From Defluviitaleaceae bacterium (GTDB lineage Bacteria; Bacillota; Clostridia; Lachnospirales; WQUN01): a DNA stretch of 64,000 bases. Below the pieces are notes generated by a model that worked only from the letters and a program-made list of their open reading frames with translations, made no database searches and was not told the DNA's origin. This document shows, one piece after another, positions 1 through 64,000 of this stretch. Location: positions 62,001 through 126,000 of the forward strand of contig WQVF01000001.1 of assembly GCA_009781725.1 (NCBI GenBank), written 5' to 3'. The translations under genes were made by a program, and so were the position numbers. The first letter of the stretch is position 1, and each line of letters starts with the position of its first letter.

Positions 1-2
1 AT

Positions 3-1040
3 TATTTGTACGATGTATTCGAAGGGGATAACCCAGAGAATAAAATGCTGGCACTTTACGGCCTTGCACTACTTGGCGAGCCTGTTCTTTTGGATCTACA
101 TGCCTACGCTTCAATTACGGATTTATCTGTACGAGATGTGGCCTTTATCGCCCTTGGCTTTGCCCAGCTAGGGGAGACCGTAATCGCCGAAAATATGTAC
201 ACCGAGAGGATTCTGCCTCACCTTCAACAGGTAGCACCATTGTATAGAGCGCATGAGAATTTGGGCCGTGACAGTATATTGGAAGCCACTTCAACCATAG
301 CAATGCTGGCAACCAATCTGGGGATGCCTCAAACTGAGGGCCTGCGCCAATATACAGCAAGGGAGCGCACCTGCGACCTGACGATTATGATTGAGCGACT
401 GACAGTCATCTCCCACGAAATAGACAGCCTCAACCCAACCCCAGCATCTATAGCCTACACCCTGTTTGGTGAGGAGTTTACCAGAGATTTATCCGATGGA
501 TGGGGATGGGGCCATACCCTAAGGATTCCTACCCAAAATATGAACCGATTCAGTATAACCAATGTAATAGGAGATGTAGGAGCTGTATCCATCCGTCAAG
601 TTCCCTTGGAGGAAGTCCAGATTGTAGACAATGACATTACAATAAGCCGCGCATTCCTGCGAGAGGGCGGCAGTGCAGTAGAGGGAGCCTTTAGGCAAGA
701 CGAATTGGTACGGGTACAAATCACCATCGACTACTCAGCCAAATCCATCCACGGTTCATATGTTATAACGGACTTCTTGCCGGCAGGTTTAGCCTTTGTA
801 CGAGGTTCAGCTAGATTTAGGGACCCGGTTTATGGCTCAGGCTGGGTACATGCAAGGCAGGATGGTCAGAGGGTAATATTCTTTGATTTTAACAACAGAT
901 TTGATGGGATGCGGGTGTATTACTACTACGCTAGGGTAATTACTCCCGGGACCTTTACGGCCCAAGGACCGATAGTTCAAAATATGGGCGCGAGGGCCTA
1001 CTTGACAGTGGGCAGCGACGCAACTGTGGTTGTTGAGTAG
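3..1040 (+). CDS. Alpha-2-macroglobulin-like protein, C-terminal part (5' truncated by window edge)
   Basis: The reading frame is open to the left edge, so this is the last ~345 residues of a larger protein; the first in-frame TTG at 6 is not a credible start. The first ~125 residues are helix-rich with repeated ALYGLALLG / FIALGFAQLG segments, as in the helical thioester-domain toroid of alpha-2-macroglobulins. The end has the beta-rich terminal-domain signatures ITDFLPAGL and YYYYARVITPGTF, followed by a conserved QNM. Bacterial A2Ms are large cell-envelope proteins thought to trap proteases. The bait and thioester region would lie outside the window, so whether the CLEQ thioester motif is present cannot be seen. 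Confidence 0.72.
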   Translation, partial: YLYDVFEGDNPENKMLALYGLALLGEPVLLDLHAYASITDLSVRDVAFIALGFAQLGETVIAENMYTERILPHLQQVAPLYRAHENLGRDSILEATSTIAMLATNLGMPQTEGLRQYTARERTCDLTIMIERLTVISHEIDSLNPTPASIAYTLFGEEFTRDLSDGWGWGHTLRIPTQNMNRFSITNVIGDVGAVSIRQVPLEEVQIVDNDITISRAFLREGGSAVEGAFRQDELVRVQITIDYSAKSIHGSYVITDFLPAGLAFVRGSARFRDPVYGSGWVHARQDGQRVIFFDFNNRFDGMRVYYYYARVITPGTFTAQGPIVQNMGARAYLTVGSDATVVVE

Positions 1041-1053
1041 TACCCTATCCTAT

Positions 1054-1126
1054 CATTGCAAGGAGCACAGCGACGAAGCAATCCAGTAAATCAAAACCAC
1101 TGGATTGCTTCGCCTTGCTCGCAATG
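1054..1126. repeat. Dispersed palindromic repeat (CATTGC...GCAATG)
   Basis: A 73-bp near-perfect inverted repeat: CATTGCAAGGAGCACAGCGA with GAAGCAATCCAGT on the left arm, mirrored by ACTGGATTGCTTCG ... GCAATG on the right. It fills the 98 bp between two convergent genes, so it can form a hairpin at both mRNA 3' ends, although there is no strong U-run. Palindromes of this wording occur in many unrelated bacterial genomes. Confidence 0.8.
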
Positions 1127-1138
1127 ACGGTTTATTGG

Positions 1139-1978
1139 CTACCCTGCCTCTCGAATATCCACCGAAATCATTCCGCCCTGGACGGTAGAGTTTATCACTA
1201 CCGGAAAGGGCTTTTCATTTTTAAACTTAAAATCTATGACTCCGTAGGATGTGGCGGCCTCATCCCCTTCTTCTGCGTATGACACAGGCCGAGAATGGTC
1301 GTGGCGTTCCGTTATGGTCATACCCGCTTCTTCTGCGGCAATGCTCAGGGTGGTAGATACCTGGCAGACTCCGCCGCCTACACCTTCTTTTTTCTCCCCA
1401 TCAACAAAGATAATGCCTTTTTTGTATCCGCGTCTTTCAATGGTAGGGCCTATGGTTTGGTTATAGGAAAATGTCTCACCGCTTTGGATAACATGACCGT
1501 TGATGCTGTTGCTTGCTCTTGTGATATTGTTTACCCTATTCTCTTCCTTTTCATTAAACTCTGTAGTGTGGGTGCCGAGTACTCTGCCGCCGGTGGTGGT
1601 GATTTTTTCCGGGTTGTGCGGTTTTGCTGATTCTGGGACGGGTATTATCACTGGAGGTAGATGTGGTGATGGACTGGCAGGTTGTGGGGTGGGAGATACT
1701 GCGGCGGGTATGGCGGATATGTGTCGAGATGGAGCTGTGGGCAGTGGTACAGGATTGCTCAGATTCGGCCGCGTTGTTGTAGGTAGAGGTACTGTTCGTT
1801 GGCGAACAGGCCCAGGCAATCCCGATATACTGCGCCGGCTGGACCGTGTCCGCACCGACCTATACGCAGGAGGGTGAACACCGCTCTCACGGTAATCGCT
1901 GGCATAATTACTGCAAGCAGCCAAAACCATCAAGAGTACTGCAGCTATTAATAGAAAAATAGTCTTTTTAATTTTCAT
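1139..1978 (-). CDS. VanW/YoaR family lipoprotein
   Basis: 279 residues. The start at 1978 is chosen because AAAGGA lies 8 nt upstream and it gives a clean lipoprotein signal ending LAAC (lipidated Cys22); longer in-frame starts run into the upstream palindrome. A Pro/Ser/Thr-rich linker (about residues 40-125) spans the wall. It is followed by a VanW domain with the hallmark GVGGGVCQVSTTL and the preceding SGETFSYNQTIGP. VanW domains occur in Gram-positive surface proteins, and despite the name no resistance function follows. It is a single gene between palindromes. Confidence 0.88.
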   Translation of the reverse strand: MKIKKTIFLLIAAVLLMVLAACSNYASDYRESGVHPPAYRSVRTRSSRRSISGLPGPVRQRTVPLPTTTRPNLSNPVPLPTAPSRHISAIPAAVSPTPQPASPSPHLPPVIIPVPESAKPHNPEKITTTGGRVLGTHTTEFNEKEENRVNNITRASNSINGHVIQSGETFSYNQTIGPTIERRGYKKGIIFVDGEKKEGVGGGVCQVSTTLSIAAEEAGMTITERHDHSRPVSYAEEGDEAATSYGVIDFKFKNEKPFPVVINSTVQGGMISVDIREAG

Positions 1979-1997
1979 ATGTCTCATCCTTTCAATG

Positions 1998-2064
1998 GAC
2001 CTCTTCGGAAACCCACAAAACAAGCTGAAGTTCAAGTTTGTTTTGTGGGTTTCCGAAGAGGTCA
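1998..2064. repeat. Long palindrome with AAACAAGCT core
   Basis: A 67-bp nearly perfect inverted repeat: GACCTCTTCGGAAACCCACA and AAACAAGCT, a short loop, then AGTTTGTTTTGTGGGTTTCC and GAAGAGGTC. It lies in the 5' leader region of the vanW-like gene, directly beside the terminator of the upstream DUF368 gene. The tip AAACAAGCT...AGCTTGTTT recurs at 3068-3138 although the outer stems differ. Confidence 0.85.
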
Positions 2065-2067
2065 AAT

Positions 2068-2096
2068 AAAAAAGCATACCACTCGGTATGCTTTTT
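2068..2096 (-). terminator. Intrinsic terminator of the DUF368 gene
   Basis: The stem AAAAAGCATACC / GGTATGCTTTTT with a 3-4 nt loop is followed on the minus strand by a T-run. It lies 34 bp past the DUF368 stop codon, and its symmetric A/T tails could work on both strands. Confidence 0.85.
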
Positions 2097-2130
2097 ATTA
2101 TGGAGAGGGCAAAGACATTTATGCGCCCAA

Positions 2131-3048
2131 TTACTGGACTTCATCTGTATTTTTTTCTTCGATTTTTTCTTCAACAGGCCGTCTGCCAAACAATAGGGCA
2201 ATAACCATCCCACATACAAAGGCAATCAGGCCAAAGACCATTATCCATACCGTCATATATTCGATACTCGCATAGGTATCTTCATTATAAAATACCGCAA
2301 AAATCGTACCGATTACCATCCCGATAATTGCAAAATACGTAATAGTAAAAAATCGCTTAAGCAAAAATGCAATAAGCTTGGACGCCACAAGTATCCCCAC
2401 AAGAATCCCCAAGCCCAAAGGTATGGCAATCTGTATTATGGGGCCAAGCTGCCCAAAGTCCAGCGGCGAAGCTAAATATGCGGTTACCAGGGAAATCGTA
2501 TGCATTACTGTGGGAAGGAGCCCAAAGAGCATCAGCACCATGGCCCCGCTTACCCCAGGTACAATCATAGCCGCCGCGGCCGCCATACCGCCGAAAAATA
2601 ATGTAATAGCCATTCCCATATCAAACTCATAAGGGGCAGGGCCGTTTCTTTCTGGCATTAAAATCACAAGGGCAATTATCACTCCGCAGGCAATAATAGC
2701 AGTCACGAAATGGATAGGACGCTTTTTTTCCTGTGAGGTAGCTTGAACATATAAAAACGGTATGCCTCCTGCTACAAGCCCCGCGATAAACGCGCTGGTC
2801 TGAAAGGAAAACCTATCAAAGAATCCATCAAGAACCGTCCCAACAACCAAAATCCCGATGACCATGCCAATCCCGACAGGAATCAGGAACTTCAAGGATT
2901 TTTTTGTCTCTGAGAACAAAGAGTTAATAGAGTCAATCAGCCGGTCATATACCCGAAAAATGACTGCTAAGGTGGCACCGGATATCCCTGGCACAATATT
3001 GGCCGCCCCAAGGACTAAACCTGTGAGTATAAGAAATAAGTGCTGCAA
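2131..3048 (-). CDS. DUF368 family polyprenyl-phosphate transporter
   Basis: 305 residues with about eight hydrophobic segments. The family signatures GAANIVPGISGATLAVI near the N-terminus and MIVPGVSGAMVLMLFG in the middle form the duplicated re-entrant PGxSGA motifs. DUF368 proteins have been reported to recycle undecaprenyl-phosphate across the membrane for wall synthesis. The start is placed at a TTG (3046-3048) because AAAGGA precedes it by about 9 nt; an upstream TTG at 3096 would translate the palindrome in the leader and lacks a ribosome site. The charged tail (KIEEKNTDE) is cytoplasmic-looking. It is monocistronic, with its own terminator. Confidence 0.86.
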   Translation of the reverse strand: MQHLFLILTGLVLGAANIVPGISGATLAVIFRVYDRLIDSINSLFSETKKSLKFLIPVGIGMVIGILVVGTVLDGFFDRFSFQTSAFIAGLVAGGIPFLYVQATSQEKKRPIHFVTAIIACGVIIALVILMPERNGPAPYEFDMGMAITLFFGGMAAAAAMIVPGVSGAMVLMLFGLLPTVMHTISLVTAYLASPLDFGQLGPIIQIAIPLGLGILVGILVASKLIAFLLKRFFTITYFAIIGMVIGTIFAVFYNEDTYASIEYMTVWIMVFGLIAFVCGMVIALLFGRRPVEEKIEEKNTDEVQ

Positions 3049-3067
3049 ATTTTCACGTCCTTTAATG

Positions 3068-3138
3068 GGCCGCTTCCGAATTAATAAGGAAAACAAGCTT
3101 GAAGTGCAGCTTGTTTTGCCCTATTTCAAAAGCGGTCT
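3068..3138. repeat. Imperfect palindrome in the DUF368 leader
   Basis: Outer arms GGCCGCTT / AAGCGGTC and a perfect inner stem AAACAAGCT / AGCTTGTTT around a short loop. It lies just upstream of the DUF368 ribosome site, so it would fold in the 5' leader. It shares its tip with the palindrome at 1998-2064. Apart from this palindrome, the promoter at 3248 and the leader at 3313, I see nothing in the 348-bp gap 3049-3396. Confidence 0.7.
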
Positions 3139-3247
3139 AATCTATTCTAGTTACCAATCGCAAAGATTATTCATAACCCGCAACAGGCATCATTATACGA
3201 CAAAACTCCCTTGGAGAATAACATAAATAAAACTTTTTATGAAATTC

Positions 3248-3275
3248 TTGACAAAATCATTCACCAATATATAAT
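3248..3275 (+). promoter_or_regulatory. Sigma-A promoter of the NlpC/P60 gene
   Basis: Perfect -35 TTGACA (3248-3253) and perfect -10 TATAAT (3270-3275) separated by 16 bp. Transcription would start near 3282 and give a leader of about 115 nt before the ATG at 3397. A TTTATTAATAG direct repeat follows at about 3283-3307. Confidence 0.85.
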
Positions 3276-3312
3276 TGCCTTAATAGTTTATTAATAGTTT
3301 ATTAATAAATTC

Positions 3313-3372
3313 AAGATGGCAACCACGAGAGTCAGCGGTGTAAGCTGCTCCTCCGTGACTCGGTTTTATCTT
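3313..3372 (+). promoter_or_regulatory. Structured 5' leader RNA (unidentified)
   Basis: Closing pairs AAGAT / ATCTT enclose AAC-CGAG-TCA pairing with TGA-CTCG-GTT, and an inner small stem GCGG / CTGC. A second short palindrome CTTAA-GTA-TTAAG (3370-3382) precedes the ribosome site GGAGG. Wall-hydrolase genes of this class are often under riboswitch control, but I do not see the conserved core of the c-di-AMP or c-di-GMP classes. Confidence 0.4.
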
Positions 3373-3396
3373 AAGTATTAAGATTGGAGGATACAT

Positions 3397-4314
3397 ATGA
3401 TTAGAAATGTATCAGAGTACTGTTTTAAGAGTAAATATCTTAAAATTATTACAGCGGCAGTATTTACCTTGGGGCTGTTCCTTTTTATGGGGCAAGTCGT
3501 CCAGGCGGATACCTATGTTACTGTTACCGGTTCTACGGTAAATGTACGCTCCGCGCCGTATATAAATGATTCCAACCGCATAACCACCGTACCCCGTGGC
3601 ACAACTGTTAGGGTTGTTGAGGAAAGGGGTGACTTTTTCAGGGCTGCTTTCCCCGATATTGGCTATGCATATATAGCTCGGGAATGGGTGGCCTTTTATC
3701 GTACAATGGGCGTTGTAACTGGCCATGCAGCATGGATATATGACTTGGCGGATACAGATGATGGTTTGCCAATAGGCTTGGCATTTGAAGGGGATTCTTT
3801 TGCGGTAGTATCATACTATGGCGACTGGTACGGCATTATATATGAAGGTGAGCTTGCCTTTGTAGAACGTCATCATATGTATGTACCCGGTAGATTGTTG
3901 ACTGTACCCCCTGCTCGTTTTGCACAACCTATTGATGACTCTGTTACAGGTGATGTTGTAGCTCGTGCTATGAGGTATCTAGGCAGACCATACCGCTGGG
4001 GTGGCAACGGACCCTATTCCTTTGACTGTTCCGGCTTTGTGATTTATGTACTCAGACCTCTTGGGGTGACTCTTCCCCGCCGGTCCAGGGATATGGCTTC
4101 AAGCGGTGTTCATGTGGCCCGTAGCGATGTTATCCCGGGAGATTTACTTTTTTTTGCAACAGCAGGTGGAGGCAGGGTATCCCATGTAGGTATGTATATT
4201 GGAGGGGGGCAGTTTATCCATTCTTCTTCCTCACGAACCGGCGGTGTCGTAATCAGCAATTTGCATAGTGCTTATTTTACAAGGACGTTTGTAACAGCTC
4301 GGCGAGTACTGTAG
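3397..4314 (+). CDS. SH3b-NlpC/P60 cell-wall endopeptidase
   Basis: 305 residues: a signal peptide (cleavage likely after VQA, residue 37), an SH3b domain at about 38-105 with the typical VNVRSAP motif, a second more divergent SH3-like segment at about 106-167, and a C-terminal NlpC/P60 domain from about 185. The catalytic triad is visible: Cys211 (FDCSGF), His263 (SHVGMYIG) and His275 (FIHSSS). It should cut the gamma-D-Glu-diamino acid peptide bond in peptidoglycan outside the cell. The start has GGAGG 8 nt upstream. It stands alone behind a strong promoter, a structured leader and its own terminator. Confidence 0.93.
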   Translation: MIRNVSEYCFKSKYLKIITAAVFTLGLFLFMGQVVQADTYVTVTGSTVNVRSAPYINDSNRITTVPRGTTVRVVEERGDFFRAAFPDIGYAYIAREWVAFYRTMGVVTGHAAWIYDLADTDDGLPIGLAFEGDSFAVVSYYGDWYGIIYEGELAFVERHHMYVPGRLLTVPPARFAQPIDDSVTGDVVARAMRYLGRPYRWGGNGPYSFDCSGFVIYVLRPLGVTLPRRSRDMASSGVHVARSDVIPGDLLFFATAGGGRVSHVGMYIGGGQFIHSSSSRTGGVVISNLHSAYFTRTFVTARRVL

Positions 4315-4336
4315 TTTTGATACGATTTTATATAGC

Positions 4337-4365
4337 AAAAAGCCCTGGGCATCCGGGGCTTTTTT
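4337..4365 (+). terminator. Intrinsic terminator of the NlpC/P60 gene
   Basis: AGCCC-GG / CC-GGGCT stem preceded by an A-run and followed by TTTTTT, 23 bp after the stop codon. Confidence 0.88.
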
Positions 4366-4374
4366 ATATGCTAG

Positions 4375-4439
4375 GAAATTGCTTCGCAATTTCTGCTGGT
4401 GCGGCCGGAAACAAAAGCGTGGTTTGTGCGTTTTGTTCC
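4375..4439. repeat. Two adjacent small hairpins between convergent genes
   Basis: First hairpin GAAATTGC-TTC-GCAATTTC (4375-4393). The second has arms GGAAACAAAAGC and GCGTTTTGTTCC (4407-4439). Both lie between the two facing terminators and have no U-runs of their own. Confidence 0.65.
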
Positions 4440-4441
4440 AG

Positions 4442-4487
4442 AAAAAGGGCCCTACCATCACTAATGTATAGGGAGGAAGTAGGGCCC
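4442..4487 (-). terminator. Intrinsic terminator of the agaS-pfkB operon
   Basis: On the minus strand the stem GTGGGCCCTAC ... GTAGGGCCC is followed by TTTTTC. It lies 10 bp beyond the kinase stop codon and faces the terminator of the NlpC/P60 gene. Confidence 0.82.
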
Positions 4488-4496
4488 ACCTTACGT

Positions 4497-5438
4497 TTAT
4501 TTTAGCACGTGAGGTCTATTATATATATATATTTGCAAGTCCGCAAGATTTGGTTGGCCTGCTGTTCCCCCTGGCTGCGTAACATTAAGGCTTCCGCAGG
4601 TTGTGCCGGCCTTTAGGCAATCCTCCATCGGGAGCCCGTTCAAGAAACCATAGATAAAACCGCCATTAAAACTATCTCCGGCACCTACTGTATCTGCGAT
4701 ACTTACTTTCATGGCATCGCATTTATACACTTTCCCCTCGCAGTAAGCATACGCACCGTCTTCGCCACATTTTACGGCTATGGTAGGCACCAGTTTGCCT
4801 AAATAGCTCAATGCATCTTGCACATTGCCCTTGCCGGTTATAAGCATCAGCTCGTTTTCATTAGGCAGAAATATATCAACATGGGGCAAGATATTTTTTA
4901 TGCCGCCGTCCCATTTTTCCTCTGGGTCCCAGTTGGTGTCTAGGCTCACGGTTACGCCTAGTTCCTTTGCTTTCCTTAGTATATCTGGGTATGCGCTTTG
5001 CAGGCCCTTTAGTAAATAGTAGCTGCATATATGCAAATGCTTCGTTTGAGGCAGCAGCTCTTCAAGCCATGATGGTTGCACCATATCCATTGCACCCATG
5101 TATGTGAGGATGCTGCGGTCACCCCCATCCTTGTTAAGGCACAGAGTCAGCGCGGTTTGCTGCTGGCTGCTTCTTATCGCCGAAATATCTACTCCATCTT
5201 TTTTTAAGCAATCCAATATAAAGGTACCGAAATTGTCCTCAGAGACAGAGCCAACGCCGGTAGTTCTAAGGCCAAGTTTTGCACATTGACAGGCGAAAAT
5301 ACAAGCAGAGCCGCCCATTTCCAGCCCATAACCATTCACAAGTTTTTCTTTTTGGCCAAACTCAGGCTCTATTGTCCCCAAGTCCATAAGAAAATCTACG
5401 CAGATATCAAATGCGGTTAGCACATCGTATTTTTTCAT
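4497..5438 (-). CDS. PfkB-family sugar kinase
   Basis: 313 residues, normal for the ribokinase/PfkB fold. An N-terminal glycine signature (GGSACIFACQCAKLG) and the C-terminal ATP-site and catalytic-base motif DTVGAGDSFNGGF are both present. It phosphorylates a sugar or sugar phosphate in the cytoplasm; the substrate is not readable from sequence. Its place directly downstream of an AgaS-like isomerase (54 bp) suggests a hexosamine, tagatose or fructose phosphate route. Ribosome site GGAGCTTCC-ATG. A short hairpin AGTGGC-TTT-GCCACT lies in the gap between the two genes. Confidence 0.88.
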   Translation of the reverse strand: MKKYDVLTAFDICVDFLMDLGTIEPEFGQKEKLVNGYGLEMGGSACIFACQCAKLGLRTTGVGSVSEDNFGTFILDCLKKDGVDISAIRSSQQQTALTLCLNKDGGDRSILTYMGAMDMVQPSWLEELLPQTKHLHICSYYLLKGLQSAYPDILRKAKELGVTVSLDTNWDPEEKWDGGIKNILPHVDIFLPNENELMLITGKGNVQDALSYLGKLVPTIAVKCGEDGAYAYCEGKVYKCDAMKVSIADTVGAGDSFNGGFIYGFLNGLPMEDCLKAGTTCGSLNVTQPGGTAGQPNLADLQIYIYNRPHVLK

Positions 5439-5492
5439 GGAAGCTCCTCGAGTGGTAGTGGCTTTGCCACTCCCTCACACTCCTTCTTTGTA

Positions 5493-6674
5493 TTAATAGG
5501 GATAAACCGTTACACCTTGTACAACCCTGTTGACCAGGCCTGAGGGGGAGGGATTATCCGTGGGTATTCCTAGTGCCAAGGATTTATACATAGAAATAAG
5601 CTGCATAAACACCAATCCCTGCAGCCCGGCTGAAATTTCGGCGCATACAGATAACCCGGAGATGTCATATGGTACCGCTAAATCTACCTGCACAGGATTT
5701 GCTATGTTGTGAATGGCTATGACTTTATTGCCGTCCCGCTGGCTGTAAAGCTCGTCAAGCATGTCCATATCATACTTTGCCGTAAACTCGTTGCTGGAAA
5801 TAAAATGTATGGTAAGAGTCTTGGGATTAAGCACAGTTTTAGGGCCGTGACGAAACTCTGGTGCATTATTGTGCCCCGCGACAACAGCACCATTGGTAAG
5901 CTCCATCATCTTTAGAGAGCCTTCCTGTGCCAAGGCAGTAACGGGGCCGCTTCCCAAGTACCATGCCCGTTCAAAGCCCCAATCTGCGTAAGATTTTGCC
6001 GTCTCTGCCATATTGGTCATAGTCTTCTCGAGTTGGTTTGCAATCAAGGGTATTTCCTCTGTAATTTTATCAAAGTCCTTACGGCATAAAACTGCGAAGC
6101 CCGCTAACATCATGGTCGTGACGCTGCTGGTCATGGCAAAGCCCTTGTCGTTTGTAGCTTCAGGCATGACAATCACTAAGCCGCTACCCGACTCACTTGT
6201 GGTTTTGGCTAAGCGGCTACTTCCATCGCATACAATTGCGATTTCAAATAGGTTTTTTACTCGCTTGCGGGCATAGCGCACCGTGCCATCAGATTCGGGA
6301 CTATTACCAGACCTGGCAAAGGAAATCAGCAGAGTGGGTTTATCCCTATACAATGAGGGAAAGTATGTCTCAGGGGCAGATACAATATCCGTTGTGTGAA
6401 TGGCCTCGCAGTTTATGCTATATGCATTGGCGGCAAATCCTGCGACAGCACGCCCTGCAAAGCCGGAACTTCCCGCTCCTGTCATAACAATACGCATATC
6501 GGCAAGATTACCTAGCCTGTCCATGAAGCTATCTATCGCCGGTTTTACATCTCTTAAGCAGGTGCTAAGCTGCTTCCACACAAGGGGCTGCTGAGCGATT
6601 TCATATGCTGTGTATTCACATTTTCTGCTTTCAAAAAACTCCTGTGTTTCATTGTAGATCATATACGGATTCAT
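5493..6674 (-). CDS. AgaS-like SIS-domain ketose/aldose isomerase or amino-sugar deaminase
   Basis: 393 residues with two SIS domains. The first has GAGSSGFAGRAVAG and LISFARSGNSPES; the second has GSGPVTALAQEGSLKMMEL and EFRHGPKTVL. The C-terminus LGIPTDNPSPSG followed by LVNRVVQGVTVYP is typical of the AgaS group (tagatose-6-phosphate isomerase / galactosamine-6-phosphate deaminase) and differs from the glucosamine synthase isomerase domain. It is a cytoplasmic enzyme. It is first gene of a two-gene operon with the PfkB kinase, fitting catabolism of galactosamine or a related amino sugar. Ribosome site AAGGAGAAG. No PTS genes are nearby. Confidence 0.85.
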   Translation of the reverse strand: MNPYMIYNETQEFFESRKCEYTAYEIAQQPLVWKQLSTCLRDVKPAIDSFMDRLGNLADMRIVMTGAGSSGFAGRAVAGFAANAYSINCEAIHTTDIVSAPETYFPSLYRDKPTLLISFARSGNSPESDGTVRYARKRVKNLFEIAIVCDGSSRLAKTTSESGSGLVIVMPEATNDKGFAMTSSVTTMMLAGFAVLCRKDFDKITEEIPLIANQLEKTMTNMAETAKSYADWGFERAWYLGSGPVTALAQEGSLKMMELTNGAVVAGHNNAPEFRHGPKTVLNPKTLTIHFISSNEFTAKYDMDMLDELYSQRDGNKVIAIHNIANPVQVDLAVPYDISGLSVCAEISAGLQGLVFMQLISMYKSLALGIPTDNPSPSGLVNRVVQGVTVYPY

Positions 6675-6714
6675 TTTTCTTCTCCTTATACCGATTCCAA
6701 ATTATTATCCATGC

Positions 6715-6730
6715 TCAACACACATGTTGA
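6715..6730. promoter_or_regulatory. Candidate operator between divergent genes
   Basis: Perfect inverted repeat TCAACA-CACA-TGTTGA in the 106-bp gap between agaS (minus) and the HAD gene (plus). Its size and symmetry suit a dimeric repressor such as a GntR-type regulator, but no regulator gene adjoins it. Confidence 0.4.
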
Positions 6731-6780
6731 CGCTTAAATCTCCATATGTCAATATTGGCAAATGGAAAGGAGTCAAAAAC

Positions 6781-7404
6781 ATGAGAAAAAAACATATTAT
6801 ATTTGACATGGACGGGACATTGGCAGCAACAGCAACTGCTACCGCACTGGCCATTGGCGAAGCAAAAAAAAAGTATAACTTGCCAGCAGTAACAGACTAC
6901 CAAATACGGGATGCCATGGGGCTGGGAGGCCTAGAGTTTTACACAAAGTTATTCCCGGCCTTGCCCGAGGAAACTCTAAAAAAGATTGAGCCTGAAATAG
7001 ATGACCACGAAGACGCAAGCATCCAAAAGATAGGACGGGCGATTTTATTCCCAGGGGTATATGAAATGCTTAACGACCTTTTCGAAAGCGGGCATTCCCT
7101 ATATATCGCCAGTACAGGAAGCTCAAGGCATGTACAAGTCACTCTTGATGCCGCTGAAATCAAGACTTTTTTCACCGATATACACTGTGGCGAGCTGCAA
7201 AAAATAGACATGGTAAAAAGAATCATAGCCGGGCGCGACACAAGAGATTGGATTATGGTTGGGGATATGTACAAGGACTCAGAGGCGGCGCATGGTAACA
7301 ATATACTGGCTTTAGGGGCAGGGTATGGATATTTGGCCAAGGAGGATATAGAGCTCTTTGATAGGGTTTTGGAAAAACCGGGGGATATAACTAATTATCT
7401 ATGA
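6781..7404 (+). CDS. HAD-superfamily phosphatase (phosphoglycolate phosphatase-like)
   Basis: 207 residues. The start at 6781 is set by AAAGGAG 10 nt upstream; the longer frame from 6724 has no ribosome site. HAD motifs run in order: DMDGTLAA (nucleophile Asp), STGSSRH (motif II), Lys in ELQKIDMVK (motif III) and VGDMYKDSEAA (motif IV). An alpha-helical cap lies between motifs I and II. It is a cytoplasmic phosphate monoester hydrolase of unknown substrate. It is divergent from the agaS-pfkB operon, so it may dephosphorylate an intermediate of that route. Its stop codon abuts the convergent threonine aldolase gene with 1 bp between. Confidence 0.85.
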   Translation: MRKKHIIFDMDGTLAATATATALAIGEAKKKYNLPAVTDYQIRDAMGLGGLEFYTKLFPALPEETLKKIEPEIDDHEDASIQKIGRAILFPGVYEMLNDLFESGHSLYIASTGSSRHVQVTLDAAEIKTFFTDIHCGELQKIDMVKRIIAGRDTRDWIMVGDMYKDSEAAHGNNILALGAGYGYLAKEDIELFDRVLEKPGDITNYL

Positions 7405-7405
7405 A

Positions 7406-8431
7406 TCAGCCAATCAGGCTGCTAATTACCTCCACCACACAATCAATATCCCCACAGGATATATCATTATGAGTAACAAACCGATACCCTCCCGTATCCC
7501 CGGGGTTTATTTTTATACCTTTTTCCAGCAGACCGGCTGCGAAAGCCGGATGATTGAAGTTGGGCTTTGTCATTTTAAAGAAGACCATATTGATATGGAC
7601 CTTGTCTAGGTCTAAAGTAATGTGTGGCAGCTCAGAGAGCAGCCCGGCCAGATACCTAGCGTTTTCGTGATCTTGGTATAGGCGCTTTGTCATCTTTTCA
7701 AGGCTTATTAGACCTGCTGCGGCAAGTATTCCGGCTTGGCGCATACCGCCCCCCAGCAGCTTTCTGTACTTACGGGCCTTTTTTATGAAAAGGCTGCTTC
7801 CGCACAGTATAGAGCCTATTGGTGAGCATAATCCCTTGGATAGGGCAAACATTGCGGAGTCACAATATTGGGTGATTTCTTTTGGGTCTACCTTCAGGTG
7901 AACCGCCGCGTTAAACAGTCTGGCTCCATCCAGATGAAGTGGCAGATTGTGGGTCTTGGCGGCTAGATAAGCATCTTTCATTATATTTAGAGGGACGACT
8001 GTACCATTGGCTAAGGCGTTTTCTGTACATACCAGGCCGGTGTCCGGGCAATGAATATCATCTTCGCGATAATTTGCGACTATATCTTTGCCACGGATGG
8101 TGTCGTCTGGGTTACTCACTATGCGGTAGTTTACGCCGGCGAGAATGGCGGCGGCACCTACTTCATGGGCCACAATATGTGAGTTCTCTCCCACGATGAT
8201 TTCGTCTCCCCGCTTGGTATGGACCATTATGGCAAGTTGATTTGCCATTGTGCCGGAAGGGACAAAAAGAGCTGCCTCAAAGCCGGTTAATTCTGCAGAA
8301 AGGGCCTCCAGGCGAGATACTGTTGGGTCATCTTCATAGACATCATCGCCGACAACTGCCGAAGCCATGGCTTGGCGCATTTCATCCGTAGGCAAAGTTA
8401 CTGTGTCTGAGCGTAGGTCAGTAAATTTCAT
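7406..8431 (-). CDS. ltaE: Low-specificity L-threonine aldolase
   Basis: 341 residues. The ATG at 8431 is chosen for its strong GGAGG 6 nt upstream; the longer frame to 8506 is not supported. Opens with [18 protein letters not shown], the classical family start. PLP-binding Lys199 lies in [13 protein letters not shown], and the phosphate-pocket segment is [11 protein letters not shown]. It cleaves L-threonine/allo-threonine to glycine and acetaldehyde in the cytoplasm using PLP. The usual Glu-Asn-Thr motif reads ENALANG here, a mild deviation. A 131-bp gap separates it from trmL upstream, so it may have its own promoter. Confidence 0.92.
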
Positions 8432-8562
8432 GGGTTTCCTCCGTGTCACTTCACATAATCGCTTTGCAATTCTACTCAGTATTTCCAGTTTTGTCATTTT
8501 GGTCAAAGCCGCTCTAGTTGTATGTGCTGTAATGATTCCATCTGAGGTAAGCTTGATTGTTT

Positions 8563-9042
8563 TTAAACGGATTCACTATATGTTAACCCCGGGAATCCAA
8601 CTTGTCTTAGGGCCTCATACAACACTATCCCCACTGCTACAGATAGGTTAAGTGACCGCTCCTCCCCCGTCATAGGAATGCTCACTATCCTGTCCGGGTA
8701 TTTTTTCATTAACCAACTCGGTAACCCCGTTGTCTCACTGCCGAAAACGAGATAATCCCCTGGCTTGTATTTTGGCTGGGAATAGTTTGCTTCGGTTCCC
8801 GATTCTACCAGATAGATATTGGAGTCTGGGTTTTTCTCTATGAAGTCATGAAAATTCTCATATTCACGCACCTGTAGCTTGTGCCAATAGTCCAGGCCTG
8901 ACCGCTTGAGAGATTTTTCGTCTAAGTAAAAGCCCAATGGCCGGATGAGATGTAGCTTTGTACCGGTCATCAGACAGGTGCGGCCTATTGCGCCGGTATT
9001 ATGGGGAATTTCCGGTTGGTGCAATACGATATTAAACGCCAT
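8563..9042 (-). CDS. trmL: tRNA (cytidine/uridine-34 2'-O)-methyltransferase TrmL
   Basis: 159 residues, the size of the minimal SPOUT methyltransferase. SpoU motifs are visible: [11 protein letters not shown] near the N-terminus, [11 protein letters not shown] in the middle, and [19 protein letters not shown] forming the knotted SAM site. It methylates the wobble ribose of tRNA-Leu in E. coli. It overlaps the end of the upstream dehydrogenase gene by 11 bp, so it is translationally coupled within the murA-walJ-addA operon. Confidence 0.95.
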
Positions 9043-10549
9043 ACCACTGAGTCAGCAGTTGGTTTACAGCCCCTGGCTTGATTAATTCCGCGAAAATCGC
9101 CGTAACTTTATCACCAAGGCCGACATCATATAAATCCACACCAAAAATGTTTTTATCGCTGAGAATTGGGTGCAAATCATGTGCGTTCATACTTTTCACC
9201 GATTCAGGAAGCTTGGGATCCGGACTTGGTTCCATTGGGTTACCGGTGTCGTTCATTGCAAGACGGTATCGTAGCCATAGGGCTATAAATCTGGGGATTG
9301 CCTCAAGGTTTTGTATGTCAAGTCCAACCGCGGCACGTGCTTTTAAAGTCTCTCCAAATCTTACAGGTATCTTTTGGGATGCATCTTGATTTATACGTTC
9401 AGGAGTGTCTGGGATAAAGGGATTGGGGAACCGCTGAGTGACGACTTCCCTCAAGAATTCCTGTGGATTGATTATCCCTGGATTGGCCACTGTAGGCATG
9501 GCTTCCTCTGCGGCATGATTAATAAAAGCGACCAGGCGTTTATCCTGCATACAGGCCGAAATTGTAGGATATCCAAGCAAAACGCCGCATACTCCAAGAA
9601 CAGTGTGCAGGGGGTTAAGGCAGGCGCAGACCTTCATTTGGTCAGCCTTGCGAACCGTTTCTCTATCGGTGAAATATACTCCTTTGCCAAGAGACTTCTC
9701 TAAAGGAGGACGGCCGTTTGGAAAGTTATCTTCGATTACTAAGTACTGGGGCTTTTCCGCGTTTACAAAGGAAGCTACGGTTGTGTTCTTTGGAGTTTGG
9801 GTAATTTGTGTTGAGGTAAAGCCATCCTTTTCTAGTATTTCTGCCACAGATTTAGAGGGCTGTGGTGTGATTTTATCTATCATCGTCCAGGGGTAGGATT
9901 GTGATTGTGCATATTTAATGAAATCATCGGATATTTGCCAAGCTCGGGCTATGGTCTCCACGGCCTCGGCAACTTTGGTGCCGTTTTCCGCAAAATTATC
10001 CATTGCTACCAGTGCCATGGGAGGGCTACCGGCTTGAAAACGGGCATATAACCCGGCAGTTACCTGCTCCATTGCTGTTTTTGCTTGGGTTGGTGTAGTG
10101 CATATGTTATTTGCGGCGTAGCCTTTTTCTGTAATGGTGAAGGAGATGAGTTGTAGGCTGGGCTTTACGATTACATCAGTAAGCTTAGGTAAGTCTGCCC
10201 CAAAAGCATCCGCTACACTGGCGATTACCTCTTTGTCTACACTACCGTCGGCATTGAGGGTAACGGCAAGGGTTAGATTATCATATGGGGTAAAGGACGC
10301 CGGGATAATGTCTTCATCATAAGACTCATATACGACTATGCCTTTATCTATATACCCCGCCTCCAGCAAGTCCTGTTGTAATCCTGCAATGAAAATGCGA
10401 AAGATATTCCCCGCTCCTATATGGAGCCAGGTTGGGGCCTGGGCTGTGGCTTTTTCCATTGCCAGTATGTCAAAGCTAGGTAATTTGTAGCCCTTGGGCC
10501 AGTCTTGAGGCCTCGCCAAAGCTTCTCGAGTTAAGGCGGTTGCTTTCAT
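9032..10549 (-). CDS. Mannitol dehydrogenase-family oxidoreductase (fructuronate reductase-like)
   Basis: 505 residues, the usual length for this polyol-specific long-chain dehydrogenase family. The Rossmann signature HIGAGNIFR (about residues 43-51) binds NAD(P), and the catalytic Lys-x5-Asn-x2-His pattern is seen in KVCACLNPLHTVLG. Members oxidise mannitol, arabinitol or altronate, or reduce fructuronate/tagaturonate; I cannot choose between them. Its ATG overlaps the stop of the upstream gene (TAATG), so it is coupled. No hexuronate genes (uxaC, uxuA, kdgK) are visible nearby. Confidence 0.85.
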   Translation of the reverse strand: MKATALTREALARPQDWPKGYKLPSFDILAMEKATAQAPTWLHIGAGNIFRIFIAGLQQDLLEAGYIDKGIVVYESYDEDIIPASFTPYDNLTLAVTLNADGSVDKEVIASVADAFGADLPKLTDVIVKPSLQLISFTITEKGYAANNICTTPTQAKTAMEQVTAGLYARFQAGSPPMALVAMDNFAENGTKVAEAVETIARAWQISDDFIKYAQSQSYPWTMIDKITPQPSKSVAEILEKDGFTSTQITQTPKNTTVASFVNAEKPQYLVIEDNFPNGRPPLEKSLGKGVYFTDRETVRKADQMKVCACLNPLHTVLGVCGVLLGYPTISACMQDKRLVAFINHAAEEAMPTVANPGIINPQEFLREVVTQRFPNPFIPDTPERINQDASQKIPVRFGETLKARAAVGLDIQNLEAIPRFIALWLRYRLAMNDTGNPMEPSPDPKLPESVKSMNAHDLHPILSDKNIFGVDLYDVGLGDKVTAIFAELIKPGAVNQLLTQWYGV

Positions 10550-12162
10550 TACATCTCCTCCATTATATCTAGCAGTTTTTTACTATACCGGCTAACCCTA
10601 GGATACTCATGTCCCGGCTCTGCAGGTTTTCTATGCATCATTTCCAGTTCTAGACGTACAGTGGGGTCTTCTTGGCCAAAGGGGATGGATTGGTTATATG
10701 CAACCATTAGCATATACTGCTGATGCTCCCAGTCCAGGCTGTCCAGTGGGGTCTCTGTTGCTATTTTGCTGCTGCGCTTTCTTTTTGGAGATGAATATTG
10801 GGCAAAGCGGTTCTCTGTTTTATCATGAAAGAAGCTGTAATCTTGGTTGTCTTTTAAATCCATAAACTCGGCAATTTCTATATACATATCATGAAGGCTT
10901 GCGTCTATAGGCATTTGTAAATGAATCCAGGAGGTTTTATTTTTTTCAAACCTTACACGGAAGGTATAAATCTCTGTGGGCATCTGATCTTGGCTGCGGC
11001 GCAAGGGTGCCATAAGCTGGGCAACTGCTACAAAGAGAGATAGAGAATCCTTGGAGGCAAATATACTATCCTTGATATTTTCAAAGGGAATAGTTTTGCT
11101 TACATCTATATAATTCTCATCTGATTTTTTAACTTTGAAGAACTCTAGCCCCAGGTCCGTCAGGGTATAAGAGGAACATGGAGCATAGAAGGCCATAACA
11201 CTTTCATTAGTGTCATGGCAGATAGATAAATAATCCGTAAGTTCGCTTACCAAGTCAAAGGGCAGTACATATAAGGGGCGTATAAGCTTCATGAAATGAC
11301 CGAAAGGGGTAAAAAAGTATTTATCTAAAAATATCCCAGTGGTAAAGGTACCCATCAGCAAATCCAAGTCCACATCTTCTGGGTCGTCTTCCAGGCCATG
11401 GCTCATTATTTCCATTAAATCTTCCAGGTCATAGCCTAGAATATCATATATTTGGTCAAAAATATCATCTGTTTCCATAGGGGATGTAAGCATGGAGCGG
11501 ATAAAGCTTATTGTAAATAAATTATCATCAGGCATTAGCTGGCCAAGATTCTTTGCACATAAGGATATGGCAGCTTCCACTATTTCATGTAAAAGCTTTT
11601 CTTTGGGTGAGGATTCAAGCTTTTTTACTTCTTTTGGTGCCGGTTTATATCGGTTTACCCCTACCGAAGGGGCCTTTGTGATTAGCTGCATCTCCAGGGC
11701 TATTTCCACCAAGTATAATACATAATGAGGGTCGTTGAGGCCAAGCTTTGGGGTCAAGTCCCGGACTTGGTCTTCGTCAAGGAGTCTGTCATCGGGCAGG
11801 TCGATATGAGGGGTGCAATAATTTATTAGCAGCTTTAAATCCGCTGTTATGGGATGGTCGGAAAGAGAATATTCTTTGAGCTCCATGTTAACGCCGGTGA
11901 AATTAGTTTTTTTCCTTGCATAGGCGACAGGGTAGGTTGCCGGCGGCAAGTTGTGGCTGCGGCAGATGCTCTCTAGGAGATTGGCCGGGGACATGGGGGT
12001 TTCTTCTACAATGGTAGAATAGAACCATCTGCGATACATGGCCTGTATAAAGGGCAAAATACTGTGTCGTTTCCGCGTAGTTGTAGCCCGGTACACGTCC
12101 ATAAAGCTGGTTTCAAATAGGGTGTGCAGATTATTGATGTAGTTTAATGGGGTTTTGTCCAC
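10549..12162 (-). CDS. Uncharacterised protein with pRiA4b ORF-3-like C-terminal region
   Basis: 537 residues, GTG start (12160-12162) preceded by GGAGGAACC. I do not recognise the full-length family. The N-terminal ~400 residues are helix-rich and acidic in the middle (GLEDDPEDVDLDLLMG). The last ~120 residues (from EIYTFRVRFEKNKTSWIHLQ) resemble the pRiA4b ORF-3/IS1096 passenger fold, with an aromatic-rich strand, a helix of the form SLHDMYIEIAEFMDL, and YSFFHD. No signal peptide or membrane segment. It lies 41 bp downstream of addA in the same transcription unit. Confidence 0.7.
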   Translation of the reverse strand: MDKTPLNYINNLHTLFETSFMDVYRATTTRKRHSILPFIQAMYRRWFYSTIVEETPMSPANLLESICRSHNLPPATYPVAYARKKTNFTGVNMELKEYSLSDHPITADLKLLINYCTPHIDLPDDRLLDEDQVRDLTPKLGLNDPHYVLYLVEIALEMQLITKAPSVGVNRYKPAPKEVKKLESSPKEKLLHEIVEAAISLCAKNLGQLMPDDNLFTISFIRSMLTSPMETDDIFDQIYDILGYDLEDLMEIMSHGLEDDPEDVDLDLLMGTFTTGIFLDKYFFTPFGHFMKLIRPLYVLPFDLVSELTDYLSICHDTNESVMAFYAPCSSYTLTDLGLEFFKVKKSDENYIDVSKTIPFENIKDSIFASKDSLSLFVAVAQLMAPLRRSQDQMPTEIYTFRVRFEKNKTSWIHLQMPIDASLHDMYIEIAEFMDLKDNQDYSFFHDKTENRFAQYSSPKRKRSSKIATETPLDSLDWEHQQYMLMVAYNQSIPFGQEDPTVRLELEMMHRKPAEPGHEYPRVSRYSKKLLDIMEEM

Positions 12163-12188
12163 GATGGTTCCTCCGTGAGATAATTAAT

Positions 12189-12216
12189 TATAGCGAATCT
12201 CATTTAATTCGCTATA
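12189..12216. repeat. Mini TATAG...CTATA palindrome at the addA 3' end
   Basis: TATAGCGAAT-N8-ATTCGCTATA, a perfect 10-bp stem. It overlaps the last codons and stop of addA (the protein ends ...NANIAN), so the repeat encodes the C-terminal Ile-Ala-Asn, and it separates addA from the next gene. Confidence 0.8.
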
Positions 12217-15200
12217 TTTGCGTTTAATACAACCCCACCTGTAAAGGAATATAACAGTACTTCCTTTACATTGGAAGAGGTGGCTTTCTCTATTGCCTTT
12301 TTATATATTTGCAACTGTGTGCTATGTGTCTGAATCCAGGCCTTAGGGTCAGGGCCGGGGCTTTCGCTTTTAAAGTCTACCAGTACAAGCCCGTCAGGCT
12401 CTTCGAAGTAGAGGTCGATTATGCCATGAACTAGGATTGATTCCTGGGTTTGGGGCAAATCCGCATATAAATCATTTGCGGGGATCGCCATTACGAAGGG
12501 AGTCTCACGGTAGACATTGCCTGATGCGCGAATACGGTCTGCCATTGGTGATAGGGCTAGTTTCAGGATTTTACTTCTATTTATAGCAATAGCGGCTTCC
12601 GGTGTCAGTAGATTCTTTTCTTTTAATTGAATTATCAACTGTTCAATATCATCAATGGTGGTGTGCCGGTGGAAATCCAGATGCTCGGCTATGGCATGGA
12701 GTGCGGAGCCTAAGGCCATTGCCGTTATGCCCCCCTCGGTTTGGTCTTGAAGGAAAGCAGGAGGGTCGAAGGTGGGAGGTGGGTCTTGATGTGGGGTGCT
12801 GTCCGGGGAGATGTCGGAGGCATATAGTCGTTTTATATCGGAAATGGATAGCTTTGAGGGCAGATTAACAGCAGGGATGGAGAGGGGGGGCGGGCTCTGT
12901 GAGGCTGGATATTTGGGATATTGTTCAATTTCTGGAGCTTCAAACTGCACAAGGTCATGATGTACCCGTATATCAAATCGGGCCGGATGGTTATATATTT
13001 CATCGAAATAGCGGTCTGTATCATCGTCGGTTAGGCTTATCCCATCTTGATGTTTAAGGAGGCAGGGCATTATCAAGTCCAAAAATTTCCCCGCGCCTTG
13101 CCGGTAGTAAGTTGAAAGCACGGGCACCGCGGCGGCATCTGACCATTTTTCCATATCCCGGGCCCAGTTCGTTGTACGGCCTGTGAGAATCAGTAGCTCC
13201 TTTGCCCGGGTCATTGCAACATACAGGCAGCGCAGTTCCTCAGACAAATTTTCTCGCCGGGTTAGCCGGGATAGGGCGTAGTGAGCCAATGTCTTAGAGC
13301 GGGTGCGTTTCTTCAAGTTTACATATTTGGGGCCAAGGCCCTTTTCGGAATGTAGGATAATAGGTTTGCGTTCGTCTTCCAAGTTAAATTGCTTGCCGAG
13401 AAATCCGGCAATTACCACAGGAAACTCCAGCCCCTTGGATTTATGGATGGACATAAATCTTACTCGATTAGCCATATCCTCGGACAATGCAGCGGCGCCG
13501 GAAACTTGGTTTGCACTGTCAGAGGCATATATCCCTTCGATATAGCGGATAAAATGGAACAGGCCCTTGAGGCTGGTTTCTTCGAATTCGATTGCCTTCT
13601 CTAGCAGAAGTCGCAGATTGGCTTGGCGCATATCACCCCCGGGCAAAGCCGCTGCATGGGATGGGTAATCCGTTGTATCGTATATCAACCCGATAAGTCG
13701 GCTAATGGGCATATAAACAGCAGCAGCGCGCCAGGTTTCTAGGTCTGATAAGAACTGTTGAACTTTGAGCGCAATTTTGGATTCTGTATGGGAAAGGGAT
13801 ATCAAATAATCGTAAAAATCCGGACTTTCATTATCAACCGGAGATTTTTTTATCTTAAGCAGCTCATCTGGGGTAAAGTCATAGACAGGACTTGTCAGTA
13901 TCGTTGTCAAATCAATACCTTGGCGGGGGTTGTCTGTTATCCGCAAGAATGCCAAAGCGGTTTTAATCTCCAGCTGCTCATAGAAGGCGGCAGTTACATC
14001 CGCTACGGCGTCTATGCCGCAGTTTTTTAGCTCCTCGATTACATCTTTGGCAAGGGAGTTGGCACTACGGGCCAGTATGACGATATCACCCAGATTACAA
14101 TCCCGATACATCCCAGCGTCTTTATCCCAGACTTGCCGCCTTGTTGCAATAATTTCATGAATACAGGCGGCAATCATTCTGGTTTCGGCTATAACTGCCG
14201 ATACGGATTCTTCCTCTTCCTCCTCCTGAGTAGATTGCTCCAGCAGCTCTATCCACATACCCGGAAAGGTATCCTCCGGGAGAGCCGGATAATCTGCACC
14301 TATGTGAAGGGCGGCAGCGTTGTTGTAATCTACTTCCCCTACATCTGGGCACATCAACTGGGAAAAGAAGAAATTAACGGCGTCGATTACCCCTGCCCGG
14401 GAGCGGAAGTTTTGGGATAGGTCTATGCGGAGATTACTTCTCTCAATGTAGCTTTGCTCTTCTTCTGGGTTTATATACTCCACAGGCGTAAAGCTCTTAT
14501 ATTTCTCCACAAAAAGCCCCGGATTGGCACGTCTGAATCTATAGATACTCTGCTTAACATCTCCTACCATAAACCGTTGCCTTGCAACCGCGCTTAAAAT
14601 CAAATCTTGCACTTTGTTAGAGTCTTGATATTCATCAATTAGGATTTCATGGTATTTTGCCAAAAGATTATCTGCCACTGGGCCGGGGGTCATGTCCTCT
14701 GGGCCTCCCGGATACAGCACCGTAATTGCAAAATGCTCCAAATCGGAAAAATCTAATAAATTGCGCTTACGCTTTTCCGCTGCAAAGGCCTCGCTATAGC
14801 GGGCTACTAAGGTCATCATCGCTGTGACACGTGGGGCTAGGGCTTGCAGGTCGGCTTTCATTTTTTTGGGTTCGGCGAAAAAAACGCCCTTGACCAAGTC
14901 CTTGAACCGGGCTTTGACTTCCCGGTCCCGGATGCGCTGAGCTCGGTCCTTGAGAGCGGCGTTTACCTGGTCCTTTTCTCTGATTGCAGGAAGCCGCCCC
15001 CAGTCAATGTTCAAAAAGGCCTGATAGGATTCCGAAAAAGATGTTTTTGCCAAACCTTTTTTCAGAGCCTGAATACAGCTTAGATTTTCTTCCATTTTAT
15101 CTATGTATTTTTCCGGGCCGTCGGGGAGGCGGCATATATCCATTGCCTGATTCAGGCCATCGATTATGCCTTCAAGTCCGGATTCAAGCTCCTTCTTGGC

Positions 15201-15914
15201 CAATTTGGCCCATGGGGTATCATCCAGGGGGATATCTGTGTCAGGGGTAAACATCTGGGCATATCGTGTTGCCGCCGCCATAGGAAATGGGTCGCTTTCT
15301 AAAAATCCATATAATCTGCGTACAAGAGCGTCTAATCCGTCATCCTTGGCCTTTCCTCCATATACATCGGCTAAATCCAAAAACCAGGCGTTGTCCTCCT
15401 GGCTGTAAGCTTCTTCGAATACCTCATCCATGACCTGGTTTTTGAGTATGCCAAGCTCAGCTTCATCGGCTACTCGGAAGGATGGGTCGATATCAAGTAC
15501 TTGAAAATGCTCCTTTACCAACTTACGACAGAAGGCGTGGATTGTGGAAATATCAGCGGTGGCGAGCAGCGCGGCTTGGTTTGAAAGATGCAGGATATCA
15601 ATACCAGCGTCATCCCGGGCTTGACCCGGAATCCCACCCACTTGGGCAGAGTCCCCCAGGTCAGGCCCGGAGTGACGCGGATTTTCCGAGTTAAGCAAGG
15701 CATGGATTTTCTCCGTAACCCGCTCTTTCATTTCTGCCGCGGCGGCCTCTGTAAAGGTCACGACCAGCAGCCGGTCTATCCCTATATTATTGGATATATG
15801 CCTGAGAATCCGTTCTGTAAGCACAGCGGTTTTACCCGAGCCTGCGGCGGCGGATACCAAAATTTCATTTGCGTCTTGAGTGATTGCCGCGGATTGGGCT
15901 GGGGTGAATTTCAT
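12204..15914 (-). CDS. addA: ATP-dependent helicase/nuclease subunit AddA
   Basis: 1236 residues. UvrD-like Walker A SAAAGSGKTAVL (residues 21-32), Walker B region ILIDEYQDSN, motif VGDVKQSIYRFRRANP, later helicase motifs FMSIHKSKGLEFPVV and LYVAMTRAKELL, and a C-terminal RecB-type nuclease with GIIDLYF and LVDFKSE. It processes DNA double-strand ends for RecA loading together with AddB. Two oddities: a palindromic repeat is inserted in frame around residues 80-103 (bases 15607-15678), and the extreme C-terminus comes from another repeat. addB, usually adjacent in Bacillota, is not in this window. Its start overlaps the walJ stop by 4 bp. Confidence 0.95.
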   Translation of the reverse strand: MKFTPAQSAAITQDANEILVSAAAGSGKTAVLTERILRHISNNIGIDRLLVVTFTEAAAAEMKERVTEKIHALLNSENPRHSGPDLGDSAQVGGIPGQARDDAGIDILHLSNQAALLATADISTIHAFCRKLVKEHFQVLDIDPSFRVADEAELGILKNQVMDEVFEEAYSQEDNAWFLDLADVYGGKAKDDGLDALVRRLYGFLESDPFPMAAATRYAQMFTPDTDIPLDDTPWAKLAKKELESGLEGIIDGLNQAMDICRLPDGPEKYIDKMEENLSCIQALKKGLAKTSFSESYQAFLNIDWGRLPAIREKDQVNAALKDRAQRIRDREVKARFKDLVKGVFFAEPKKMKADLQALAPRVTAMMTLVARYSEAFAAEKRKRNLLDFSDLEHFAITVLYPGGPEDMTPGPVADNLLAKYHEILIDEYQDSNKVQDLILSAVARQRFMVGDVKQSIYRFRRANPGLFVEKYKSFTPVEYINPEEEQSYIERSNLRIDLSQNFRSRAGVIDAVNFFFSQLMCPDVGEVDYNNAAALHIGADYPALPEDTFPGMWIELLEQSTQEEEEEESVSAVIAETRMIAACIHEIIATRRQVWDKDAGMYRDCNLGDIVILARSANSLAKDVIEELKNCGIDAVADVTAAFYEQLEIKTALAFLRITDNPRQGIDLTTILTSPVYDFTPDELLKIKKSPVDNESPDFYDYLISLSHTESKIALKVQQFLSDLETWRAAAVYMPISRLIGLIYDTTDYPSHAAALPGGDMRQANLRLLLEKAIEFEETSLKGLFHFIRYIEGIYASDSANQVSGAAALSEDMANRVRFMSIHKSKGLEFPVVIAGFLGKQFNLEDERKPIILHSEKGLGPKYVNLKKRTRSKTLAHYALSRLTRRENLSEELRCLYVAMTRAKELLILTGRTTNWARDMEKWSDAAAVPVLSTYYRQGAGKFLDLIMPCLLKHQDGISLTDDDTDRYFDEIYNHPARFDIRVHHDLVQFEAPEIEQYPKYPASQSPPPLSIPAVNLPSKLSISDIKRLYASDISPDSTPHQDPPPTFDPPAFLQDQTEGGITAMALGSALHAIAEHLDFHRHTTIDDIEQLIIQLKEKNLLTPEAAIAINRSKILKLALSPMADRIRASGNVYRETPFVMAIPANDLYADLPQTQESILVHGIIDLYFEEPDGLVLVDFKSESPGPDPKAWIQTHSTQLQIYKKAIEKATSSNVKEVLLYSFTGGVVLNANIAN
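15607..15678. repeat. Palindromic repeat inserted in frame within addA
   Basis: 72-bp inverted repeat with arms beginning GCGTCATCCCGGGCTTGACC and ending GGTCAGGCCCGGAGTGACGC. In the minus frame it encodes about 24 residues (RHSGPDLGDSAQVGG then IPGQARDDA) between EKIHALLN and the DISTIHAFCRKL motif, a spot where AddA proteins normally have only a short connector. Related palindromes are at 40847-40928 and 50868-50895. Confidence 0.85.
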
Positions 15915-16675
15915 ATTTCAATCATCTCCCCGGGGTAGTACCTATCGGCTACCCTAAGCTGCACCTTAATATTATGAGCATCCAGAATCCGGCCTACCGT
16001 GTCAAAGGCCAGCATAGGCGCGTTATTTTCCTCGCTTAGATGGCCCAGGATTACGTGCTTCAGTCCCTCCCAGGCTACATTTACAATAAGCTGCCCTGCT
16101 GACACATTGGATAAATGCCCTCGGGAGCCTTTCACACGCTCTTTAAGGTCACGGTGATAGGGGCCGTTTTCCAGCATTTCTATATCGTGGTTGCTTTCAA
16201 TTAAAAGGATATTAGCTCCTTCCATATGAGCCAGTACAGTGTCTGTTGGCTTGCCCAAATCTGTGGCCAGGGCAATTTTTTTTCCGTTTGCTTCAAAGGT
16301 GTAACCTACAGGCTGAGAGGCATCATGGGACACGTCAAAGGCCGTAACCGTGATGTCATTTATTATTGTAGGCTCCTCAGGGATGATGTGCTTCATCTGT
16401 AAATCTTTCAATGCTCCCAGTTTATTGTGGCGTAAAAAATAACGCCACGTTAGTGGCGTAGCGTACACGGGTATGTTAAACCGCCGCGCCAATATCCCCG
16501 CACTAGTGATATGGTCACTGTGTTCGTGTGTTATTAGGATGGCACTGGGGTTGGGCAGTTTCATGGTGGAAAGACCCTGCTGTATGCGCTTGCCGGAAAG
16601 ACCCGCGTCCACCAACAAACCCCCTACATAGGTGCAGTTCCCGCTAGAGCCGCTGACGATAGTACAAAAGCGCAT
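15911..16675 (-). CDS. walJ: WalJ/YycJ-type metallo-beta-lactamase-fold hydrolase
   Basis: 254 residues. N-terminal SGSSGNCTYV, metal-binding HEHSDH motif, a further ligand segment FDVSHDASQP, Asp in ATDLGKP, and a late LGHLSEENN. This is the YycJ/WalJ group of DNA-exonuclease-like MBL proteins linked to cell-wall homeostasis and coordination of replication with division. The family often accompanies walRK, which is not present here. Its ATG overlaps the murA stop (TAATG), and its stop overlaps the addA start, so the three genes are coupled. Confidence 0.9.
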   Translation of the reverse strand: MRFCTIVSGSSGNCTYVGGLLVDAGLSGKRIQQGLSTMKLPNPSAILITHEHSDHITSAGILARRFNIPVYATPLTWRYFLRHNKLGALKDLQMKHIIPEEPTIINDITVTAFDVSHDASQPVGYTFEANGKKIALATDLGKPTDTVLAHMEGANILLIESNHDIEMLENGPYHRDLKERVKGSRGHLSNVSAGQLIVNVAWEGLKHVILGHLSEENNAPMLAFDTVGRILDAHNIKVQLRVADRYYPGEMIEI

Positions 16676-17937
16676 TATTCGTCTCTCTCAATACGAGTAA
16701 TATCCGCGCCCAGTGACCGGAACTTGCTCTCGAAGCATTCATAGCCTCTGTCCAGATGGTATACATTGCCGATAGTGGTCTCACCTCTTGCGGCAAGGCC
16801 TGCAAGGACCAATGCAGCCCCGGACCTAAGATCCGTTGCCCCAACCTGGGCACCCGTAAATACACAATGGCCTTTGGTGACTGCGGTGCGCCCGTCTACC
16901 TTAAGGTTGGCACCAAGGCGTTTGAGCTCGTTTATATATTGGAAGCGATTATTAAACACAGTTTCGGTAACCACGGAGGTGCCGCTTGCAGTACATAACA
17001 AGGTGGCCATCTGAGGCTGCAAATCTGTTGGAAATCCAGGGTAATAAGAAGTGCGCACATCGCAGCCCTTAAGCTCACCATCACGATATACCCGAAGATA
17101 GTCCGGGCCTTCTTCTACTTGGCAATTCATGTCTCTAAGCTTTGCGGTTAGTGGGTCCATATGCTTGGGTATAATATTTTTTACGGTAATATCACCATCG
17201 GTGATGGCAGCCGCAATCATATATGTACCCGTTTCGATTTGATCAGGGATGATTGTGTAGCGGCCACAGCCTAGACTTTCAACTCCGTTTATCTTGATAA
17301 TATCCGTACCGGCACCGCTGATTTTGGCACCAATCATGTTTAAAAAATTGGCTGTGTCAACGATATGTGGTTCACGAGCGGCATTTTCTATTTGGGTTGT
17401 GCCTTCTGCGAAAACCGCGGCAATCATGATATTAATCGTTGCCCCCACACTAGGGCAGTCCAAGTAAATTTCGGCACCGATGAGCTTTTCGGCAGATACT
17501 TTTACCCAGCCGTGTTCTAAGACACATTTTGCGCCAAGGGCTTCAAAACCCTTGAGATGATAGTCAATGGGCCTATACCCAAAGTCGCAGCCTCCCGGCA
17601 TTGGCACATGGGCTTCGCCGAAGCGGCCAAGTAAAGCTCCTAGCAGATAATAAGAAGCGCGCATCTTGGTTGCAAGATCATAGTCTGCGATATGTGTATT
17701 TATGCTGCCTGCATTGATTTCTAATGTATGCTTGTCAAGGAAGCGGCATGTTGCTCCCAATTTTTCTATGGCATTGGCCAGATTGTGGACATCATTAATG
17801 TCCGGCAAATTGTCTATGATACAAACTCCTCCGGAAGCAACTGCCGCCGGAACAATAGCAAGTGCCGCGTTTTTTGCTCCTCCAATCTGCACGCAGCCCT
17901 TTAGCGGCTTTTGGCCGTTGATAACAATGTACTCCAT
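16675..17937 (-). CDS. murA: UDP-N-acetylglucosamine 1-carboxyvinyltransferase
   Basis: 420 residues, normal length. N-terminal GGAKNAALAI, catalytic loop MPGGCDFGYRPIDYHLKG with Cys117 (the fosfomycin-target Cys), and C-terminal RSGAALVLAGLAARGETTI. It transfers enolpyruvate from PEP to UDP-GlcNAc, the first committed step of peptidoglycan synthesis in the cytoplasm. It is the first gene of the murA-walJ-addA run. A purine-rich GGGGAG sits 12 nt before the ATG, a rather long spacing. Confidence 0.96.
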   Translation of the reverse strand: MEYIVINGQKPLKGCVQIGGAKNAALAIVPAAVASGGVCIIDNLPDINDVHNLANAIEKLGATCRFLDKHTLEINAGSINTHIADYDLATKMRASYYLLGALLGRFGEAHVPMPGGCDFGYRPIDYHLKGFEALGAKCVLEHGWVKVSAEKLIGAEIYLDCPSVGATINIMIAAVFAEGTTQIENAAREPHIVDTANFLNMIGAKISGAGTDIIKINGVESLGCGRYTIIPDQIETGTYMIAAAITDGDITVKNIIPKHMDPLTAKLRDMNCQVEEGPDYLRVYRDGELKGCDVRTSYYPGFPTDLQPQMATLLCTASGTSVVTETVFNNRFQYINELKRLGANLKVDGRTAVTKGHCVFTGAQVGATDLRSGAALVLAGLAARGETTIGNVYHLDRGYECFESKFRSLGADITRIERDE

Positions 17938-18145
17938 AAGTAATGCACTCTCCCCGTCCCGTCATTTTTTATATGTGTAAAACGAAAGTAATTTTTTCAC
18001 GCTTAGAATGCTTGTGAAGCCGAACAAAAAACCAGTGTTCCATTAGGCTAAACCTTAGTAAGTATAACAAAACTTTTATAAAGGGAAAAGCCCAACTTTA
18101 CTTTTTGATTACAAATTTCGATGAGGATTTTATTAATTGTCATAT

Positions 18146-18249
18146 TATAGTAATTTCAATCCAAGATATGGGATTGAAATTACTATGTTTTCGGAAAGCG
18201 TTTCAACTGAAAGTGACAAAAACCGTCACTTTCAGTTGAAATCGCTATA
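18146..18249. repeat. TATAG...CTATA palindromic element (104 bp, two hairpins)
   Basis: Ends TATAGTAATTTCAA and TTGAAATCGCTATA are inverted copies. Inside are two strong hairpins: a 16-bp perfect stem ATAGTAATTTCAATCC / GGATTGAAATTACTAT (18147-18186) and a 21-bp stem starting AGCGTTTCAACTGAAAGTGA (18197-18246, one bulge, loop AAAAACC). It lies in the 411-bp gap between divergent murA and spoIVB; apart from this and the spoIVB promoter I see nothing else there. Confidence 0.85.
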
Positions 18250-18284
18250 TGTAATATTCGTATCTCAACCGCCTTATTTTTTCA

Positions 18285-18315
18285 TGTATAGGTCTCCTCA
18301 AAATCGGCTAGGCTA
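18285..18315 (+). promoter_or_regulatory. Candidate sigma-F/forespore promoter of spoIVB
   Basis: TGTATA (18285-18290), 15-bp spacer, then GGCTAGGCTA (18306-18315). This matches the sigma-F pattern (wGywTA-N15-GGnrAnAmTw) at all six -35 positions and eight of ten -10 positions. It lies 33 bp before the spoIVB ATG, and spoIVB is a forespore-expressed gene in Bacillus. Confidence 0.5.
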
Positions 18316-18348
18316 ATGCAATAATAATAAGCAAATGAGGGGACAAAT

Positions 18349-19479
18349 ATGCATCAAAGATTTAAGTTTATTTCAATTTTATTTATTTCAGCCCTTATGG
18401 GCTGGCTTTCGGGTAATTTTGCCGGTACTATCCTGCCGCCCCAAACGGTTCCTGCCTACAGTGGTGATTATACTGCATTGGGGTTGCCATTTCGCAAGGC
18501 CAAAGCGGAACAACAGCCATCTAACATCGAAGTTGTGCCCTTGGGATTGACAATAGGTGTTCGTATCAATACCGATGGGGTAATGGTCCTGGGTACAGGC
18601 AGCTTTCTTGGAGAGGACGGCAAGTCTCATACCCCAAGTGACGGCATACTTAGAGGTGGAGATTTAATAATAAAAGTGGGGGGCGAACCAATCGAAAGCA
18701 AGGAAGCCTTAAGCCGCCTGGTTGCAGAATCTGATGGAGATATTAATCTGTTGCTGCGGCGGGAAGGGACAGAGTTTGAAGTAACCTTGACTCCTGCAAT
18801 GGCGGCCACAGATGGAGTACGGCGAATCGGTATATGGGTCCGGGACTCTACCAAGGGTATAGGAACCTTGACTTATTATGTCCCTGAAACAGGTACCTTT
18901 GGTGCCCTCGGTCATGGCATAATTGATGTAGACACCAAGAAACTGATAACAGTGCGTAATGGTCGTATTATGCCATCAACGATTACCTCTATTGTGAAAG
19001 GTGCTAGAGGCAACCCAGGAGAGCTGGAGGGTACTGTGGATACGGGAAGCAGTCTAGGCAGCGTGAATCTGAATAGTCCAGCCGGCATCTTTGGCACATT
19101 GGATAAAGCATTTATGGAAAATCTTCCTACGCAAGCAATGCCTATTGCTACTCGTTCACAAATCAGGGAAGGCCCGGCTACAATTATGACCAATGTGGTA
19201 GGCAACACAGTTAAATCATATGACATAATAATTGAAGGTGTGAACCGGGACCCAAGTGACGAAACCAAGGGGATGATTATTAGAATAACGGATTCGGATT
19301 TGCTGGCCGCAACCAATGGCATAGTCCAAGGAATGAGTGGCAGTCCAATAATACAAGATGGACGTATCATCGGGGCGGTTACTCATGTATTTGTGCAGGA
19401 TCCTGCCAAGGGATATGGGATTTTTATTGAGACTATGTTGGAACAAGTGGTGGGATTGGTATCTATTGGGGAGGTTTAG
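18349..19479 (+). CDS. spoIVB: SpoIVB sporulation serine peptidase
   Basis: 376 residues. N-terminal signal/anchor (about residues 5-28), a PDZ domain around 75-150 (PSDGILRGGDLIIKVGGEPI), and an S55 peptidase domain. The triad is readable: His189 (GALGHGIID), Asp315 (ITDSDLL) and Ser330 (GMSGSPI), with the same spacing as in B. subtilis SpoIVB. The C-terminal signature DPAKGYGIFIE is intact. It is secreted from the forespore into the intermembrane space, where it cleaves SpoIVFA to trigger sigma-K activation. Ribosome site GAGGGG. spo0A, its usual clostridial neighbour, is absent; the next gene converges and overlaps it by 17 bp. Confidence 0.95.
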   Translation: MHQRFKFISILFISALMGWLSGNFAGTILPPQTVPAYSGDYTALGLPFRKAKAEQQPSNIEVVPLGLTIGVRINTDGVMVLGTGSFLGEDGKSHTPSDGILRGGDLIIKVGGEPIESKEALSRLVAESDGDINLLLRREGTEFEVTLTPAMAATDGVRRIGIWVRDSTKGIGTLTYYVPETGTFGALGHGIIDVDTKKLITVRNGRIMPSTITSIVKGARGNPGELEGTVDTGSSLGSVNLNSPAGIFGTLDKAFMENLPTQAMPIATRSQIREGPATIMTNVVGNTVKSYDIIIEGVNRDPSDETKGMIIRITDSDLLAATNGIVQGMSGSPIIQDGRIIGAVTHVFVQDPAKGYGIFIETMLEQVVGLVSIGEV

Positions 19480-21541
19480 GTTCAGAATCATTACTCTGCC
19501 CTATTTCCCGATACTTACCTGGGGGCATTCCTGCATTTTTCTTAAACACCCTAAAGAATGTATTAATAGACATAAACCCTGTAGCATTTGATATTTCTTC
19601 TATGCTTTTGCTGGTCTCTAACAAGAGAGTCATAGCGCGTTCTACGCGCTTTTTTTGTAGATATTCGGAAAAATTGGTTCCGGTTTTGTGCGTAAAAAAG
19701 CGGCTGGCATGTGAATAAGACACGCCCATAGATGTAGCAAGGTCTGACAGCGATATATCTTTGTGCAAATTATCCTCTAACCACATAAGCATGTCGTCAT
19801 TACCTTCTGCTAGTTGGGCTTGCTCCGAGAGGTCACTCAAGGTCTTGGCTAATAGCAGTTCGGGGTTATAAATATTCTCCAAGAAGGAACGTTTTAGGTG
19901 TGTTGTTCCACCTACAAGCATACATATCGTGTCATATAAATAAAGCAATAGCTGCCGTTTTTCTAGTACACTTGCGGCTTCATTGCTATATAGCATATCC
20001 AGCATTATAGCTTCGGTACTATTAATATCCCACCCAATAGCCGCGGCAATTAACTGGTTATGATGTGCAACAGAAATTTTACAACCGCTTCCTGCAACGG
20101 TATCACTGGAGTTAAATACCGCCAATCTTTTTTGTATAGATAACCCCACAATCGGGATTGCGAAAAAGGCTTGCTGACTCTCTTCTAATGCTGTCGCAAT
20201 TTCATCCATGCTGGTGTGCAGGTTGGACACGCCGCAAAGACTAAAGCCTGACTGCTCTTGGTATTTGCTTACCCAATCTGCAAGCTGCTGATACTCGTCC
20301 TCATTCTTTAGGAAGAAATAGTACACACTGTATTTGCTTATGCCATATACACGATAGCGGTCAAAGATAGCAGAATCACTTGCAAATGCCCGAGTCCTGG
20401 CTGCATCCTTGTTGCCATCATCATCTTCAAATAAGATAGTCAAAGCGCAAAAGTGTCTCGAGCCAAGATCTATACAGGCCTTTATTTCCTCTGTGGCCTC
20501 GGCAGTTATTAGTTGGGTAAACGCGAATTGGCGATTGTTATTTCCCATAATACGCAAGGCGTTATTAGATTCCACAAGATTTATATGCATCCGACCAATG
20601 GCACCATGTATCTGTGTAAATTCATCGTCTTGGTTCAGGGCTGGTGTGTCCATATTATCGTCAGAGGCATCCAGCATCTTTATGATTTGAGGCAGTGGAT
20701 CGTATAGTGCCTTTTTTATGCGGTACAACATAAATACCGCAAGGCCAACTATGCCAATAACTATGCCAATGGACATAAACATCATCGAATTGAAGGTATT
20801 TAGATACGCCGCCTGATTATAATAAAAATGATGCGTTAGCCCTTGCCGCTGGATAATAATATCCGGCTGTTGGCCTGTGGGGGGGTGGGCACTGGATAGC
20901 ATTATCGCACTGTCTTTATCCAGTGCTACAAAAGTGCCGTAATCATTGGGTACTATGCGGTTTAGCATGGTTTCCAGCACCGCTTGGTAAGCAACTACAA
21001 ATACATGGATGTTGTTGAAATAATTGTTATATGTAACAAGATACGCGCCAGAAGAAAAGAACCCAGATCTGGCACTGCTTTCCATTATGTGCAGACTGGC
21101 ACCAAATGAAGCTTCCCAATATGACAAATACGATGTGCTCCATGTTCCGTTGGAGGTAACACTTATAGGTATGTTGTCATATACCACCAAAATATCTGCG
21201 ATGGCATCATTTGTAACGCGCAAATTTCTAAGATACTGGGTTGCAGCCTGTGCTCTGGGAAGGAAGCTTGGGTTGTTGGTAGCAGCATCTAAAAAAGATA
21301 GGTTTCTGATACTTTCGTCAGTAGAAACAGTAATCGCAATGGTGGCATGAAGCAGCATTCTGTCTTCTAAGTATGAAATCGCGTTTTCTACAAGTAGCCC
21401 GGTATGTTCGTGGAAAGACTGATTTAGTGTACGCAAAAGAACTGAAGTACTAATAGCAAACATTGCCAGCAATGCCAATATAAACAAACACGCGCTGGTT
21501 ATATATTTATGCAAAACAGGTTTTTGCTTGATGCGGAGCAT
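19463..21541 (-). CDS. Membrane-bound AraC-type transcriptional regulator
   Basis: 692 residues: a short cytoplasmic N-terminus, TM helix ~16-37, an extracellular sensor (~38-240, Cache-like), a second TM around 245-270 (GIVIGIVGLAVFMLYRI), a linker, and a C-terminal double helix-turn-helix ending AGMPPGKYREIG. The DNA-binding part carries ISLSDLATSMGVSYSHASRF and the family motif TGFMSINTFFRVFKKNAG. Such one-piece sensors typically control the adjacent LplB-YtcP-LplA sugar transporter, which is divergent here. Ribosome site AAGGAGAT. Its 3' end overlaps spoIVB convergently by 17 bp with no terminator between. Confidence 0.9.
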   Translation of the reverse strand: MLRIKQKPVLHKYITSACLFILALLAMFAISTSVLLRTLNQSFHEHTGLLVENAISYLEDRMLLHATIAITVSTDESIRNLSFLDAATNNPSFLPRAQAATQYLRNLRVTNDAIADILVVYDNIPISVTSNGTWSTSYLSYWEASFGASLHIMESSARSGFFSSGAYLVTYNNYFNNIHVFVVAYQAVLETMLNRIVPNDYGTFVALDKDSAIMLSSAHPPTGQQPDIIIQRQGLTHHFYYNQAAYLNTFNSMMFMSIGIVIGIVGLAVFMLYRIKKALYDPLPQIIKMLDASDDNMDTPALNQDDEFTQIHGAIGRMHINLVESNNALRIMGNNNRQFAFTQLITAEATEEIKACIDLGSRHFCALTILFEDDDGNKDAARTRAFASDSAIFDRYRVYGISKYSVYYFFLKNEDEYQQLADWVSKYQEQSGFSLCGVSNLHTSMDEIATALEESQQAFFAIPIVGLSIQKRLAVFNSSDTVAGSGCKISVAHHNQLIAAAIGWDINSTEAIMLDMLYSNEAASVLEKRQLLLYLYDTICMLVGGTTHLKRSFLENIYNPELLLAKTLSDLSEQAQLAEGNDDMLMWLEDNLHKDISLSDLATSMGVSYSHASRFFTHKTGTNFSEYLQKKRVERAMTLLLETSKSIEEISNATGFMSINTFFRVFKKNAGMPPGKYREIGQSNDSEPKPPQ

Positions 21542-21575
21542 GTTTTATCTCCTTTTTTGCTATGACTTTCATATT

Positions 21576-21597
21576 TTGATTGCCTTGTACCAATCAA
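21576..21597. promoter_or_regulatory. Inverted repeat in regulator/transporter intergenic region
   Basis: Perfect TTGATTG-N8-CAATCAA in the 160-bp gap between the membrane AraC regulator and the divergent permease gene. It could be a regulator-binding site; AraC proteins more often use direct repeats, so the assignment is weak. Confidence 0.35.
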
Positions 21598-21701
21598 ATA
21601 ATAAAACGTAGGTATAAATCTGTCAATTGAACCAATTAGGGGCTCATGATACCGTATTCTCATGGTTGTTTTGACTACAATGTTCGCGAAAGGACGCCAA
21701 T

Positions 21702-22619
21702 ATGCAAGCTAAATCCGCACCTATAATGAAGAACCTGAAGAAAAATGCTGCCCTGTATACCATGGTATTGCCAGGGTTTTTACTCATACTTATTTTTTCT
21801 TATTTTCCGATGTACGGCGTTGTTATGGCTTTTCAAAATTTTAGGCCGATGGATGGTTTTTTTGGCAGCGAATTTGTAGGGCTTAGGCATTTTGAACGGA
21901 TTATAACAGATACGCTTTTTAGGCGAGCCTTTATGAACTCCTTATGGCTAGGGCTTTACTCAGTTATTTTTGCGTTTCCCGCACCTATTTTGCTAGCACT
22001 TCTATTTAATGAAATAAGGCATAACAAATATAAACGCTTTGTCCAGACTGTTTCCTATATGCCATTTTTCCTTTCTTCTGTAATTGTAATTGGCTTGCTT
22101 CGAGATATGTTAAGTGTTAGTAGCGGTGTGGTTAATATTGGCCTTGATGCTATGGGCTTTGACCGTATCGACTTCTTTTTGCGTGCGGACTGGTTCCGTA
22201 CTTTGTTTATAGGTTCTGGCATATGGCAGGGGGTTGGTTACGGCTCCATTATATATCTCGCAGCTATTGCCGGTATTAACCCAGAATTATATGAAGCCGC
22301 GCGCATTGATGGCGGAAACCGGTTTAGACAGGCTATTCACATTACCATACCCAGTATTTTGCCCACGGTGGTTATTTTATTCATTTTTGCGATGGGTGGC
22401 ATTTTGGGTAATGACTGGCAGCGGATTTTGCTTATGTACAACCCGGCGATTTACTCCACTTCCGATGTTGTTGGCACCTATGTATACCGTATTGGTATAG
22501 AAGGGGGCAGCCAAAGCTACGCAGCGGCGGTGGGGCTTGGTATGTCTGTTATATCTGTGGTGTTTTTGGTTATTACAAACTATATCTGCAAAAAACTTGG
22601 CGAGACATCGCTCTGGTAA
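21702..22619 (+). CDS. Sugar ABC transporter permease (LplB/YteP type)
   Basis: 305 residues with six predicted TM helices. The N-terminal LYTMVLPGFLLILIFSYFPM and MAFQNFRPMDGF are characteristic of the LplB group. The cytoplasmic EAA loop, which docks on the ATPase, reads YEAARIDGGNRFRQAIHITI. It forms the channel with the following YtcP-type gene (26 bp downstream). AAAGGA lies upstream of the ATG. No ATPase is encoded in this operon. Confidence 0.93.
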   Translation: MQAKSAPIMKNLKKNAALYTMVLPGFLLILIFSYFPMYGVVMAFQNFRPMDGFFGSEFVGLRHFERIITDTLFRRAFMNSLWLGLYSVIFAFPAPILLALLFNEIRHNKYKRFVQTVSYMPFFLSSVIVIGLLRDMLSVSSGVVNIGLDAMGFDRIDFFLRADWFRTLFIGSGIWQGVGYGSIIYLAAIAGINPELYEAARIDGGNRFRQAIHITIPSILPTVVILFIFAMGGILGNDWQRILLMYNPAIYSTSDVVGTYVYRIGIEGGSQSYAAAVGLGMSVISVVFLVITNYICKKLGETSLW

Positions 22620-22645
22620 GCACCACAAAGAAAGGAGGGTTATAA

Positions 22646-23527
22646 GTGGCTAAAATAAAACGGCTCAGGAGAATGCAATTATTTGACTGGATAAATTATG
22701 CCTTTATCGGGATTCTGACTTTGATGTTTTTGTACCCTGTGTGGCTTACATTAATGATTTCTCTAAGTGACGGCACAGATGTACTTGCACAGATAACATT
22801 TTTGCCGGTGGGCTTTAACTTTGAATCATATCAGTTTTTGTTTCAGGACGGCAGGATTTTCCGCTATTTTGCTAACAGCATTGGCTATTCTGTTGGGCGG
22901 GTAACTATACATTTATTGCTTACCGCTATGATGGCATTTCCATTTATTATCGCGGACTTTAAGGGCAAGACCTTTCTTAATATATATATGGTTATAACTA
23001 TGTTTTTTAGCGGCGGGCTTATTCCTTACTTCTTTGTAGTTAGGGCTCTGGGGTTAATAGACTCTATTTGGGTCATGATGATCCCCGGTACAGTGGGGGC
23101 TTTTACGGTTATTGTCTTCCGCACATTTTTCAAAAGTTTGCCGGGTGAGTTATTGGAGTCGGCATATGTAGACGGAGCCGGTCATTACCGGGTGCTGTAT
23201 CAAATTATATTGCCGTGTTCTAAGGCACTACTTGCAACATTTGGCTTATTTAGCATTGTAGGTACTTGGAATGATTGGTTTACCCCAACGATTTTCCTGC
23301 GTAGGCAGGAGTTAATGCCCATCCAAATTATGTTGCGGCGTATGCTTATACTTATGGATTTCCGAGATGCAGAAAATATGGACTTGCAAATAATTCGCAC
23401 CTTGGTTACATCAAGGACAATCCGCAGTGCTGCGGTTATGGCTACTATTTTCCCTGTGTTGTGTGTATATCCATTCTTGCAAAAATACTTTACCAAAGGC
23501 GTTATGATTGGCGCGATAAAAGGATAA
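22646..23527 (+). CDS. Sugar ABC transporter permease (YtcP type)
   Basis: 293 residues, GTG start with AAAGGAGGG upstream. Six TM helices; the family signature FSGGLIPYFFVVRALGL follows the second third, and the EAA loop reads LESAYVDGAGHYRVLYQIIL. The C-terminus PFLQKYFTKGVMIGAIKG is the standard YtcP/MalG ending. It is the second channel subunit of the oligosaccharide importer. Confidence 0.93.
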   Translation: MAKIKRLRRMQLFDWINYAFIGILTLMFLYPVWLTLMISLSDGTDVLAQITFLPVGFNFESYQFLFQDGRIFRYFANSIGYSVGRVTIHLLLTAMMAFPFIIADFKGKTFLNIYMVITMFFSGGLIPYFFVVRALGLIDSIWVMMIPGTVGAFTVIVFRTFFKSLPGELLESAYVDGAGHYRVLYQIILPCSKALLATFGLFSIVGTWNDWFTPTIFLRRQELMPIQIMLRRMLILMDFRDAENMDLQIIRTLVTSRTIRSAAVMATIFPVLCVYPFLQKYFTKGVMIGAIKG

Positions 23528-23542
23528 ATCAAGACCGTTAAT

Positions 23543-23558
23543 AGGGAGACTACTCCCT
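23543..23558 (+). other. Small intergenic hairpin before the binding-protein gene
   Basis: AGGGAG-ACTA-CTCCCT in the 71-bp gap between permease and binding-protein genes. It has only three Ts after it, so it is a weak terminator or an mRNA stabilising/processing element. Confidence 0.4.
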
Positions 23559-23598
23559 TTGAGGGTATATAAATCAAAAGTTTTTAAGGAGGATTAAA

Positions 23599-25221
23599 AT
23601 GAAAAAAGCATTGTTTTTGTGCGCGCTGCTTGTTGGCTTACTAATACTTGCAGCTTGTAACCGAAACGGCGGAAGCGATATCGCAACCGATGCATCTGCC
23701 GAAGGCCCGCTTTTACCATGGGAGGGCGACACCATTACATTTAGGGGTTTTGGTAGTGACCTTGGTATCAACGAAGACCCTAATGCACCTGTAGCGTCAC
23801 TAATCAGCGAAATGATTGGTAACGTAGAAATCGAATGGGAACTAGTCCCTCATGGCGACCGCGAAGCTCGTGTACAGCTATACCTTAATGCCGGTGATAT
23901 GCCTGACTTTATGTGGGTAAGTGCCAGGGGCGATATCTGGAACCCAGGCTTGGCAGATTCCGGCATGTTCCTAGACTTTAATCAGTTTAGAGATCATATG
24001 CCAAGCTTTAACGCAATGGCAGCCGCCAACCCATCAGCGGAAATGTTTACAAACGAAACAGGCCAATTGGTTGCCTTGCCAAGCATGGATAACGACCAAT
24101 TCCCTCATGGCTTCTTTGCCAACATGGATGTACTAAACCGCTTTAATATCGCAATACCTACAACTTTTGCGGAACTTGAAGCGGCAATGCAACTAATTGC
24201 CGATTCAGATCCTGACATCGTACCGTTCCATACATTCTGGGGAATGAACTATTACTTGACCATCTTTGCCAGGATTATGGATGTAACAATCCCACATAAC
24301 TTTGCATTCTGGAACGAGAGCACCAGCCAGTGGAGCCATCACTTGGTTGATGATGCCGACTATCGCCGTTTGGTAACAACAATGGCGGACTTCTTTGACC
24401 GTGGCTTCTTCCATCCAGAGTTTATGACCATGAGCGGAGACCAAACCCAGGTAGTTATCGCCTCCGGCAACTGGGCATTTACCTATACCTACGGTGTGCA
24501 ACCAAACGATTGGCTCGGAGTTGGGGCAATGGACGAAAACCCAATCCCATTCCAAGGTTTCTTACCTCCATCAACACCGGCGGGTAATCCCGCTCAGGTT
24601 GGTCTTGGGCATGTAAGCTGTAATCCCGGTTGGGCATATGCCGCAAACCGCGATGTAAATCATCCTGCCGTTTTGGCCTCTGTACTTGATGTTGTATGGA
24701 GTCCGGAAGTATCTATCGCGTACCAGTGGGGTGTTGAAGGCGAGTCCTTTTATGTTGATGCAAATGGTGAAAGACAATGGCTTCCAGAGTTTCTTGCACG
24801 CGGTAGTGACGCGCGCTTAGAAATGGGTATCTGGAATACCTTGCTACCACGCTTTGTAACCTTGCGTGAAGACTTGTCTGACATGCGCGCTCAAGCACCT
24901 TTTGTGCAAGAGCTGTATCGTATGTCTGCCGAAGCTGTTATACGTGGTGACTTACGAGCTGTATACCCACCGCTTGCTCCGCTGTTTACACAAGAGCAGC
25001 TAGAAGAAAACGCAGCAATTAACGCAGCCGTAGCAACAGTGCGTGATGAATGGGTAATGCAAATGATCGCCGGCCTGCGTCCTATGAGTGACTGGGATGC
25101 TATGCTTTCAGAAGTTTTTGCCGCAGCAGATGTAAACCGCTTGGTTGAAAACTTTAATACCGCAGAACCCAATCCTTTTATCCGCCCTACTCCACAACAA
25201 CGTAATTATCTTATCCCATAA
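23599..25221 (+). CDS. LplA/YtcQ-type sugar-binding lipoprotein
   Basis: 540 residues with a lipobox ILAAC (Cys20) and a typical solute-binding fold. Markers: YLNAGDMPDFMWVSA, and NRFNIAIPTTFAELEAAMQ in the ligand cleft region. It should present an oligosaccharide to the preceding permease pair on the outer face of the membrane. Strong ribosome site AAGGAGG. A terminator directly downstream separates it from the catabolic genes, giving excess binding protein over enzymes. Confidence 0.92.
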   Translation: MKKALFLCALLVGLLILAACNRNGGSDIATDASAEGPLLPWEGDTITFRGFGSDLGINEDPNAPVASLISEMIGNVEIEWELVPHGDREARVQLYLNAGDMPDFMWVSARGDIWNPGLADSGMFLDFNQFRDHMPSFNAMAAANPSAEMFTNETGQLVALPSMDNDQFPHGFFANMDVLNRFNIAIPTTFAELEAAMQLIADSDPDIVPFHTFWGMNYYLTIFARIMDVTIPHNFAFWNESTSQWSHHLVDDADYRRLVTTMADFFDRGFFHPEFMTMSGDQTQVVIASGNWAFTYTYGVQPNDWLGVGAMDENPIPFQGFLPPSTPAGNPAQVGLGHVSCNPGWAYAANRDVNHPAVLASVLDVVWSPEVSIAYQWGVEGESFYVDANGERQWLPEFLARGSDARLEMGIWNTLLPRFVTLREDLSDMRAQAPFVQELYRMSAEAVIRGDLRAVYPPLAPLFTQEQLEENAAINAAVATVRDEWVMQMIAGLRPMSDWDAMLSEVFAAADVNRLVENFNTAEPNPFIRPTPQQRNYLIP

Positions 25222-25240
25222 ACAATTGCCGCAATTTATG

Positions 25241-25279
25241 ATATGCTCCCCTTGGTTATAGAGGGGAGCATATTTTTTT
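25241..25279 (+). terminator. Intrinsic terminator after the binding-protein gene
   Basis: 12-bp stem ATATGCTCCCCT / AGGGGAGCATAT with a 9-nt loop and seven Ts, only 19 bp after the binding-protein stop codon. The downstream PHP gene begins 18 bp later, so read-through must feed the catabolic genes unless they have a separate promoter, which I do not see. Confidence 0.85.
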
Positions 25280-25296
25280 GTTCTAAGGAGGACATG

Positions 25297-26223
25297 ATGA
25301 AAAAATTCCTATTTAATAATGACAAAAATATTTACAAAGCCAACATGCATAGCCACACCACCGTATCAGATGGAACTCTTACTCCAGAGCAAGCCAAAGA
25401 GGCCTATATCGCCAGGGGATATAATATCATAGCCTTTACAGATCATAATCTTCTAATGTCCCAGCAACATCTTAATGACGAAAATTTCTTAGCCATAAAC
25501 GCCTGTGAAGTAAATATTAATGAGGAAAATAAAAGAGGGCTGGCAACCTATCATCTTAACCTATATGCAACACGACCAGATATTACAGATACACCACCCA
25601 TGCCAGAAATGGATTATCTAGATCATGAGGCCATTAATAAGTATATTGCCGAAAGAAATGCGGAAGGCTTTTTAGTATGCTATAACCATCCATATTGGTC
25701 TATGCAAACCCATGCAGAATACAGCAAGCTAAGAGGCTTATTTGCCATGGAAATATATAACCACAACTGCGAAGTAGACGAAGGGTATTACGGTTATAAC
25801 CCACAAGTCTACGACGAGATGCTACGCCAAGGCCAGAATATATTTTGTTTCTCAACAGATGATAACCACAACTGGGGCCCCAAAGATATGCCAGACAGGG
25901 ACTCATTTGGTGGATTTATCCGCATAAACAGCAAGAGCCTTACCTATGCTGATGTTATGGATGCCCTTATTAAGGGAGATTTTTATGCTAGCCAAGCACC
26001 GGAAATCCACGAAATATCCCTAGATGAAAATATTCTCACCGTAAGATGCTCCCCAGCGGAATTAGTCGTTATCTACACCCAAGGCAGACGCTGTTATACA
26101 AAAAAAGGGGAAGGTATTACAGAAGCTAAGTTTGAGTTATCCGGTAACGACGACTATATACGTGTTATGTGCCGGGATAAAAATAAATTAGACGCTAATT
26201 CCAATGCCTATTGGATAAAATAA
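25297..26223 (+). CDS. PHP-domain metal-dependent hydrolase
   Basis: 308 residues. Two ATGs are adjacent (25294 and 25297); the second has the better spacing to AAGGAGGAC. PHP motifs: NMHSHTTVSDGTL (motif I), FTDHN (motif II), a middle CYNHPYW and FSTDDNHNWG (motif IV), which together hold a multi-metal site. Members cleave phosphate esters or, in the CehA-like branch, other bonds. The last ~70 residues form a beta-rich tail. It is cytoplasmic. It is embedded in a glycosidase operon, so a sugar-phosphate or sulfate/ester substituent is plausible but unproven. Confidence 0.82.
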   Translation: MKKFLFNNDKNIYKANMHSHTTVSDGTLTPEQAKEAYIARGYNIIAFTDHNLLMSQQHLNDENFLAINACEVNINEENKRGLATYHLNLYATRPDITDTPPMPEMDYLDHEAINKYIAERNAEGFLVCYNHPYWSMQTHAEYSKLRGLFAMEIYNHNCEVDEGYYGYNPQVYDEMLRQGQNIFCFSTDDNHNWGPKDMPDRDSFGGFIRINSKSLTYADVMDALIKGDFYASQAPEIHEISLDENILTVRCSPAELVVIYTQGRRCYTKKGEGITEAKFELSGNDDYIRVMCRDKNKLDANSNAYWIK

Positions 26224-26239
26224 GAAAGAAGGTATAACT

Positions 26240-28006
26240 ATGGTTGCGACCCCAAATTTTAAAGAGTATTTTGGTAAGGATGTGCCAATACTATCTGGTG
26301 CTATTCACTATTATCGTGTCCACCCTAAATATTGGCATGACAGGCTTAGCAAGCTTGTAGCCTGCGGCTTTAACACAGTAGAAACCTATGTACCTTGGAA
26401 TTTTCATGAGCCCAAGGAAGGGCAATTCAATTTTGACGGTTTTGGCGACTTACCTGGCTTTATAGACGTGGCCGACAAACTCGGCCTAAAAGTAATAATC
26501 CGCCCAGGCCCATATATTTGCGCAGAGTGGGAGTTTGGCGGTTTTCCAGGTTGGCTAAACCAAGACCGCAATATGCGTCTGCGCTGTGCGTGGCCTCCTT
26601 ATTTGGAAAAAGTCCGCAACTGGTTTTCTGTGCTTATACCCAAGTTAGTACCATATCTATGCACCAAGGGTGGCCCCGTAATAGCCGTACAGGTGGAAAA
26701 TGAGTATGGTTCTTTCGGCAGTGATAAGGAATACTTGGCATATCTAAGGGATTTACTAATAGAGCTTGGCGTTGACTGTCTGCTATTTACATCAGATGGC
26801 CCCACAATCCAAATGTTAACAGGGGGAACACTGCCCGACCTTTGGATGACGGCAAACTTTGGCTCTGCGCCAGAAAAAAGCTTTGATGTACTCAGGCAAT
26901 TTCAGCCAAGTGGGCCGGATATGTGCTGCGAGTTTTGGTGCGGATGGTTTGACCATTGGGGCGAAGAGCATCACACCCGCGATGCGTCAGATGTAGCCGA
27001 TGTACTGGAGCGTATGGTTAAAAACGGCGCGTCTGTAAATATGTATATGTTCCATGGCGGTACAAATTTCGGTTTCTGGAATGGTGCAAATATAGACGGC
27101 AATGGGCAGTATCAGCCAACATCCACCAGCTATGATTATCACGCGCTTTTGTCAGAAGCGGGTGATATAACCCCGGTTTATGAAGCATGTAAAGCGGTAC
27201 TTGAAAAATACTTCGGCCCCGCTCCGGCCATAGCTGTTGCTAATACCCCTAAAAAAGCCTATGGCACAGTTGCGATGAGTCAAAAGTGCTCTTTATGGGG
27301 AGAGTTGGGGCAACCAATTCTATCTGCAAGCCCTCTAACCATGGAGGAACTTGGGCAGGAATTAGGCTATGTACTTTACCGCAAAACAGTAGAGCTACCG
27401 CCTGTACCGCGGGATTATCTGATTGAGCAAGATTATACAATGGAGCTTTCGATTACCGGCCTGCGTGACAGAGCGGTTGTTTATGTAGATGGCAAAAAAT
27501 TAGGTGTGTTATACCGCAACAACCCCAAAGAAACAATTGCCATACCGCTGCCTCAAAAAGACAGTTTCCAGCTTGATATATTGGTTGAAAATATGGGGCG
27601 TGTTAATTACGGCCCAGACTTAGCCTATCCTTGTGGTATTTCCGGCTCTATACGCATCGGGTACAACACTCTTTCTGGCTGGGAGATATACCCGCTGCCA
27701 CTTGATACGCTTCCTAAGTTTGGTGCAGCAGCAGCCACATCAGATGCGCCAATGTTTTACCGCGGTATTTTTAATGTAGATGTCGCATGTGATACCTTTT
27801 TGGACTATAAAAATTTCCGCAAAGGCATAGCGTTTATAAATGGCTTTAACTTGGGACGCTACTGGGAAGCAGGCCCGGCACGTACTCTTTATATTCCGGC
27901 TCCGCTGCTTATTGCCGGGGAAAACGAGTTGGTTATTTTTGAAACGGACGGACTTTCCGGCCCCGCCTCTGTAGAGCTAATAACTGAGCATGTGTGGATA
28001 AAGTAG
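26240..28006 (+). CDS. GH35 beta-galactosidase
   Basis: 588 residues, no signal peptide, so cytoplasmic. TIM-barrel start LSGAIHYYRVHPKYWHDRL, then YVPWNFHEPKEG, RPGPYICAEWEFGGFPGWL and acid/base Glu155 in QVENEYGSFGS. The nucleophile is Glu231 in CCEFWCGWFDHWG. C-terminal jelly-roll segments end with FINGFNLGRYWEAGP. It removes terminal beta-linked galactose from imported oligosaccharides. It is 16 bp after the PHP gene and overlaps nothing; the ribosome site is AAGAAGG. Confidence 0.95.
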   Translation: MVATPNFKEYFGKDVPILSGAIHYYRVHPKYWHDRLSKLVACGFNTVETYVPWNFHEPKEGQFNFDGFGDLPGFIDVADKLGLKVIIRPGPYICAEWEFGGFPGWLNQDRNMRLRCAWPPYLEKVRNWFSVLIPKLVPYLCTKGGPVIAVQVENEYGSFGSDKEYLAYLRDLLIELGVDCLLFTSDGPTIQMLTGGTLPDLWMTANFGSAPEKSFDVLRQFQPSGPDMCCEFWCGWFDHWGEEHHTRDASDVADVLERMVKNGASVNMYMFHGGTNFGFWNGANIDGNGQYQPTSTSYDYHALLSEAGDITPVYEACKAVLEKYFGPAPAIAVANTPKKAYGTVAMSQKCSLWGELGQPILSASPLTMEELGQELGYVLYRKTVELPPVPRDYLIEQDYTMELSITGLRDRAVVYVDGKKLGVLYRNNPKETIAIPLPQKDSFQLDILVENMGRVNYGPDLAYPCGISGSIRIGYNTLSGWEIYPLPLDTLPKFGAAAATSDAPMFYRGIFNVDVACDTFLDYKNFRKGIAFINGFNLGRYWEAGPARTLYIPAPLLIAGENELVIFETDGLSGPASVELITEHVWIK

Positions 28007-28017
28007 GAGGGCATCTC

Positions 28018-30321
28018 ATGTTAAATTACAATTCAGAAGCCCAGATATGGGAAGAAGCTTTGCCGCTAGGCAATGGACGCATTGGTGCGATGGTCTGGTC
28101 TGGTGTATCCACAGAGAAGATTTCTCTTAATGATGATACGCTTTGGTCTGGCTATCCCAGGGATACAAATATCCCAGGAACCGCCACACATTATGCCACT
28201 GCTCAAAAATTGGCAATGGACGGCAAGTATCACGAAGCTCAACAGCATATAGAGACCCATATACAAGGGAGCTTTACCCAGGGCTATCTGCCAATGGGAG
28301 AATTACTGCTAGAGATGGACAACATCGGCGGTAATGTATCTAACTACCACCGCAAGCTAGATATAACCAACGCCATATGCACATCTGGATACCAGAAAAA
28401 CGGCACCGCTTTTACTCGTGAGTCCTTTGTAAGTGCTCCTGACCAAGTACTTGTTATGAAATTGGCCGCAAACAAACCAGCATCAATAAGCTTTGATACC
28501 AAATTCACCTGTCAGTTGCGTTTCGACATAAGCAGCCAAGACAACCGTCTGGTATTAGAAGGCATTGCCCCATCAGATGTGCGCCCCCTAAACCACTTTA
28601 ATGACCAACCCATCGTTTATGAAGATGACCATGAAAAGCGTGGTTTGTCCTTTACCGCCATTGTAGATATTGAAACGGTTAACGGTAAAGTCATAGCTAA
28701 AAACGATACCCTTCGCGTAGAAGGAGCAGACGAAGTTATTATCCGGCTGTGTTGCCGCACCAGTTACAATAACGCAAAATACCGCGATTGCTGCGAAAAA
28801 GACCTTAGCACAGCACTAAGGCAAAATTATAAACGCTTGATATCTCGCCATATAGAGGATTATCAAGCCTTATACAACCGGGTAGAAATATCATTTGGTA
28901 CGCACAAGAACGACCCCATCATTATACTGCCCGAGCGGTTGGCAAAGTGGGAGCAATCAGAAAATGATCCAGCTCTTTTCGCGCTGCTATTCCAATATGG
29001 GCGATACTTGATGATTGCGGGCTCACGACCCGACTCAATCCCTCTCAACCTTCAAGGGATATGGAATCCCCATTTGCATCCACCATGGAGCAGTAATTAC
29101 ACCACAAATATAAACACAGAAATGAACTACTGGCCTGCGGAAATTACTAATTTATCCGAATGTCATAAGCCTCTAATAGATTTTGTTGATAGGCTAAGGA
29201 TAACAGGAGCAAAAACCGCGCGGGAGTATTACGGCGCGGGTGGGTTTACAGTTCACCATAATGCCGATATATGGGGTCAATCTACACCTGTTGGCGAGGA
29301 TTGCGTAGGTGCAGCTGTTTATGCCTTTTGGCCAATGGCGGCAGGTTGGTTTTCCGCCCATGCGTTTGAACATTATCTGTTTAGCATGGATGAATACTTT
29401 TTAAGGCAAACCGCCTGGCCTATCATCCGAGACGCGGCTCGGTTTTACTTGGATGTTTTAGTGGAAGATGCTGACGGAACTTTGATTTTCGCGCCTTCCA
29501 CATCCCCAGAAAATCACTTTATGCACGAAGGAAAACCATGCAGTGTAAGCAAAACGGCAACTATGACAACCGCAATTATTAAGGAAACCTTAGCCAACGC
29601 TGTGCATTGCTGCAATATACTGGGCGAGTCGTCTGTCATCAAGGAAAAACTCCTAAAAGCCTTGGGGCGTTTGCCGGATTATCAAATAGGCTCAAAAGGA
29701 GAGTTCTTGGAATGGAGCGAAGAACTCCCCGAACATGACCCATATCACCGTCATACATCACACCTATACCCATTGCATCCGGGTAGAGAAATAAAATGCG
29801 GCACGGCATTAGCAAATGCCTGTGCCCGCACCATAGAACTACGCGGTGGAGAGGGAACAGGCTGGGCACTGGCATGGCGGGTTAATCTATGGGCAAGGCT
29901 GCAAGAAGCGGAAAAGGCATTTGAATGCCTTAAAAAGCAATTGCGGCCAACGGTAGGCAGGCTGGGAGGCTGTTATCCCAATCTGTTTGGCGCACATCCA
30001 CCCTTCCAGATTGACTCCAACTTTGGCGCATGTGCAGGTATCGCGGAAATGCTGCTGCAAAGCGATGCCGAGCCAAGCGCACCAAAAACCATTATGCTGC
30101 TGCCGGCCTTACCAAAAGCACTGGGAACAGGCTATGTAAAAGGCTTGCGGGCAAGAGGCGGGGTGACAGTGTCTATTTTCTTTGAAGATGGGGCATTAAA
30201 ATCGTCGGAGCTTACTTTGGATGCCAATTTATCACCACAAGAATTTAGTATCCGTTATAAAGATCATGAACAAATTACTACACTATACCCCGGAAAGACT
30301 TGTGTGTTTGGAGTGGATTAA
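28018..30321 (+). CDS. GH95 alpha-L-fucosidase (or alpha-L-galactosidase)
   Basis: 767 residues; the ATG at 28018 follows TAGGAGGGC, which lies in the end of the GH35 gene. Family marks: PLGNGRIGAMVW, ISLNDDTLWSG, NTEMNYWPAE, HHNADIWGQS, STSPENHF, RHTSHLYPLHPG, GEGTGWALAWRVNLWARL and FQIDSNFGACAGIAEMLL, i.e. the N-terminal beta-domain plus the (alpha/alpha)6 barrel. It is an inverting hydrolase of alpha-1,2-fucose or L-galactose on glycans. With no signal peptide it works in the cytoplasm together with the GH35 enzyme. Confidence 0.93.
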   Translation: MLNYNSEAQIWEEALPLGNGRIGAMVWSGVSTEKISLNDDTLWSGYPRDTNIPGTATHYATAQKLAMDGKYHEAQQHIETHIQGSFTQGYLPMGELLLEMDNIGGNVSNYHRKLDITNAICTSGYQKNGTAFTRESFVSAPDQVLVMKLAANKPASISFDTKFTCQLRFDISSQDNRLVLEGIAPSDVRPLNHFNDQPIVYEDDHEKRGLSFTAIVDIETVNGKVIAKNDTLRVEGADEVIIRLCCRTSYNNAKYRDCCEKDLSTALRQNYKRLISRHIEDYQALYNRVEISFGTHKNDPIIILPERLAKWEQSENDPALFALLFQYGRYLMIAGSRPDSIPLNLQGIWNPHLHPPWSSNYTTNINTEMNYWPAEITNLSECHKPLIDFVDRLRITGAKTAREYYGAGGFTVHHNADIWGQSTPVGEDCVGAAVYAFWPMAAGWFSAHAFEHYLFSMDEYFLRQTAWPIIRDAARFYLDVLVEDADGTLIFAPSTSPENHFMHEGKPCSVSKTATMTTAIIKETLANAVHCCNILGESSVIKEKLLKALGRLPDYQIGSKGEFLEWSEELPEHDPYHRHTSHLYPLHPGREIKCGTALANACARTIELRGGEGTGWALAWRVNLWARLQEAEKAFECLKKQLRPTVGRLGGCYPNLFGAHPPFQIDSNFGACAGIAEMLLQSDAEPSAPKTIMLLPALPKALGTGYVKGLRARGGVTVSIFFEDGALKSSELTLDANLSPQEFSIRYKDHEQITTLYPGKTCVFGVD

Positions 30322-30323
30322 CA

Positions 30324-31175
30324 ATGACGGTATTTCCTACCGGCGCAAGTGCAATGTTCCCATTCGAAAAATTTTCTGATGTAACAATGTATCAGTTTGG
30401 GCATATGTACTGCGTGCCAGGGTATACATTTGGCCCTTTTGAATGGAATCATTATCTATTCCATTATATAATCGCGGGCAAAGGAGTTTTGTTTTCCACA
30501 GACAGTACTGGCAGGACACATAAGTATCCGCTAAAAGCCGGACAGGGATTTATGATTTGGCCAGGCCAAAGCAACACTTACCAAGCAGATGCAGATGAAC
30601 CGTGGGAATACGCGTGGGTTGAGTTTGATGGATTGCTGGCGCAGGAATTGGTTGCGCAAGCAGGGCTTGATTACAATAATCCTATATATGACACCAGCAA
30701 AATAGATAATCAAGAAAAAATGGCGATTTCTATAATGGATATTGCTGCAAACGAGCATTTATCTCCACTGGTGCTAATGGGTAGAATGTACGCTTTTCTT
30801 GACTTGCTTGTTACATCATCGGCACGTCGCAATGTGGCTAATGCCGAAAGCCCCAGGCGTTATCACATACGCAAAGCTATTACTTATATAACCCATAATT
30901 ATTGTAATGACATTACTGTCCAAGATATAGCAAATAACTGCAATGTTAACCGTAGTTACCTAAGCCGTATCTTTAAGCAAACGCTAAACTCTTCCCCTAC
31001 TCAGTTTTTGATAGATTACAGGATAAAAAAAGCGTGCGAGCTGCTGGCAAATAGCGATCATAGTATCGGGGAAATTGGCGCATTGGTGGGATACCCTAAT
31101 CAGTTAAACTTCTCTCGTGCATTTAAACGAGAGCTAGGAGTATCCCCCAATAGATGGAAATTTAGCAGATCATAG
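30324..31175 (+). CDS. AraC-family regulator with cupin sensor domain
   Basis: 283 residues from the ATG 2 bp after the GH95 stop; a later Met at 30354 is an alternative start. The N-terminal cupin (about residues 15-110) has HYLFHYIIAGKGVLF and LKAGQGFMIWPGQ, a sugar-sensing fold. The C-terminal double helix-turn-helix has ITVQDIANNCNVNRSYLSRI and LVGYPNQLNFSRAFKRELG. It is soluble. It ends the first sugar operon and lies just upstream of a second transporter set, which it may control through direct repeats at 31261-31322. Confidence 0.9.
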   Translation: MTVFPTGASAMFPFEKFSDVTMYQFGHMYCVPGYTFGPFEWNHYLFHYIIAGKGVLFSTDSTGRTHKYPLKAGQGFMIWPGQSNTYQADADEPWEYAWVEFDGLLAQELVAQAGLDYNNPIYDTSKIDNQEKMAISIMDIAANEHLSPLVLMGRMYAFLDLLVTSSARRNVANAESPRRYHIRKAITYITHNYCNDITVQDIANNCNVNRSYLSRIFKQTLNSSPTQFLIDYRIKKACELLANSDHSIGEIGALVGYPNQLNFSRAFKRELGVSPNRWKFSRS

Positions 31176-31185
31176 TTCGTATCAC

Positions 31186-31246
31186 AAAAAGCCCATATGC
31201 ATCTGATTGTTCGCATTGCGAAAGATCAGATGCACATGGGCTTTTT
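31186..31246 (+). terminator. Intrinsic terminator after the AraC gene
   Basis: Long stem AAAAAGCCCATATGCATCTG mirrored by CAGATGCACATGGGCTTTTT. It starts 10 bp past the stop codon and closes the first sugar operon. Confidence 0.87.
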
Positions 31247-31305
31247 GCTATGTCACATTGGGATATAAATATCACATCATGATCATTTTTGGTTGTGTAA
31301 GGATA

Positions 31306-31334
31306 TTTACGCTATCACACGTCTCCCTTATGAT
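31306..31334 (+). promoter_or_regulatory. Promoter of the second sugar transporter operon
   Basis: -35 TTTACG (4/6) and -10 TATGAT (5/6) with 17 bp spacing. Upstream and overlapping are direct repeats GGATAT (31261 and 31301) and ATCACA (31271 and 31314), the kind of arrangement an AraC regulator binds. Confidence 0.5.
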
Positions 31335-31361
31335 AATTACTGTAATGCATGAAGAATTTAA

Positions 31362-31384
31362 GGCAATTTTTGTTGAAAATTGCC
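31362..31384 (+). other. Leader hairpin before the binding-protein gene
   Basis: Perfect stem GGCAATTTT-TGTTG-AAAATTGCC located 11 bp upstream of the AAGGAGG ribosome site. It has no U-run, so it is more likely an mRNA-protecting or translation-modulating structure than a terminator. Confidence 0.5.
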
Positions 31385-31408
31385 CAAATTATCTAAGGAG
31401 GATGTGCA

Positions 31409-33184
31409 ATGAAAAGGATTTTACTACTTGTGGCTCTGTTATTGGTCGCACTGATTGTGACAGTGGCCTGCAACAGTAACGGAGAAGAAGATGCACCAGC
31501 GGCTGAAGCTACACCCACCCCAGCTCCAGCACCTGACGAACAAACCCAAGACCCAGCAGACGAGGTAGAACCAGATGCACCAAGCGATTTTGATGGGCCA
31601 TTTTACTTGGCACCCTTAGCAAACCCAATAACGTTGCGCCTTGGTGTTGGCATTGGCGACCCAGGACCAACTGTAAGGGCCGGACTTACCCCAGATATGG
31701 GTGCGCATAACCAATTTATCTATGAGCGCATTGGAGCCGAGCTTTACTACATGTGGGCACTACCTGCAGATCAGGCCGGTGAGAGATTTAACCTATCACT
31801 TGCAACAGGTGACATACCCGACATTATGACTCTTTCCCAAGTACAGTTTTTTGAGCTGGCAGAACATGGCCAACTGCGCTGCCTAAGAGACGCTTTTGAA
31901 CGCTATGCTCGCCCAGAAATTAAAGAAATGTTTGCGGACTTGGACAATGTGCCACTAGATATAGCTACAGTCAACGGCGAACTACTGGCTATCCCGCACG
32001 TACTAGACCCCGCTCAAGGTTTGGGTCAACTATGGTACCGCGGCGACTGGGCAGACGCACTTGACTTCACAACCCCAACAACCATGGATGAACTAGAAAC
32101 AATGATGCAAGCATTTGTTGACAATGAAATGGGCGGCCCTGGCACACGCGGTCTTGGACTGTATGCCAACCCTGTTTCTTGGGCACCTGATACACGTGCT
32201 ATCTTGCATGGTTATGGCTCTTATGTAGGTGGTGCGGCTGGCAACTGGATACACGGCGATGGACAGCTTGTAAACGCGCTAATCCAGCCAGAAACTCAAA
32301 ATGCACTCAACCGTCTTCGCAGCTGGTATGCCAGCGGGATAATCCATCCTGAGTTTGCTACATTTAACATCGACCAAGTACAAGCTGAGCTTGCTGCCGG
32401 TAGAGTTGGCGTTATCTCTGGCGAATGGTGGCTTGGCCACTGGGGCGGCGTTATCTCCAGTATGGAATACGACCCGAACGTAGAATGGCGCGTTACTAAT
32501 ATAGTACCAGCAGATGGTGCCGCAGGCCGCACTATCCGCGCAGCCGCAAATATCAGTAACTTCCGCGTGCTTAGTGCAGATGCTCCAGAAGGCGCAGAAG
32601 AAGCACTTATAAAAATGCTTAACTGGTTTTGGGAAATCTTCTTTGTTGCAGAGCCATTTGCATATATAGAAGACGACTTTATCCAAACCGGCGAACCTGG
32701 TGCGTTTGTTTGGAACTGGTGGCCAATCCTTATTTGGAACGCGTACGAACAACAAACCAACTTTGATATGGTAAACGCAGCTATCCAAGCAGGCAGCACC
32801 GATGGGCTAACATCCATCTTGCAAGTTGACCTTTTCAACTCATACCAAATGCTGTTTAACGACGCAACCTTTGACGATTGGTGGAGCACCGAGCGCGCAT
32901 GGGGCGAGTGGTTTACTCGTGTGTCTCCTGACGGCGGTTGGGGTACCAATGTTGAAATAGTAAGGCGTGGCGCCTTTATAGAAAGTGCCTTTACAGGACC
33001 ACCAACAGAAACACATCTTTCTCGCGGTTCTGTACTGCATGATATGTGGCTTGAGTTTTATGCGGGCTATGTGATGGGCAACCTGCCAGAAAGCGAGTGG
33101 GATGTTTTTGTTGCCAGCTGGCTTGCAACAGGTGGTGCCGACTGGACAGCAGAAATTAACGAGCAGTTTAACAGAATGCAATAG
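31409..33184 (+). CDS. LplA-type sugar-binding lipoprotein
   Basis: 591 residues with lipobox VTVAC (Cys21), then an Ala/Pro/Glu-rich linker to about residue 60 and a large-type solute-binding domain. Typical segments are SLATGDIPDIMTLSQVQF, LLAIPHVLDPAQGLGQLWYR and YASGIIHPEFATF. It is extracytoplasmic and partners the two permeases that follow. Strong ribosome site AAGGAGG. It is distinct in sequence from the other binding proteins here, so it probably has a different ligand. Confidence 0.92.
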   Translation: MKRILLLVALLLVALIVTVACNSNGEEDAPAAEATPTPAPAPDEQTQDPADEVEPDAPSDFDGPFYLAPLANPITLRLGVGIGDPGPTVRAGLTPDMGAHNQFIYERIGAELYYMWALPADQAGERFNLSLATGDIPDIMTLSQVQFFELAEHGQLRCLRDAFERYARPEIKEMFADLDNVPLDIATVNGELLAIPHVLDPAQGLGQLWYRGDWADALDFTTPTTMDELETMMQAFVDNEMGGPGTRGLGLYANPVSWAPDTRAILHGYGSYVGGAAGNWIHGDGQLVNALIQPETQNALNRLRSWYASGIIHPEFATFNIDQVQAELAAGRVGVISGEWWLGHWGGVISSMEYDPNVEWRVTNIVPADGAAGRTIRAAANISNFRVLSADAPEGAEEALIKMLNWFWEIFFVAEPFAYIEDDFIQTGEPGAFVWNWWPILIWNAYEQQTNFDMVNAAIQAGSTDGLTSILQVDLFNSYQMLFNDATFDDWWSTERAWGEWFTRVSPDGGWGTNVEIVRRGAFIESAFTGPPTETHLSRGSVLHDMWLEFYAGYVMGNLPESEWDVFVASWLATGGADWTAEINEQFNRMQ

Positions 33185-33203
33185 CAGTACTTGAAGTGAA
33201 TGG

Positions 33204-33246
33204 AGGGCGCGGTTTGGATGTTTATTGTCTGAATCGCGCCCGCTTT
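33204..33246 (+). terminator. Attenuator-like hairpin after the binding-protein gene
   Basis: GGGCGCGGTT...AATCGCGCCC stem followed by GCTTTT, 20 bp after the stop codon. It is a leaky terminator or 3' stabiliser that would leave more binding-protein than permease mRNA. Confidence 0.6.
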
Positions 33247-33272
33247 TACCCTTTGTATGTGGAGGTGTATGT

Positions 33273-34193
33273 ATGACTAAGCCAAGAATCCGCAAACACA
33301 AAAGCGGCCAGCTTAGAAGAGAAATTCCTTTTTATCTGATGCTTTTGCCAGCACTTGTTTTACTGATTATTTATTCCTACCTTCCGATGGCTGGTCTTGT
33401 TATGGCTTTTCAAAATTTTAGGCCAATACTTTCTTTCGCAAATTCGCCCTTTGTTGGGCTTGAAAATTTTCGTTTTATTATTGCTCTTCCTACTTTCCAG
33501 CGAGCATTTCGCAATACGGCCATTATCGCGTTCTGGCGGATTGTCACAGGTCTTTCTGTCCCACTGCTACTAGCTATACTTCTTAACGAAGTCCGTAGAA
33601 AATGGTTTGCGCGTGTTGTACAGACTACTATCTTTTTGCCGTTCTTTTTATCATGGGCGGTGCTAGGTGGGGTTGTGCGTGAGGTGTTTTCTCTTGGCGG
33701 GCCTGTTAACCAGGTCATTGCCTTGGTTGGTGGGGATCCTATCATGTTTATGGGCAACAACAACTGGTTTAGGGCAATCTTGGTAAGTACCCACACATGG
33801 CAAAGCATGGGTATTAACCTGATTATTTTCCTTGCGGCTATTACCAATATTGACGTAAGCCAGTATGAGGCCGCTGATATCGATGGCTGCAATAAGCTAA
33901 AACAGGTTTGGCATATTACACTACCTGGTATGCTGCCCATTATTATTTTGCTTTCTACCTTAGCAATCGGTCAGCTGCTAAACGCTGGGTTTGAGCAGGT
34001 AATGGTGCTATACAGCCCCATTGTTTACGAATCTGGCGATATTTTGGATACCCTTGTTTATAGAATGGGTATAGGCCAGCAGTTGTTTTCGCCTGCTGCA
34101 GCTATTGGGCTTTTTAGAGGGCTTCTATCACTTGTACTTGTGGGCATTGCGTATTGGTCTGCTTATAAATTTAGCGATTATCGCATCTTTTAG
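33273..34193 (+). CDS. Sugar ABC transporter permease (LplB type)
   Basis: 306 residues from the ATG after GTGGAGG. Six TM segments; N-terminal FYLMLLPALVLLIIYSYLPM and MAFQNFRPILSF; EAA loop YEAADIDGCNKLKQVWHITL. First channel subunit of the second importer. Confidence 0.93.
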   Translation: MTKPRIRKHKSGQLRREIPFYLMLLPALVLLIIYSYLPMAGLVMAFQNFRPILSFANSPFVGLENFRFIIALPTFQRAFRNTAIIAFWRIVTGLSVPLLLAILLNEVRRKWFARVVQTTIFLPFFLSWAVLGGVVREVFSLGGPVNQVIALVGGDPIMFMGNNNWFRAILVSTHTWQSMGINLIIFLAAITNIDVSQYEAADIDGCNKLKQVWHITLPGMLPIIILLSTLAIGQLLNAGFEQVMVLYSPIVYESGDILDTLVYRMGIGQQLFSPAAAIGLFRGLLSLVLVGIAYWSAYKFSDYRIF

Positions 34194-34205
34194 GGGGTCG
34201 CAAAA

Positions 34206-35120
34206 TTGGAAACTACAAAAACCAGCAATAGGATAAAAACCAGTACTAGCCGCAAGATATTTACGTGGGGTAATACTGTCTTTTTGACTCTGGTAACTTT
34301 ACTGTGTGTAAGCCCGATGCTTCATTTATTAGCCGTGTCATTGTCTACTAATGTGTATGTAATCGGTGGACAGGTTTCTTTTTGGCCGCGCGGCTTTACC
34401 ACTGCCGCTTATGAACACTTGGCGGTACAGCCAGAGTTTTTTAGAGCTATTTGGATATCCATCCAGCGGGTGGCACTTGGTACCGCTATTAATATGATTT
34501 TGGTTGTGTTGGTGGCATATCCTCTTTCTAAGGAAGTAAAAGTGTTTAGGGCGCGGACAATATTTGCTTGGATTTTTGCTTTTACAATGTTCTTTGGCGG
34601 GGGGCTTATCCCTTTGTTTTTTGTGGTACATCATACTGGGATTATGGGTACTATATGGGCATTGGTACTGCCCGGCGCAATTAATGTATGGCACGCTGTT
34701 ATGCTTCTTAACTTTTTTAGGGGTGTACCAAAGGAGCTTGAAGAGGCAGCACACATGGATGGTGCAAACCACATGATTACATTGGTAAAGGTATTTTTAC
34801 CTCTGTCGCTACCGGCACTGGCTACTATTTTGTTATTTACCATGGTTGGGCACTGGAATGCCTGGTTTGATGGTATGATATTTATGCGTTCACCTGCTGA
34901 CTTTCCGCTTTCTACTTATCTATCTATGCTGGTAATGCAAGCTGATGTTACTGCTCGCGTGATGCTTACACCGGAAGAAATAATGGCCTTGGCCGAAGTG
35001 GATGACAGGACAATACGCATTGCGCAGATATTTCTTGGGGCACTGCCTATAATGGCTGTATACCCATTTTTACAGCGGTATTTTGTAAAAGGCATAGTAG
35101 TGGGTAGTGTAAAAGGATAA
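34206..35120 (+). CDS. Sugar ABC transporter permease (YtcP type)
   Basis: 304 residues with a TTG start preceded by AGGGGG. Six TM segments; FFGGGLIPLFFVVHHTGI signature; EAA loop LEEAAHMDGANHMITLVKVF; ends FLQRYFVKGIVVGSVKG. Second channel subunit, 12 bp after the LplB-type gene. Confidence 0.93.
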   Translation: METTKTSNRIKTSTSRKIFTWGNTVFLTLVTLLCVSPMLHLLAVSLSTNVYVIGGQVSFWPRGFTTAAYEHLAVQPEFFRAIWISIQRVALGTAINMILVVLVAYPLSKEVKVFRARTIFAWIFAFTMFFGGGLIPLFFVVHHTGIMGTIWALVLPGAINVWHAVMLLNFFRGVPKELEEAAHMDGANHMITLVKVFLPLSLPALATILLFTMVGHWNAWFDGMIFMRSPADFPLSTYLSMLVMQADVTARVMLTPEEIMALAEVDDRTIRIAQIFLGALPIMAVYPFLQRYFVKGIVVGSVKG

Positions 35121-35123
35121 GGG

Positions 35124-36671
35124 ATGATGCATATGAAAAAACTGCCACCAATTATGGGATGGTCTACATGGAACCAGTTTAAGCAAGATATATCTGAGGG
35201 GATAGTATTGGGTGTGGCAAAGGCCATTAGAGATAATGGCCTTTTGGCTGCTGGTTATAATTATATAAACTTGGACGATTGCTGGCAGGCCAGCCAAAGA
35301 GATGAAAATATGCGGCTTGTTTTTGATATAGGCCGGTTTCCAAACAAAGAAGGTATTGCGGCAAAGCTAAATGAGATGGGATTTAAGGCCGGAATATATT
35401 CCTCCAGCGGAAGCCTCACATGTGAGGATATGCCAGGCAGCTTTGGATACGAAACTTTGGACGCTATGACTTTTGCCGCATGGGGGTTTGAATACTTGAA
35501 ATACGACTACTGTCATGTTGTGGATTTACCAACAGATCCACACTACAAGGAGAGTAATTTTGCGACAGAAGTACCACCTATATTGTATGTAGGGATATCA
35601 ACAGGTAGCAATGAACTTGTAATCCCCGCTCTTGATGGTGAGCTAGTATCTCCCGCAGTCATTAAAGATGATGCCATACATGGCTTAAACTGCCCAAGGG
35701 CATCTTGTACATTCACCTTTGATGTGCCAACAGCTGGGCAGTACCAGGTAGCAATAGGCTACATAAAAAAAGAGTCTCACCACAAAAAATTTCTTCTACT
35801 TTCCGTAAACGGTATGCCCGCTGCACAGGTGTGGTTTCCTACCACTAGTGGGTGGCATTCGCCTAGCCGCGTAATGGCTATGGTTGATTTGCAAGCAGGA
35901 AGAAACACCATAACACTCACAAACCCCATACGCGGCCAAAGAGATGATACATTACTACGCTATACACGTATGGGCGACGCATTAAAAAAGGCCGCTTTGC
36001 AGCATAAACGGCCTATTTTTTATGCTATTTGTGAGCATGGACGTACGCAGCCGTGGGAATGGGCTGGAGACTTTGCATCCTCGTGGCGGGTTTCTGGTGA
36101 TATTTTTGCCAAGTGGGAAGGGGTGCTCAAGTGCTATGAAGCGGCGGCTGATTTATGGAGGTACCAGCAACCTGGATCATACAATGACCCCGATATGCTG
36201 GAAGTAGGTGTTGGCGATTTAACGCTGGAGCAAAGCCGCAGCCATTTTGTACTTTGGTGTATGCTTAGCGCGCCCCTTATATTGGGCTTGGATGTACGGC
36301 AAATTAACGCCGAAATCTTGCGGCTTATTACAAACCCAACTCTCATTGCCATCAATCAAGATAAGCTGCTTGTTCAAGCATCACGCACGGTATTGCAGCC
36401 GGGATTGGACTTGCTGCTAAAACCCCTGGAAGATGGCCGTTTTGCATTATGTTTATTCAACAAAACAGACATGCCCATAAATGATATAAGCATATGTCTT
36501 AGCGATATTACGCGGTACGATAATCGGATATGTATGCAGGCAAGCAGTGTCTTGTTGGCAAAAGACTTGCTTGACTCATCTGTGGATTGGTTTTTTATGG
36601 GAGAGTATATTAGTATAGCTAATCTTCAACCCTATTGTGTTTCGTTATTTGTGATAGGTGCATCCGCCTAA
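35124..36671 (+). CDS. GH27 alpha-galactosidase with an inserted carbohydrate-binding-like domain
   Basis: 512-515 residues; three ATGs (35124, 35127, 35133) are possible, and the last gives the best spacing to AAGGATAAGGG. Numbering from 35133: barrel start PIMGWSTWNQF, NLDDCWQ, nucleophile Asp125 in YLKYDYCH, acid/base Asp354 in SYNDPDMLEVG. Between these, residues ~145-272 form an extra beta-rich segment (SCTFTFDVPTAGQYQVAIGY ... LQAGRNTITLTN) that looks like a CBM35/CBM6-type jelly roll inserted in the barrel. No signal peptide, so it acts on imported alpha-galactosides. Last gene of the operon. Confidence 0.9.
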   Translation: MMHMKKLPPIMGWSTWNQFKQDISEGIVLGVAKAIRDNGLLAAGYNYINLDDCWQASQRDENMRLVFDIGRFPNKEGIAAKLNEMGFKAGIYSSSGSLTCEDMPGSFGYETLDAMTFAAWGFEYLKYDYCHVVDLPTDPHYKESNFATEVPPILYVGISTGSNELVIPALDGELVSPAVIKDDAIHGLNCPRASCTFTFDVPTAGQYQVAIGYIKKESHHKKFLLLSVNGMPAAQVWFPTTSGWHSPSRVMAMVDLQAGRNTITLTNPIRGQRDDTLLRYTRMGDALKKAALQHKRPIFYAICEHGRTQPWEWAGDFASSWRVSGDIFAKWEGVLKCYEAAADLWRYQQPGSYNDPDMLEVGVGDLTLEQSRSHFVLWCMLSAPLILGLDVRQINAEILRLITNPTLIAINQDKLLVQASRTVLQPGLDLLLKPLEDGRFALCLFNKTDMPINDISICLSDITRYDNRICMQASSVLLAKDLLDSSVDWFFMGEYISIANLQPYCVSLFVIGASA

Positions 36672-36739
36672 GGGAGTACGTGTGGCACCCTGCGCTTCCT
36701 AAAGATTTTGTATGCCATCATTCCTACAGCCACATTGCA

Positions 36740-36773
36740 AAGCCCCCCAGAATACATAATATTTGGGGGGCTT
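36740..36773. terminator. Intrinsic terminator of the GH27 operon
   Basis: AAGCCCCCCA / TGGGGGGCTT stem with a 14-nt loop, followed by TCATTATTT, 69 bp after the stop. It also sits downstream of the minus-strand tRNA, so it may serve both directions. The 366-bp gap 36672-37037 otherwise holds the tRNA, a promoter and operator-like repeats. Confidence 0.8.
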
Positions 36774-36786
36774 CATTATTTACATA

Positions 36787-36859
36787 TGGGCGGTGGGGGA
36801 CTCAAACCCTCGACTTCCACCACGTCAAGATGGCACTCTATCAACTGAGTTAACCGCCC
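36787..36859 (-). tRNA. tRNA-Val (anticodon GAC), atypical
   Basis: A full 73-nt cloverleaf: acceptor GGGCGGT / ACCGCCC, D stem ACTC/GAGT, anticodon stem CCATC/GGTGG with loop TTGACGT (anticodon GAC), a 5-nt variable loop, T stem GAGGG/CCCCC and discriminator A; CCA is not encoded. Odd positions: A19 with U56 instead of G19-C56 (the elbow pair is kept by covariation), an A50-C64 mismatch in the T stem, G37 and U38 in the anticodon loop. It is isolated, with no other tRNA nearby. Confidence 0.85.
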
Positions 36860-36942
36860 GGGAGAGTGCATTTTAGCATCCGGGACATATTATGTAAAGG
36901 GTAACAGACGCAATAGGATTGTATAGGTGAGAATCACCAATG

Positions 36943-36971
36943 TTGACTAAGGCAATGTAAGGTGATAGCAT
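36943..36971 (+). promoter_or_regulatory. Promoter of the first DUF1861 gene
   Basis: -35 TTGACT (5/6), 17-bp spacer, -10 TAGCAT. An inverted repeat TGTAAGGT-N18-ACCTTACA (36956-36989) covers the -10 box, placing a likely repressor over the promoter. Confidence 0.5.
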
Positions 36972-36998
36972 TCGGCATGTGACCTTACAGATTGCCCA

Positions 36999-37018
36999 TG
37001 TAACCTTTTGTGTTACCT
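36999..37018 (+). promoter_or_regulatory. 20-bp operator copy 1
   Basis: Reads TGTAACCTTTTGTGTTACCT on the plus strand. Its complement matches the site at 38157-38176 at all 16 defined positions of AGGTAACNNNNAAGGTTACA. It lies between the promoter and the start codon of the DUF1861 gene. Confidence 0.65.
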
Positions 37019-37037
37019 AATCAAGGAGTTGATATCA

Positions 37038-37994
37038 ATGACCAACAAACCTAAATCCATTCATGAGGCATACAAAATCTTTACGACAAACAAGCAGGTA
37101 TCCGACGCAGAAATCCTAACCTTTTGCTATCCAGATGGGGTAGATGTGTACAATCCCACTGTTCCTTTTATATCTGATGGCAAAGAGGTAATGGCTTGCC
37201 GGGTGCAGGAACGCACTGGACGTGATTCTACAACGGTTTTCTTTGCAAAGTATGGCGATGTTTACAAACCCATTCCTGATGCGCCTATATTTCCACTGGA
37301 GGACCCTTTTGTAACTTATGTAGGCGGTGAAATTGTGTTGGGAGGCGTATATGTTACATGGGAAGAGACACGCGCTTTATCTTGGCAGACATTGTTTTAT
37401 AAAGGGCCAAGCATCTATGAATTAAAGCACTTTGCCTCTGGCCCAGCTCACATGAAAGATATCCGACTTTTGGAGCTCCCTGATGGGCGCATAGCAGTAT
37501 GCACCAGGCCTCAAGGCGCGAAGATGATAGAAGAATATGGCTGTATTGCCAAAATTGGCTTTACAGTAATCGACAGTTTGGACCATCTGACAGGGGATAT
37601 AATAGAAAATGCCCCATATATCCAAGATGTATTTCCACCGGATGAGTGGGGTGGAGTTAATCAGCTCCATGCTCTGCCCTGTGGCAAAATCGGCGTTATC
37701 GGTCATATTTCACATAAAGAACATAAAAACGGAACAGACTATCTTCATTATTATAGCGTGGTTTTTGTTATTAATCCGGCAAATCTTTCTACTACCCCAG
37801 TAAAGGTAATCTGCTCTCGCGACTGTTTCCCAGGGATAGAAAGCCGGGAGCCTAGGCTTTACGATGTCACGTTTTGCGCGGGGATAATAGAAAACAATGA
37901 TGGTTTTGCCCATATATACACAGGCCTAAGCGACTGCCAAATCGGAAGAGCGCGGATTCATAACCCATTCAAATATATAGCGAACGACTTTTGA
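37038..37994 (+). CDS. DUF1861 family beta-propeller (GT108-related glycan phosphorylase candidate)
   Basis: 318 residues from the ATG after AAGGAGTTG. Matches the DUF1861 pattern: DVYNPTVPFISDGKEVMACR, LEDPFVTYVGGEIVLGGV, GPAHMKDIRLLELPDGRIAV, WGGVNQLHALPCGKIGVIGH. The family is related to Leishmania mannogen phosphorylase/transferases (GT108) and to the GH130 propeller fold, so mannoside phosphorolysis is possible but not shown. It is cytoplasmic. A second family member is at 54164-55114. The last residues YIANDF and the stop are encoded by a TATAG repeat, so the native C-terminus may have been altered. Confidence 0.8.
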   Translation: MTNKPKSIHEAYKIFTTNKQVSDAEILTFCYPDGVDVYNPTVPFISDGKEVMACRVQERTGRDSTTVFFAKYGDVYKPIPDAPIFPLEDPFVTYVGGEIVLGGVYVTWEETRALSWQTLFYKGPSIYELKHFASGPAHMKDIRLLELPDGRIAVCTRPQGAKMIEEYGCIAKIGFTVIDSLDHLTGDIIENAPYIQDVFPPDEWGGVNQLHALPCGKIGVIGHISHKEHKNGTDYLHYYSVVFVINPANLSTTPVKVICSRDCFPGIESREPRLYDVTFCAGIIENNDGFAHIYTGLSDCQIGRARIHNPFKYIANDF

Positions 37995-38090
37995 AATCGT
38001 GATTGCGCGTCGGGCAAAATCGGCCAAAAACGCTAACTTCGCGTTTTGGCAGCCCTCCTTCAATCGCGTTTCTCAATGTCGTTTGCTATA
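37976..38090. repeat. TATAG...CTATA element, copy A (115 bp)
   Basis: Ends TATAGCGAACGAC and GTCGTTTGCTATA. Nearly identical along its length to the 116-bp copy at 44761-44876 (for example the shared internal segments CGGGCAAAATC and GCAGCCCTCCTTCAATC). It folds into one long imperfect hairpin, begins inside the DUF1861 coding region, and supplies its stop codon. Confidence 0.9.
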
Positions 38091-38118
38091 GCGAACGACT
38101 TCAAAAGTCGTTGATATA
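38087..38118. repeat. Mini TATAG palindrome next to copy A
   Basis: TATAGCGAACGACTT-CAA-AAGTCGTTGATATA, sharing its first TATA with the end of the preceding element. It ends 4 bp before the TTGACA of the binding-protein promoter. Confidence 0.8.
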
Positions 38119-38122
38119 ATAT

Positions 38123-38151
38123 TTGACAAACATGTTACAGGTTTTTATAAT
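38123..38151 (+). promoter_or_regulatory. Strong sigma-A promoter of the glycan import cluster
   Basis: Consensus TTGACA (38123-38128), 17-bp spacer, consensus TATAAT (38146-38151). The predicted start near 38158 falls inside the 20-bp operator at 38157-38176. Confidence 0.88.
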
Positions 38152-38156
38152 AACCA

Positions 38157-38176
38157 AGGTAACGCGTAAGGTTACA
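38157..38176 (+). promoter_or_regulatory. 20-bp operator copy 2
   Basis: AGGTAACGCGTAAGGTTACA, directly on the transcription start of the binding-protein promoter, a textbook position for repression. It is the same word as the site at 36999-37018 in opposite orientation. The LacI-type gene at 53171-54160 is the obvious candidate for the binding protein. Confidence 0.7.
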
Positions 38177-38217
38177 AGCATAATTGTGTAAACCCACATA
38201 GCCTTTGGAGGTGTATT

Positions 38218-39633
38218 ATGAAAAAGAAGTTAATTTTTCTTGCCCTGGTGTTGTTTATATTTGCACTTGGCATAACGGCTTGCAGCAGAGATGACGATGA
38301 TACCACCCCAGCCAGAGAAAATATGACCGAAGATGAAACGCGCCGTGCTGACCTTGAAGGGGAGCTTACAGTATGGGTACGGGGTTGGGATAATTGGGGA
38401 CTTACCGGTGGTAGCCCTGACCAGCCATATTTTGAATACTTCAGGGAGCAATTCCCCAATGTAGTCATCAACGAGGTAATCAACCGTGACTGGGGCCCTT
38501 ATTTACCCGCAGCAATTGCCGCAGGGGATGCACCTGACGCGTTTTTTTGGGAAGGGGAGCCTCCTAGGGTTTTTAGAAATATGGTGGATCAAGGCTTTGT
38601 AGCTCCACTGGACAGCTTTATAGACAGACATCCTGAGTTTAGAGATCAATTCCTTCCTGGGATGCTGGAAATGCATAGGTACAACGGAAATATCTACGGC
38701 CTTCCCATTGATGTAATGCCCAACGCCATTCTCTTAAATCTTGATGTTTTTGATCTTCGCAATGTCCCCCATCCAACTGTTGACTGGACAATCGATGAAA
38801 TGGTAGAGCTTGCAGGCCGTCTGACCAATAAAGGCGACCCAACCAGTCCCACGGTAGGCGTTGTGCGCAATATCGTAGAACAGGACTACGTAAGGATGCT
38901 TAACTTCTTCCTTCAGGCTCACGGTGTTGCCGGTTATAGGACTGAAGGCGGAAATAGAGTCTCTAATATGGCAGAAGACCAAGGTGCCATTACGGCAATC
39001 CAACAATATATCGAAGTCCAGGGTAACAACTTCGCCAATACCTTCTCCCATGAAGAGCGTGTCGCACTTGGACTTAACACAGATATATGGAATATCGACT
39101 GGGCAGCCGGTGTGGGTGCTATGTTTGTTGGAGCAGGGCCATGGGGTATGTATATCAACCCAGACACTCGTGAACCTTTGTTTAGCCAAACCGTAATGCC
39201 TCCACCAATCGGTCCAGGTGGGCGCGGCAACTATGTTGCGATTATCGGAATGAGTATCTTTGCCGGAAGTGACAATCAAGAGCTTGCCTGGGAATACCTG
39301 ATGGCAATGACCAGCCGTGATTTCCGTGAATCTGCATGGACCACCAATGATGCAGGGGAAAGGATATATCCACTGCGCTTTGATGAAACCAGCTACCGCT
39401 TTGGCTGGGGACTCCCCGCATTCTCAATCGACGAAAGCCGCTTGACCGGTCACTTCCGCGATTGGTACTTGGGCTTCCAAGCTGCAGCACTGCATCCCAA
39501 TGTAACGGTTATGTACCCGCCTGTGTTACTCGAGGTAACCCGTGATGTTGAAAGCGGCACAAGACAGCTTGTGGATGCGCTACGGGAATATGATGACTTT
39601 ATAAACGCTAATAATCTTTTAGTCGGCAGGTAA
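38218..39633 (+). CDS. Family 1 (MalE/UgpB-like) sugar-binding lipoprotein
   Basis: 471 residues with lipobox GITAC (Cys22), an acidic linker, then a canonical family-1 solute-binding fold: GELTVWVRGWDNWGL, AAIAAGDAPDAFFWEGE, NGNIYGLPIDVMPNAILLN and MFVGAGPWGMYIN. Extracytoplasmic. No permease follows directly; the two pairs at 43619-45744 and 50005-51826 are the candidates. It is the first gene behind the operator-controlled promoter. Ribosome site GGAGG. Confidence 0.93.
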   Translation: MKKKLIFLALVLFIFALGITACSRDDDDTTPARENMTEDETRRADLEGELTVWVRGWDNWGLTGGSPDQPYFEYFREQFPNVVINEVINRDWGPYLPAAIAAGDAPDAFFWEGEPPRVFRNMVDQGFVAPLDSFIDRHPEFRDQFLPGMLEMHRYNGNIYGLPIDVMPNAILLNLDVFDLRNVPHPTVDWTIDEMVELAGRLTNKGDPTSPTVGVVRNIVEQDYVRMLNFFLQAHGVAGYRTEGGNRVSNMAEDQGAITAIQQYIEVQGNNFANTFSHEERVALGLNTDIWNIDWAAGVGAMFVGAGPWGMYINPDTREPLFSQTVMPPPIGPGGRGNYVAIIGMSIFAGSDNQELAWEYLMAMTSRDFRESAWTTNDAGERIYPLRFDETSYRFGWGLPAFSIDESRLTGHFRDWYLGFQAAALHPNVTVMYPPVLLEVTRDVESGTRQLVDALREYDDFINANNLLVGR

Positions 39634-39646
39634 TTTCATGTGAATA

Positions 39647-39682
39647 AAACACCCGCGGACTGATGTAGTCTGCGGGTGTTTG
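39647..39682 (+). terminator. Terminator-like hairpin after the binding-protein gene
   Basis: AAACACCCGCGGACT ... AGTCTGCGGGTGTTT stem, 14 bp past the stop codon and 25 bp before the ATPase gene. A partial terminator here would again leave an excess of binding-protein mRNA. Confidence 0.82.
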
Positions 39683-39707
39683 TATTTAAACTCGAAAGAG
39701 GTAACCC

Positions 39708-40826
39708 ATGCCACAGGTATCTCTAAAAAAAATATATAAAACATACCCTAACGCAAAAAACGCTGCCCCGGCTGTCCAGGATTTTAACTTAGAAGTCCAA
39801 GACGGGGAATTTATTGTGCTTGTCGGTCCATCCGGCTGCGGCAAATCTACAACCCTGCGCATGATTGCCGGGCTTGAAAGCATAACACAGGGTGAAATCT
39901 ATATAGACAGCAAATTGATAAATAATCTGCCCCCCAAGGACAGGGATATTGCCATGGTTTTTCAAAATTACGCTCTTTATCCTAATCTGACCAACTTTGA
40001 AAACATGGCCTTTGGCCTTCGACTGCGCAAGGTAGAAAAATATAAAATTAATGAATTGGTAGCCAGTAAAGCACGTGAATTGGAAATAGATAATCTGCTG
40101 GATCGGCAGCCAAAGGATGTCTCTGGTGGGCAAAGACAGAGAGTGGCCCTTGGCCGGGCAATTGTAAGGGAGCCCAAAGTCTTTTTGATGGATGAGCCCC
40201 TTTCCAACTTGGATGCAAAAATGCGTGTGCAGATGCGGGTAGAAATAATGAAGCTCCATCAGCGCTTAGGCGCAACCACGATTTATGTAACCCATGACCA
40301 AATAGAGGCGATGACTATGGGGCATCGCATTGTGATAATGAATGGGGGAATAGTGCAGCAGGTGGATACTCCAGATGAGATATATAATAACCCGGCCAAC
40401 AGATTTATCGGTTCGTTTATAGGCTCGCCCCCGATGAACTTTATCTTTGGGCGACTTGTAGGGGAGAGTGGACAGATTTATTTTAGTAATTCACATATGT
40501 ATCTGCCCTTCCCGAAGGAACGGGTCACTCCGAACATAGAAAAATATATAGACACAGATGTAGTAGGCGGGATAAGACCGGAAGCCCTGAGTCTAAGAAC
40601 GGGCACCGAGCGGCAGAAAAATGAGTTTTATGCTGAGGTAGATGTAAGCGAACTGGTTGGTGCCGATAGATATGTGTATTTGAACATAAATCAGCGTAAC
40701 CGGGAGAGTCTGGTGGCAAGAGTCCCGGCAAAAGAAAGATACGAGATAGGGTCGAGGGTAATCGGCCAGGCAGATATGGATTTCTTTCATTTGTTTGATG
40801 TAAACACCGAGCAACGGATACACTAA
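39708..40826 (+). CDS. Multi-sugar ABC transporter ATPase (MsmX/UgpC type)
   Basis: 372 residues. Walker A GPSGCGKST, Q-loop MVFQNYALYP, signature VSGGQRQRVALGRA, Walker B VFLMDEPLSNLD, H-loop VTHDQIEAMTM, then a C-terminal TOBE regulatory domain (about 240-372). It drives import by docking on permease EAA loops. It is the only ATPase of this type in the window, against four permease pairs, which fits the known shared use of MsmX-type ATPases in Bacillota. Ribosome site GAAAGAGG. Confidence 0.95.
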   Translation: MPQVSLKKIYKTYPNAKNAAPAVQDFNLEVQDGEFIVLVGPSGCGKSTTLRMIAGLESITQGEIYIDSKLINNLPPKDRDIAMVFQNYALYPNLTNFENMAFGLRLRKVEKYKINELVASKARELEIDNLLDRQPKDVSGGQRQRVALGRAIVREPKVFLMDEPLSNLDAKMRVQMRVEIMKLHQRLGATTIYVTHDQIEAMTMGHRIVIMNGGIVQQVDTPDEIYNNPANRFIGSFIGSPPMNFIFGRLVGESGQIYFSNSHMYLPFPKERVTPNIEKYIDTDVVGGIRPEALSLRTGTERQKNEFYAEVDVSELVGADRYVYLNINQRNRESLVARVPAKERYEIGSRVIGQADMDFFHLFDVNTEQRIH

Positions 40827-40846
40827 TAATCGAAACTCAAAAGCTC

Positions 40847-40928
40847 GTCATCCCGCGCATGACGCGGGATTCCCTCATCCTTGCCTAAAGGTAAAGGGAG
40901 GGGATTCCGGGTCAAACCCGGAATGACA
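40847..40928. repeat. GTCATCCCG palindromic repeat
   Basis: Two back-to-back palindromes: GTCATCCCGCGCATGACGCG at the left and GGGGATTCCGGGTCAAACCC leading to GGAATGAC at the right, with a GC-poor centre. It lies between the ATPase gene and the fusion binding-protein gene. Same wording as the repeats in addA (15607) and at 50868. Confidence 0.85.
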
Positions 40929-40956
40929 GGAAATTGGTAGAATGGAGGTATGCAGA

Positions 40957-43629
40957 ATGAAACGATGGGCTTACAGCGTTGCATTTGCATTTACCTTCTT
41001 TTTTTGTGTGCTTTTTCCTGTAGCTGCCCATGCCGCCGAGATATACATTGAGGAGGCTGGATATTATAACATCCTGGTATGTTATGAATTTACCGAAAGC
41101 CGCTCCTCCGGTGCTACCGGCACTGTGTATGTTGACGGGGTGGTGCCCTTTGATGAGGCGCGGTATTTTGTGTTTCCTCAGAGAATTGTGTACGTGGATT
41201 TTCCTTTTTTACAGGATGCTCACGGCAATGACCGTATGCCCTACCGCACACAATTGCTGGAGCGGGACTCCGTTATCTTGCGTGATAGAGAGGGCCGGAT
41301 GCTTGAGCCCCTTGTTTTCTTCCTGGAGGCGGGACTTCGGGAAATCCATATCGAAGCTGATGGCTATGTAGAAGTCCTGGGGATTGAGCTTTTGCCTTAT
41401 GTAGGCTTGCCCACATATGAGGAATATCGCAGCTTGTTTCCAGTAGCATCCATAGGGCAGAATTTGATTACTATCGAAGCCGAAGGAATAACCTATAAAT
41501 CCGGCATGAATATCGTCCCATCGGCGATGTCTGGGGCTGGGATTACCCCACAGGAACCGGGAGTGCGCCGTCTTAATGTAGTGGGCCTCACTTCCTTTGA
41601 TGGTGCTGGGGACTTTGCCGAATGGTATTTTACTGTGGAGGAGAGCGGGTTTTATTATCTAACTTTCCGGTACCAACAGCGGGAAAATGTAAATTTAAAT
41701 TCCTATCGTAGGATTTATATTAATGGGGAAGTCCCTTTTTGCGACTTCCAGGCTGTGGCATTTCCCTTTACAACCAGATGGCGCAATTTGACTTTGGATG
41801 ATTATCCGGTGTTTCTCTCCGCTGGAGAAAACAGCATACGCCTTGCGGTTACATTGGCACCATATACCGTAGTCAGTGACGCCCTATTTGAGGCGGTAGG
41901 CCGGGTACGGCAACTGGACATGGATCTAAGGGCAATCATCGGCAACGAGGTCGACCCTTTCAGGATTTGGAATTTGGAGAGCTATATCCCGGATATCGCC
42001 GTAAGACTTGATGCCTATGCCGATGCCTTCGAAGATATTATGTATGAGTTATCCGCCATTACCGGCTTTGGTGCTGGGGAATACCGGGCCTTGCAGGCGG
42101 CGGTACGGGATTTGCGTCGTTTTGCGCAGCGGCCTGATACGCTAGCTAGGACGGTCCACTCTTTGAGCCAGGTTGTAGGATCCCTTACGGACTGGCTTAT
42201 TGCTCTTGAGCGTCAGCCAATTGTGTTGGATAAATTCTTTGTCCATACAGCCTGTGCCGATATTCCATCGGCTGTGCCTAATATTTTTCTCAGATTTTGG
42301 AATGCGATACGCAACTTTTTTGCTTCCTTTGCCAATGTAGCAACCTTGAGTGCCCCTGACGGAGATGTGGAGGGCATACAGGTATGGGTCCGCCGCAGCA
42401 GAGACTATGTTGACCTGATGCAAAGGATGAGCGATGATTTTTTCACACAGGAAACGGGGATTCCCGTAAGATTGAGCTTTATCCCGGATACCACGGTACT
42501 GATTTTGGCCAACGCCGCAGGTACCTTGCCTGAGCTTGCCGGGGGGATGGATTGGTTTGTACCTTTTGAATATGCAATCCGGGGTGCCCTTAGGGATCTT
42601 TCGGATTTTCCGGGTTTTGATGAGCTTGTTGCACCTATAAGCCAGGGTGCCCTTGTGCCTTATCGTTATAATAACGGGATTTTTGCACTGCCGGAGGAAG
42701 TTATTTTCAATGTGATGTTCTATCGTACAGATATATTGGAGGCCTTTGGCCTTGAATCGCCGGATACCTGGGATGATGTGTTGAATGTTGTCCCGGTGTT
42801 GAGTCAGCGAGGTTCAACTTTCTTTTTTCCATATGGAGATTTTGTAACATTTTTCTCCCAGCGAGGGGTGCCGATTTACACCCCGGATGGGTTATCTCTT
42901 GCCTGTGATTCTGAAGATGGCTTTGCGGCCTTCCGTTTCTGGACTGATCTTTATGTCAAGCACGGTTTGCCTGCCAGAATGGAAAGCTTTTATCAGCATT
43001 TTAGGATTGGCACAGCCCCCATTGGGGTTGCAGGCATAAATGAATATGTACGCTTCTTACTTACAGCCCCGGATATTGCCGGGCAGTGGAATGTTGCGCC
43101 TATCCCAGGTACTATCGAAGATGGGTTTATCAACCGCTCACAAGCTGGTAACCAAAACGGCATGATGATGTTTAACACAACTCCCGAAAGAGAAGACCGG
43201 GCTTGGGAATTTATGCAGTGGTGGCTGTCTACACCCACCCAGATTCGTTTTGCCCAGAATCTGGAGCAGTTCTACGGCCCTGAGTTTAGGTGGTACACAG
43301 CCAACTTTGATGTGCTGGCCCAGCTTGATTGGCGGCCGGAAACTATGGCGGTTTTTCAGGAGCAATTGCGCTGGTACAATCCACTGCCTTTGGTGCCAGG
43401 GGGCTATATGACCAGCCGCGAGATTTGGAATGCCTGGACCCGGACTGTAATACGTCAGGAGCATTATCGGGAATCGTTGGAGATTGCATTTCGTGATATC
43501 CGTAATGAATTGGAGCGCAAGCAATTAGAGTTTAGTCTGGTAGACCAAAACGGAAATGTGCTTCGTACTTTGGAAATATTGACCCATGACCCAGCGGAAT
43601 ATTTCAGAGGGAGGGTCAATGATGATTAG
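40957..43629 (+). CDS. Fusion protein: tandem jelly-roll modules plus solute-binding domain
   Basis: 890 residues from the ATG preceded by GGAGGT. A Sec signal (AAHA cleavage, no lipobox) leads into two beta-rich modules (about 28-140 and 165-300), each with GYYNILVCYEF/GFYYLTFRYQ and ...SIRLAV-type strands as in CBM6/35-like jelly rolls. A helical connector follows (~325-430), then a family-1 solute-binding domain (~465-890) with GIQVWVRRSRDYVDLMQRMS, NGIFALPEEVIFNVMFYRTD and FNTTPEREDRAWEFMQWW. It probably captures and presents a polymeric or long glycan to the permease pair directly downstream. With no lipid anchor, how it stays at the membrane is unclear. Confidence 0.82.
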   Translation: MKRWAYSVAFAFTFFFCVLFPVAAHAAEIYIEEAGYYNILVCYEFTESRSSGATGTVYVDGVVPFDEARYFVFPQRIVYVDFPFLQDAHGNDRMPYRTQLLERDSVILRDREGRMLEPLVFFLEAGLREIHIEADGYVEVLGIELLPYVGLPTYEEYRSLFPVASIGQNLITIEAEGITYKSGMNIVPSAMSGAGITPQEPGVRRLNVVGLTSFDGAGDFAEWYFTVEESGFYYLTFRYQQRENVNLNSYRRIYINGEVPFCDFQAVAFPFTTRWRNLTLDDYPVFLSAGENSIRLAVTLAPYTVVSDALFEAVGRVRQLDMDLRAIIGNEVDPFRIWNLESYIPDIAVRLDAYADAFEDIMYELSAITGFGAGEYRALQAAVRDLRRFAQRPDTLARTVHSLSQVVGSLTDWLIALERQPIVLDKFFVHTACADIPSAVPNIFLRFWNAIRNFFASFANVATLSAPDGDVEGIQVWVRRSRDYVDLMQRMSDDFFTQETGIPVRLSFIPDTTVLILANAAGTLPELAGGMDWFVPFEYAIRGALRDLSDFPGFDELVAPISQGALVPYRYNNGIFALPEEVIFNVMFYRTDILEAFGLESPDTWDDVLNVVPVLSQRGSTFFFPYGDFVTFFSQRGVPIYTPDGLSLACDSEDGFAAFRFWTDLYVKHGLPARMESFYQHFRIGTAPIGVAGINEYVRFLLTAPDIAGQWNVAPIPGTIEDGFINRSQAGNQNGMMMFNTTPEREDRAWEFMQWWLSTPTQIRFAQNLEQFYGPEFRWYTANFDVLAQLDWRPETMAVFQEQLRWYNPLPLVPGGYMTSREIWNAWTRTVIRQEHYRESLEIAFRDIRNELERKQLEFSLVDQNGNVLRTLEILTHDPAEYFRGRVNDD

Positions 43630-44578
43630 AATTGCCCGTCGGCCCAAAGGAGACAAATACAGGCCTACCCTAGCTCAAACCTGGGCCGAAATGCGCAAAA
43701 ACAAACTTGCATATCTTTTTATCGCGCCCTTTATGGTCTGCTTTGTGATTTTTATTGTGCTGCCGGTGCTTTCTGCCACAGTGCTGTCCTTTACTCAATT
43801 TGACTCCATATCCCGGCCTCAGTTTATTGGGCTCAGGAATTTCATGGATATCCTTACCCGGGATTTGCTTCTTATGACCCATGTAATTCCCAATACATTT
43901 ATTTTTGCTGTGGCTGTTGGGCCGATAGGTTATGCACTTCAGTTTATTCTGGCATGGCTTATAAATAATGTACCCAAGCGGCTTAAAGTTATTTTTACAA
44001 TGGCAATTTACTTGCCCTCTATAGCGGGGGGAGTGCTTATATCCGTTGTGTTTACTGTCTTTTTCTCAGGGGACAGGCTTGGCCATTTGAATCGGTTTTT
44101 ATTAAATCTGGGGATGATTGTTGAGCCTATTGCCTGGACTACGGATAGGGATTATTTGCTGTTGGTTATGATAATCGTGACCATATGGGGGAGCATGGGC
44201 GTTGGGTTTTTATCTTTGTTTGCCGGGATGCAAAATGTTGATGAGCAGCTTTATGAAGCCGGGCGAATAGATGGTATCAGGAACGCATTTCAGGAGCTTA
44301 TCCATATTACGATTCCTCAGATGAAGCCCCAGATGTTGTTTTCGGCGGTAATGTCTATTGTGGGTGCGCTTAGGGCCGGGCAGATAGGGGTGCAGTTGTC
44401 CGGGCAGAATCCCACACCGGAATATGCCGGACAGTTATGGCAGAATCATATTGAGGATTTTGGGTTTCAAAGGTTTGAGCTGGGGTATGCTACGGCACTT
44501 TCCTTTGTTTTGTTGCTGTTTACCTATGCCATCACCAAGCTGTGCTTTAAGTTTTTGGGAACCAAAGATGACGAGTAA
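43619..44578 (+). CDS. Sugar ABC transporter permease (MalF-like)
   Basis: 319 residues from the ATG at 43619, which overlaps the end of the fusion gene by 11 bp and follows GGGAGGG. Six TM segments; EAA loop YEAGRIDGIRNAFQELIHIT. First channel subunit matched to the fusion binding protein. The gap to its partner gene is 311 bp, unusually long for an operon, because a repeat has entered it. Confidence 0.92.
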   Translation: MMIRIARRPKGDKYRPTLAQTWAEMRKNKLAYLFIAPFMVCFVIFIVLPVLSATVLSFTQFDSISRPQFIGLRNFMDILTRDLLLMTHVIPNTFIFAVAVGPIGYALQFILAWLINNVPKRLKVIFTMAIYLPSIAGGVLISVVFTVFFSGDRLGHLNRFLLNLGMIVEPIAWTTDRDYLLLVMIIVTIWGSMGVGFLSLFAGMQNVDEQLYEAGRIDGIRNAFQELIHITIPQMKPQMLFSAVMSIVGALRAGQIGVQLSGQNPTPEYAGQLWQNHIEDFGFQRFELGYATALSFVLLLFTYAITKLCFKFLGTKDDE

Positions 44579-44760
44579 ATCCGGTTTTGATGATTTGGTG
44601 TAAAGCGGTCGTTGATATTTTGTGCGATTTTGCAATATTTCTTCGATATATTGGTGTATAGTCTGTTTTTTGTTGTGATGATGTTTTGTTGTTTTTGACG
44701 CAACCGGAAAAATAACATGGGGCTGGTCGCAAGCTACGCTTACTGCTTGCCCATGCAACA

Positions 44761-44876
44761 TATAGCGAAGGACTTTCGAAATCGTGATTGCACGTCGGGC
44801 AAAATCAGCCAAAAACGCCAAGTTCGCGTTTTTAGCAGCCCTCCTTCAATCACGTTTCTCAATGTCGTTCGCTATA
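44761..44876. repeat. TATAG...CTATA element, copy B (116 bp)
   Basis: Ends TATAGCGAAGGAC and GTCGTTCGCTATA, near-identical to copy A at 37976-38090. It sits inside the operon, and its last bases run straight into the ribosome site of the next permease (CTATAGGAGGTGATA). The rest of the 311-bp gap 44579-44889 is T-rich and holds nothing I recognise. Confidence 0.9.
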
Positions 44877-44889
44877 GGAGGTGATATAA

Positions 44890-45744
44890 ATGCGGCTATT
44901 GAAGGTAATTTCTCTTAGAACCTGGCTTACTATCCTGCTACTAGCAGGCATTGCGACTGTATTTATGTTGCCTGTAATTTTTATTATCTCCACTGCCTTT
45001 AAGCCCATGTCGGAATTGTTTTTATATCCCCCACGGTTTCTGGTGCAAAATCCCACCATGCAAAACTTCTCCGACTTTATGCAGGCGGCGGAGGCGGCTA
45101 TTGTTCCTTTCTCTCGGTTTTTGTTTAACAGCGTTGTGGTAACAGGGCTCAGTGTTGTCATAGCCCTCATTTTCAGCTCCACCTGCGCCTATGCCTTTTC
45201 CAAAATGAACTTTCCCGGCAAAAACTGGCTTTTTTCTATGGTTATTATATCTTTAATGTTTGCACCGGAGGCTGTGGTTATTACACGTTTTTTGATTGTG
45301 TCCCAGCTTGGGATAATCAACACATATTTTGGGCACATTTTGCCTCAGGTAGCGGTGCCAGTCGGGGTTTTTCTTATGAAGCAGTTTATGGATCAGATAC
45401 CGGTTTCACTTTCGGAAGCGGCCCGTATTGAGGGGGCTGGGGATTTTCAGATATATTGGCGGATTATTTTGCCTAATGTTATGCCTGCTGTAGGTACTGT
45501 TATGATTATTGTTTTCCAAGGGGTGTGGATGGATACCTCCAGCTCGGTGCTGTTTATGACTGACGAAGCAATGAGGACTTTGCCGTACTTCGTCAGTACC
45601 TTGACGGATGTGTCTGTGGCTGGAGTTGCACGCCAGGGAGCCGCTGCTGCGGCTGGGCTTATTATGTTTTTGCCCAACTTTTTGATTTTTGCGGTGATGC
45701 AGAAGTCTATGATTGAAACCATGGTTAATTCCGGGATTAAGTAG
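44890..45744 (+). CDS. Sugar ABC transporter permease (MalG-like)
   Basis: 284 residues, ATG 8 nt after AGGAGG, a ribosome site that adjoins the end of repeat copy B. Six TM segments; EAA loop SEAARIEGAGDFQIYWRIIL; the end FAVMQKSMIETMVNSGIK is typical. Partner of the MalF-like gene upstream. Confidence 0.92.
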   Translation: MRLLKVISLRTWLTILLLAGIATVFMLPVIFIISTAFKPMSELFLYPPRFLVQNPTMQNFSDFMQAAEAAIVPFSRFLFNSVVVTGLSVVIALIFSSTCAYAFSKMNFPGKNWLFSMVIISLMFAPEAVVITRFLIVSQLGIINTYFGHILPQVAVPVGVFLMKQFMDQIPVSLSEAARIEGAGDFQIYWRIILPNVMPAVGTVMIIVFQGVWMDTSSSVLFMTDEAMRTLPYFVSTLTDVSVAGVARQGAAAAAGLIMFLPNFLIFAVMQKSMIETMVNSGIK

Positions 45745-45751
45745 GTATTAT

Positions 45752-47794
45752 ATGCGAAAAATGATTGGGATTCTCTTTTTTCTTATATTCGCCGGGGGTG
45801 TTACGGTATCTGCCGAGCCGCCCTATCCTTCCTTTTCTTTTACCGAAGGGCGGGAGCCTATTTTCATGCAAACCGTATACCAGCCTGTGGGGATGCTTGG
45901 GCAAAACTTGCATTGCTCCGAGACCGGGGAGCGCGTGCTTGGACTTAACAACCCTACCGGAATTTATATAGACCGTGAAAACAGAATTTTTGTCGCAGAC
46001 CGGGACAATCATCGTGTAGTTCAGATTGATATTGGCGGTGCCCTGATTCAAGAAATCGGAGTTGATGACTTGCGGCTTCCCGAGGGAGTATATGTAGCCG
46101 ATAACGGGGATATCTGGGTAGCGGATACAGGCCATAACCGAGTTGTACGTTTTTCCTCGGATGGGAATTACTTGCATAGCATTACCCAACCAGATGATAT
46201 CCGGCTACAGCATACCTTATTTATCCCCATAGATATATCAATGGACTTGCGAGGCACCCTATTTATACTGCTGCGGGGCAGCAATGAAGGAATTATGATG
46301 ATGAGCCAGGAAGGGGAGTTTCTTGGCTTTTTTGGCAGGAATCGTACCCCTCTTACCTTAGTGGAGCGGTTACTTCGTTTCATATATACAGAGGAACAAA
46401 TCCGCACAAATCTTAATCGGATTGCCCCTTCCCCTACGGCTATGGCAATCGGTCATGAGGGCTTTATCTATACTGCCACCCAAGCCACAGACAGCGGGCA
46501 GATTAAACAGCTTAATGTCAACTCCGAGGATTTATTCCTGGACGAAGATTTTCAAATAAACAGCCCATGGTTTAATCCAATCGCCTTTACTGCCATTACT
46601 GTAACCCCTAGCGGTATGATTTACGTTACAGACCGGGCCAATGGTATGGTCTTAGTACACAACAATAGGGGCGAGCTACTGGTGGGCTTTGGCCAGTCCC
46701 TTTTTGGGGGGAATTTTAGGGTTGGAGTATTCGGTGACCCAGTTGGGATTGCTGTGGACTCTGATTATCAGGTATTTGTGCTGGACCGGGTGTATAACAG
46801 CATCCATGTGTTTTCCCCGTCGTATTTTATGCTTAACTTGCTGGCCGGTGTGGAGCGGCAATTGGAAGGTCGTCATCTGGACGCCCGGGATAATTGGGAA
46901 GAGGTGTTACAGCATAATGCCTTTGTCAGGACTGCTCACGCCGGGATGGGGCTAATATATTACCGGGAAGGCGATTTTGTTACCGCCATGGGGTACATGC
47001 GAAACGCCATGGATCAGGAGCTGTATTCTCAAGCAAGATGGCAGCAGCGCATTGTTGTTACAAGGCGGTATTTCCCCATAGTGGCTGGTGTAGGAGTGGG
47101 GCTGTTTGTGCTGTGGCTGGTCTGGGCCAAGGTCTTGAGGTTGAAATTAAGCTTTGTTCCAAAAGGACAAAACCGGTGGCTACGAGACTTTGTCCATGCA
47201 ATGAAGATAATGCGTCATCCTTCGGATACCATATATGCCGTGACTTACGGCAGACGTGGCAGTATTGCCAAGGCCCTGGTTTGGTTGCTGCTTTATTTGC
47301 TAACGGCTATCGTGGCTATGGGCCTTACCAGCTTTTCATTTAATGCGGCGGGCTTACAGGGTTTTAATCTTATATTTTTCCTAGTTACTAATTTGCTACC
47401 TGTGCTGGTGTGGGTGCTTGCGGGGTATCTTGTGGGTACCATTACCAAGGGACAAGGGAAGCTATCCCATATTTTTATCAGTACGGTTTATGCTCTTATG
47501 CCCTTTATTTTGCTACGCATTCCAATCGCGGTTCTTTCACTGGCTCTTACCCGTGCCGAACTTGGGATTTACTATTTCTTTGTGGGGATAATGTGGGCCT
47601 GGGTATTTATTTTGCAATTGATGGCGATAAAGGAAGCCCAGGGGTATTTTCTTGGGGAGACCATAAAAAATACCGTGTGGATGCTCTTTGTATCCGCAAT
47701 GGTTGTGGTGTTTGGCGTGGCAATATATGGAATCGGGATGCAGGCATGGTCATTTATGGATGGATTTGTAAGGGAGCTGATTAATCTTGTCTAA
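45752..47794 (+). CDS. NHL-propeller / Yip1-domain membrane protein
   Basis: 680 residues. A signal peptide (MRKMIGILFFLIFAGGVTV, cleavage after SAE) precedes an extracellular six-bladed NHL propeller (~50-375) with repeated blades such as NPTGIYIDRENRIFVADRDN and VADTGHNRVVRF. A short TPR-like helical pair follows (~380-435), then a TM helix (PIVAGVGVGLFVLWLVWAKV), a cytoplasmic loop and a C-terminal Yip1-like bundle of about five TM helices. Weak ribosome site, 7 bp after the permease stop, so likely coupled. No catalytic motif. It looks like a sensor or assembly platform for the transporter. Confidence 0.8.
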   Translation: MRKMIGILFFLIFAGGVTVSAEPPYPSFSFTEGREPIFMQTVYQPVGMLGQNLHCSETGERVLGLNNPTGIYIDRENRIFVADRDNHRVVQIDIGGALIQEIGVDDLRLPEGVYVADNGDIWVADTGHNRVVRFSSDGNYLHSITQPDDIRLQHTLFIPIDISMDLRGTLFILLRGSNEGIMMMSQEGEFLGFFGRNRTPLTLVERLLRFIYTEEQIRTNLNRIAPSPTAMAIGHEGFIYTATQATDSGQIKQLNVNSEDLFLDEDFQINSPWFNPIAFTAITVTPSGMIYVTDRANGMVLVHNNRGELLVGFGQSLFGGNFRVGVFGDPVGIAVDSDYQVFVLDRVYNSIHVFSPSYFMLNLLAGVERQLEGRHLDARDNWEEVLQHNAFVRTAHAGMGLIYYREGDFVTAMGYMRNAMDQELYSQARWQQRIVVTRRYFPIVAGVGVGLFVLWLVWAKVLRLKLSFVPKGQNRWLRDFVHAMKIMRHPSDTIYAVTYGRRGSIAKALVWLLLYLLTAIVAMGLTSFSFNAAGLQGFNLIFFLVTNLLPVLVWVLAGYLVGTITKGQGKLSHIFISTVYALMPFILLRIPIAVLSLALTRAELGIYYFFVGIMWAWVFILQLMAIKEAQGYFLGETIKNTVWMLFVSAMVVVFGVAIYGIGMQAWSFMDGFVRELINLV

Positions 47795-50003
47795 ATTGAA
47801 GAAAACAGCCCTTACATTACTGGGGCTTGTGGTGGTTATGGGGTTGATTATTGGGCTTAGGGCCTTCAATGCTCGGCGAGGGCTGCCATATTTACCCTCA
47901 ATCCCGGTGGATATTCTAATTGAGAATGATAGCTTGAGGCCTCTTACGGGCCAGGGCCTTGAGAAATTAACGGAAAACGATAATTTCATCCTTTGGCTTA
48001 ACTTTGACTGCGGGAATATTGAATTGTATCACCGTCAAGCCGGATATACTTGGCGTAGCGCACCAAGTGAAAGAGAAATGGCCCTAGAGGATAGTAATGA
48101 ATTATGGATGGGGAATTTACAATCCCCGGTGGTATTTACCTTTGCGGATAATTTGTATTCCATGATTCCTCGCCTTGGGAATGTGCATAATCAGAATACT
48201 TGGATGCAGATTTTTGAACTGCCTTGCGGCGGAACGAGGGTGCATTATATTTTTGGTGCAACAGGGATTGAGATTGGGTTCGATTTGCGACTGACAGAAT
48301 TTGGACTTACGGTGGATGTTCCGCCTAACTTAGTGACAGACAATGATATTGGCCCCTTTCTTACGGAGTTTATCATTTTCCCCTTCTTGGGAGCTACCCG
48401 TAGCGATGCGGGGGATACTGGTTATTTATTTCTACCTGATGGGCCGGGTGCTTTGGTGCACTTTGATATGAGCCGCCAGTTTAATCATTCCTTTGTGGAG
48501 CCTGTATATGGACATGATTTGGCATATATAACAGATGTTAACACCGGTGGGCTTAACCAGCTATTGGGGCCTATGGTTCATTTCCCTGTATATGGAGTCC
48601 ACCGGAATGACCATTCCTTGATGGGGATAATAAATCGTGGGGAGAGTCTTGCGGACATTATCGGAAACCCGGCCTATGTACAGACGGGTTTTAACTCTGC
48701 CCATGCTCGGTTTAGCTATCGCAGGTCATTTAGAGTTATTACCAATGCCCAAACAGGGGAAGGATTTTTCCGTTTTACCGAGGCTACCTTTAATGAGTAT
48801 CGAAGCCTGCATTTTCATTTTCTTACTGGGGAAGATGCGGGTTGGATGGGGATGGCCCAGGCTTATCGGAGGCATCTTGTGGAGAAATATGGGCTTGCGC
48901 GGCTCCCCCAAGAGGAGCTGCCATTTACTGTGTCGATTATTGGCGGCGATATGACCCAGGGGACTCTAGGTAACCAATTTGTGTCTGCTACAACCTTTGA
49001 CCAGGCGGCGGATATGCTGGACTTTTTCCATGACCAAAATATTGGCAATGTGAATGTCATATTATATGGCTGGCAGCGCAGAGGCAACAGTGTACAAAGT
49101 CCAAATAAATACCCGGCGGCGAGGCAGCTTGGGGGGAATTCTGGGCTTAGGCGGCTGATTTCTCATGGGGAGGGCCTTGGGCATAATATTATTTTGGCAG
49201 ATAATTTTTCTACCATTACCCAGGCTGGACGGGGGATACGGCTAAGGCGTGATACGGTGCATAATGCGCAGGGATTTACATTGTTTGGGGGTTGGCATTT
49301 AAGTGCCACGGCAAGCCAAGGGATGTTTGACCGGGATTGGCCGCGCCTTGAAGTCTTGGGTGCTCATGGTGTTGTGCCATTGGGTTTTGGCGGATTCCTC
49401 CTTACGGACTTTAATGCCAATGCTCCTTTAGGCCGTACCGGGAATATGTATGCTGCCCAGGAAATGGCTACACAGATGCAAGAGCAGGCAGGGCTGATAT
49501 ACTTCTCTTGGCCCCAGGCCTTTCTTGTTGGGCCTGAGGTGCGGTTTCTTAACATGCCTCTGGAAGGTACCTATAGGATTATGCTAGATGAAACTGTCCC
49601 CTTTTATCATATGGCCCTTCACGGCTATGTGCAGTATTATGCTCCTCAATTTACTCGTATGAGTGAGCCCCGCCGGGATATGCTTAGGGCCTTGGCATGG
49701 GGGGCACTGCCTAACTTTGAGCTGACTTATGTTGCCAGTGAGGATTTGTGGGGACTTATGAATACCCATATTTACAGCACTCAGTTTGCCCGGCGGAGGT
49801 ATGAGTTTGTTGATGAGCATAATCGGTTTGCGGACGCGTTTTATTTGATTTCTGGGAGGGTTATCACGGATTATGAAGAGGTTGGGGATTTAATTCGGGT
49901 TGTATTTGAGGATATTGTGATTTATGTAAATTTGGGGACGGAGTCCGCTGAGTTTAATGGCGTTGGGATTCCCGGTTTGGACTTTGTGGTTGTGGAGGGC
50001 TGA
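47787..50003 (+). CDS. DUF5696 membrane-anchored glycosidase-like protein
   Basis: 738 residues, TTG start overlapping the previous stop by 8 bp. An N-terminal anchor (TM ~7-24) is followed by a beta-sandwich (~55-330) and a TIM-barrel-like region (~370-600) with strand-end motifs FTVSIIGGDMTQGTLG, VNVILYGWQRRGN, HNIILADNFSTI and VPLGFGGFLLTDFNA, then a beta-rich end. This corresponds to DUF5696, whose layout resembles retaining-type glycosidases, but I cannot assign catalytic residues. It is expected on the outer membrane face, between two permease pairs, so it may trim glycan before uptake. Confidence 0.78.
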   Translation: MSKLKKTALTLLGLVVVMGLIIGLRAFNARRGLPYLPSIPVDILIENDSLRPLTGQGLEKLTENDNFILWLNFDCGNIELYHRQAGYTWRSAPSEREMALEDSNELWMGNLQSPVVFTFADNLYSMIPRLGNVHNQNTWMQIFELPCGGTRVHYIFGATGIEIGFDLRLTEFGLTVDVPPNLVTDNDIGPFLTEFIIFPFLGATRSDAGDTGYLFLPDGPGALVHFDMSRQFNHSFVEPVYGHDLAYITDVNTGGLNQLLGPMVHFPVYGVHRNDHSLMGIINRGESLADIIGNPAYVQTGFNSAHARFSYRRSFRVITNAQTGEGFFRFTEATFNEYRSLHFHFLTGEDAGWMGMAQAYRRHLVEKYGLARLPQEELPFTVSIIGGDMTQGTLGNQFVSATTFDQAADMLDFFHDQNIGNVNVILYGWQRRGNSVQSPNKYPAARQLGGNSGLRRLISHGEGLGHNIILADNFSTITQAGRGIRLRRDTVHNAQGFTLFGGWHLSATASQGMFDRDWPRLEVLGAHGVVPLGFGGFLLTDFNANAPLGRTGNMYAAQEMATQMQEQAGLIYFSWPQAFLVGPEVRFLNMPLEGTYRIMLDETVPFYHMALHGYVQYYAPQFTRMSEPRRDMLRALAWGALPNFELTYVASEDLWGLMNTHIYSTQFARRRYEFVDEHNRFADAFYLISGRVITDYEEVGDLIRVVFEDIVIYVNLGTESAEFNGVGIPGLDFVVVEG

Positions 50004-50004
50004 T

Positions 50005-50856
50005 ATGAAAATCGAAACCAGAAACAAGCTCACAGGCTTTTCCTTTATCGCCCTTTGGCTGATTGGGTTTTTATTGTTTTGGGCGTTTCCCCTTATTTTC
50101 AGCTTTGTCATGAGCCTTAATCATATCACTATCCAGACCGACAGGCTGCTATTTGAGTTTGTGGGTTTTCATCAGTATCACAGGGCATTGTTTATGGATG
50201 CGGAGATCCCCAATGTATCTTTTCTTTTTATTGCTCAATCCTTGATTATCGTGCCGGTAATCGTGGTGTTTGCACTTATTATGGCTCTTATGCTTAATAC
50301 AAAATTCCCTGGACGAGGGGTTTTTAGGGCTATTTTCTTTCTGCCTGTAGTGCTTACCAGCGGTAATCTTATCAACGAGCTTACTAACCAGGAGCAGGGG
50401 ACGCTGAGTTTTTTGCAGAGTACTACGGTGACTAACCTGGTAATGACCTTGCCTGCTACCTGGGCTTTGGCGGTTACCAATGTGCTTAACAGCTTTTTGA
50501 TGGTGCTTTGGTATTCCGGTGTACAGATGCTTATTCTTATTGCTGGGATGCAGAGTATTAATCCCAGTGTATACGAAGCTGCCAAAATTGACGGTGCCAA
50601 TGATTGGGCCAGCCTGTGGCTCATTACCTTGCCGGGGATTACGCCGTTTATTTTTATTTCCGTTGTTTATACGATTGTAGATCAGTTCACGGCACCCTTT
50701 AATCCTATATTGGAGGTTATCCTGCATCATTTTATGGAGCCTGCTACGGGGTATGGGTATGCTACGGCAATTGCATGGCTGTACTTTTTGCTGATTCTTA
50801 TAATTTTGGGGTTTGTAACTTTGATTTTCAGAAAACCGCTAGGTCTTAAGAAATAA
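50005..50856 (+). CDS. Sugar ABC transporter permease (MalF-like)
   Basis: 283 residues from the ATG after GTGGAGGG, 1 bp past the DUF5696 stop. Six TM segments; EAA loop YEAAKIDGANDWASLWLITL. First subunit of the second permease pair in this cluster; its binding protein may be the 38218 lipoprotein. Confidence 0.92.
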   Translation: MKIETRNKLTGFSFIALWLIGFLLFWAFPLIFSFVMSLNHITIQTDRLLFEFVGFHQYHRALFMDAEIPNVSFLFIAQSLIIVPVIVVFALIMALMLNTKFPGRGVFRAIFFLPVVLTSGNLINELTNQEQGTLSFLQSTTVTNLVMTLPATWALAVTNVLNSFLMVLWYSGVQMLILIAGMQSINPSVYEAAKIDGANDWASLWLITLPGITPFIFISVVYTIVDQFTAPFNPILEVILHHFMEPATGYGYATAIAWLYFLLILIILGFVTLIFRKPLGLKK

Positions 50857-50867
50857 TCCTCAACCCC

Positions 50868-50895
50868 GTCATCCTGGGCCTCGACGCGGGATGAC
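50868..50895. repeat. Short GTCATCC...GGATGAC palindrome
   Basis: GTCATCCTGGGCCTCGACGC followed by GGGATGAC: a short member of the palindrome family also found at 15607 and 40847. It fills the gap between the two permease genes. Confidence 0.75.
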
Positions 50896-50923
50896 AGGCA
50901 TTGTATGCTTTAAGGAGTGCCAT

Positions 50924-51826
50924 ATGTCTAAACATAAATTATTAGATATCGCAAAACTGGTCATCATACTCTTTCTGCTGGTGATATTTGCGTTGCTATA
51001 CCTACAACCCATACTATTTATGGTAAGCCTCAGCTTCAAGAGTCTTTCGGATATTGTGGACCCCAGTACCCGCTGGATTCCCAACAATCCCACTTTTATG
51101 AATATCGAATTTGCCCTTGGCCAGATGCGGATTTTGCCTATGATGCTGCCGGGGCGGGGGCTTTGGGACAATCTTGTGACCTCCACGCTATTTGTATCCG
51201 TGCTTACGGCAATCCCCTCTGCCTTGGTACAGCTCTTTACCTGTGCCATTGCAGGGTATGCCTTTGGGCGTTGTGAGTTCCCTTTGAAGAGGACGCTTCT
51301 TGTACTCCTTGCCCTTACCTATGTAGTGCCGCCTCAGACTATTTTTATTCCACTTGCCTGGCTTAATAATCAAATGGGTTTTTTGAATAATCCAATGGCA
51401 TTTGTTGCTCCGGCACTATTTGGTCACGGCTTAAACGGCGGGCTGTTTGTAATAATTTATATGCAGTTTTTCCGTAAGATTCCCAAAGAGCTTGAGGAGG
51501 CCGCGCTTATAGATGGTGCCAGCCCGTACAGCGTTTTCTTGAAAATAATCTTCCCTCTTGCCAAGCCTGCAATGGTTGTGGTATTTCTGTTCTCTCTGGT
51601 GTGGCATTGGAATGAGACCTTTCTTACGGGGATTTTTTACACCCGTATTGCAACTCTTGCCACCCAGATTACCCAGGTCAATATCCTGCCTCAAGAGCTG
51701 GTCCAGACTCTAATGCCTGCAATTATGGCCTCGGGGCTGCTGTTTATCACCCCGATTTTAATTGTATATCTGTTTGCGCAACGGTTTTTCACGGAAAGTA
51801 TAGAACGGACAGGAGTTGTGGAGTAA
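50924..51826 (+). CDS. Sugar ABC transporter permease (MalG-like)
   Basis: 300 residues, ATG after TAAGGAG. Six TM segments; EAA loop LEEAALIDGASPYSVFLKII; ends FAQRFFTESIERTGVVE. Partner of the preceding permease. Confidence 0.92.
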   Translation: MSKHKLLDIAKLVIILFLLVIFALLYLQPILFMVSLSFKSLSDIVDPSTRWIPNNPTFMNIEFALGQMRILPMMLPGRGLWDNLVTSTLFVSVLTAIPSALVQLFTCAIAGYAFGRCEFPLKRTLLVLLALTYVVPPQTIFIPLAWLNNQMGFLNNPMAFVAPALFGHGLNGGLFVIIYMQFFRKIPKELEEAALIDGASPYSVFLKIIFPLAKPAMVVVFLFSLVWHWNETFLTGIFYTRIATLATQITQVNILPQELVQTLMPAIMASGLLFITPILIVYLFAQRFFTESIERTGVVE

Positions 51827-51828
51827 CC

Positions 51829-53184
51829 ATGTATACTTATAAATCAATCAAGAAAATGCCCCTGCCTACACGGCAGGTACCTGACTATGAAGCCCTGACA
51901 GAGGACTTCAATACACATGTCTATAATCAAGCCAACGGGATAAGATACATAGACACCGATGGCAACACATACTTCACAGCCTACTCCGAAGGTAAGGGCA
52001 ATGAAATGGTAACCTGGGGGATACTTGCGGTGAGCCAAGAAGAACCATGGCCTGGGATGGCAAAGACCTTCGAAAATTACTTTCACCCAAAGCATAAAAT
52101 CTACATGAATACCCCTGGCAGCACCAAAACGGAGTACTGGTACTTGCTATATGTAAATACCCTGGCCGGTGTAGTGTATCGCTGTGTTTTTCCAGATTGC
52201 AAAAATGCTTACACAAGGATGCTGGAATCGGCGGAGTCTTTGCAAAGGATGGCTGTATGCATCGGCTATGACTTCAATGACCAAGGTTATGACTTTACTC
52301 TGGGCAAAGCCTGGACCAATAAAGATATCTACCGCCAGCCTGACACAATAGGCGGCTACGCATATAATATGCTTTTCGCGGGTCTACACGGCAAAAGAGA
52401 TGATTTTATTGCCGAGGCGGTAAAAGGGATAAAATTATACGAGTCCTTTGAAAACAATCCCTGGTACGAAATCCCCAACGGCGGAACAGCCGTACTTGCA
52501 GCGGCTTGGCTAAAGTCAAAAGGTCATGATATAAACCTGGAAAAAATACTGGGATATGTATTGGATACAGAAGAAGGGCCGTTGCAAACCGGCCATTGGA
52601 ACGGCGAGTCAGTAGACGGCTTGATGATGGGCTGGCGGGGGGATGATAGGGCCTATGCGATAGCCTCTGCATATAGCATGGAAACCCTAATGCCGTTACC
52701 ATTTTTGCTGCCTGCCGTAAAATATGTACCGGAAATGGCAAAGTCCATTACAAAGTATGCCCTCAACGCAGTAGCGAATTTTGACCTATTCTATGGGCGG
52801 GGCCTTTACGAAACCAGGCCGGATTTATCCTCCGCAGTGCCGTATGAGAAGTTGGAAAGGGAACGAGACGGTCACTCACCGGCAGCATGTGGGGATTTTA
52901 TGGGACATCGGTCAGTATATGGCGGGGGGTATTTGTCTTGGACTAACGCAATTATGCGGCCCACCGGTTGCGAGCATATGCCTGCTTGGGATATCTCCAT
53001 TACGGATTGGTTGGATACAGAGGCTCAAGCCCCAACATTTTTATTATACAATCATGAAAACGTCACCCGAACCGGCTCCTTCACCCCAAGCCCCTGGTGG
53101 TATAAAAAACGCCCGGATTTGACTCCAGGTGAAGAAATAGAAGTATCTGTTTCTCCAAACTCCATGAAGATTATAACTCTTTAA
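51829..53184 (+). CDS. Uncharacterised cytoplasmic protein, possibly alpha/alpha-barrel glycan enzyme
   Basis: 451 residues starting 2 bp after the permease stop, ribosome site GTGGAG. I do not recognise the family. No signal peptide. The pattern of alternating helices and loops with many Trp/Tyr/Glu/Asp (KTEYWYLLYVNTLAGVVYRC, IPNGGTAVLAAAWLKSKGHD, LMMGWRGDDRAYAIASAYSM, GYLSWTNAIMRPTG) suggests an (alpha/alpha)-toroid like those of several hydrolase and lyase families. As last gene of the import operon, an intracellular step on the imported glycan is likely. Its 3' end overlaps the convergent LacI-type gene by 14 bp. Confidence 0.6.
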   Translation: MYTYKSIKKMPLPTRQVPDYEALTEDFNTHVYNQANGIRYIDTDGNTYFTAYSEGKGNEMVTWGILAVSQEEPWPGMAKTFENYFHPKHKIYMNTPGSTKTEYWYLLYVNTLAGVVYRCVFPDCKNAYTRMLESAESLQRMAVCIGYDFNDQGYDFTLGKAWTNKDIYRQPDTIGGYAYNMLFAGLHGKRDDFIAEAVKGIKLYESFENNPWYEIPNGGTAVLAAAWLKSKGHDINLEKILGYVLDTEEGPLQTGHWNGESVDGLMMGWRGDDRAYAIASAYSMETLMPLPFLLPAVKYVPEMAKSITKYALNAVANFDLFYGRGLYETRPDLSSAVPYEKLERERDGHSPAACGDFMGHRSVYGGGYLSWTNAIMRPTGCEHMPAWDISITDWLDTEAQAPTFLLYNHENVTRTGSFTPSPWWYKKRPDLTPGEEIEVSVSPNSMKIITL

Positions 53185-54160
53185 CAGACTCTCGCTCGAT
53201 CAAAGAAGCATCCACATAATAGCGATTATGGTATCTTTTCTTTTGGATGATTTTTTCCATTAAATAATATGCTGTTTTCGCTATTTCATTTTTGTTTATG
53301 TCCATACTTGAGATGCCTGAGGCTTGGCTTAGCTCCGTATTATCGAAGCTTATTATTGATACATCACCGGGAATGGTTTTCCCTAATTTTTTTAGGCTGT
53401 TTATAAGAAAATATGCCGCCATATCGCAGTGACATACAAAGGCGGTGGGTAAAACCTTGGGGAAGGGTATATCTATTTCATATAAGCCGGTTTTTGGGTC
53501 GTTGTTGGGGATTATCCATTCCTCACACAGAGCCAGGCCATTGTTTTGCAATGCCTTGAGATAGCCAAAATAGCGGTCATTTATACTAGAGGTTTGGTTG
53601 ATATTACCTACGAAGCCTATTTCCTTATGGCCTTTGGTTATCAAATGAGTAGTGGCATGGTAGCCAAGATAAAAATTATCTATTAGCACAAATGCCGCTA
53701 TAAGATGAGTTTTGTAGAAATCAATGGCTACTAGTGGGATATTGGTGGTGTGTAACATATTAATATAGGTATCTGACAGCTCTCCTGCCATAAAGATACC
53801 ATCAAAACCATCATAAAGAGAAGCCTCATCGGCTGCCTCTTCCCTTTGGAGGTTAAGCACCATTGGAGTCAGGTTGTCGCCGTTTCTTATAAATAAATTA
53901 TTTAGGTGATAAAAAATCTCGTTGTAGAACTTGTCGGTTTCGAGAAAAAACCGTTTTGGCACCACCAAAGCAAAGGACTTTTTTTCCCCTGTGGGACGTT
54001 GGATGGCATAGCCCATTTCGTCTGCGACTTGAAGAACCCGGCGGCGCAGCTTTTCGCTTACCCCTGGTTTATCGTTTATTGCCTTAGACACAGATACCTT
54101 GGTTATGCCAAGTCTGTCGGCTATATCTTGCATAGAGGTGCGGGGCTTTGGTTTACTCAT
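53171..54160 (-). CDS. LacI-family transcriptional regulator
   Basis: 329 residues. N-terminal helix-turn-helix and hinge (residues ~8-60): MQDIADRLGITKVSVSKAIN, then RRRVLQVADEMGY. The C-terminal periplasmic-binding-like sensor has FDGIFMAGELSD, FVCHCDMAAYFLINSLKKLG and a late VSIISFDNTELSQ. It is likely to bind an oligosaccharide or its breakdown product and to repress the cluster. It is translated 3 bp after the DUF1861 gene on the same mRNA, whose promoter carries a half-operator, so it may regulate itself. Confidence 0.92.
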   Translation of the reverse strand: MSKPKPRTSMQDIADRLGITKVSVSKAINDKPGVSEKLRRRVLQVADEMGYAIQRPTGEKKSFALVVPKRFFLETDKFYNEIFYHLNNLFIRNGDNLTPMVLNLQREEAADEASLYDGFDGIFMAGELSDTYINMLHTTNIPLVAIDFYKTHLIAAFVLIDNFYLGYHATTHLITKGHKEIGFVGNINQTSSINDRYFGYLKALQNNGLALCEEWIIPNNDPKTGLYEIDIPFPKVLPTAFVCHCDMAAYFLINSLKKLGKTIPGDVSIISFDNTELSQASGISSMDINKNEIAKTAYYLMEKIIQKKRYHNRYYVDASLIERESVKEL

Positions 54161-54163
54161 GGC

Positions 54164-55114
54164 TTACAGTGGGGTGACTATGCTGCCAAAGCCTTGGAAG
54201 GGGTAGTTAATGACGGCGCGGCCGGTTTGGGTGTCGCCTAAGCCGCTGTATAAATCGAATCTTCCGTCGATGCGCATCACTATCCCGGATGTAAATACGC
54301 AATCTGCAAGATTGGGCTTCTTGGCGGGGCCGGGAGGGTAGCTTGCCCGGGTTGCGATTATTTTTTCATCTAAAATCTGATGAGTTTTTGGATCAAATAC
54401 AAAAGAGACATTTACATAGACATCCAGTTCAACCATGTCATCGGATTTATAGGATTTATGGCCGATTATACCGAGTAGGCCCGTATCCAGGAGGTAGCAT
54501 TGATTACAGCCGCCCCATTCCCCCGAGGCGAACATGGAATCTATTTTTTTTGCCTTAGAAATTATATCTGCATCTAGCTCAAGGATATTGTCAATTATAG
54601 TGAATCCAACAATAGAGCCGGAGCCGTACTCTTTCTCAACCTCCGGGCCACGAGGTCGGGAGAATACCCCAATGCCATTTTCCAATTGTACCAGCCTAAT
54701 ATCCTTCATATTATCCGGACCTGTGGTGAAATAGTACATATTCTCAATATCTTTTCCCTTATAAAAATAGGCATACAAGCTGTCCATTTCCCCACGGGAA
54801 TAGCGTACATGGGTGCCACCAAGGATTAACTCGCCGCATATTACACTTACATATGGATCCTCCAGTTGGTAAATCATGCTGTCTTTTACCAAGGAAAAAA
54901 CATCAGGTTCTACCTCCACAAACAAACGGACCCAGGATCGGGCCCAATCCTCTCGATGTTCTACTCTGCCATATATATATCTTTTACCCTGCCACTCAAA
55001 AGGGATGGAGCAGTTATACACATCAAACCCGTTAACTCCTTTGAAGTTTACAATTGCACTGTCAGTCACAGGGTTGTTTTTATCAAAAATAGCCTTTTTA
55101 TCAGCAAAAGTCAT
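54164..55114 (-). CDS. DUF1861 family beta-propeller, second copy
   Basis: 316 residues. Same ordered signatures as the 37038 gene: DVYNCSIPFEWQGKRYIYGR, LEDPYVSVICGELILGGTHV, GPDNMKDIRLVQLENGIGVF and WGGCNQCYLLDTGLLGIIGH. The two copies are clearly homologous but well diverged, so they probably differ in substrate or in direction of reaction. First gene of a two-gene operon with the LacI-type regulator. Ribosome site AAAGGAG. Confidence 0.8.
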   Translation of the reverse strand: MTFADKKAIFDKNNPVTDSAIVNFKGVNGFDVYNCSIPFEWQGKRYIYGRVEHREDWARSWVRLFVEVEPDVFSLVKDSMIYQLEDPYVSVICGELILGGTHVRYSRGEMDSLYAYFYKGKDIENMYYFTTGPDNMKDIRLVQLENGIGVFSRPRGPEVEKEYGSGSIVGFTIIDNILELDADIISKAKKIDSMFASGEWGGCNQCYLLDTGLLGIIGHKSYKSDDMVELDVYVNVSFVFDPKTHQILDEKIIATRASYPPGPAKKPNLADCVFTSGIVMRIDGRFDLYSGLGDTQTGRAVINYPFQGFGSIVTPL

Positions 55115-55142
55115 CTCAAGATTACTCCTTTAGAGGTCTTAT

Positions 55143-55187
55143 TTGTAACCTTTATACCATAACAATGCGGGATTTGTAAAGTTACAA
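55143..55187 (-). promoter_or_regulatory. Promoter and operator half-sites of the DUF1861-LacI operon
   Basis: On the minus strand: -35 TTTACA (55175-55180), 18-bp spacer, -10 TATAAA (55151-55156). TTGTAACTTTACAA overlaps the -35, and AAGGTTACA, the exact right half of the 20-bp operator, touches the -10. The left operator half is not preserved here. Confidence 0.6.
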
Positions 55188-55270
55188 TGGTCTTATGGGT
55201 GGTCTCGCCCTGCACGTGCTATAGACATGACAATAATCCTCTGGCATACTGCCACGTCAGGAGGAATTGC

Positions 55271-56215
55271 ATGAATCATTTCTTGTTTAGCATCAACGCC
55301 GTTGCGCCGCTGTTTGCGGTGCTTTTTTTGGGCTATATCCTTAAGAAAACCGGGTTTCTCTCAGATGGTTTTGTTGCTACGGGCAACAAGGTCGTTTTCT
55401 ATGTGGCTCTGCCTGCCAGTTTATTTATGAGCGTATACACCGTGGATGTGGGAGAATTGCTGGATTTGCGATTTGCCGCTTTTGCCGTTGGGGTGTCTCT
55501 TGTAGGCTTTATTGGAATATGGGCTATATCCGCCTTTTTTATTAAGGATAAGCCGGCACTTGGTGCATTTGCTCAAGGGGCTTTTAGGGGAAACTTTGCA
55601 TTTTTGGGTATGCCTTTGCTGATTAATCTTGCAGGGGAAGTAGGGGAGGCTCGTGCCGCTTTGATAATGGCCTTTGTACTCCCTGTGTATAATGTATGTA
55701 CGGTTTTGATTCTCGCGGCTACCTCAGGCAATGGCAAAAAGGTAGAGTTGAAATCCATCCTTCGTACCATTGCTACCAATCCCTTTATTATTGCCATTCT
55801 TCTAGCCTTTGGCATTCAACTTCTTAACATAGAAATACCTTTTGCCGTTGCGCGGACAATAGGCTACCCCGCCAATATGGCGACAGCATTGGCTCTTATT
55901 TGCCTTGGTGCGGGTATGAGCTTCCAGGGTTTTGACTCTAAGTTTAAGTATGCTCTTATTGCCAGTTTGGTGAAGGTTATAGTGTTGCCGATAATCTTTG
56001 TGGCGGCTGGGTATATGATGGGCTTTAGGGGTCATGATATTGCCGCGATATTGATATTGGGAGGGATTCCATCGGCTATTGCAGGCTATGCCATGGTGGT
56101 GCAAATGGGAGGAGACAGATATATTGCCGGGACAATAGTTGTTATCTCGACCTTCCTCTCGGCGTTTACCCTTACAGCGTTTATCTACATGTTGCGTGTA
56201 TTTGGGTTTATGTAA
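55271..56215 (+). CDS. AEC-family transporter
   Basis: 314 residues with about ten TM helices; ATG after AGGAGGAATTGC. Auxin-efflux-carrier/AEC features: GYILKKTGFLSDGFV at the N-terminus, KVVFYVALPASLF, FRGNFAFLGMPLL and CLGAGMSFQGF in the middle. Members export or import organic acids such as malate. It is divergent from the DUF1861-LacI operon with 156 bp between; function in the glycan system is not evident. Confidence 0.88.
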   Translation: MNHFLFSINAVAPLFAVLFLGYILKKTGFLSDGFVATGNKVVFYVALPASLFMSVYTVDVGELLDLRFAAFAVGVSLVGFIGIWAISAFFIKDKPALGAFAQGAFRGNFAFLGMPLLINLAGEVGEARAALIMAFVLPVYNVCTVLILAATSGNGKKVELKSILRTIATNPFIIAILLAFGIQLLNIEIPFAVARTIGYPANMATALALICLGAGMSFQGFDSKFKYALIASLVKVIVLPIIFVAAGYMMGFRGHDIAAILILGGIPSAIAGYAMVVQMGGDRYIAGTIVVISTFLSAFTLTAFIYMLRVFGFM

Positions 56216-56257
56216 CAATCAAATGTGCGCGAAACGCAATATGTGTTACCTGCAGTC

Positions 56258-56268
56258 TGTGATATAAT
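56258..56268 (+). promoter_or_regulatory. Extended -10 promoter of the lipoprotein gene
   Basis: TGATATAAT, i.e. TG-N-TATAAT, an extended -10 box with no clear -35. It would give a leader of about 125 nt before the ATG at 56399 that contains a small reading frame. Confidence 0.5.
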
Positions 56269-56310
56269 CACTCTATATTTATGTCCATCAATACGAAAGT
56301 AGGAGTGCGC

Positions 56311-56388
56311 ATGGGCGGCGAAGCAGCCCCTTGCTCGAGAAACTTTTGCACCTGGATGGTGGCGAAATTGCCCACAATGGGCTATTAA
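56311..56388 (+). CDS. Possible 25-residue leader peptide
   Basis: ATG at 56311 with TAGGAG 6 nt upstream encodes MGGEAAPCSRNFCTWMVAKL plus five residues, ending at TAA directly before the AAGGAGGAAG ribosome site of the lipoprotein gene. The tight packing suggests coupled translation, but the peptide resembles nothing I know and may be chance. Confidence 0.3.
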   Translation: MGGEAAPCSRNFCTWMVAKLPTMGY

Positions 56389-56398
56389 GGAGGAAGAA

Positions 56399-57727
56399 AT
56401 GAAGAAAATAGTAACAATTGCTTTACTAGTACTTGCATTGGGACTTTTTGCCGCTTGTGGCTTGCTGGGTTCTGACGACGATGTTGCGGTTATCGCCGAT
56501 GATGAGCAAGCCGATGACCAGCAGGAAGATACTCCAGAGGCCGAAGAAGAAACAGCACCCCGTGGTGAGGAGTGGCAGGGTGGCATCGTCCGCGGTTTCT
56601 GGGAAGATAATACTTACATCAACGAGTACTTAAATCTGCGCTTTGTCGCACCTCATGATTGGGTGGTGGCAACGGAGGAAGAAATGGCTCAGATTATGGG
56701 CGTAGGTGCTGATATTCTTGGGCGTGACTTAGATGAAAATTTTTGGGATGCTGTAGCTGATTCTGCATTAGTAGACATGATGGTATCGGAACCTTTTGGG
56801 AGTGTCAGCGTACAGATAATTGTGGAACGGCTGATATTCCCTATGACCCGTCTTTCTACGGAAGATTATGTGCAGCGCCTGGCATCAGAGTTTGAATCAG
56901 ACTTTGGAGAAGATGCTCAAGTCCATGTCGTGCCAGGCACTACAAGAATAGGCGACTATGATTGGTACAGTGTGAGGGTTCAAATAGAAATGTTTGACGT
57001 AACGGTTGCTCTCACATACTTCATAAATGTGCTGGACGGCTATGCGAGAGCGATAATGGTAACCTACGGTATGGCGGAGGGTGTACTTGACTTTGTACTT
57101 GCGGGCTTCTCAAGCTTAAGTGACCCTGCACCGCCTCCAGCCCCACCCCCAGAGCCTCCTGCCCCGGCAGAGCCTGTGGATCAAGCAGTAGTAGGCAGAT
57201 GGGTATGGGATGCAAACGAAGGCTATGCATATGAATTCCTTGCAGACGGTACTGGTCGCAGAGGCTGGTATCCTGAGTTGGATAACTTTACATGGTCCAC
57301 TACAGCAGCGGATAATCACCTGATGATGCATTTTGGATTTTTGCAGGAAAGTTGGACTTATACCATAGTAGGGGATGTAATGACCCTGGATAGCCGTCAG
57401 GAAATCGGCATGACCTATAGCTATGTAAGATGGGACGGGGACTTTGTCGCGGCAGAAGATATTGATTTGACTGGGCATCCCTTAGTTGGCAGATGGGCTT
57501 GGGATCAAGATTCATCTTATATTTATATTTTTGAGGATGATGGAACGGGTACCAGGGGCTTTGCCGGTAATCGTTACGATATTTATTGGGTTGCCTACGA
57601 CGAGTATCTGTTTATGGATGTAGGCACAATGGTTGAAGAATGGGTGTTTGAAATTGTGGATGGTGTACTGACAATAGTAAGCCTCCAGGCCGCTGACCTT
57701 ACTTGGAGTTATATTAGGCAAGAGTAA
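56399..57727 (+). CDS. Lipoprotein with two C-terminal lipocalin-like repeats
   Basis: 442 residues. Lipobox LFAAC (Cys20), an acidic linker (~25-55), a globular domain (~60-240) of the PsbP/DUF1795-like size, a proline-rich hinge (PAPPPAPPPEPPAPAEP), then two ~75-residue repeats beginning VVGRWVWDANEGYAYEFLAD and LVGRWAWDQDSSYIYIFEDD. Such repeats occur in Bacillota surface proteins of unknown role. It is expected on the outer membrane face. No operon partner; strong ribosome site AAGGAGG. Confidence 0.75.
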   Translation: MKKIVTIALLVLALGLFAACGLLGSDDDVAVIADDEQADDQQEDTPEAEEETAPRGEEWQGGIVRGFWEDNTYINEYLNLRFVAPHDWVVATEEEMAQIMGVGADILGRDLDENFWDAVADSALVDMMVSEPFGSVSVQIIVERLIFPMTRLSTEDYVQRLASEFESDFGEDAQVHVVPGTTRIGDYDWYSVRVQIEMFDVTVALTYFINVLDGYARAIMVTYGMAEGVLDFVLAGFSSLSDPAPPPAPPPEPPAPAEPVDQAVVGRWVWDANEGYAYEFLADGTGRRGWYPELDNFTWSTTAADNHLMMHFGFLQESWTYTIVGDVMTLDSRQEIGMTYSYVRWDGDFVAAEDIDLTGHPLVGRWAWDQDSSYIYIFEDDGTGTRGFAGNRYDIYWVAYDEYLFMDVGTMVEEWVFEIVDGVLTIVSLQAADLTWSYIRQE

Positions 57728-57744
57728 ACCCTCGGCCATTATTG

Positions 57745-57851
57745 TATAGTGATTCCCCTTGAAAACAAGCTTGCTTGTATTTCAAGAGGAATCACTATAT
57801 AGTCGTTCATCTTTAAAATGAGCAAGCTCATTTTAAAAGGGAGCGACTATA
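57745..57851. repeat. TATAG...CTATA double-hairpin element (107 bp)
   Basis: Two abutting palindromes each with TATAG/CTATA ends: TATAGTGATTCC...GGAATCACTATA (57745-57799) and TATAGTCG...CGACTATA (57798-57851), sharing two bases. Their tips are AACAAGC-TTGCTTGT and ATGAG-CAAG-CTCAT. They follow the lipoprotein gene. Confidence 0.87.
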
Positions 57852-57907
57852 AAAGCGGCTACGTCGGTCTGAAGCAAGCTTCAAGGCGGCAAAGCCGCTT
57901 TTTTATT
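57851..57907 (+). terminator. Intrinsic terminator downstream of the lipoprotein gene
   Basis: AAAAGCGGCT ... AGCCGCTTTTTT outer stem with an inner arm CTGAAG-CAAG-CTTCA. The U-run is clear. It is contiguous with the double-hairpin element, so the 351-bp gap 57728-58078 is almost wholly palindromic. Confidence 0.8.
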
Positions 57908-57935
57908 TGACAACTCATCCCAAGCCCTGTAAATT
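57907..57935 (+). promoter_or_regulatory. Promoter of pyrG
   Basis: TTGACA (57907-57912), 17-bp spacer, -10 TAAATT (4/6). Transcription from it would start near 57942 and give a leader of about 137 nt that contains the palindromic element at 57950-58053. Confidence 0.6.
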
Positions 57936-57949
57936 ATACTTCCGTATTC

Positions 57950-58053
57950 TATAGCAATTTATGCTTTAAACGGTCTCGACTGAGTTGAAAATCGCGAACG
58001 TTTCAATGCGTTTTCGGTGACAGGCGAGGCCGCTTTAAAGCGAAATTGCGCTA
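57950..58053. repeat. TATAG...CTA palindromic element in the pyrG leader (104 bp)
   Basis: Left arm TATAGCAATTTATGCTTTAA..GGTCTCG pairs with right arm CGAGGCCGCTTTAAAGCGAA..GCGCTA. An inner stem TTGAAA...TTTCAA is present. It ends 25 bp before the pyrG start codon, adjacent to the ribosome site GAAGGCGGG. Confidence 0.75.
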
Positions 58054-58078
58054 AAATTTCTGAAGGCGGGATAATCCT

Positions 58079-59698
58079 ATGCAAACAAAATACGTATTCA
58101 TGACCGGCGGTGTATGTTCTGGCTTAGGCAAGGGCATCACCGCCGCGTCTTTGGGTCGGCTTCTAAAAGCTAGGGGGTACAGGGTCACTATTCAAAAATT
58201 TGACCCGTATATTAATATGCTCCCCGGACTATTAAATCCGGACCAGCATGGCGAGGTATATGTGACCGATGACGGCGCAGAAATGGACCTAGATATAGGA
58301 CATTATGAGCGCTATATCGATGAAAATTTAAGTGCCGTAAACAGCGTGACCGCTGGACGCATCTATACAGAGGTCTTGAAGGCAGAGCGGGAAGGCAAGT
58401 ATCAGGGCTCTACCATCCAGGTAATCCCTCATATTACCAATGCCATCAAGGAACATATTGTTCGTGCTGGGGATAATGCTGACATTATTATCTCGGAGAT
58501 AGGCGGTACCGTTGGCGATATAGAGAGTCTGCCCTTTATGGAAGCCATTCGTCAGGTGCTACATGACAAGGGCTATTCCAATGTAATGTATATTCACGTG
58601 ACCTTGGTGCCCTATCTTGCCTTTGCCGACGAAATGAAAACCAAGCCCAGTCAACACTCTGTAAAGGAATTACTATCTTTAGGTATCCGGCCTGATGCGC
58701 TGGTATGCCGCACAGAGCAGCCCCTAGGGGATGATCTTAAGAACAAGCTTGCTCTTTTTTGCAATGTAGATAAGGAATGCATTATAGAAAACGCTAATGT
58801 GGATTGTATCTACGAGGTGCCTTTGCTCTTGGAAGAGGAAAACTTCGCAGATATAGTATGCAAGCGTTTGCAGCTAGCTCCGCCAGCTCCGGATTTAACC
58901 GAGTGGCGCAGCTTGGTAGAACGCAGTAAAAACGCAAAGGGCACAGTCAATATCGGCCTGATATGCAAATATGAGCTGCGGGATGCCTATATCAGTGTAA
59001 TGGAATCCTTAAAACACGCTGGCATTGCTCTTAATGTAAATGTGAATACGAAGGTAATCCACTCCAAAAATGTCACCAAATCCAATGCTTCAAAGAAGCT
59101 GGCAGGTCTTGATGGTATATTAATACCCGCAGGTTACGGCGGAAGAGATGTAGCAGGGCTTATACTGGCGGCCCAATATGCTAGGGAAAATAAAGTGCCC
59201 TTCCTAGGGATAGGCCTAGGGATGCAATGTGCTGCAATCGAGTTTGCTCGCAATGTGGCAAATCTACAAGCCGCAGATACAACAGAAGAAAAGGAAATGG
59301 AAATCCCTGTACCATTGATTTTCCCCAACCCTCAATCTCCAACGGACCCACCCAAAGCCCCAGGGGATAAGCTCCCAATGCGCAAAGGCACCAAGCCTTG
59401 CAAACTGACAGCAGGCAGCCATTTGCACGCCGCATACGGAGAGACTCTGATTTACGAACGATTCCGTCATATGTATATGCTCAATAACCAATACAGAAAT
59501 ATCCTAGGGGACCACGGGCTAGTAGAGACCGCTCATCCCCCGGATGAGCAGCGGGTAGAGGCAATAGAACTGCCAACAACCTTGCATCCTTGGTTTGTAG
59601 GGGTACAGTTTAGACCGGAGTTTAAGTCCAGAGTCAATCGCCCCAGCCCTATTATCAAGGAGTTTTTAAGGGTTGCCATTGGTGGGAATAATGATTAA
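58079..59698 (+). CDS. pyrG: CTP synthase with degenerate glutaminase domain
   Basis: 539 residues, normal length. The amidoligase half is mostly conserved: GGVCSGLGKGI, QHGEVYVTDDGAEMDLD, EIGGTVGDIES and KTKPSQHSVKELL, so UTP amination with ATP is plausible. In the glutamine amidotransferase half, the nucleophile Cys of GICLGMQ is Gly379 (GIGLGMQ, codon GGC at 59213-59215), the His of QFHPEF is Arg512 (QFRPEF), ERHRHRYE reads ERFRHMYM, and the oxyanion-strand GGFG reads AGYG. Glutamine hydrolysis should be lost, leaving a free-ammonia-dependent enzyme or a pseudoenzyme. The usual NVDPGTMSP reads NMLPGLLNP. It could be a second paralogue. Confidence 0.92.
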   Translation: MQTKYVFMTGGVCSGLGKGITAASLGRLLKARGYRVTIQKFDPYINMLPGLLNPDQHGEVYVTDDGAEMDLDIGHYERYIDENLSAVNSVTAGRIYTEVLKAEREGKYQGSTIQVIPHITNAIKEHIVRAGDNADIIISEIGGTVGDIESLPFMEAIRQVLHDKGYSNVMYIHVTLVPYLAFADEMKTKPSQHSVKELLSLGIRPDALVCRTEQPLGDDLKNKLALFCNVDKECIIENANVDCIYEVPLLLEEENFADIVCKRLQLAPPAPDLTEWRSLVERSKNAKGTVNIGLICKYELRDAYISVMESLKHAGIALNVNVNTKVIHSKNVTKSNASKKLAGLDGILIPAGYGGRDVAGLILAAQYARENKVPFLGIGLGMQCAAIEFARNVANLQAADTTEEKEMEIPVPLIFPNPQSPTDPPKAPGDKLPMRKGTKPCKLTAGSHLHAAYGETLIYERFRHMYMLNNQYRNILGDHGLVETAHPPDEQRVEAIELPTTLHPWFVGVQFRPEFKSRVNRPSPIIKEFLRVAIGGNND

Positions 59699-60110
59699 TA
59701 ACATCATATATACAACATCGCTGGATGGCGTTACAGCTGAGATGCTGGATGGGGGATTCTTTGTGGATTGGCCCAACCCGCCATCGGCAGTGGCCCATTT
59801 GCGGATTTTGCAGGGCAGTTATTTTATATGGCTGGCTATGGACGGAAATTCCAATAAGGTGATTGGCTTTATCAACGCTATATCCGACGGAGTAATATCC
59901 GCCTATATCCCTTTGCTAGAAGTCCTGCCTATGTACCAAGGCTTGGGAATAGGAAGTGAGCTAACCGCTAGGATGTTGGAATCTCTAAAACATCTATATA
60001 TGGTGGATGTGTTATGTGATGAGCATCTTCAGAAATATTACGGGAAATTCGGAATGTATAACGCAACTGGGTCAATAATAAGAAATTATGACCGGCAGAG
60101 TTGCGAATGA
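59691..60110 (+). CDS. GNAT-family N-acetyltransferase (small)
   Basis: 139 residues, ATG overlapping the pyrG stop by 8 bp with GGTGGGA upstream, so coupled to pyrG. Acetyl-CoA loop YQGLGIGSELTARMLESL and the C-terminal EHLQKYYGKFGM support the GNAT fold. Substrate unknown. It lies between pyrG and asnS (15 bp). Confidence 0.78.
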   Translation: MINNIIYTTSLDGVTAEMLDGGFFVDWPNPPSAVAHLRILQGSYFIWLAMDGNSNKVIGFINAISDGVISAYIPLLEVLPMYQGLGIGSELTARMLESLKHLYMVDVLCDEHLQKYYGKFGMYNATGSIIRNYDRQSCE

Positions 60111-60125
60111 GAAAAGAGGTAAACT

Positions 60126-61523
60126 ATGTACACAAAATGCAAAGATATATATAAATCCCCCGCCGATTACATGGGTAAAGAAATCACCCTAGGGGGCTGG
60201 ATTCGCACAACCCGCAGCTCGAAAGGGGTAGGCTTTATAGAACTTAACGACGGCACCTTTTTCAAATCCGTGCAGGTTGTTTTCGATGCAGAGCTTACAA
60301 ATGGCCTGGACTTCGATGAAACCTCCAAGCTGGGGGTAGGAGCATGCCTCACAATCAAGGGTCAAGTAGTAGAAAGTCCCGGTGCAAAGCAGCCCTTCGA
60401 AATCAAGGCAAAAGAAATCACCTTAGAAGGTGCCTGCCCCAGCACTTACCCCCTACAAAAAAAGCGTCACGGTTTTGAGTTCCTACGCACAATCGCACAC
60501 CTACGCCCCCGCACCAACACCTTTGCAGCGGTGTTCAGGGTTCGTTCCCTCGTAGCCTTCGCCATCCATGAGTTTTTCATGAACCGGGGATTTGTATATG
60601 TACACACCCCCCTTTTGACCGGCAGTGACGGCGAAGGTGCCGGGGAGATGTTCCAAGTCACCACTCTTCCTATGGACAATGTACCAAAGCAACCCGGTGG
60701 CAGTGTGGATTGGAGCAAGGATTTTTTCAATTCTCAAGCATATCTGGCAGTAACAGGCCAGCTCGCGGTGGAGCCTTTTATTATGGGCTTTAGGGATGTA
60801 TACACCTTTGGCCCTATCTTCCGGTCAGAAAAATCCACCACAACGACCCATGCCGCCGAGTTCTGGATGATAGAGCCGGAAATGGCCTTCGCCGACCTAG
60901 ACAACTACATGGAAACTGCTGAGGCCATGCTTAAGCACATCATCAATTATGTATTGGAAAACGCCTCGGAAGAAATGGCTTTTTTCGATCAATGGATTGA
61001 GCCGGGACTGATAGACCGTCTCAAGGCTGTAGCAAACGCAGATTTCGTAAAATGCAGCTACACCAAGGCAATTGAGCTGCTGCTGGAGTCAGGCCGGGAG
61101 TTTGAATATCCCGTAGAATGGGGCCTGGACATGCAAACCGAGCATGAGCGATATATCTGCGAAGAAGTCTACAACGGCCCGGTCTTCCTGACAAATTACC
61201 CAAGGGATATCAAAGCCTTCTATATGCGAGTAAACGAAGATGGCAAAACCGTAGCCGCAGCAGACTTACTGGTTCCAGGTGTAGGTGAACTGGTAGGGGG
61301 CAGTCAGCGAGAAGAGCGGCTAGATGTCCTTGAGGAAAGCATAGCCCGCTTTGGTTTAAAGCAAGAGGACTATGACTGGTATATTGACTTGCGCCGCTTT
61401 GGCGGAGTAAAGCACGCCGGTTTCGGTTTAGGTTTCGAGCGTTGCCTTATGTATATCACTGGGATGAAGAATATCCGGGATGTGGTGCCGTATCCTAGGA
61501 CTTTTGGGCAGATGGGGTATTAA
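60126..61523 (+). CDS. asnS: Asparaginyl-tRNA synthetase (altered motif 2)
   Basis: 465 residues: an OB-fold anticodon domain (~1-105) and a class IIb catalytic core. Much is conserved: [56 protein letters not shown] and motif 3 [12 protein letters not shown]. Motif 2, normally FRAENSNTxRH, reads [11 protein letters not shown], with the usual Asn and the loop Arg replaced, and the terminal FPRTPxNxxF reads [10 protein letters not shown]. It may be a functional variant or a paralogue with another role. It is the last gene of the pyrG-GNAT-asnS group; ribosome site AAAGAGG. Confidence 0.9.
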
Positions 61524-61569
61524 TAACGAATTGATTGGGTGGCGTTCATAATGCTGCCCATTACATATA

Positions 61570-63185
61570 TCAAACTGAAAGCACAATATTACATTGTGCT
61601 TTTACTATTTCGTCATGGGTAATAATTATTATTATTTTATCTTTTTTGATTTGATGGAGATATGCCATGAAACTCTCGGCTGTGCCTTTTTCCAATGCCG
61701 AGCTTGGTTCATCGAAAACCATAACATCTGGGTCTTTATTAAGGACCTTTAGGATAGCGATTTTTTGTTTTTCGCCGCCGGAGGTATTGGTGGTTTTTTC
61801 GTTAAGTTCGTAATCCAGGCCATGTTCTGCTATGAAGTCATTCATATTTAATATATCCATGAGGTTGCCTAATTTTTTATTTAAAGCATCACCGAAACCT
61901 AAGTTGTACCTGATTGTGTCATTAGTTAGCTGTGGTTCTTGCTCCGCAAAGCCTATATGGTCCCGCCGTACGGCTACCATGTTTATGCTTCTGATATCTT
62001 TGCCGTTGTATGTGATACTGCCCTCATATCGTCTATATACATGCCAAGTAGCAGGTTAATCAGGGTTGACTTGCCTGCGCCGTTTGGACCTGTTATTCCG
62101 TAGATATTTCCTTTATGAAATGATGCATTAATGCTGGTTATTGCTTGCCTTGTGAAATTTGTATTATATGAAAACCCTACATTTTGTAGTTCTATTTTTC
62201 CGATGTTGTATAGCAATTGATTGCCCTGGCTCTCTGGTTTTTGGTCTAATATCTCCTGTATCCGGTCATGGGCGACCATAGTGTTTTGATATGTACCCCC
62301 CAAGTTAAAGAAATATCTGCATGCTCCCAGCATCATATTGAAATAGCTGGTGAAAATCGTGAACATCCCAATGGTGAAGTTGCTGGCAAGCACCTGTAAT
62401 CCCCCGATGACAAAGAGAGATATTTGAGCGATGGTTGAAATAGTGCCGTCTGCGCTATTGTAAAAATAGTTGATTTTTTGATTATGTATGGCGGTACCAC
62501 TCAAATTGGTATAACTATCATCTGCTTTTTTAATCATTCTCTCTTGTATGGAATTTATTTTGATTAGTTTAATATATCTCAGCTGTTCAAGCAGCTTGGA
62601 TAAAAACCGTGCCATAGCCTCTTTCTGGGCAAAGCTCGCATTATAAAGAGGCTTCCTGAAGGCGAAATATAGCGCCATGTAGACCCCAACAAATCCGAGC
62701 ATCAAAACAGCGATTAGCCAGTTCATGTTCAACAGAATGATGAAAGGTACTATAACCATGATGGTGTTTGTAATGATGTTTCTTAGCACCGAAATACAAA
62801 ACCCCACAAGGCTGTTTGCATCACCGTTGATTCTTTGGCTTAGGTATGCACTGTCTTTTTGATTGATATATGACAAAGATAGCCTCTGTATGTGCCGAAT
62901 TGCATCTCTGTTGAGGCCATAGCTCATCTTCATTTGCATTTTGGTATTTATTATGGCGGTTATGTAACCCTTTATTATTCTTAGTAAGCTCAGCCCGCCA
63001 AAGATAATGCCAAAACATACAATAACCCCCATATCTGCACCGGATATGAGGGTGTCAAGGAAATCCCCTATTATGTAGGGCGTTAAAATGGATATTGCCG
63101 TGGAGGCAAGAACAATAGCTACATAGCATAGCAAGGAATATTTTTGTGATAAAAGATAGGATTTACAGAGACGAAAGGGTTTCAT
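61570..63185 (-). pseudogene. ABC exporter (TM + ATPase), frameshifted
   Basis: The first part (to 61983) has the exporter TM domain and the ATPase start with Walker A GPNGAGKST, but it leaves the family sequence at GMYIDD near base 62028. The second part, in another frame, resumes EGSITYNGKDIRSINMVAV and continues with Q-loop, signature TSGGEKQKI, Walker B VMVFDEPSSAL and H-loop ITHDE to 61570. Adding one base within CTCATATC (about 62023-62030) restores one protein of about 538 residues. The start at 63185 follows CAGGAGA and overlaps the RCC1 stop by 4 bp. It is a real pseudogene or a sequencing error. Confidence 0.85.
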
Positions 63186-64000
63186 GATATCTCCTGGATA
63201 CTTTGTTCTGCAACCCAATCCATAATCAATCGCATTTCAACCGGTGCAATCTGGCTATACCGTTGCCCATATTCGCCATCCCCCAATTGCCCAAAATGAT
63301 TATCCCCCCAAGCCCAAAGGCTGTTATCTTCTTTTGTTACAATTGTATATGCATGCCAGTCCCAATTTTTCCCGACCGAAACATTGATTACATTATCCAT
63401 TATATGAATGGGTGTATGGCTATTATCCTGTGTACCATCTCCAAGCTGGCCCCAAGAATTATGCCCCCATGCCCAAAGACTGTTATCGGACCGTATTGCC
63501 ATTGAGTGTCCATAACCTGTAAAAGCGGCAATTACATCATCCATAACATGTATAGGTGAAGCAATAGTATCAAAGTTGCCAACTCCAAGCTGCCCCCACT
63601 CATTATGCCCCCATGCCCATAAACTGTTATTACTGCATATGGCTAAAGAATGCCGCCCTCCGGCAGAGGCAGAGATAATATCTTCCATAATCTTGACAGG
63701 GATAGTACTGTCTTCAAACTCTCCCGTACCAAGTGCACCTGCAATACCCCAACCCCACGTCCATAGCGTCCCGTCTAACTGGATAGCCATTGTATGACGC
63801 TCGCCAGCATAGACATACGCAACATTATCCATAATCCGCATCGGTACATGCTGGCCATAGTAGGTGCCGTTTCCAAGCTTTCCTGTGCAATTACATCCCC
63901 AGCCCCATAGAATGTTATCCGAGCATATTGCCATGGTATGCATTCCTCCAGTAGAAACGGAGATTATGCCATCCATAATAAAAATCGGCTCTGCCCGCAT
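63182..64000 (-). CDS. RCC1-repeat protein (5' end beyond window)
   Basis: 272 residues visible; the Met at the window edge is probably internal. At least five RCC1-type blades of about 50 residues with the recurring core HSLAICSNNSLWAWGHNEWG followed by QLGxG, and I-x-MDDVI strands between, i.e. most of a seven-bladed propeller. Bacterial RCC1 proteins are usually surface or interaction modules; any signal peptide lies off the window. It is translationally coupled (ATGA) to the ABC exporter gene downstream. Confidence 0.9.
   Translation of the reverse strand: MRAEPIFIMDGIISVSTGGMHTMAICSDNILWGWGCNCTGKLGNGTYYGQHVPMRIMDNVAYVYAGERHTMAIQLDGTLWTWGWGIAGALGTGEFEDSTIPVKIMEDIISASAGGRHSLAICSNNSLWAWGHNEWGQLGVGNFDTIASPIHVMDDVIAAFTGYGHSMAIRSDNSLWAWGHNSWGQLGDGTQDNSHTPIHIMDNVINVSVGKNWDWHAYTIVTKEDNSLWAWGDNHFGQLGDGEYGQRYSQIAPVEMRLIMDWVAEQSIQEIS

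Follow-up and report, generated by a model that had tools for sequence, protein, structure and literature searches.

CTP synthase is near-universal, and its textbook definition is that of a glutamine amidotransferase activated by GTP. The window analysed here, a stretch of 64,000 nucleotides from a Defluviitaleaceae bacterium, carries a pyrG-type gene in which the nucleophile of the glutaminase site has been lost, raising the question of what its product does and where the nitrogen for CTP would come from. The matter reaches beyond this locus: a natural, conserved, sole-copy form of the enzyme without glutaminase, glutamine pocket and GTP activation separates the role of the amidotransferase (GATase) domain as a catalyst from its role as a scaffold, and the case points to bacteria that may make CTP from ambient ammonia while synthesising no glutamine themselves. 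Our literature searches, which covered open-access papers and few subscription ones, turned up no account of an enzyme of this kind.

Residues lost and kept in the window protein

To compare residues, the window protein was aligned to E. coli PyrG, whose numbering is used for the replaced positions. The gene, its altered sites and two nearby loci at the end of the window are as follows.

58063–58071 (about), + strand: likely Shine-Dalgarno sequence GAAGGCGGG, read directly from the letters
58079–59698, + strand: pyrG-type coding sequence, 539 amino acids, glutaminase nucleophile lost (open reading frame, profile matches, fold)
58079–58876, + strand: amidoligase (synthase) domain, residues 1–266, catalytic and nucleotide residues intact (PF06418, 396.6 bits)
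58403–58405, + strand: Gln109 replacing Leu109 of the L4 loop, involved in GTP activation and coupling (alignment; mutant data in PMC9138612)
58946–59683, + strand: class-I GATase domain, residues 290–535, fold kept, catalysis presumably lost (PF00117, 95 bits; model; Foldseek)
59129–59137, + strand: Ala351 and Tyr353 replacing Gly351 and Phe353 of the oxyanion strand (alignment)
59213–59215, + strand: Gly379 (GGC) replacing the nucleophile Cys379 (alignment; 20 of 20 sequences in the clade)
59375–59386, + strand: Pro433 and Lys436 replacing Thr438 and Leu441 of the GTP wing L13 (alignment; mutant data in PMC9138612)
59462–59479, + strand: Phe462, Met465 and Met467 replacing His467, Arg470 and Glu472 of the glutamine pocket, motif ERHRHRYE (alignment)
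59612–59614, + strand: Arg512 (AGA) replacing the catalytic His515 (alignment)
61570–63218, − strand: ABC exporter with a frame break that divides its ATPase domain between two open reading frames (first part 61983–63218, second part 61570–61980)
63182–64000, − strand: RCC1-repeat protein with four repeats, running off the end of the window

The protein exceeds the PyrG equivalog models over its full length (714 bits against a cut-off of 308, and 681 against 463) and is 45–48% identical to CTP synthases of solved structure. Its predicted fold resembles the E. coli and M. tuberculosis enzymes from end to end (TM 0.86–0.90 by Foldseek), the model, with a moderate pLDDT of 78 and poor at residues 45–85, supporting the fold only. 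The Cys-His-Glu triad of the glutaminase reads Gly379, Arg512 and Glu514, the last of these being the retained Glu517 of E. coli PyrG; the glutamine-binding Arg470 has become Met465, the oxyanion strand PGGFG is PAGYG, the ERHRHRYE motif is ERFRHMYM, and the GTP-activation residues L109 and T438 are Gln109 and Pro433. Judged from these residues, the protein cannot hydrolyse glutamine by the known class-I GATase mechanism. The P-loop, Mg and UTP/CTP residues of the amidoligase domain are conserved: all thirteen that were checked (K18, K40, D70, D72, E140, D147, E149, R158, K187, K189, Q192, R211 and K223) are intact in the window protein and throughout the 20-sequence clade described below, and the gate of the NH3 tunnel, Pro54-His57-Val60, is retained in the clade (position 60 being Val or Ile). 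The sequence-only reading of this locus thus stands on its descriptive points: an uninterrupted frame, a nucleophile replaced by glycine (the codon is GGC, not TGC) and a catalytic His replaced by arginine (AGA is not a His codon), altered ERHRHRYE and oxyanion segments, and an amidoligase half that keeps its Mg and nucleotide residues.

Its account of how these changes arose, as several independent losses under relaxed selection, fares less well. C379G, H467F and the loss of R470 are common to the whole 20-genome clade, and the losses are therefore not all independent or recent; relaxed selection accounts for only part of the picture, given new residues that are fixed or nearly fixed clade-wide and a dN/dS of about 0.05–0.12 in the GATase domain. 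The corresponding values for close pairs in the clade are 0.02–0.08 for the whole gene and 0.006–0.043 for the synthase domain, all of them rough, as synonymous sites are close to saturated in several of the pairs. With low ratios in both domains, the protein is under purifying selection, dead GATase domain included. Of the sites that are near-invariant in canonical enzymes, the C379G clade has on average changed 9% in the synthase domain versus 27% in the GATase domain, where the changes are concentrated in the glutamine pocket and the GTP elements. General decay of the GATase domain was considered and finds no support: the GATase/synthase divergence ratio is 1.78, near the 1.59–1.69 of canonical groups, and the loss of glutaminase is accordingly site-specific. 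Four substitutions, M52L, L441K, H467F and E472K, have reached or almost reached fixation in the clade; they introduce residues absent from 96 canonical sequences and lie in the L2 loop, the GTP wing and the glutamine pocket, outside the UTP site.

In the E. coli or L. lactis enzyme, mutating L109 or T438 impairs mainly the use of glutamine. Mutations of L109, T438, R429 or the L11 loop hurt glutamine-dependent CTP formation and hardly affect the NH3-dependent reaction, and the L11 and L13 elements are important when glutamine is the donor and GTP the activator but have little bearing on synthesis from NH3 (PMC9138612). The positions changed in the clade coincide with these mutagenesis sites specific to glutamine use (PMC9138612).

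Phylogeny, copy number and gene neighbourhood

C379G PyrGs were found in 20 genomes, that of the window included, which belong to several genera of one family whose bins we take to be from higher-termite guts; they form a single branch with a support of 100, the other 19 proteins being 60–73% identical to the window's. Arg470 and His467 are replaced in all 20 sequences and Leu109 and Thr438 in nearly all, while His515 was lost in seven, at separate places on the tree and later than the cysteine. Canonical PyrG copies form a separate branch, the copy of G014 falling elsewhere. Outside the clade, Cys379 is replaced by Gly in three further sequences (G054, L114 and G561) and by Ser in one (G060), and parsimony requires at least four changes on the tree; a single shared origin of all Cys-less PyrGs was tried and is disfavoured (AU p 0.03, for a group named after the tree had been seen). 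Independent pairs of L109 and Cys379 loss are few on the gene tree. In G561, a 96%-complete genome of another family, C379G is combined with H515Q and L109R, and the sole class-I GATase domain is that of its PyrG; G054 has two such domains, and the genome of L114 keeps other GATases and glutamine synthetase. Loss of Cys379 in PyrG is rare class-wide: a strict scan of 391 genomes of the class, with a C379G-type DNA pattern that would miss some variants, returned three matches, namely the window, the G561 PyrG and a GMP synthase of G634. The last (L180, G634:C147 about 759–781), from another family, reads GVGYGMQ, with the GATase nucleophile changed from Cys to Gly.

Two other variants were seen. 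The PyrG of G058 (L051) keeps Cys379 and has lost L109, T438, R470 and E472, perhaps as a half-way stage. L048, the sole PyrG of G012 (96% complete, same family), has a shortened and far more degenerate GATase domain, with the motif GIGSGIH and the oxyanion strand lost.

The search for a second pyrG that the sequence-only reading had proposed found none in the 94%-complete genome of the window, either by PF06418 or by protein search. Among the genomes compared, 14 have only a Cys-less PyrG, six have a Cys-less and a canonical copy, and ten have only the canonical one; eight of the 14 are at least 90% complete, and, all genomes being incomplete assemblies, each gene absence is probabilistic. 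There was no PyrG match in G051, G052 and G055 (96–99% complete) or in G008, all four being 93–99% complete and of the same order, on which grounds CTP synthase may be dispensable in the family or order. All six two-copy genomes have a glutamine synthetase gene no more than 14 kb from the canonical PyrG, and in four of them the distance is at most 3 kb; canonical genes have varying sets of neighbours, among them GlmS, GlnA, an ANTAR regulator, GuaA, the CPS large chain, DAP epimerase and type-III glutamine synthetase. The Cys-less gene is preceded by NTP transferase and RNA pseudouridine synthase genes in 12 of the 20 genomes, often has prfB- and secA-like genes nearby (judged by eye), and in the window and its genus is found near asnS.

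Glutamine economy of the genomes

Glutamine synthetase (PF00120) was detected in all 16 genomes that have a canonical PyrG and in four of the 14 sole-copy genomes (Fisher p 3e-5, with relatedness left uncorrected), and the median number of other class-I GATase domains is 1 in sole-copy versus 4 in canonical-only genomes (Mann–Whitney p 2e-4). Many members of the family seem to have given up glutamine synthesis; G015 and G029 are exceptions that retain type-III glutamine synthetase and several class-I GATases. The genome of the window has no match to glutamine synthetase or to an ammonium transporter, and its assembly holds no class-I GATase domain outside PyrG and hence no ordinary GuaA, CarA, PurQ, TrpG or HisH. 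Among class-II enzymes it has PurF and one AsnB that retains the catalytic Cys, and their persistence means that glutamine is probably not wholly gone from metabolism. Another AsnB, scoring 348 bits against TIGR01536 (cut-off 267), starts with MSGIGG, the nucleophile having become Ser; in AsnB-type proteins of G001, G020, G027, G025 and G009 this position is likewise occupied by Ser, Asn or Gly. Loss of the glutaminase nucleophile extends beyond PyrG, yet is incomplete. AsnB-type proteins with Cys2 changed to Ser, Asn or Gly, from the window's genome and its relatives, are L161, L164, L167, L169, L172 and L174. Ammonia is high in termite guts across feeding guilds (PMC4675541).

Proposed function, alternatives and related enzymes

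Overall, the gene quite likely encodes a live CTP synthase that has lost glutamine hydrolysis and uses free ammonia as its donor, the lineage history set out below included; an obligately ammonia-dependent CTP synthase in lineages moving from glutamine to free ammonia is the simplest and most likely reading. The use of ammonia, its route, the ecological driver and the order of events are what we infer here. The intact amidoligase domain would use ATP to phosphorylate O4 of UTP, and CTP would form when free cytosolic ammonia displaces this phosphate. Entry of the ammonia would probably be by the solvent vestibule/GTP cleft between the domains and then past the retained Pro54-His57-Val60 gate, with the dead GATase domain kept for its structural role in the protein and in the NH3 path. 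The ancestor of the family would have had two PyrGs, and the glutaminase function would have been lost once in this PyrG lineage, probably with the canonical glutamine-dependent copy still present and covering low-ammonia conditions during the loss. Most lineages would later have lost the canonical copy along with the ability to make glutamine, and the ammonia enzyme would be the one CTP synthase left to them.

An NH3-dependent CTP synthase was among the options raised by the sequence-only reading and is the best supported of them, given the sole PyrG, the changed glutamine and GTP sites, the conserved synthase residues and gate, and a genome with no match to glutamine synthetase or to another class-I GATase domain. 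Against the two others, a regulatory pseudoenzyme and a paralogue making a modified nucleotide, speak the intact active site and the sole-copy status. That the protein is catalytically dead or regulatory, makes no CTP and leaves this to cytidine salvage would be in keeping with the four genomes of the order in which CTP synthase is apparently dispensable and with the far more degenerate copy of G012, but we regard it as very unlikely: the thirteen synthase residues are invariant in 20 of 20 sequences, the synthase domain has the lowest dN/dS, and the gene is the only PyrG in 14 genomes. A new product, be it a modified nucleotide or one made with another amine donor, is highly improbable; the clade-specific fixed residues L52, K441, F467 and K472 might suggest one, but they lie away from the UTP site, where K187, K189, Q192, K223, D147 and E149 are invariant, and a sole copy favours a housekeeping role.

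Ammonia could instead be supplied in trans by a separate glutaminase or amidase, making this a glutamine-dependent CTP synthase split over two proteins. Among glutamine-dependent NAD synthetases there are two-subunit forms (PMC3376133), and our searches covered the class-I GATase fold, leaving room for a partner of another fold; such an arrangement is nevertheless very unlikely, as the genome of the window has no other class-I GATase domain, none of the conserved neighbours (RNA pseudouridine synthase and NTP transferase, with prfB and secA as judged by eye, in most of the clade; asnS in the window's genus) is glutaminase-like, and the elements of GTP activation are lost too. A sequencing or assembly artefact, for which only the draft state of the source assembly speaks, has a negligible chance of being the cause, with the identical C379G in 19 other assembled genomes and an AGA codon at Arg512 that is at least two changes from any His codon.

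A more far-reaching version of the ammonia-dependent reading is tentative at best: the GATase pocket may have been rebuilt with Leu52, Lys441, Phe467 and Lys472 as an ammonia inlet or new effector site, as part of a lineage-wide shift to ammonia as amide donor. Such a shift would be read from the disappearance of glutamine synthetase and most class-I amidotransferases and the parallel loss of nucleophiles in AsnB paralogues.

Compared with PyrG of E. coli, M. tuberculosis and T. thermophilus (PF06418 and PF00117, TIGR00337), the window protein shares the two-domain architecture and fold, all synthase residues and the gate Pro54/His57/Val60, but lacks the nucleophile, the catalytic His, the glutamine-pocket Arg and the GTP residues of L4 and L13. 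In E. coli CTP synthase blocked at Cys379 by DON, NH4+-dependent synthesis persists by way of a side channel next to Phe353 (PMC11211670), and no new chemistry would thus be needed; the glutaminase is out of action in both cases, the block being laboratory-made in one and natural, fixed and conserved in the other. Ammonia is also the in vivo donor of the single-domain NAD synthetase, a reaction that is glutamine-dependent in other lineages (PMC3376133), much as it would replace glutamine in the window PyrG. That enzyme, however, has no glutaminase domain, and its use of ammonia is proposed to be ancestral, whereas the window PyrG has kept the domain in a secondarily inactivated form. The precedent for such a retained domain is vertebrate CPS1, which keeps an inactive ancestral class-I glutaminase domain with the Cys replaced (Ser294 in human) and the pocket altered, and uses external ammonia (PMC4655335). 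A dead glutaminase domain retained under selection beside an intact synthetase is found in the window PyrG as well, and gene content indirectly supports NH3 as its donor in vivo. CPS1 differs in its synthetase, its purpose in the urea cycle and its activator, and in having Ser where the window PyrG has Gly; by analogy, the window PyrG is most likely the CTP-synthase counterpart of vertebrate CPS1.
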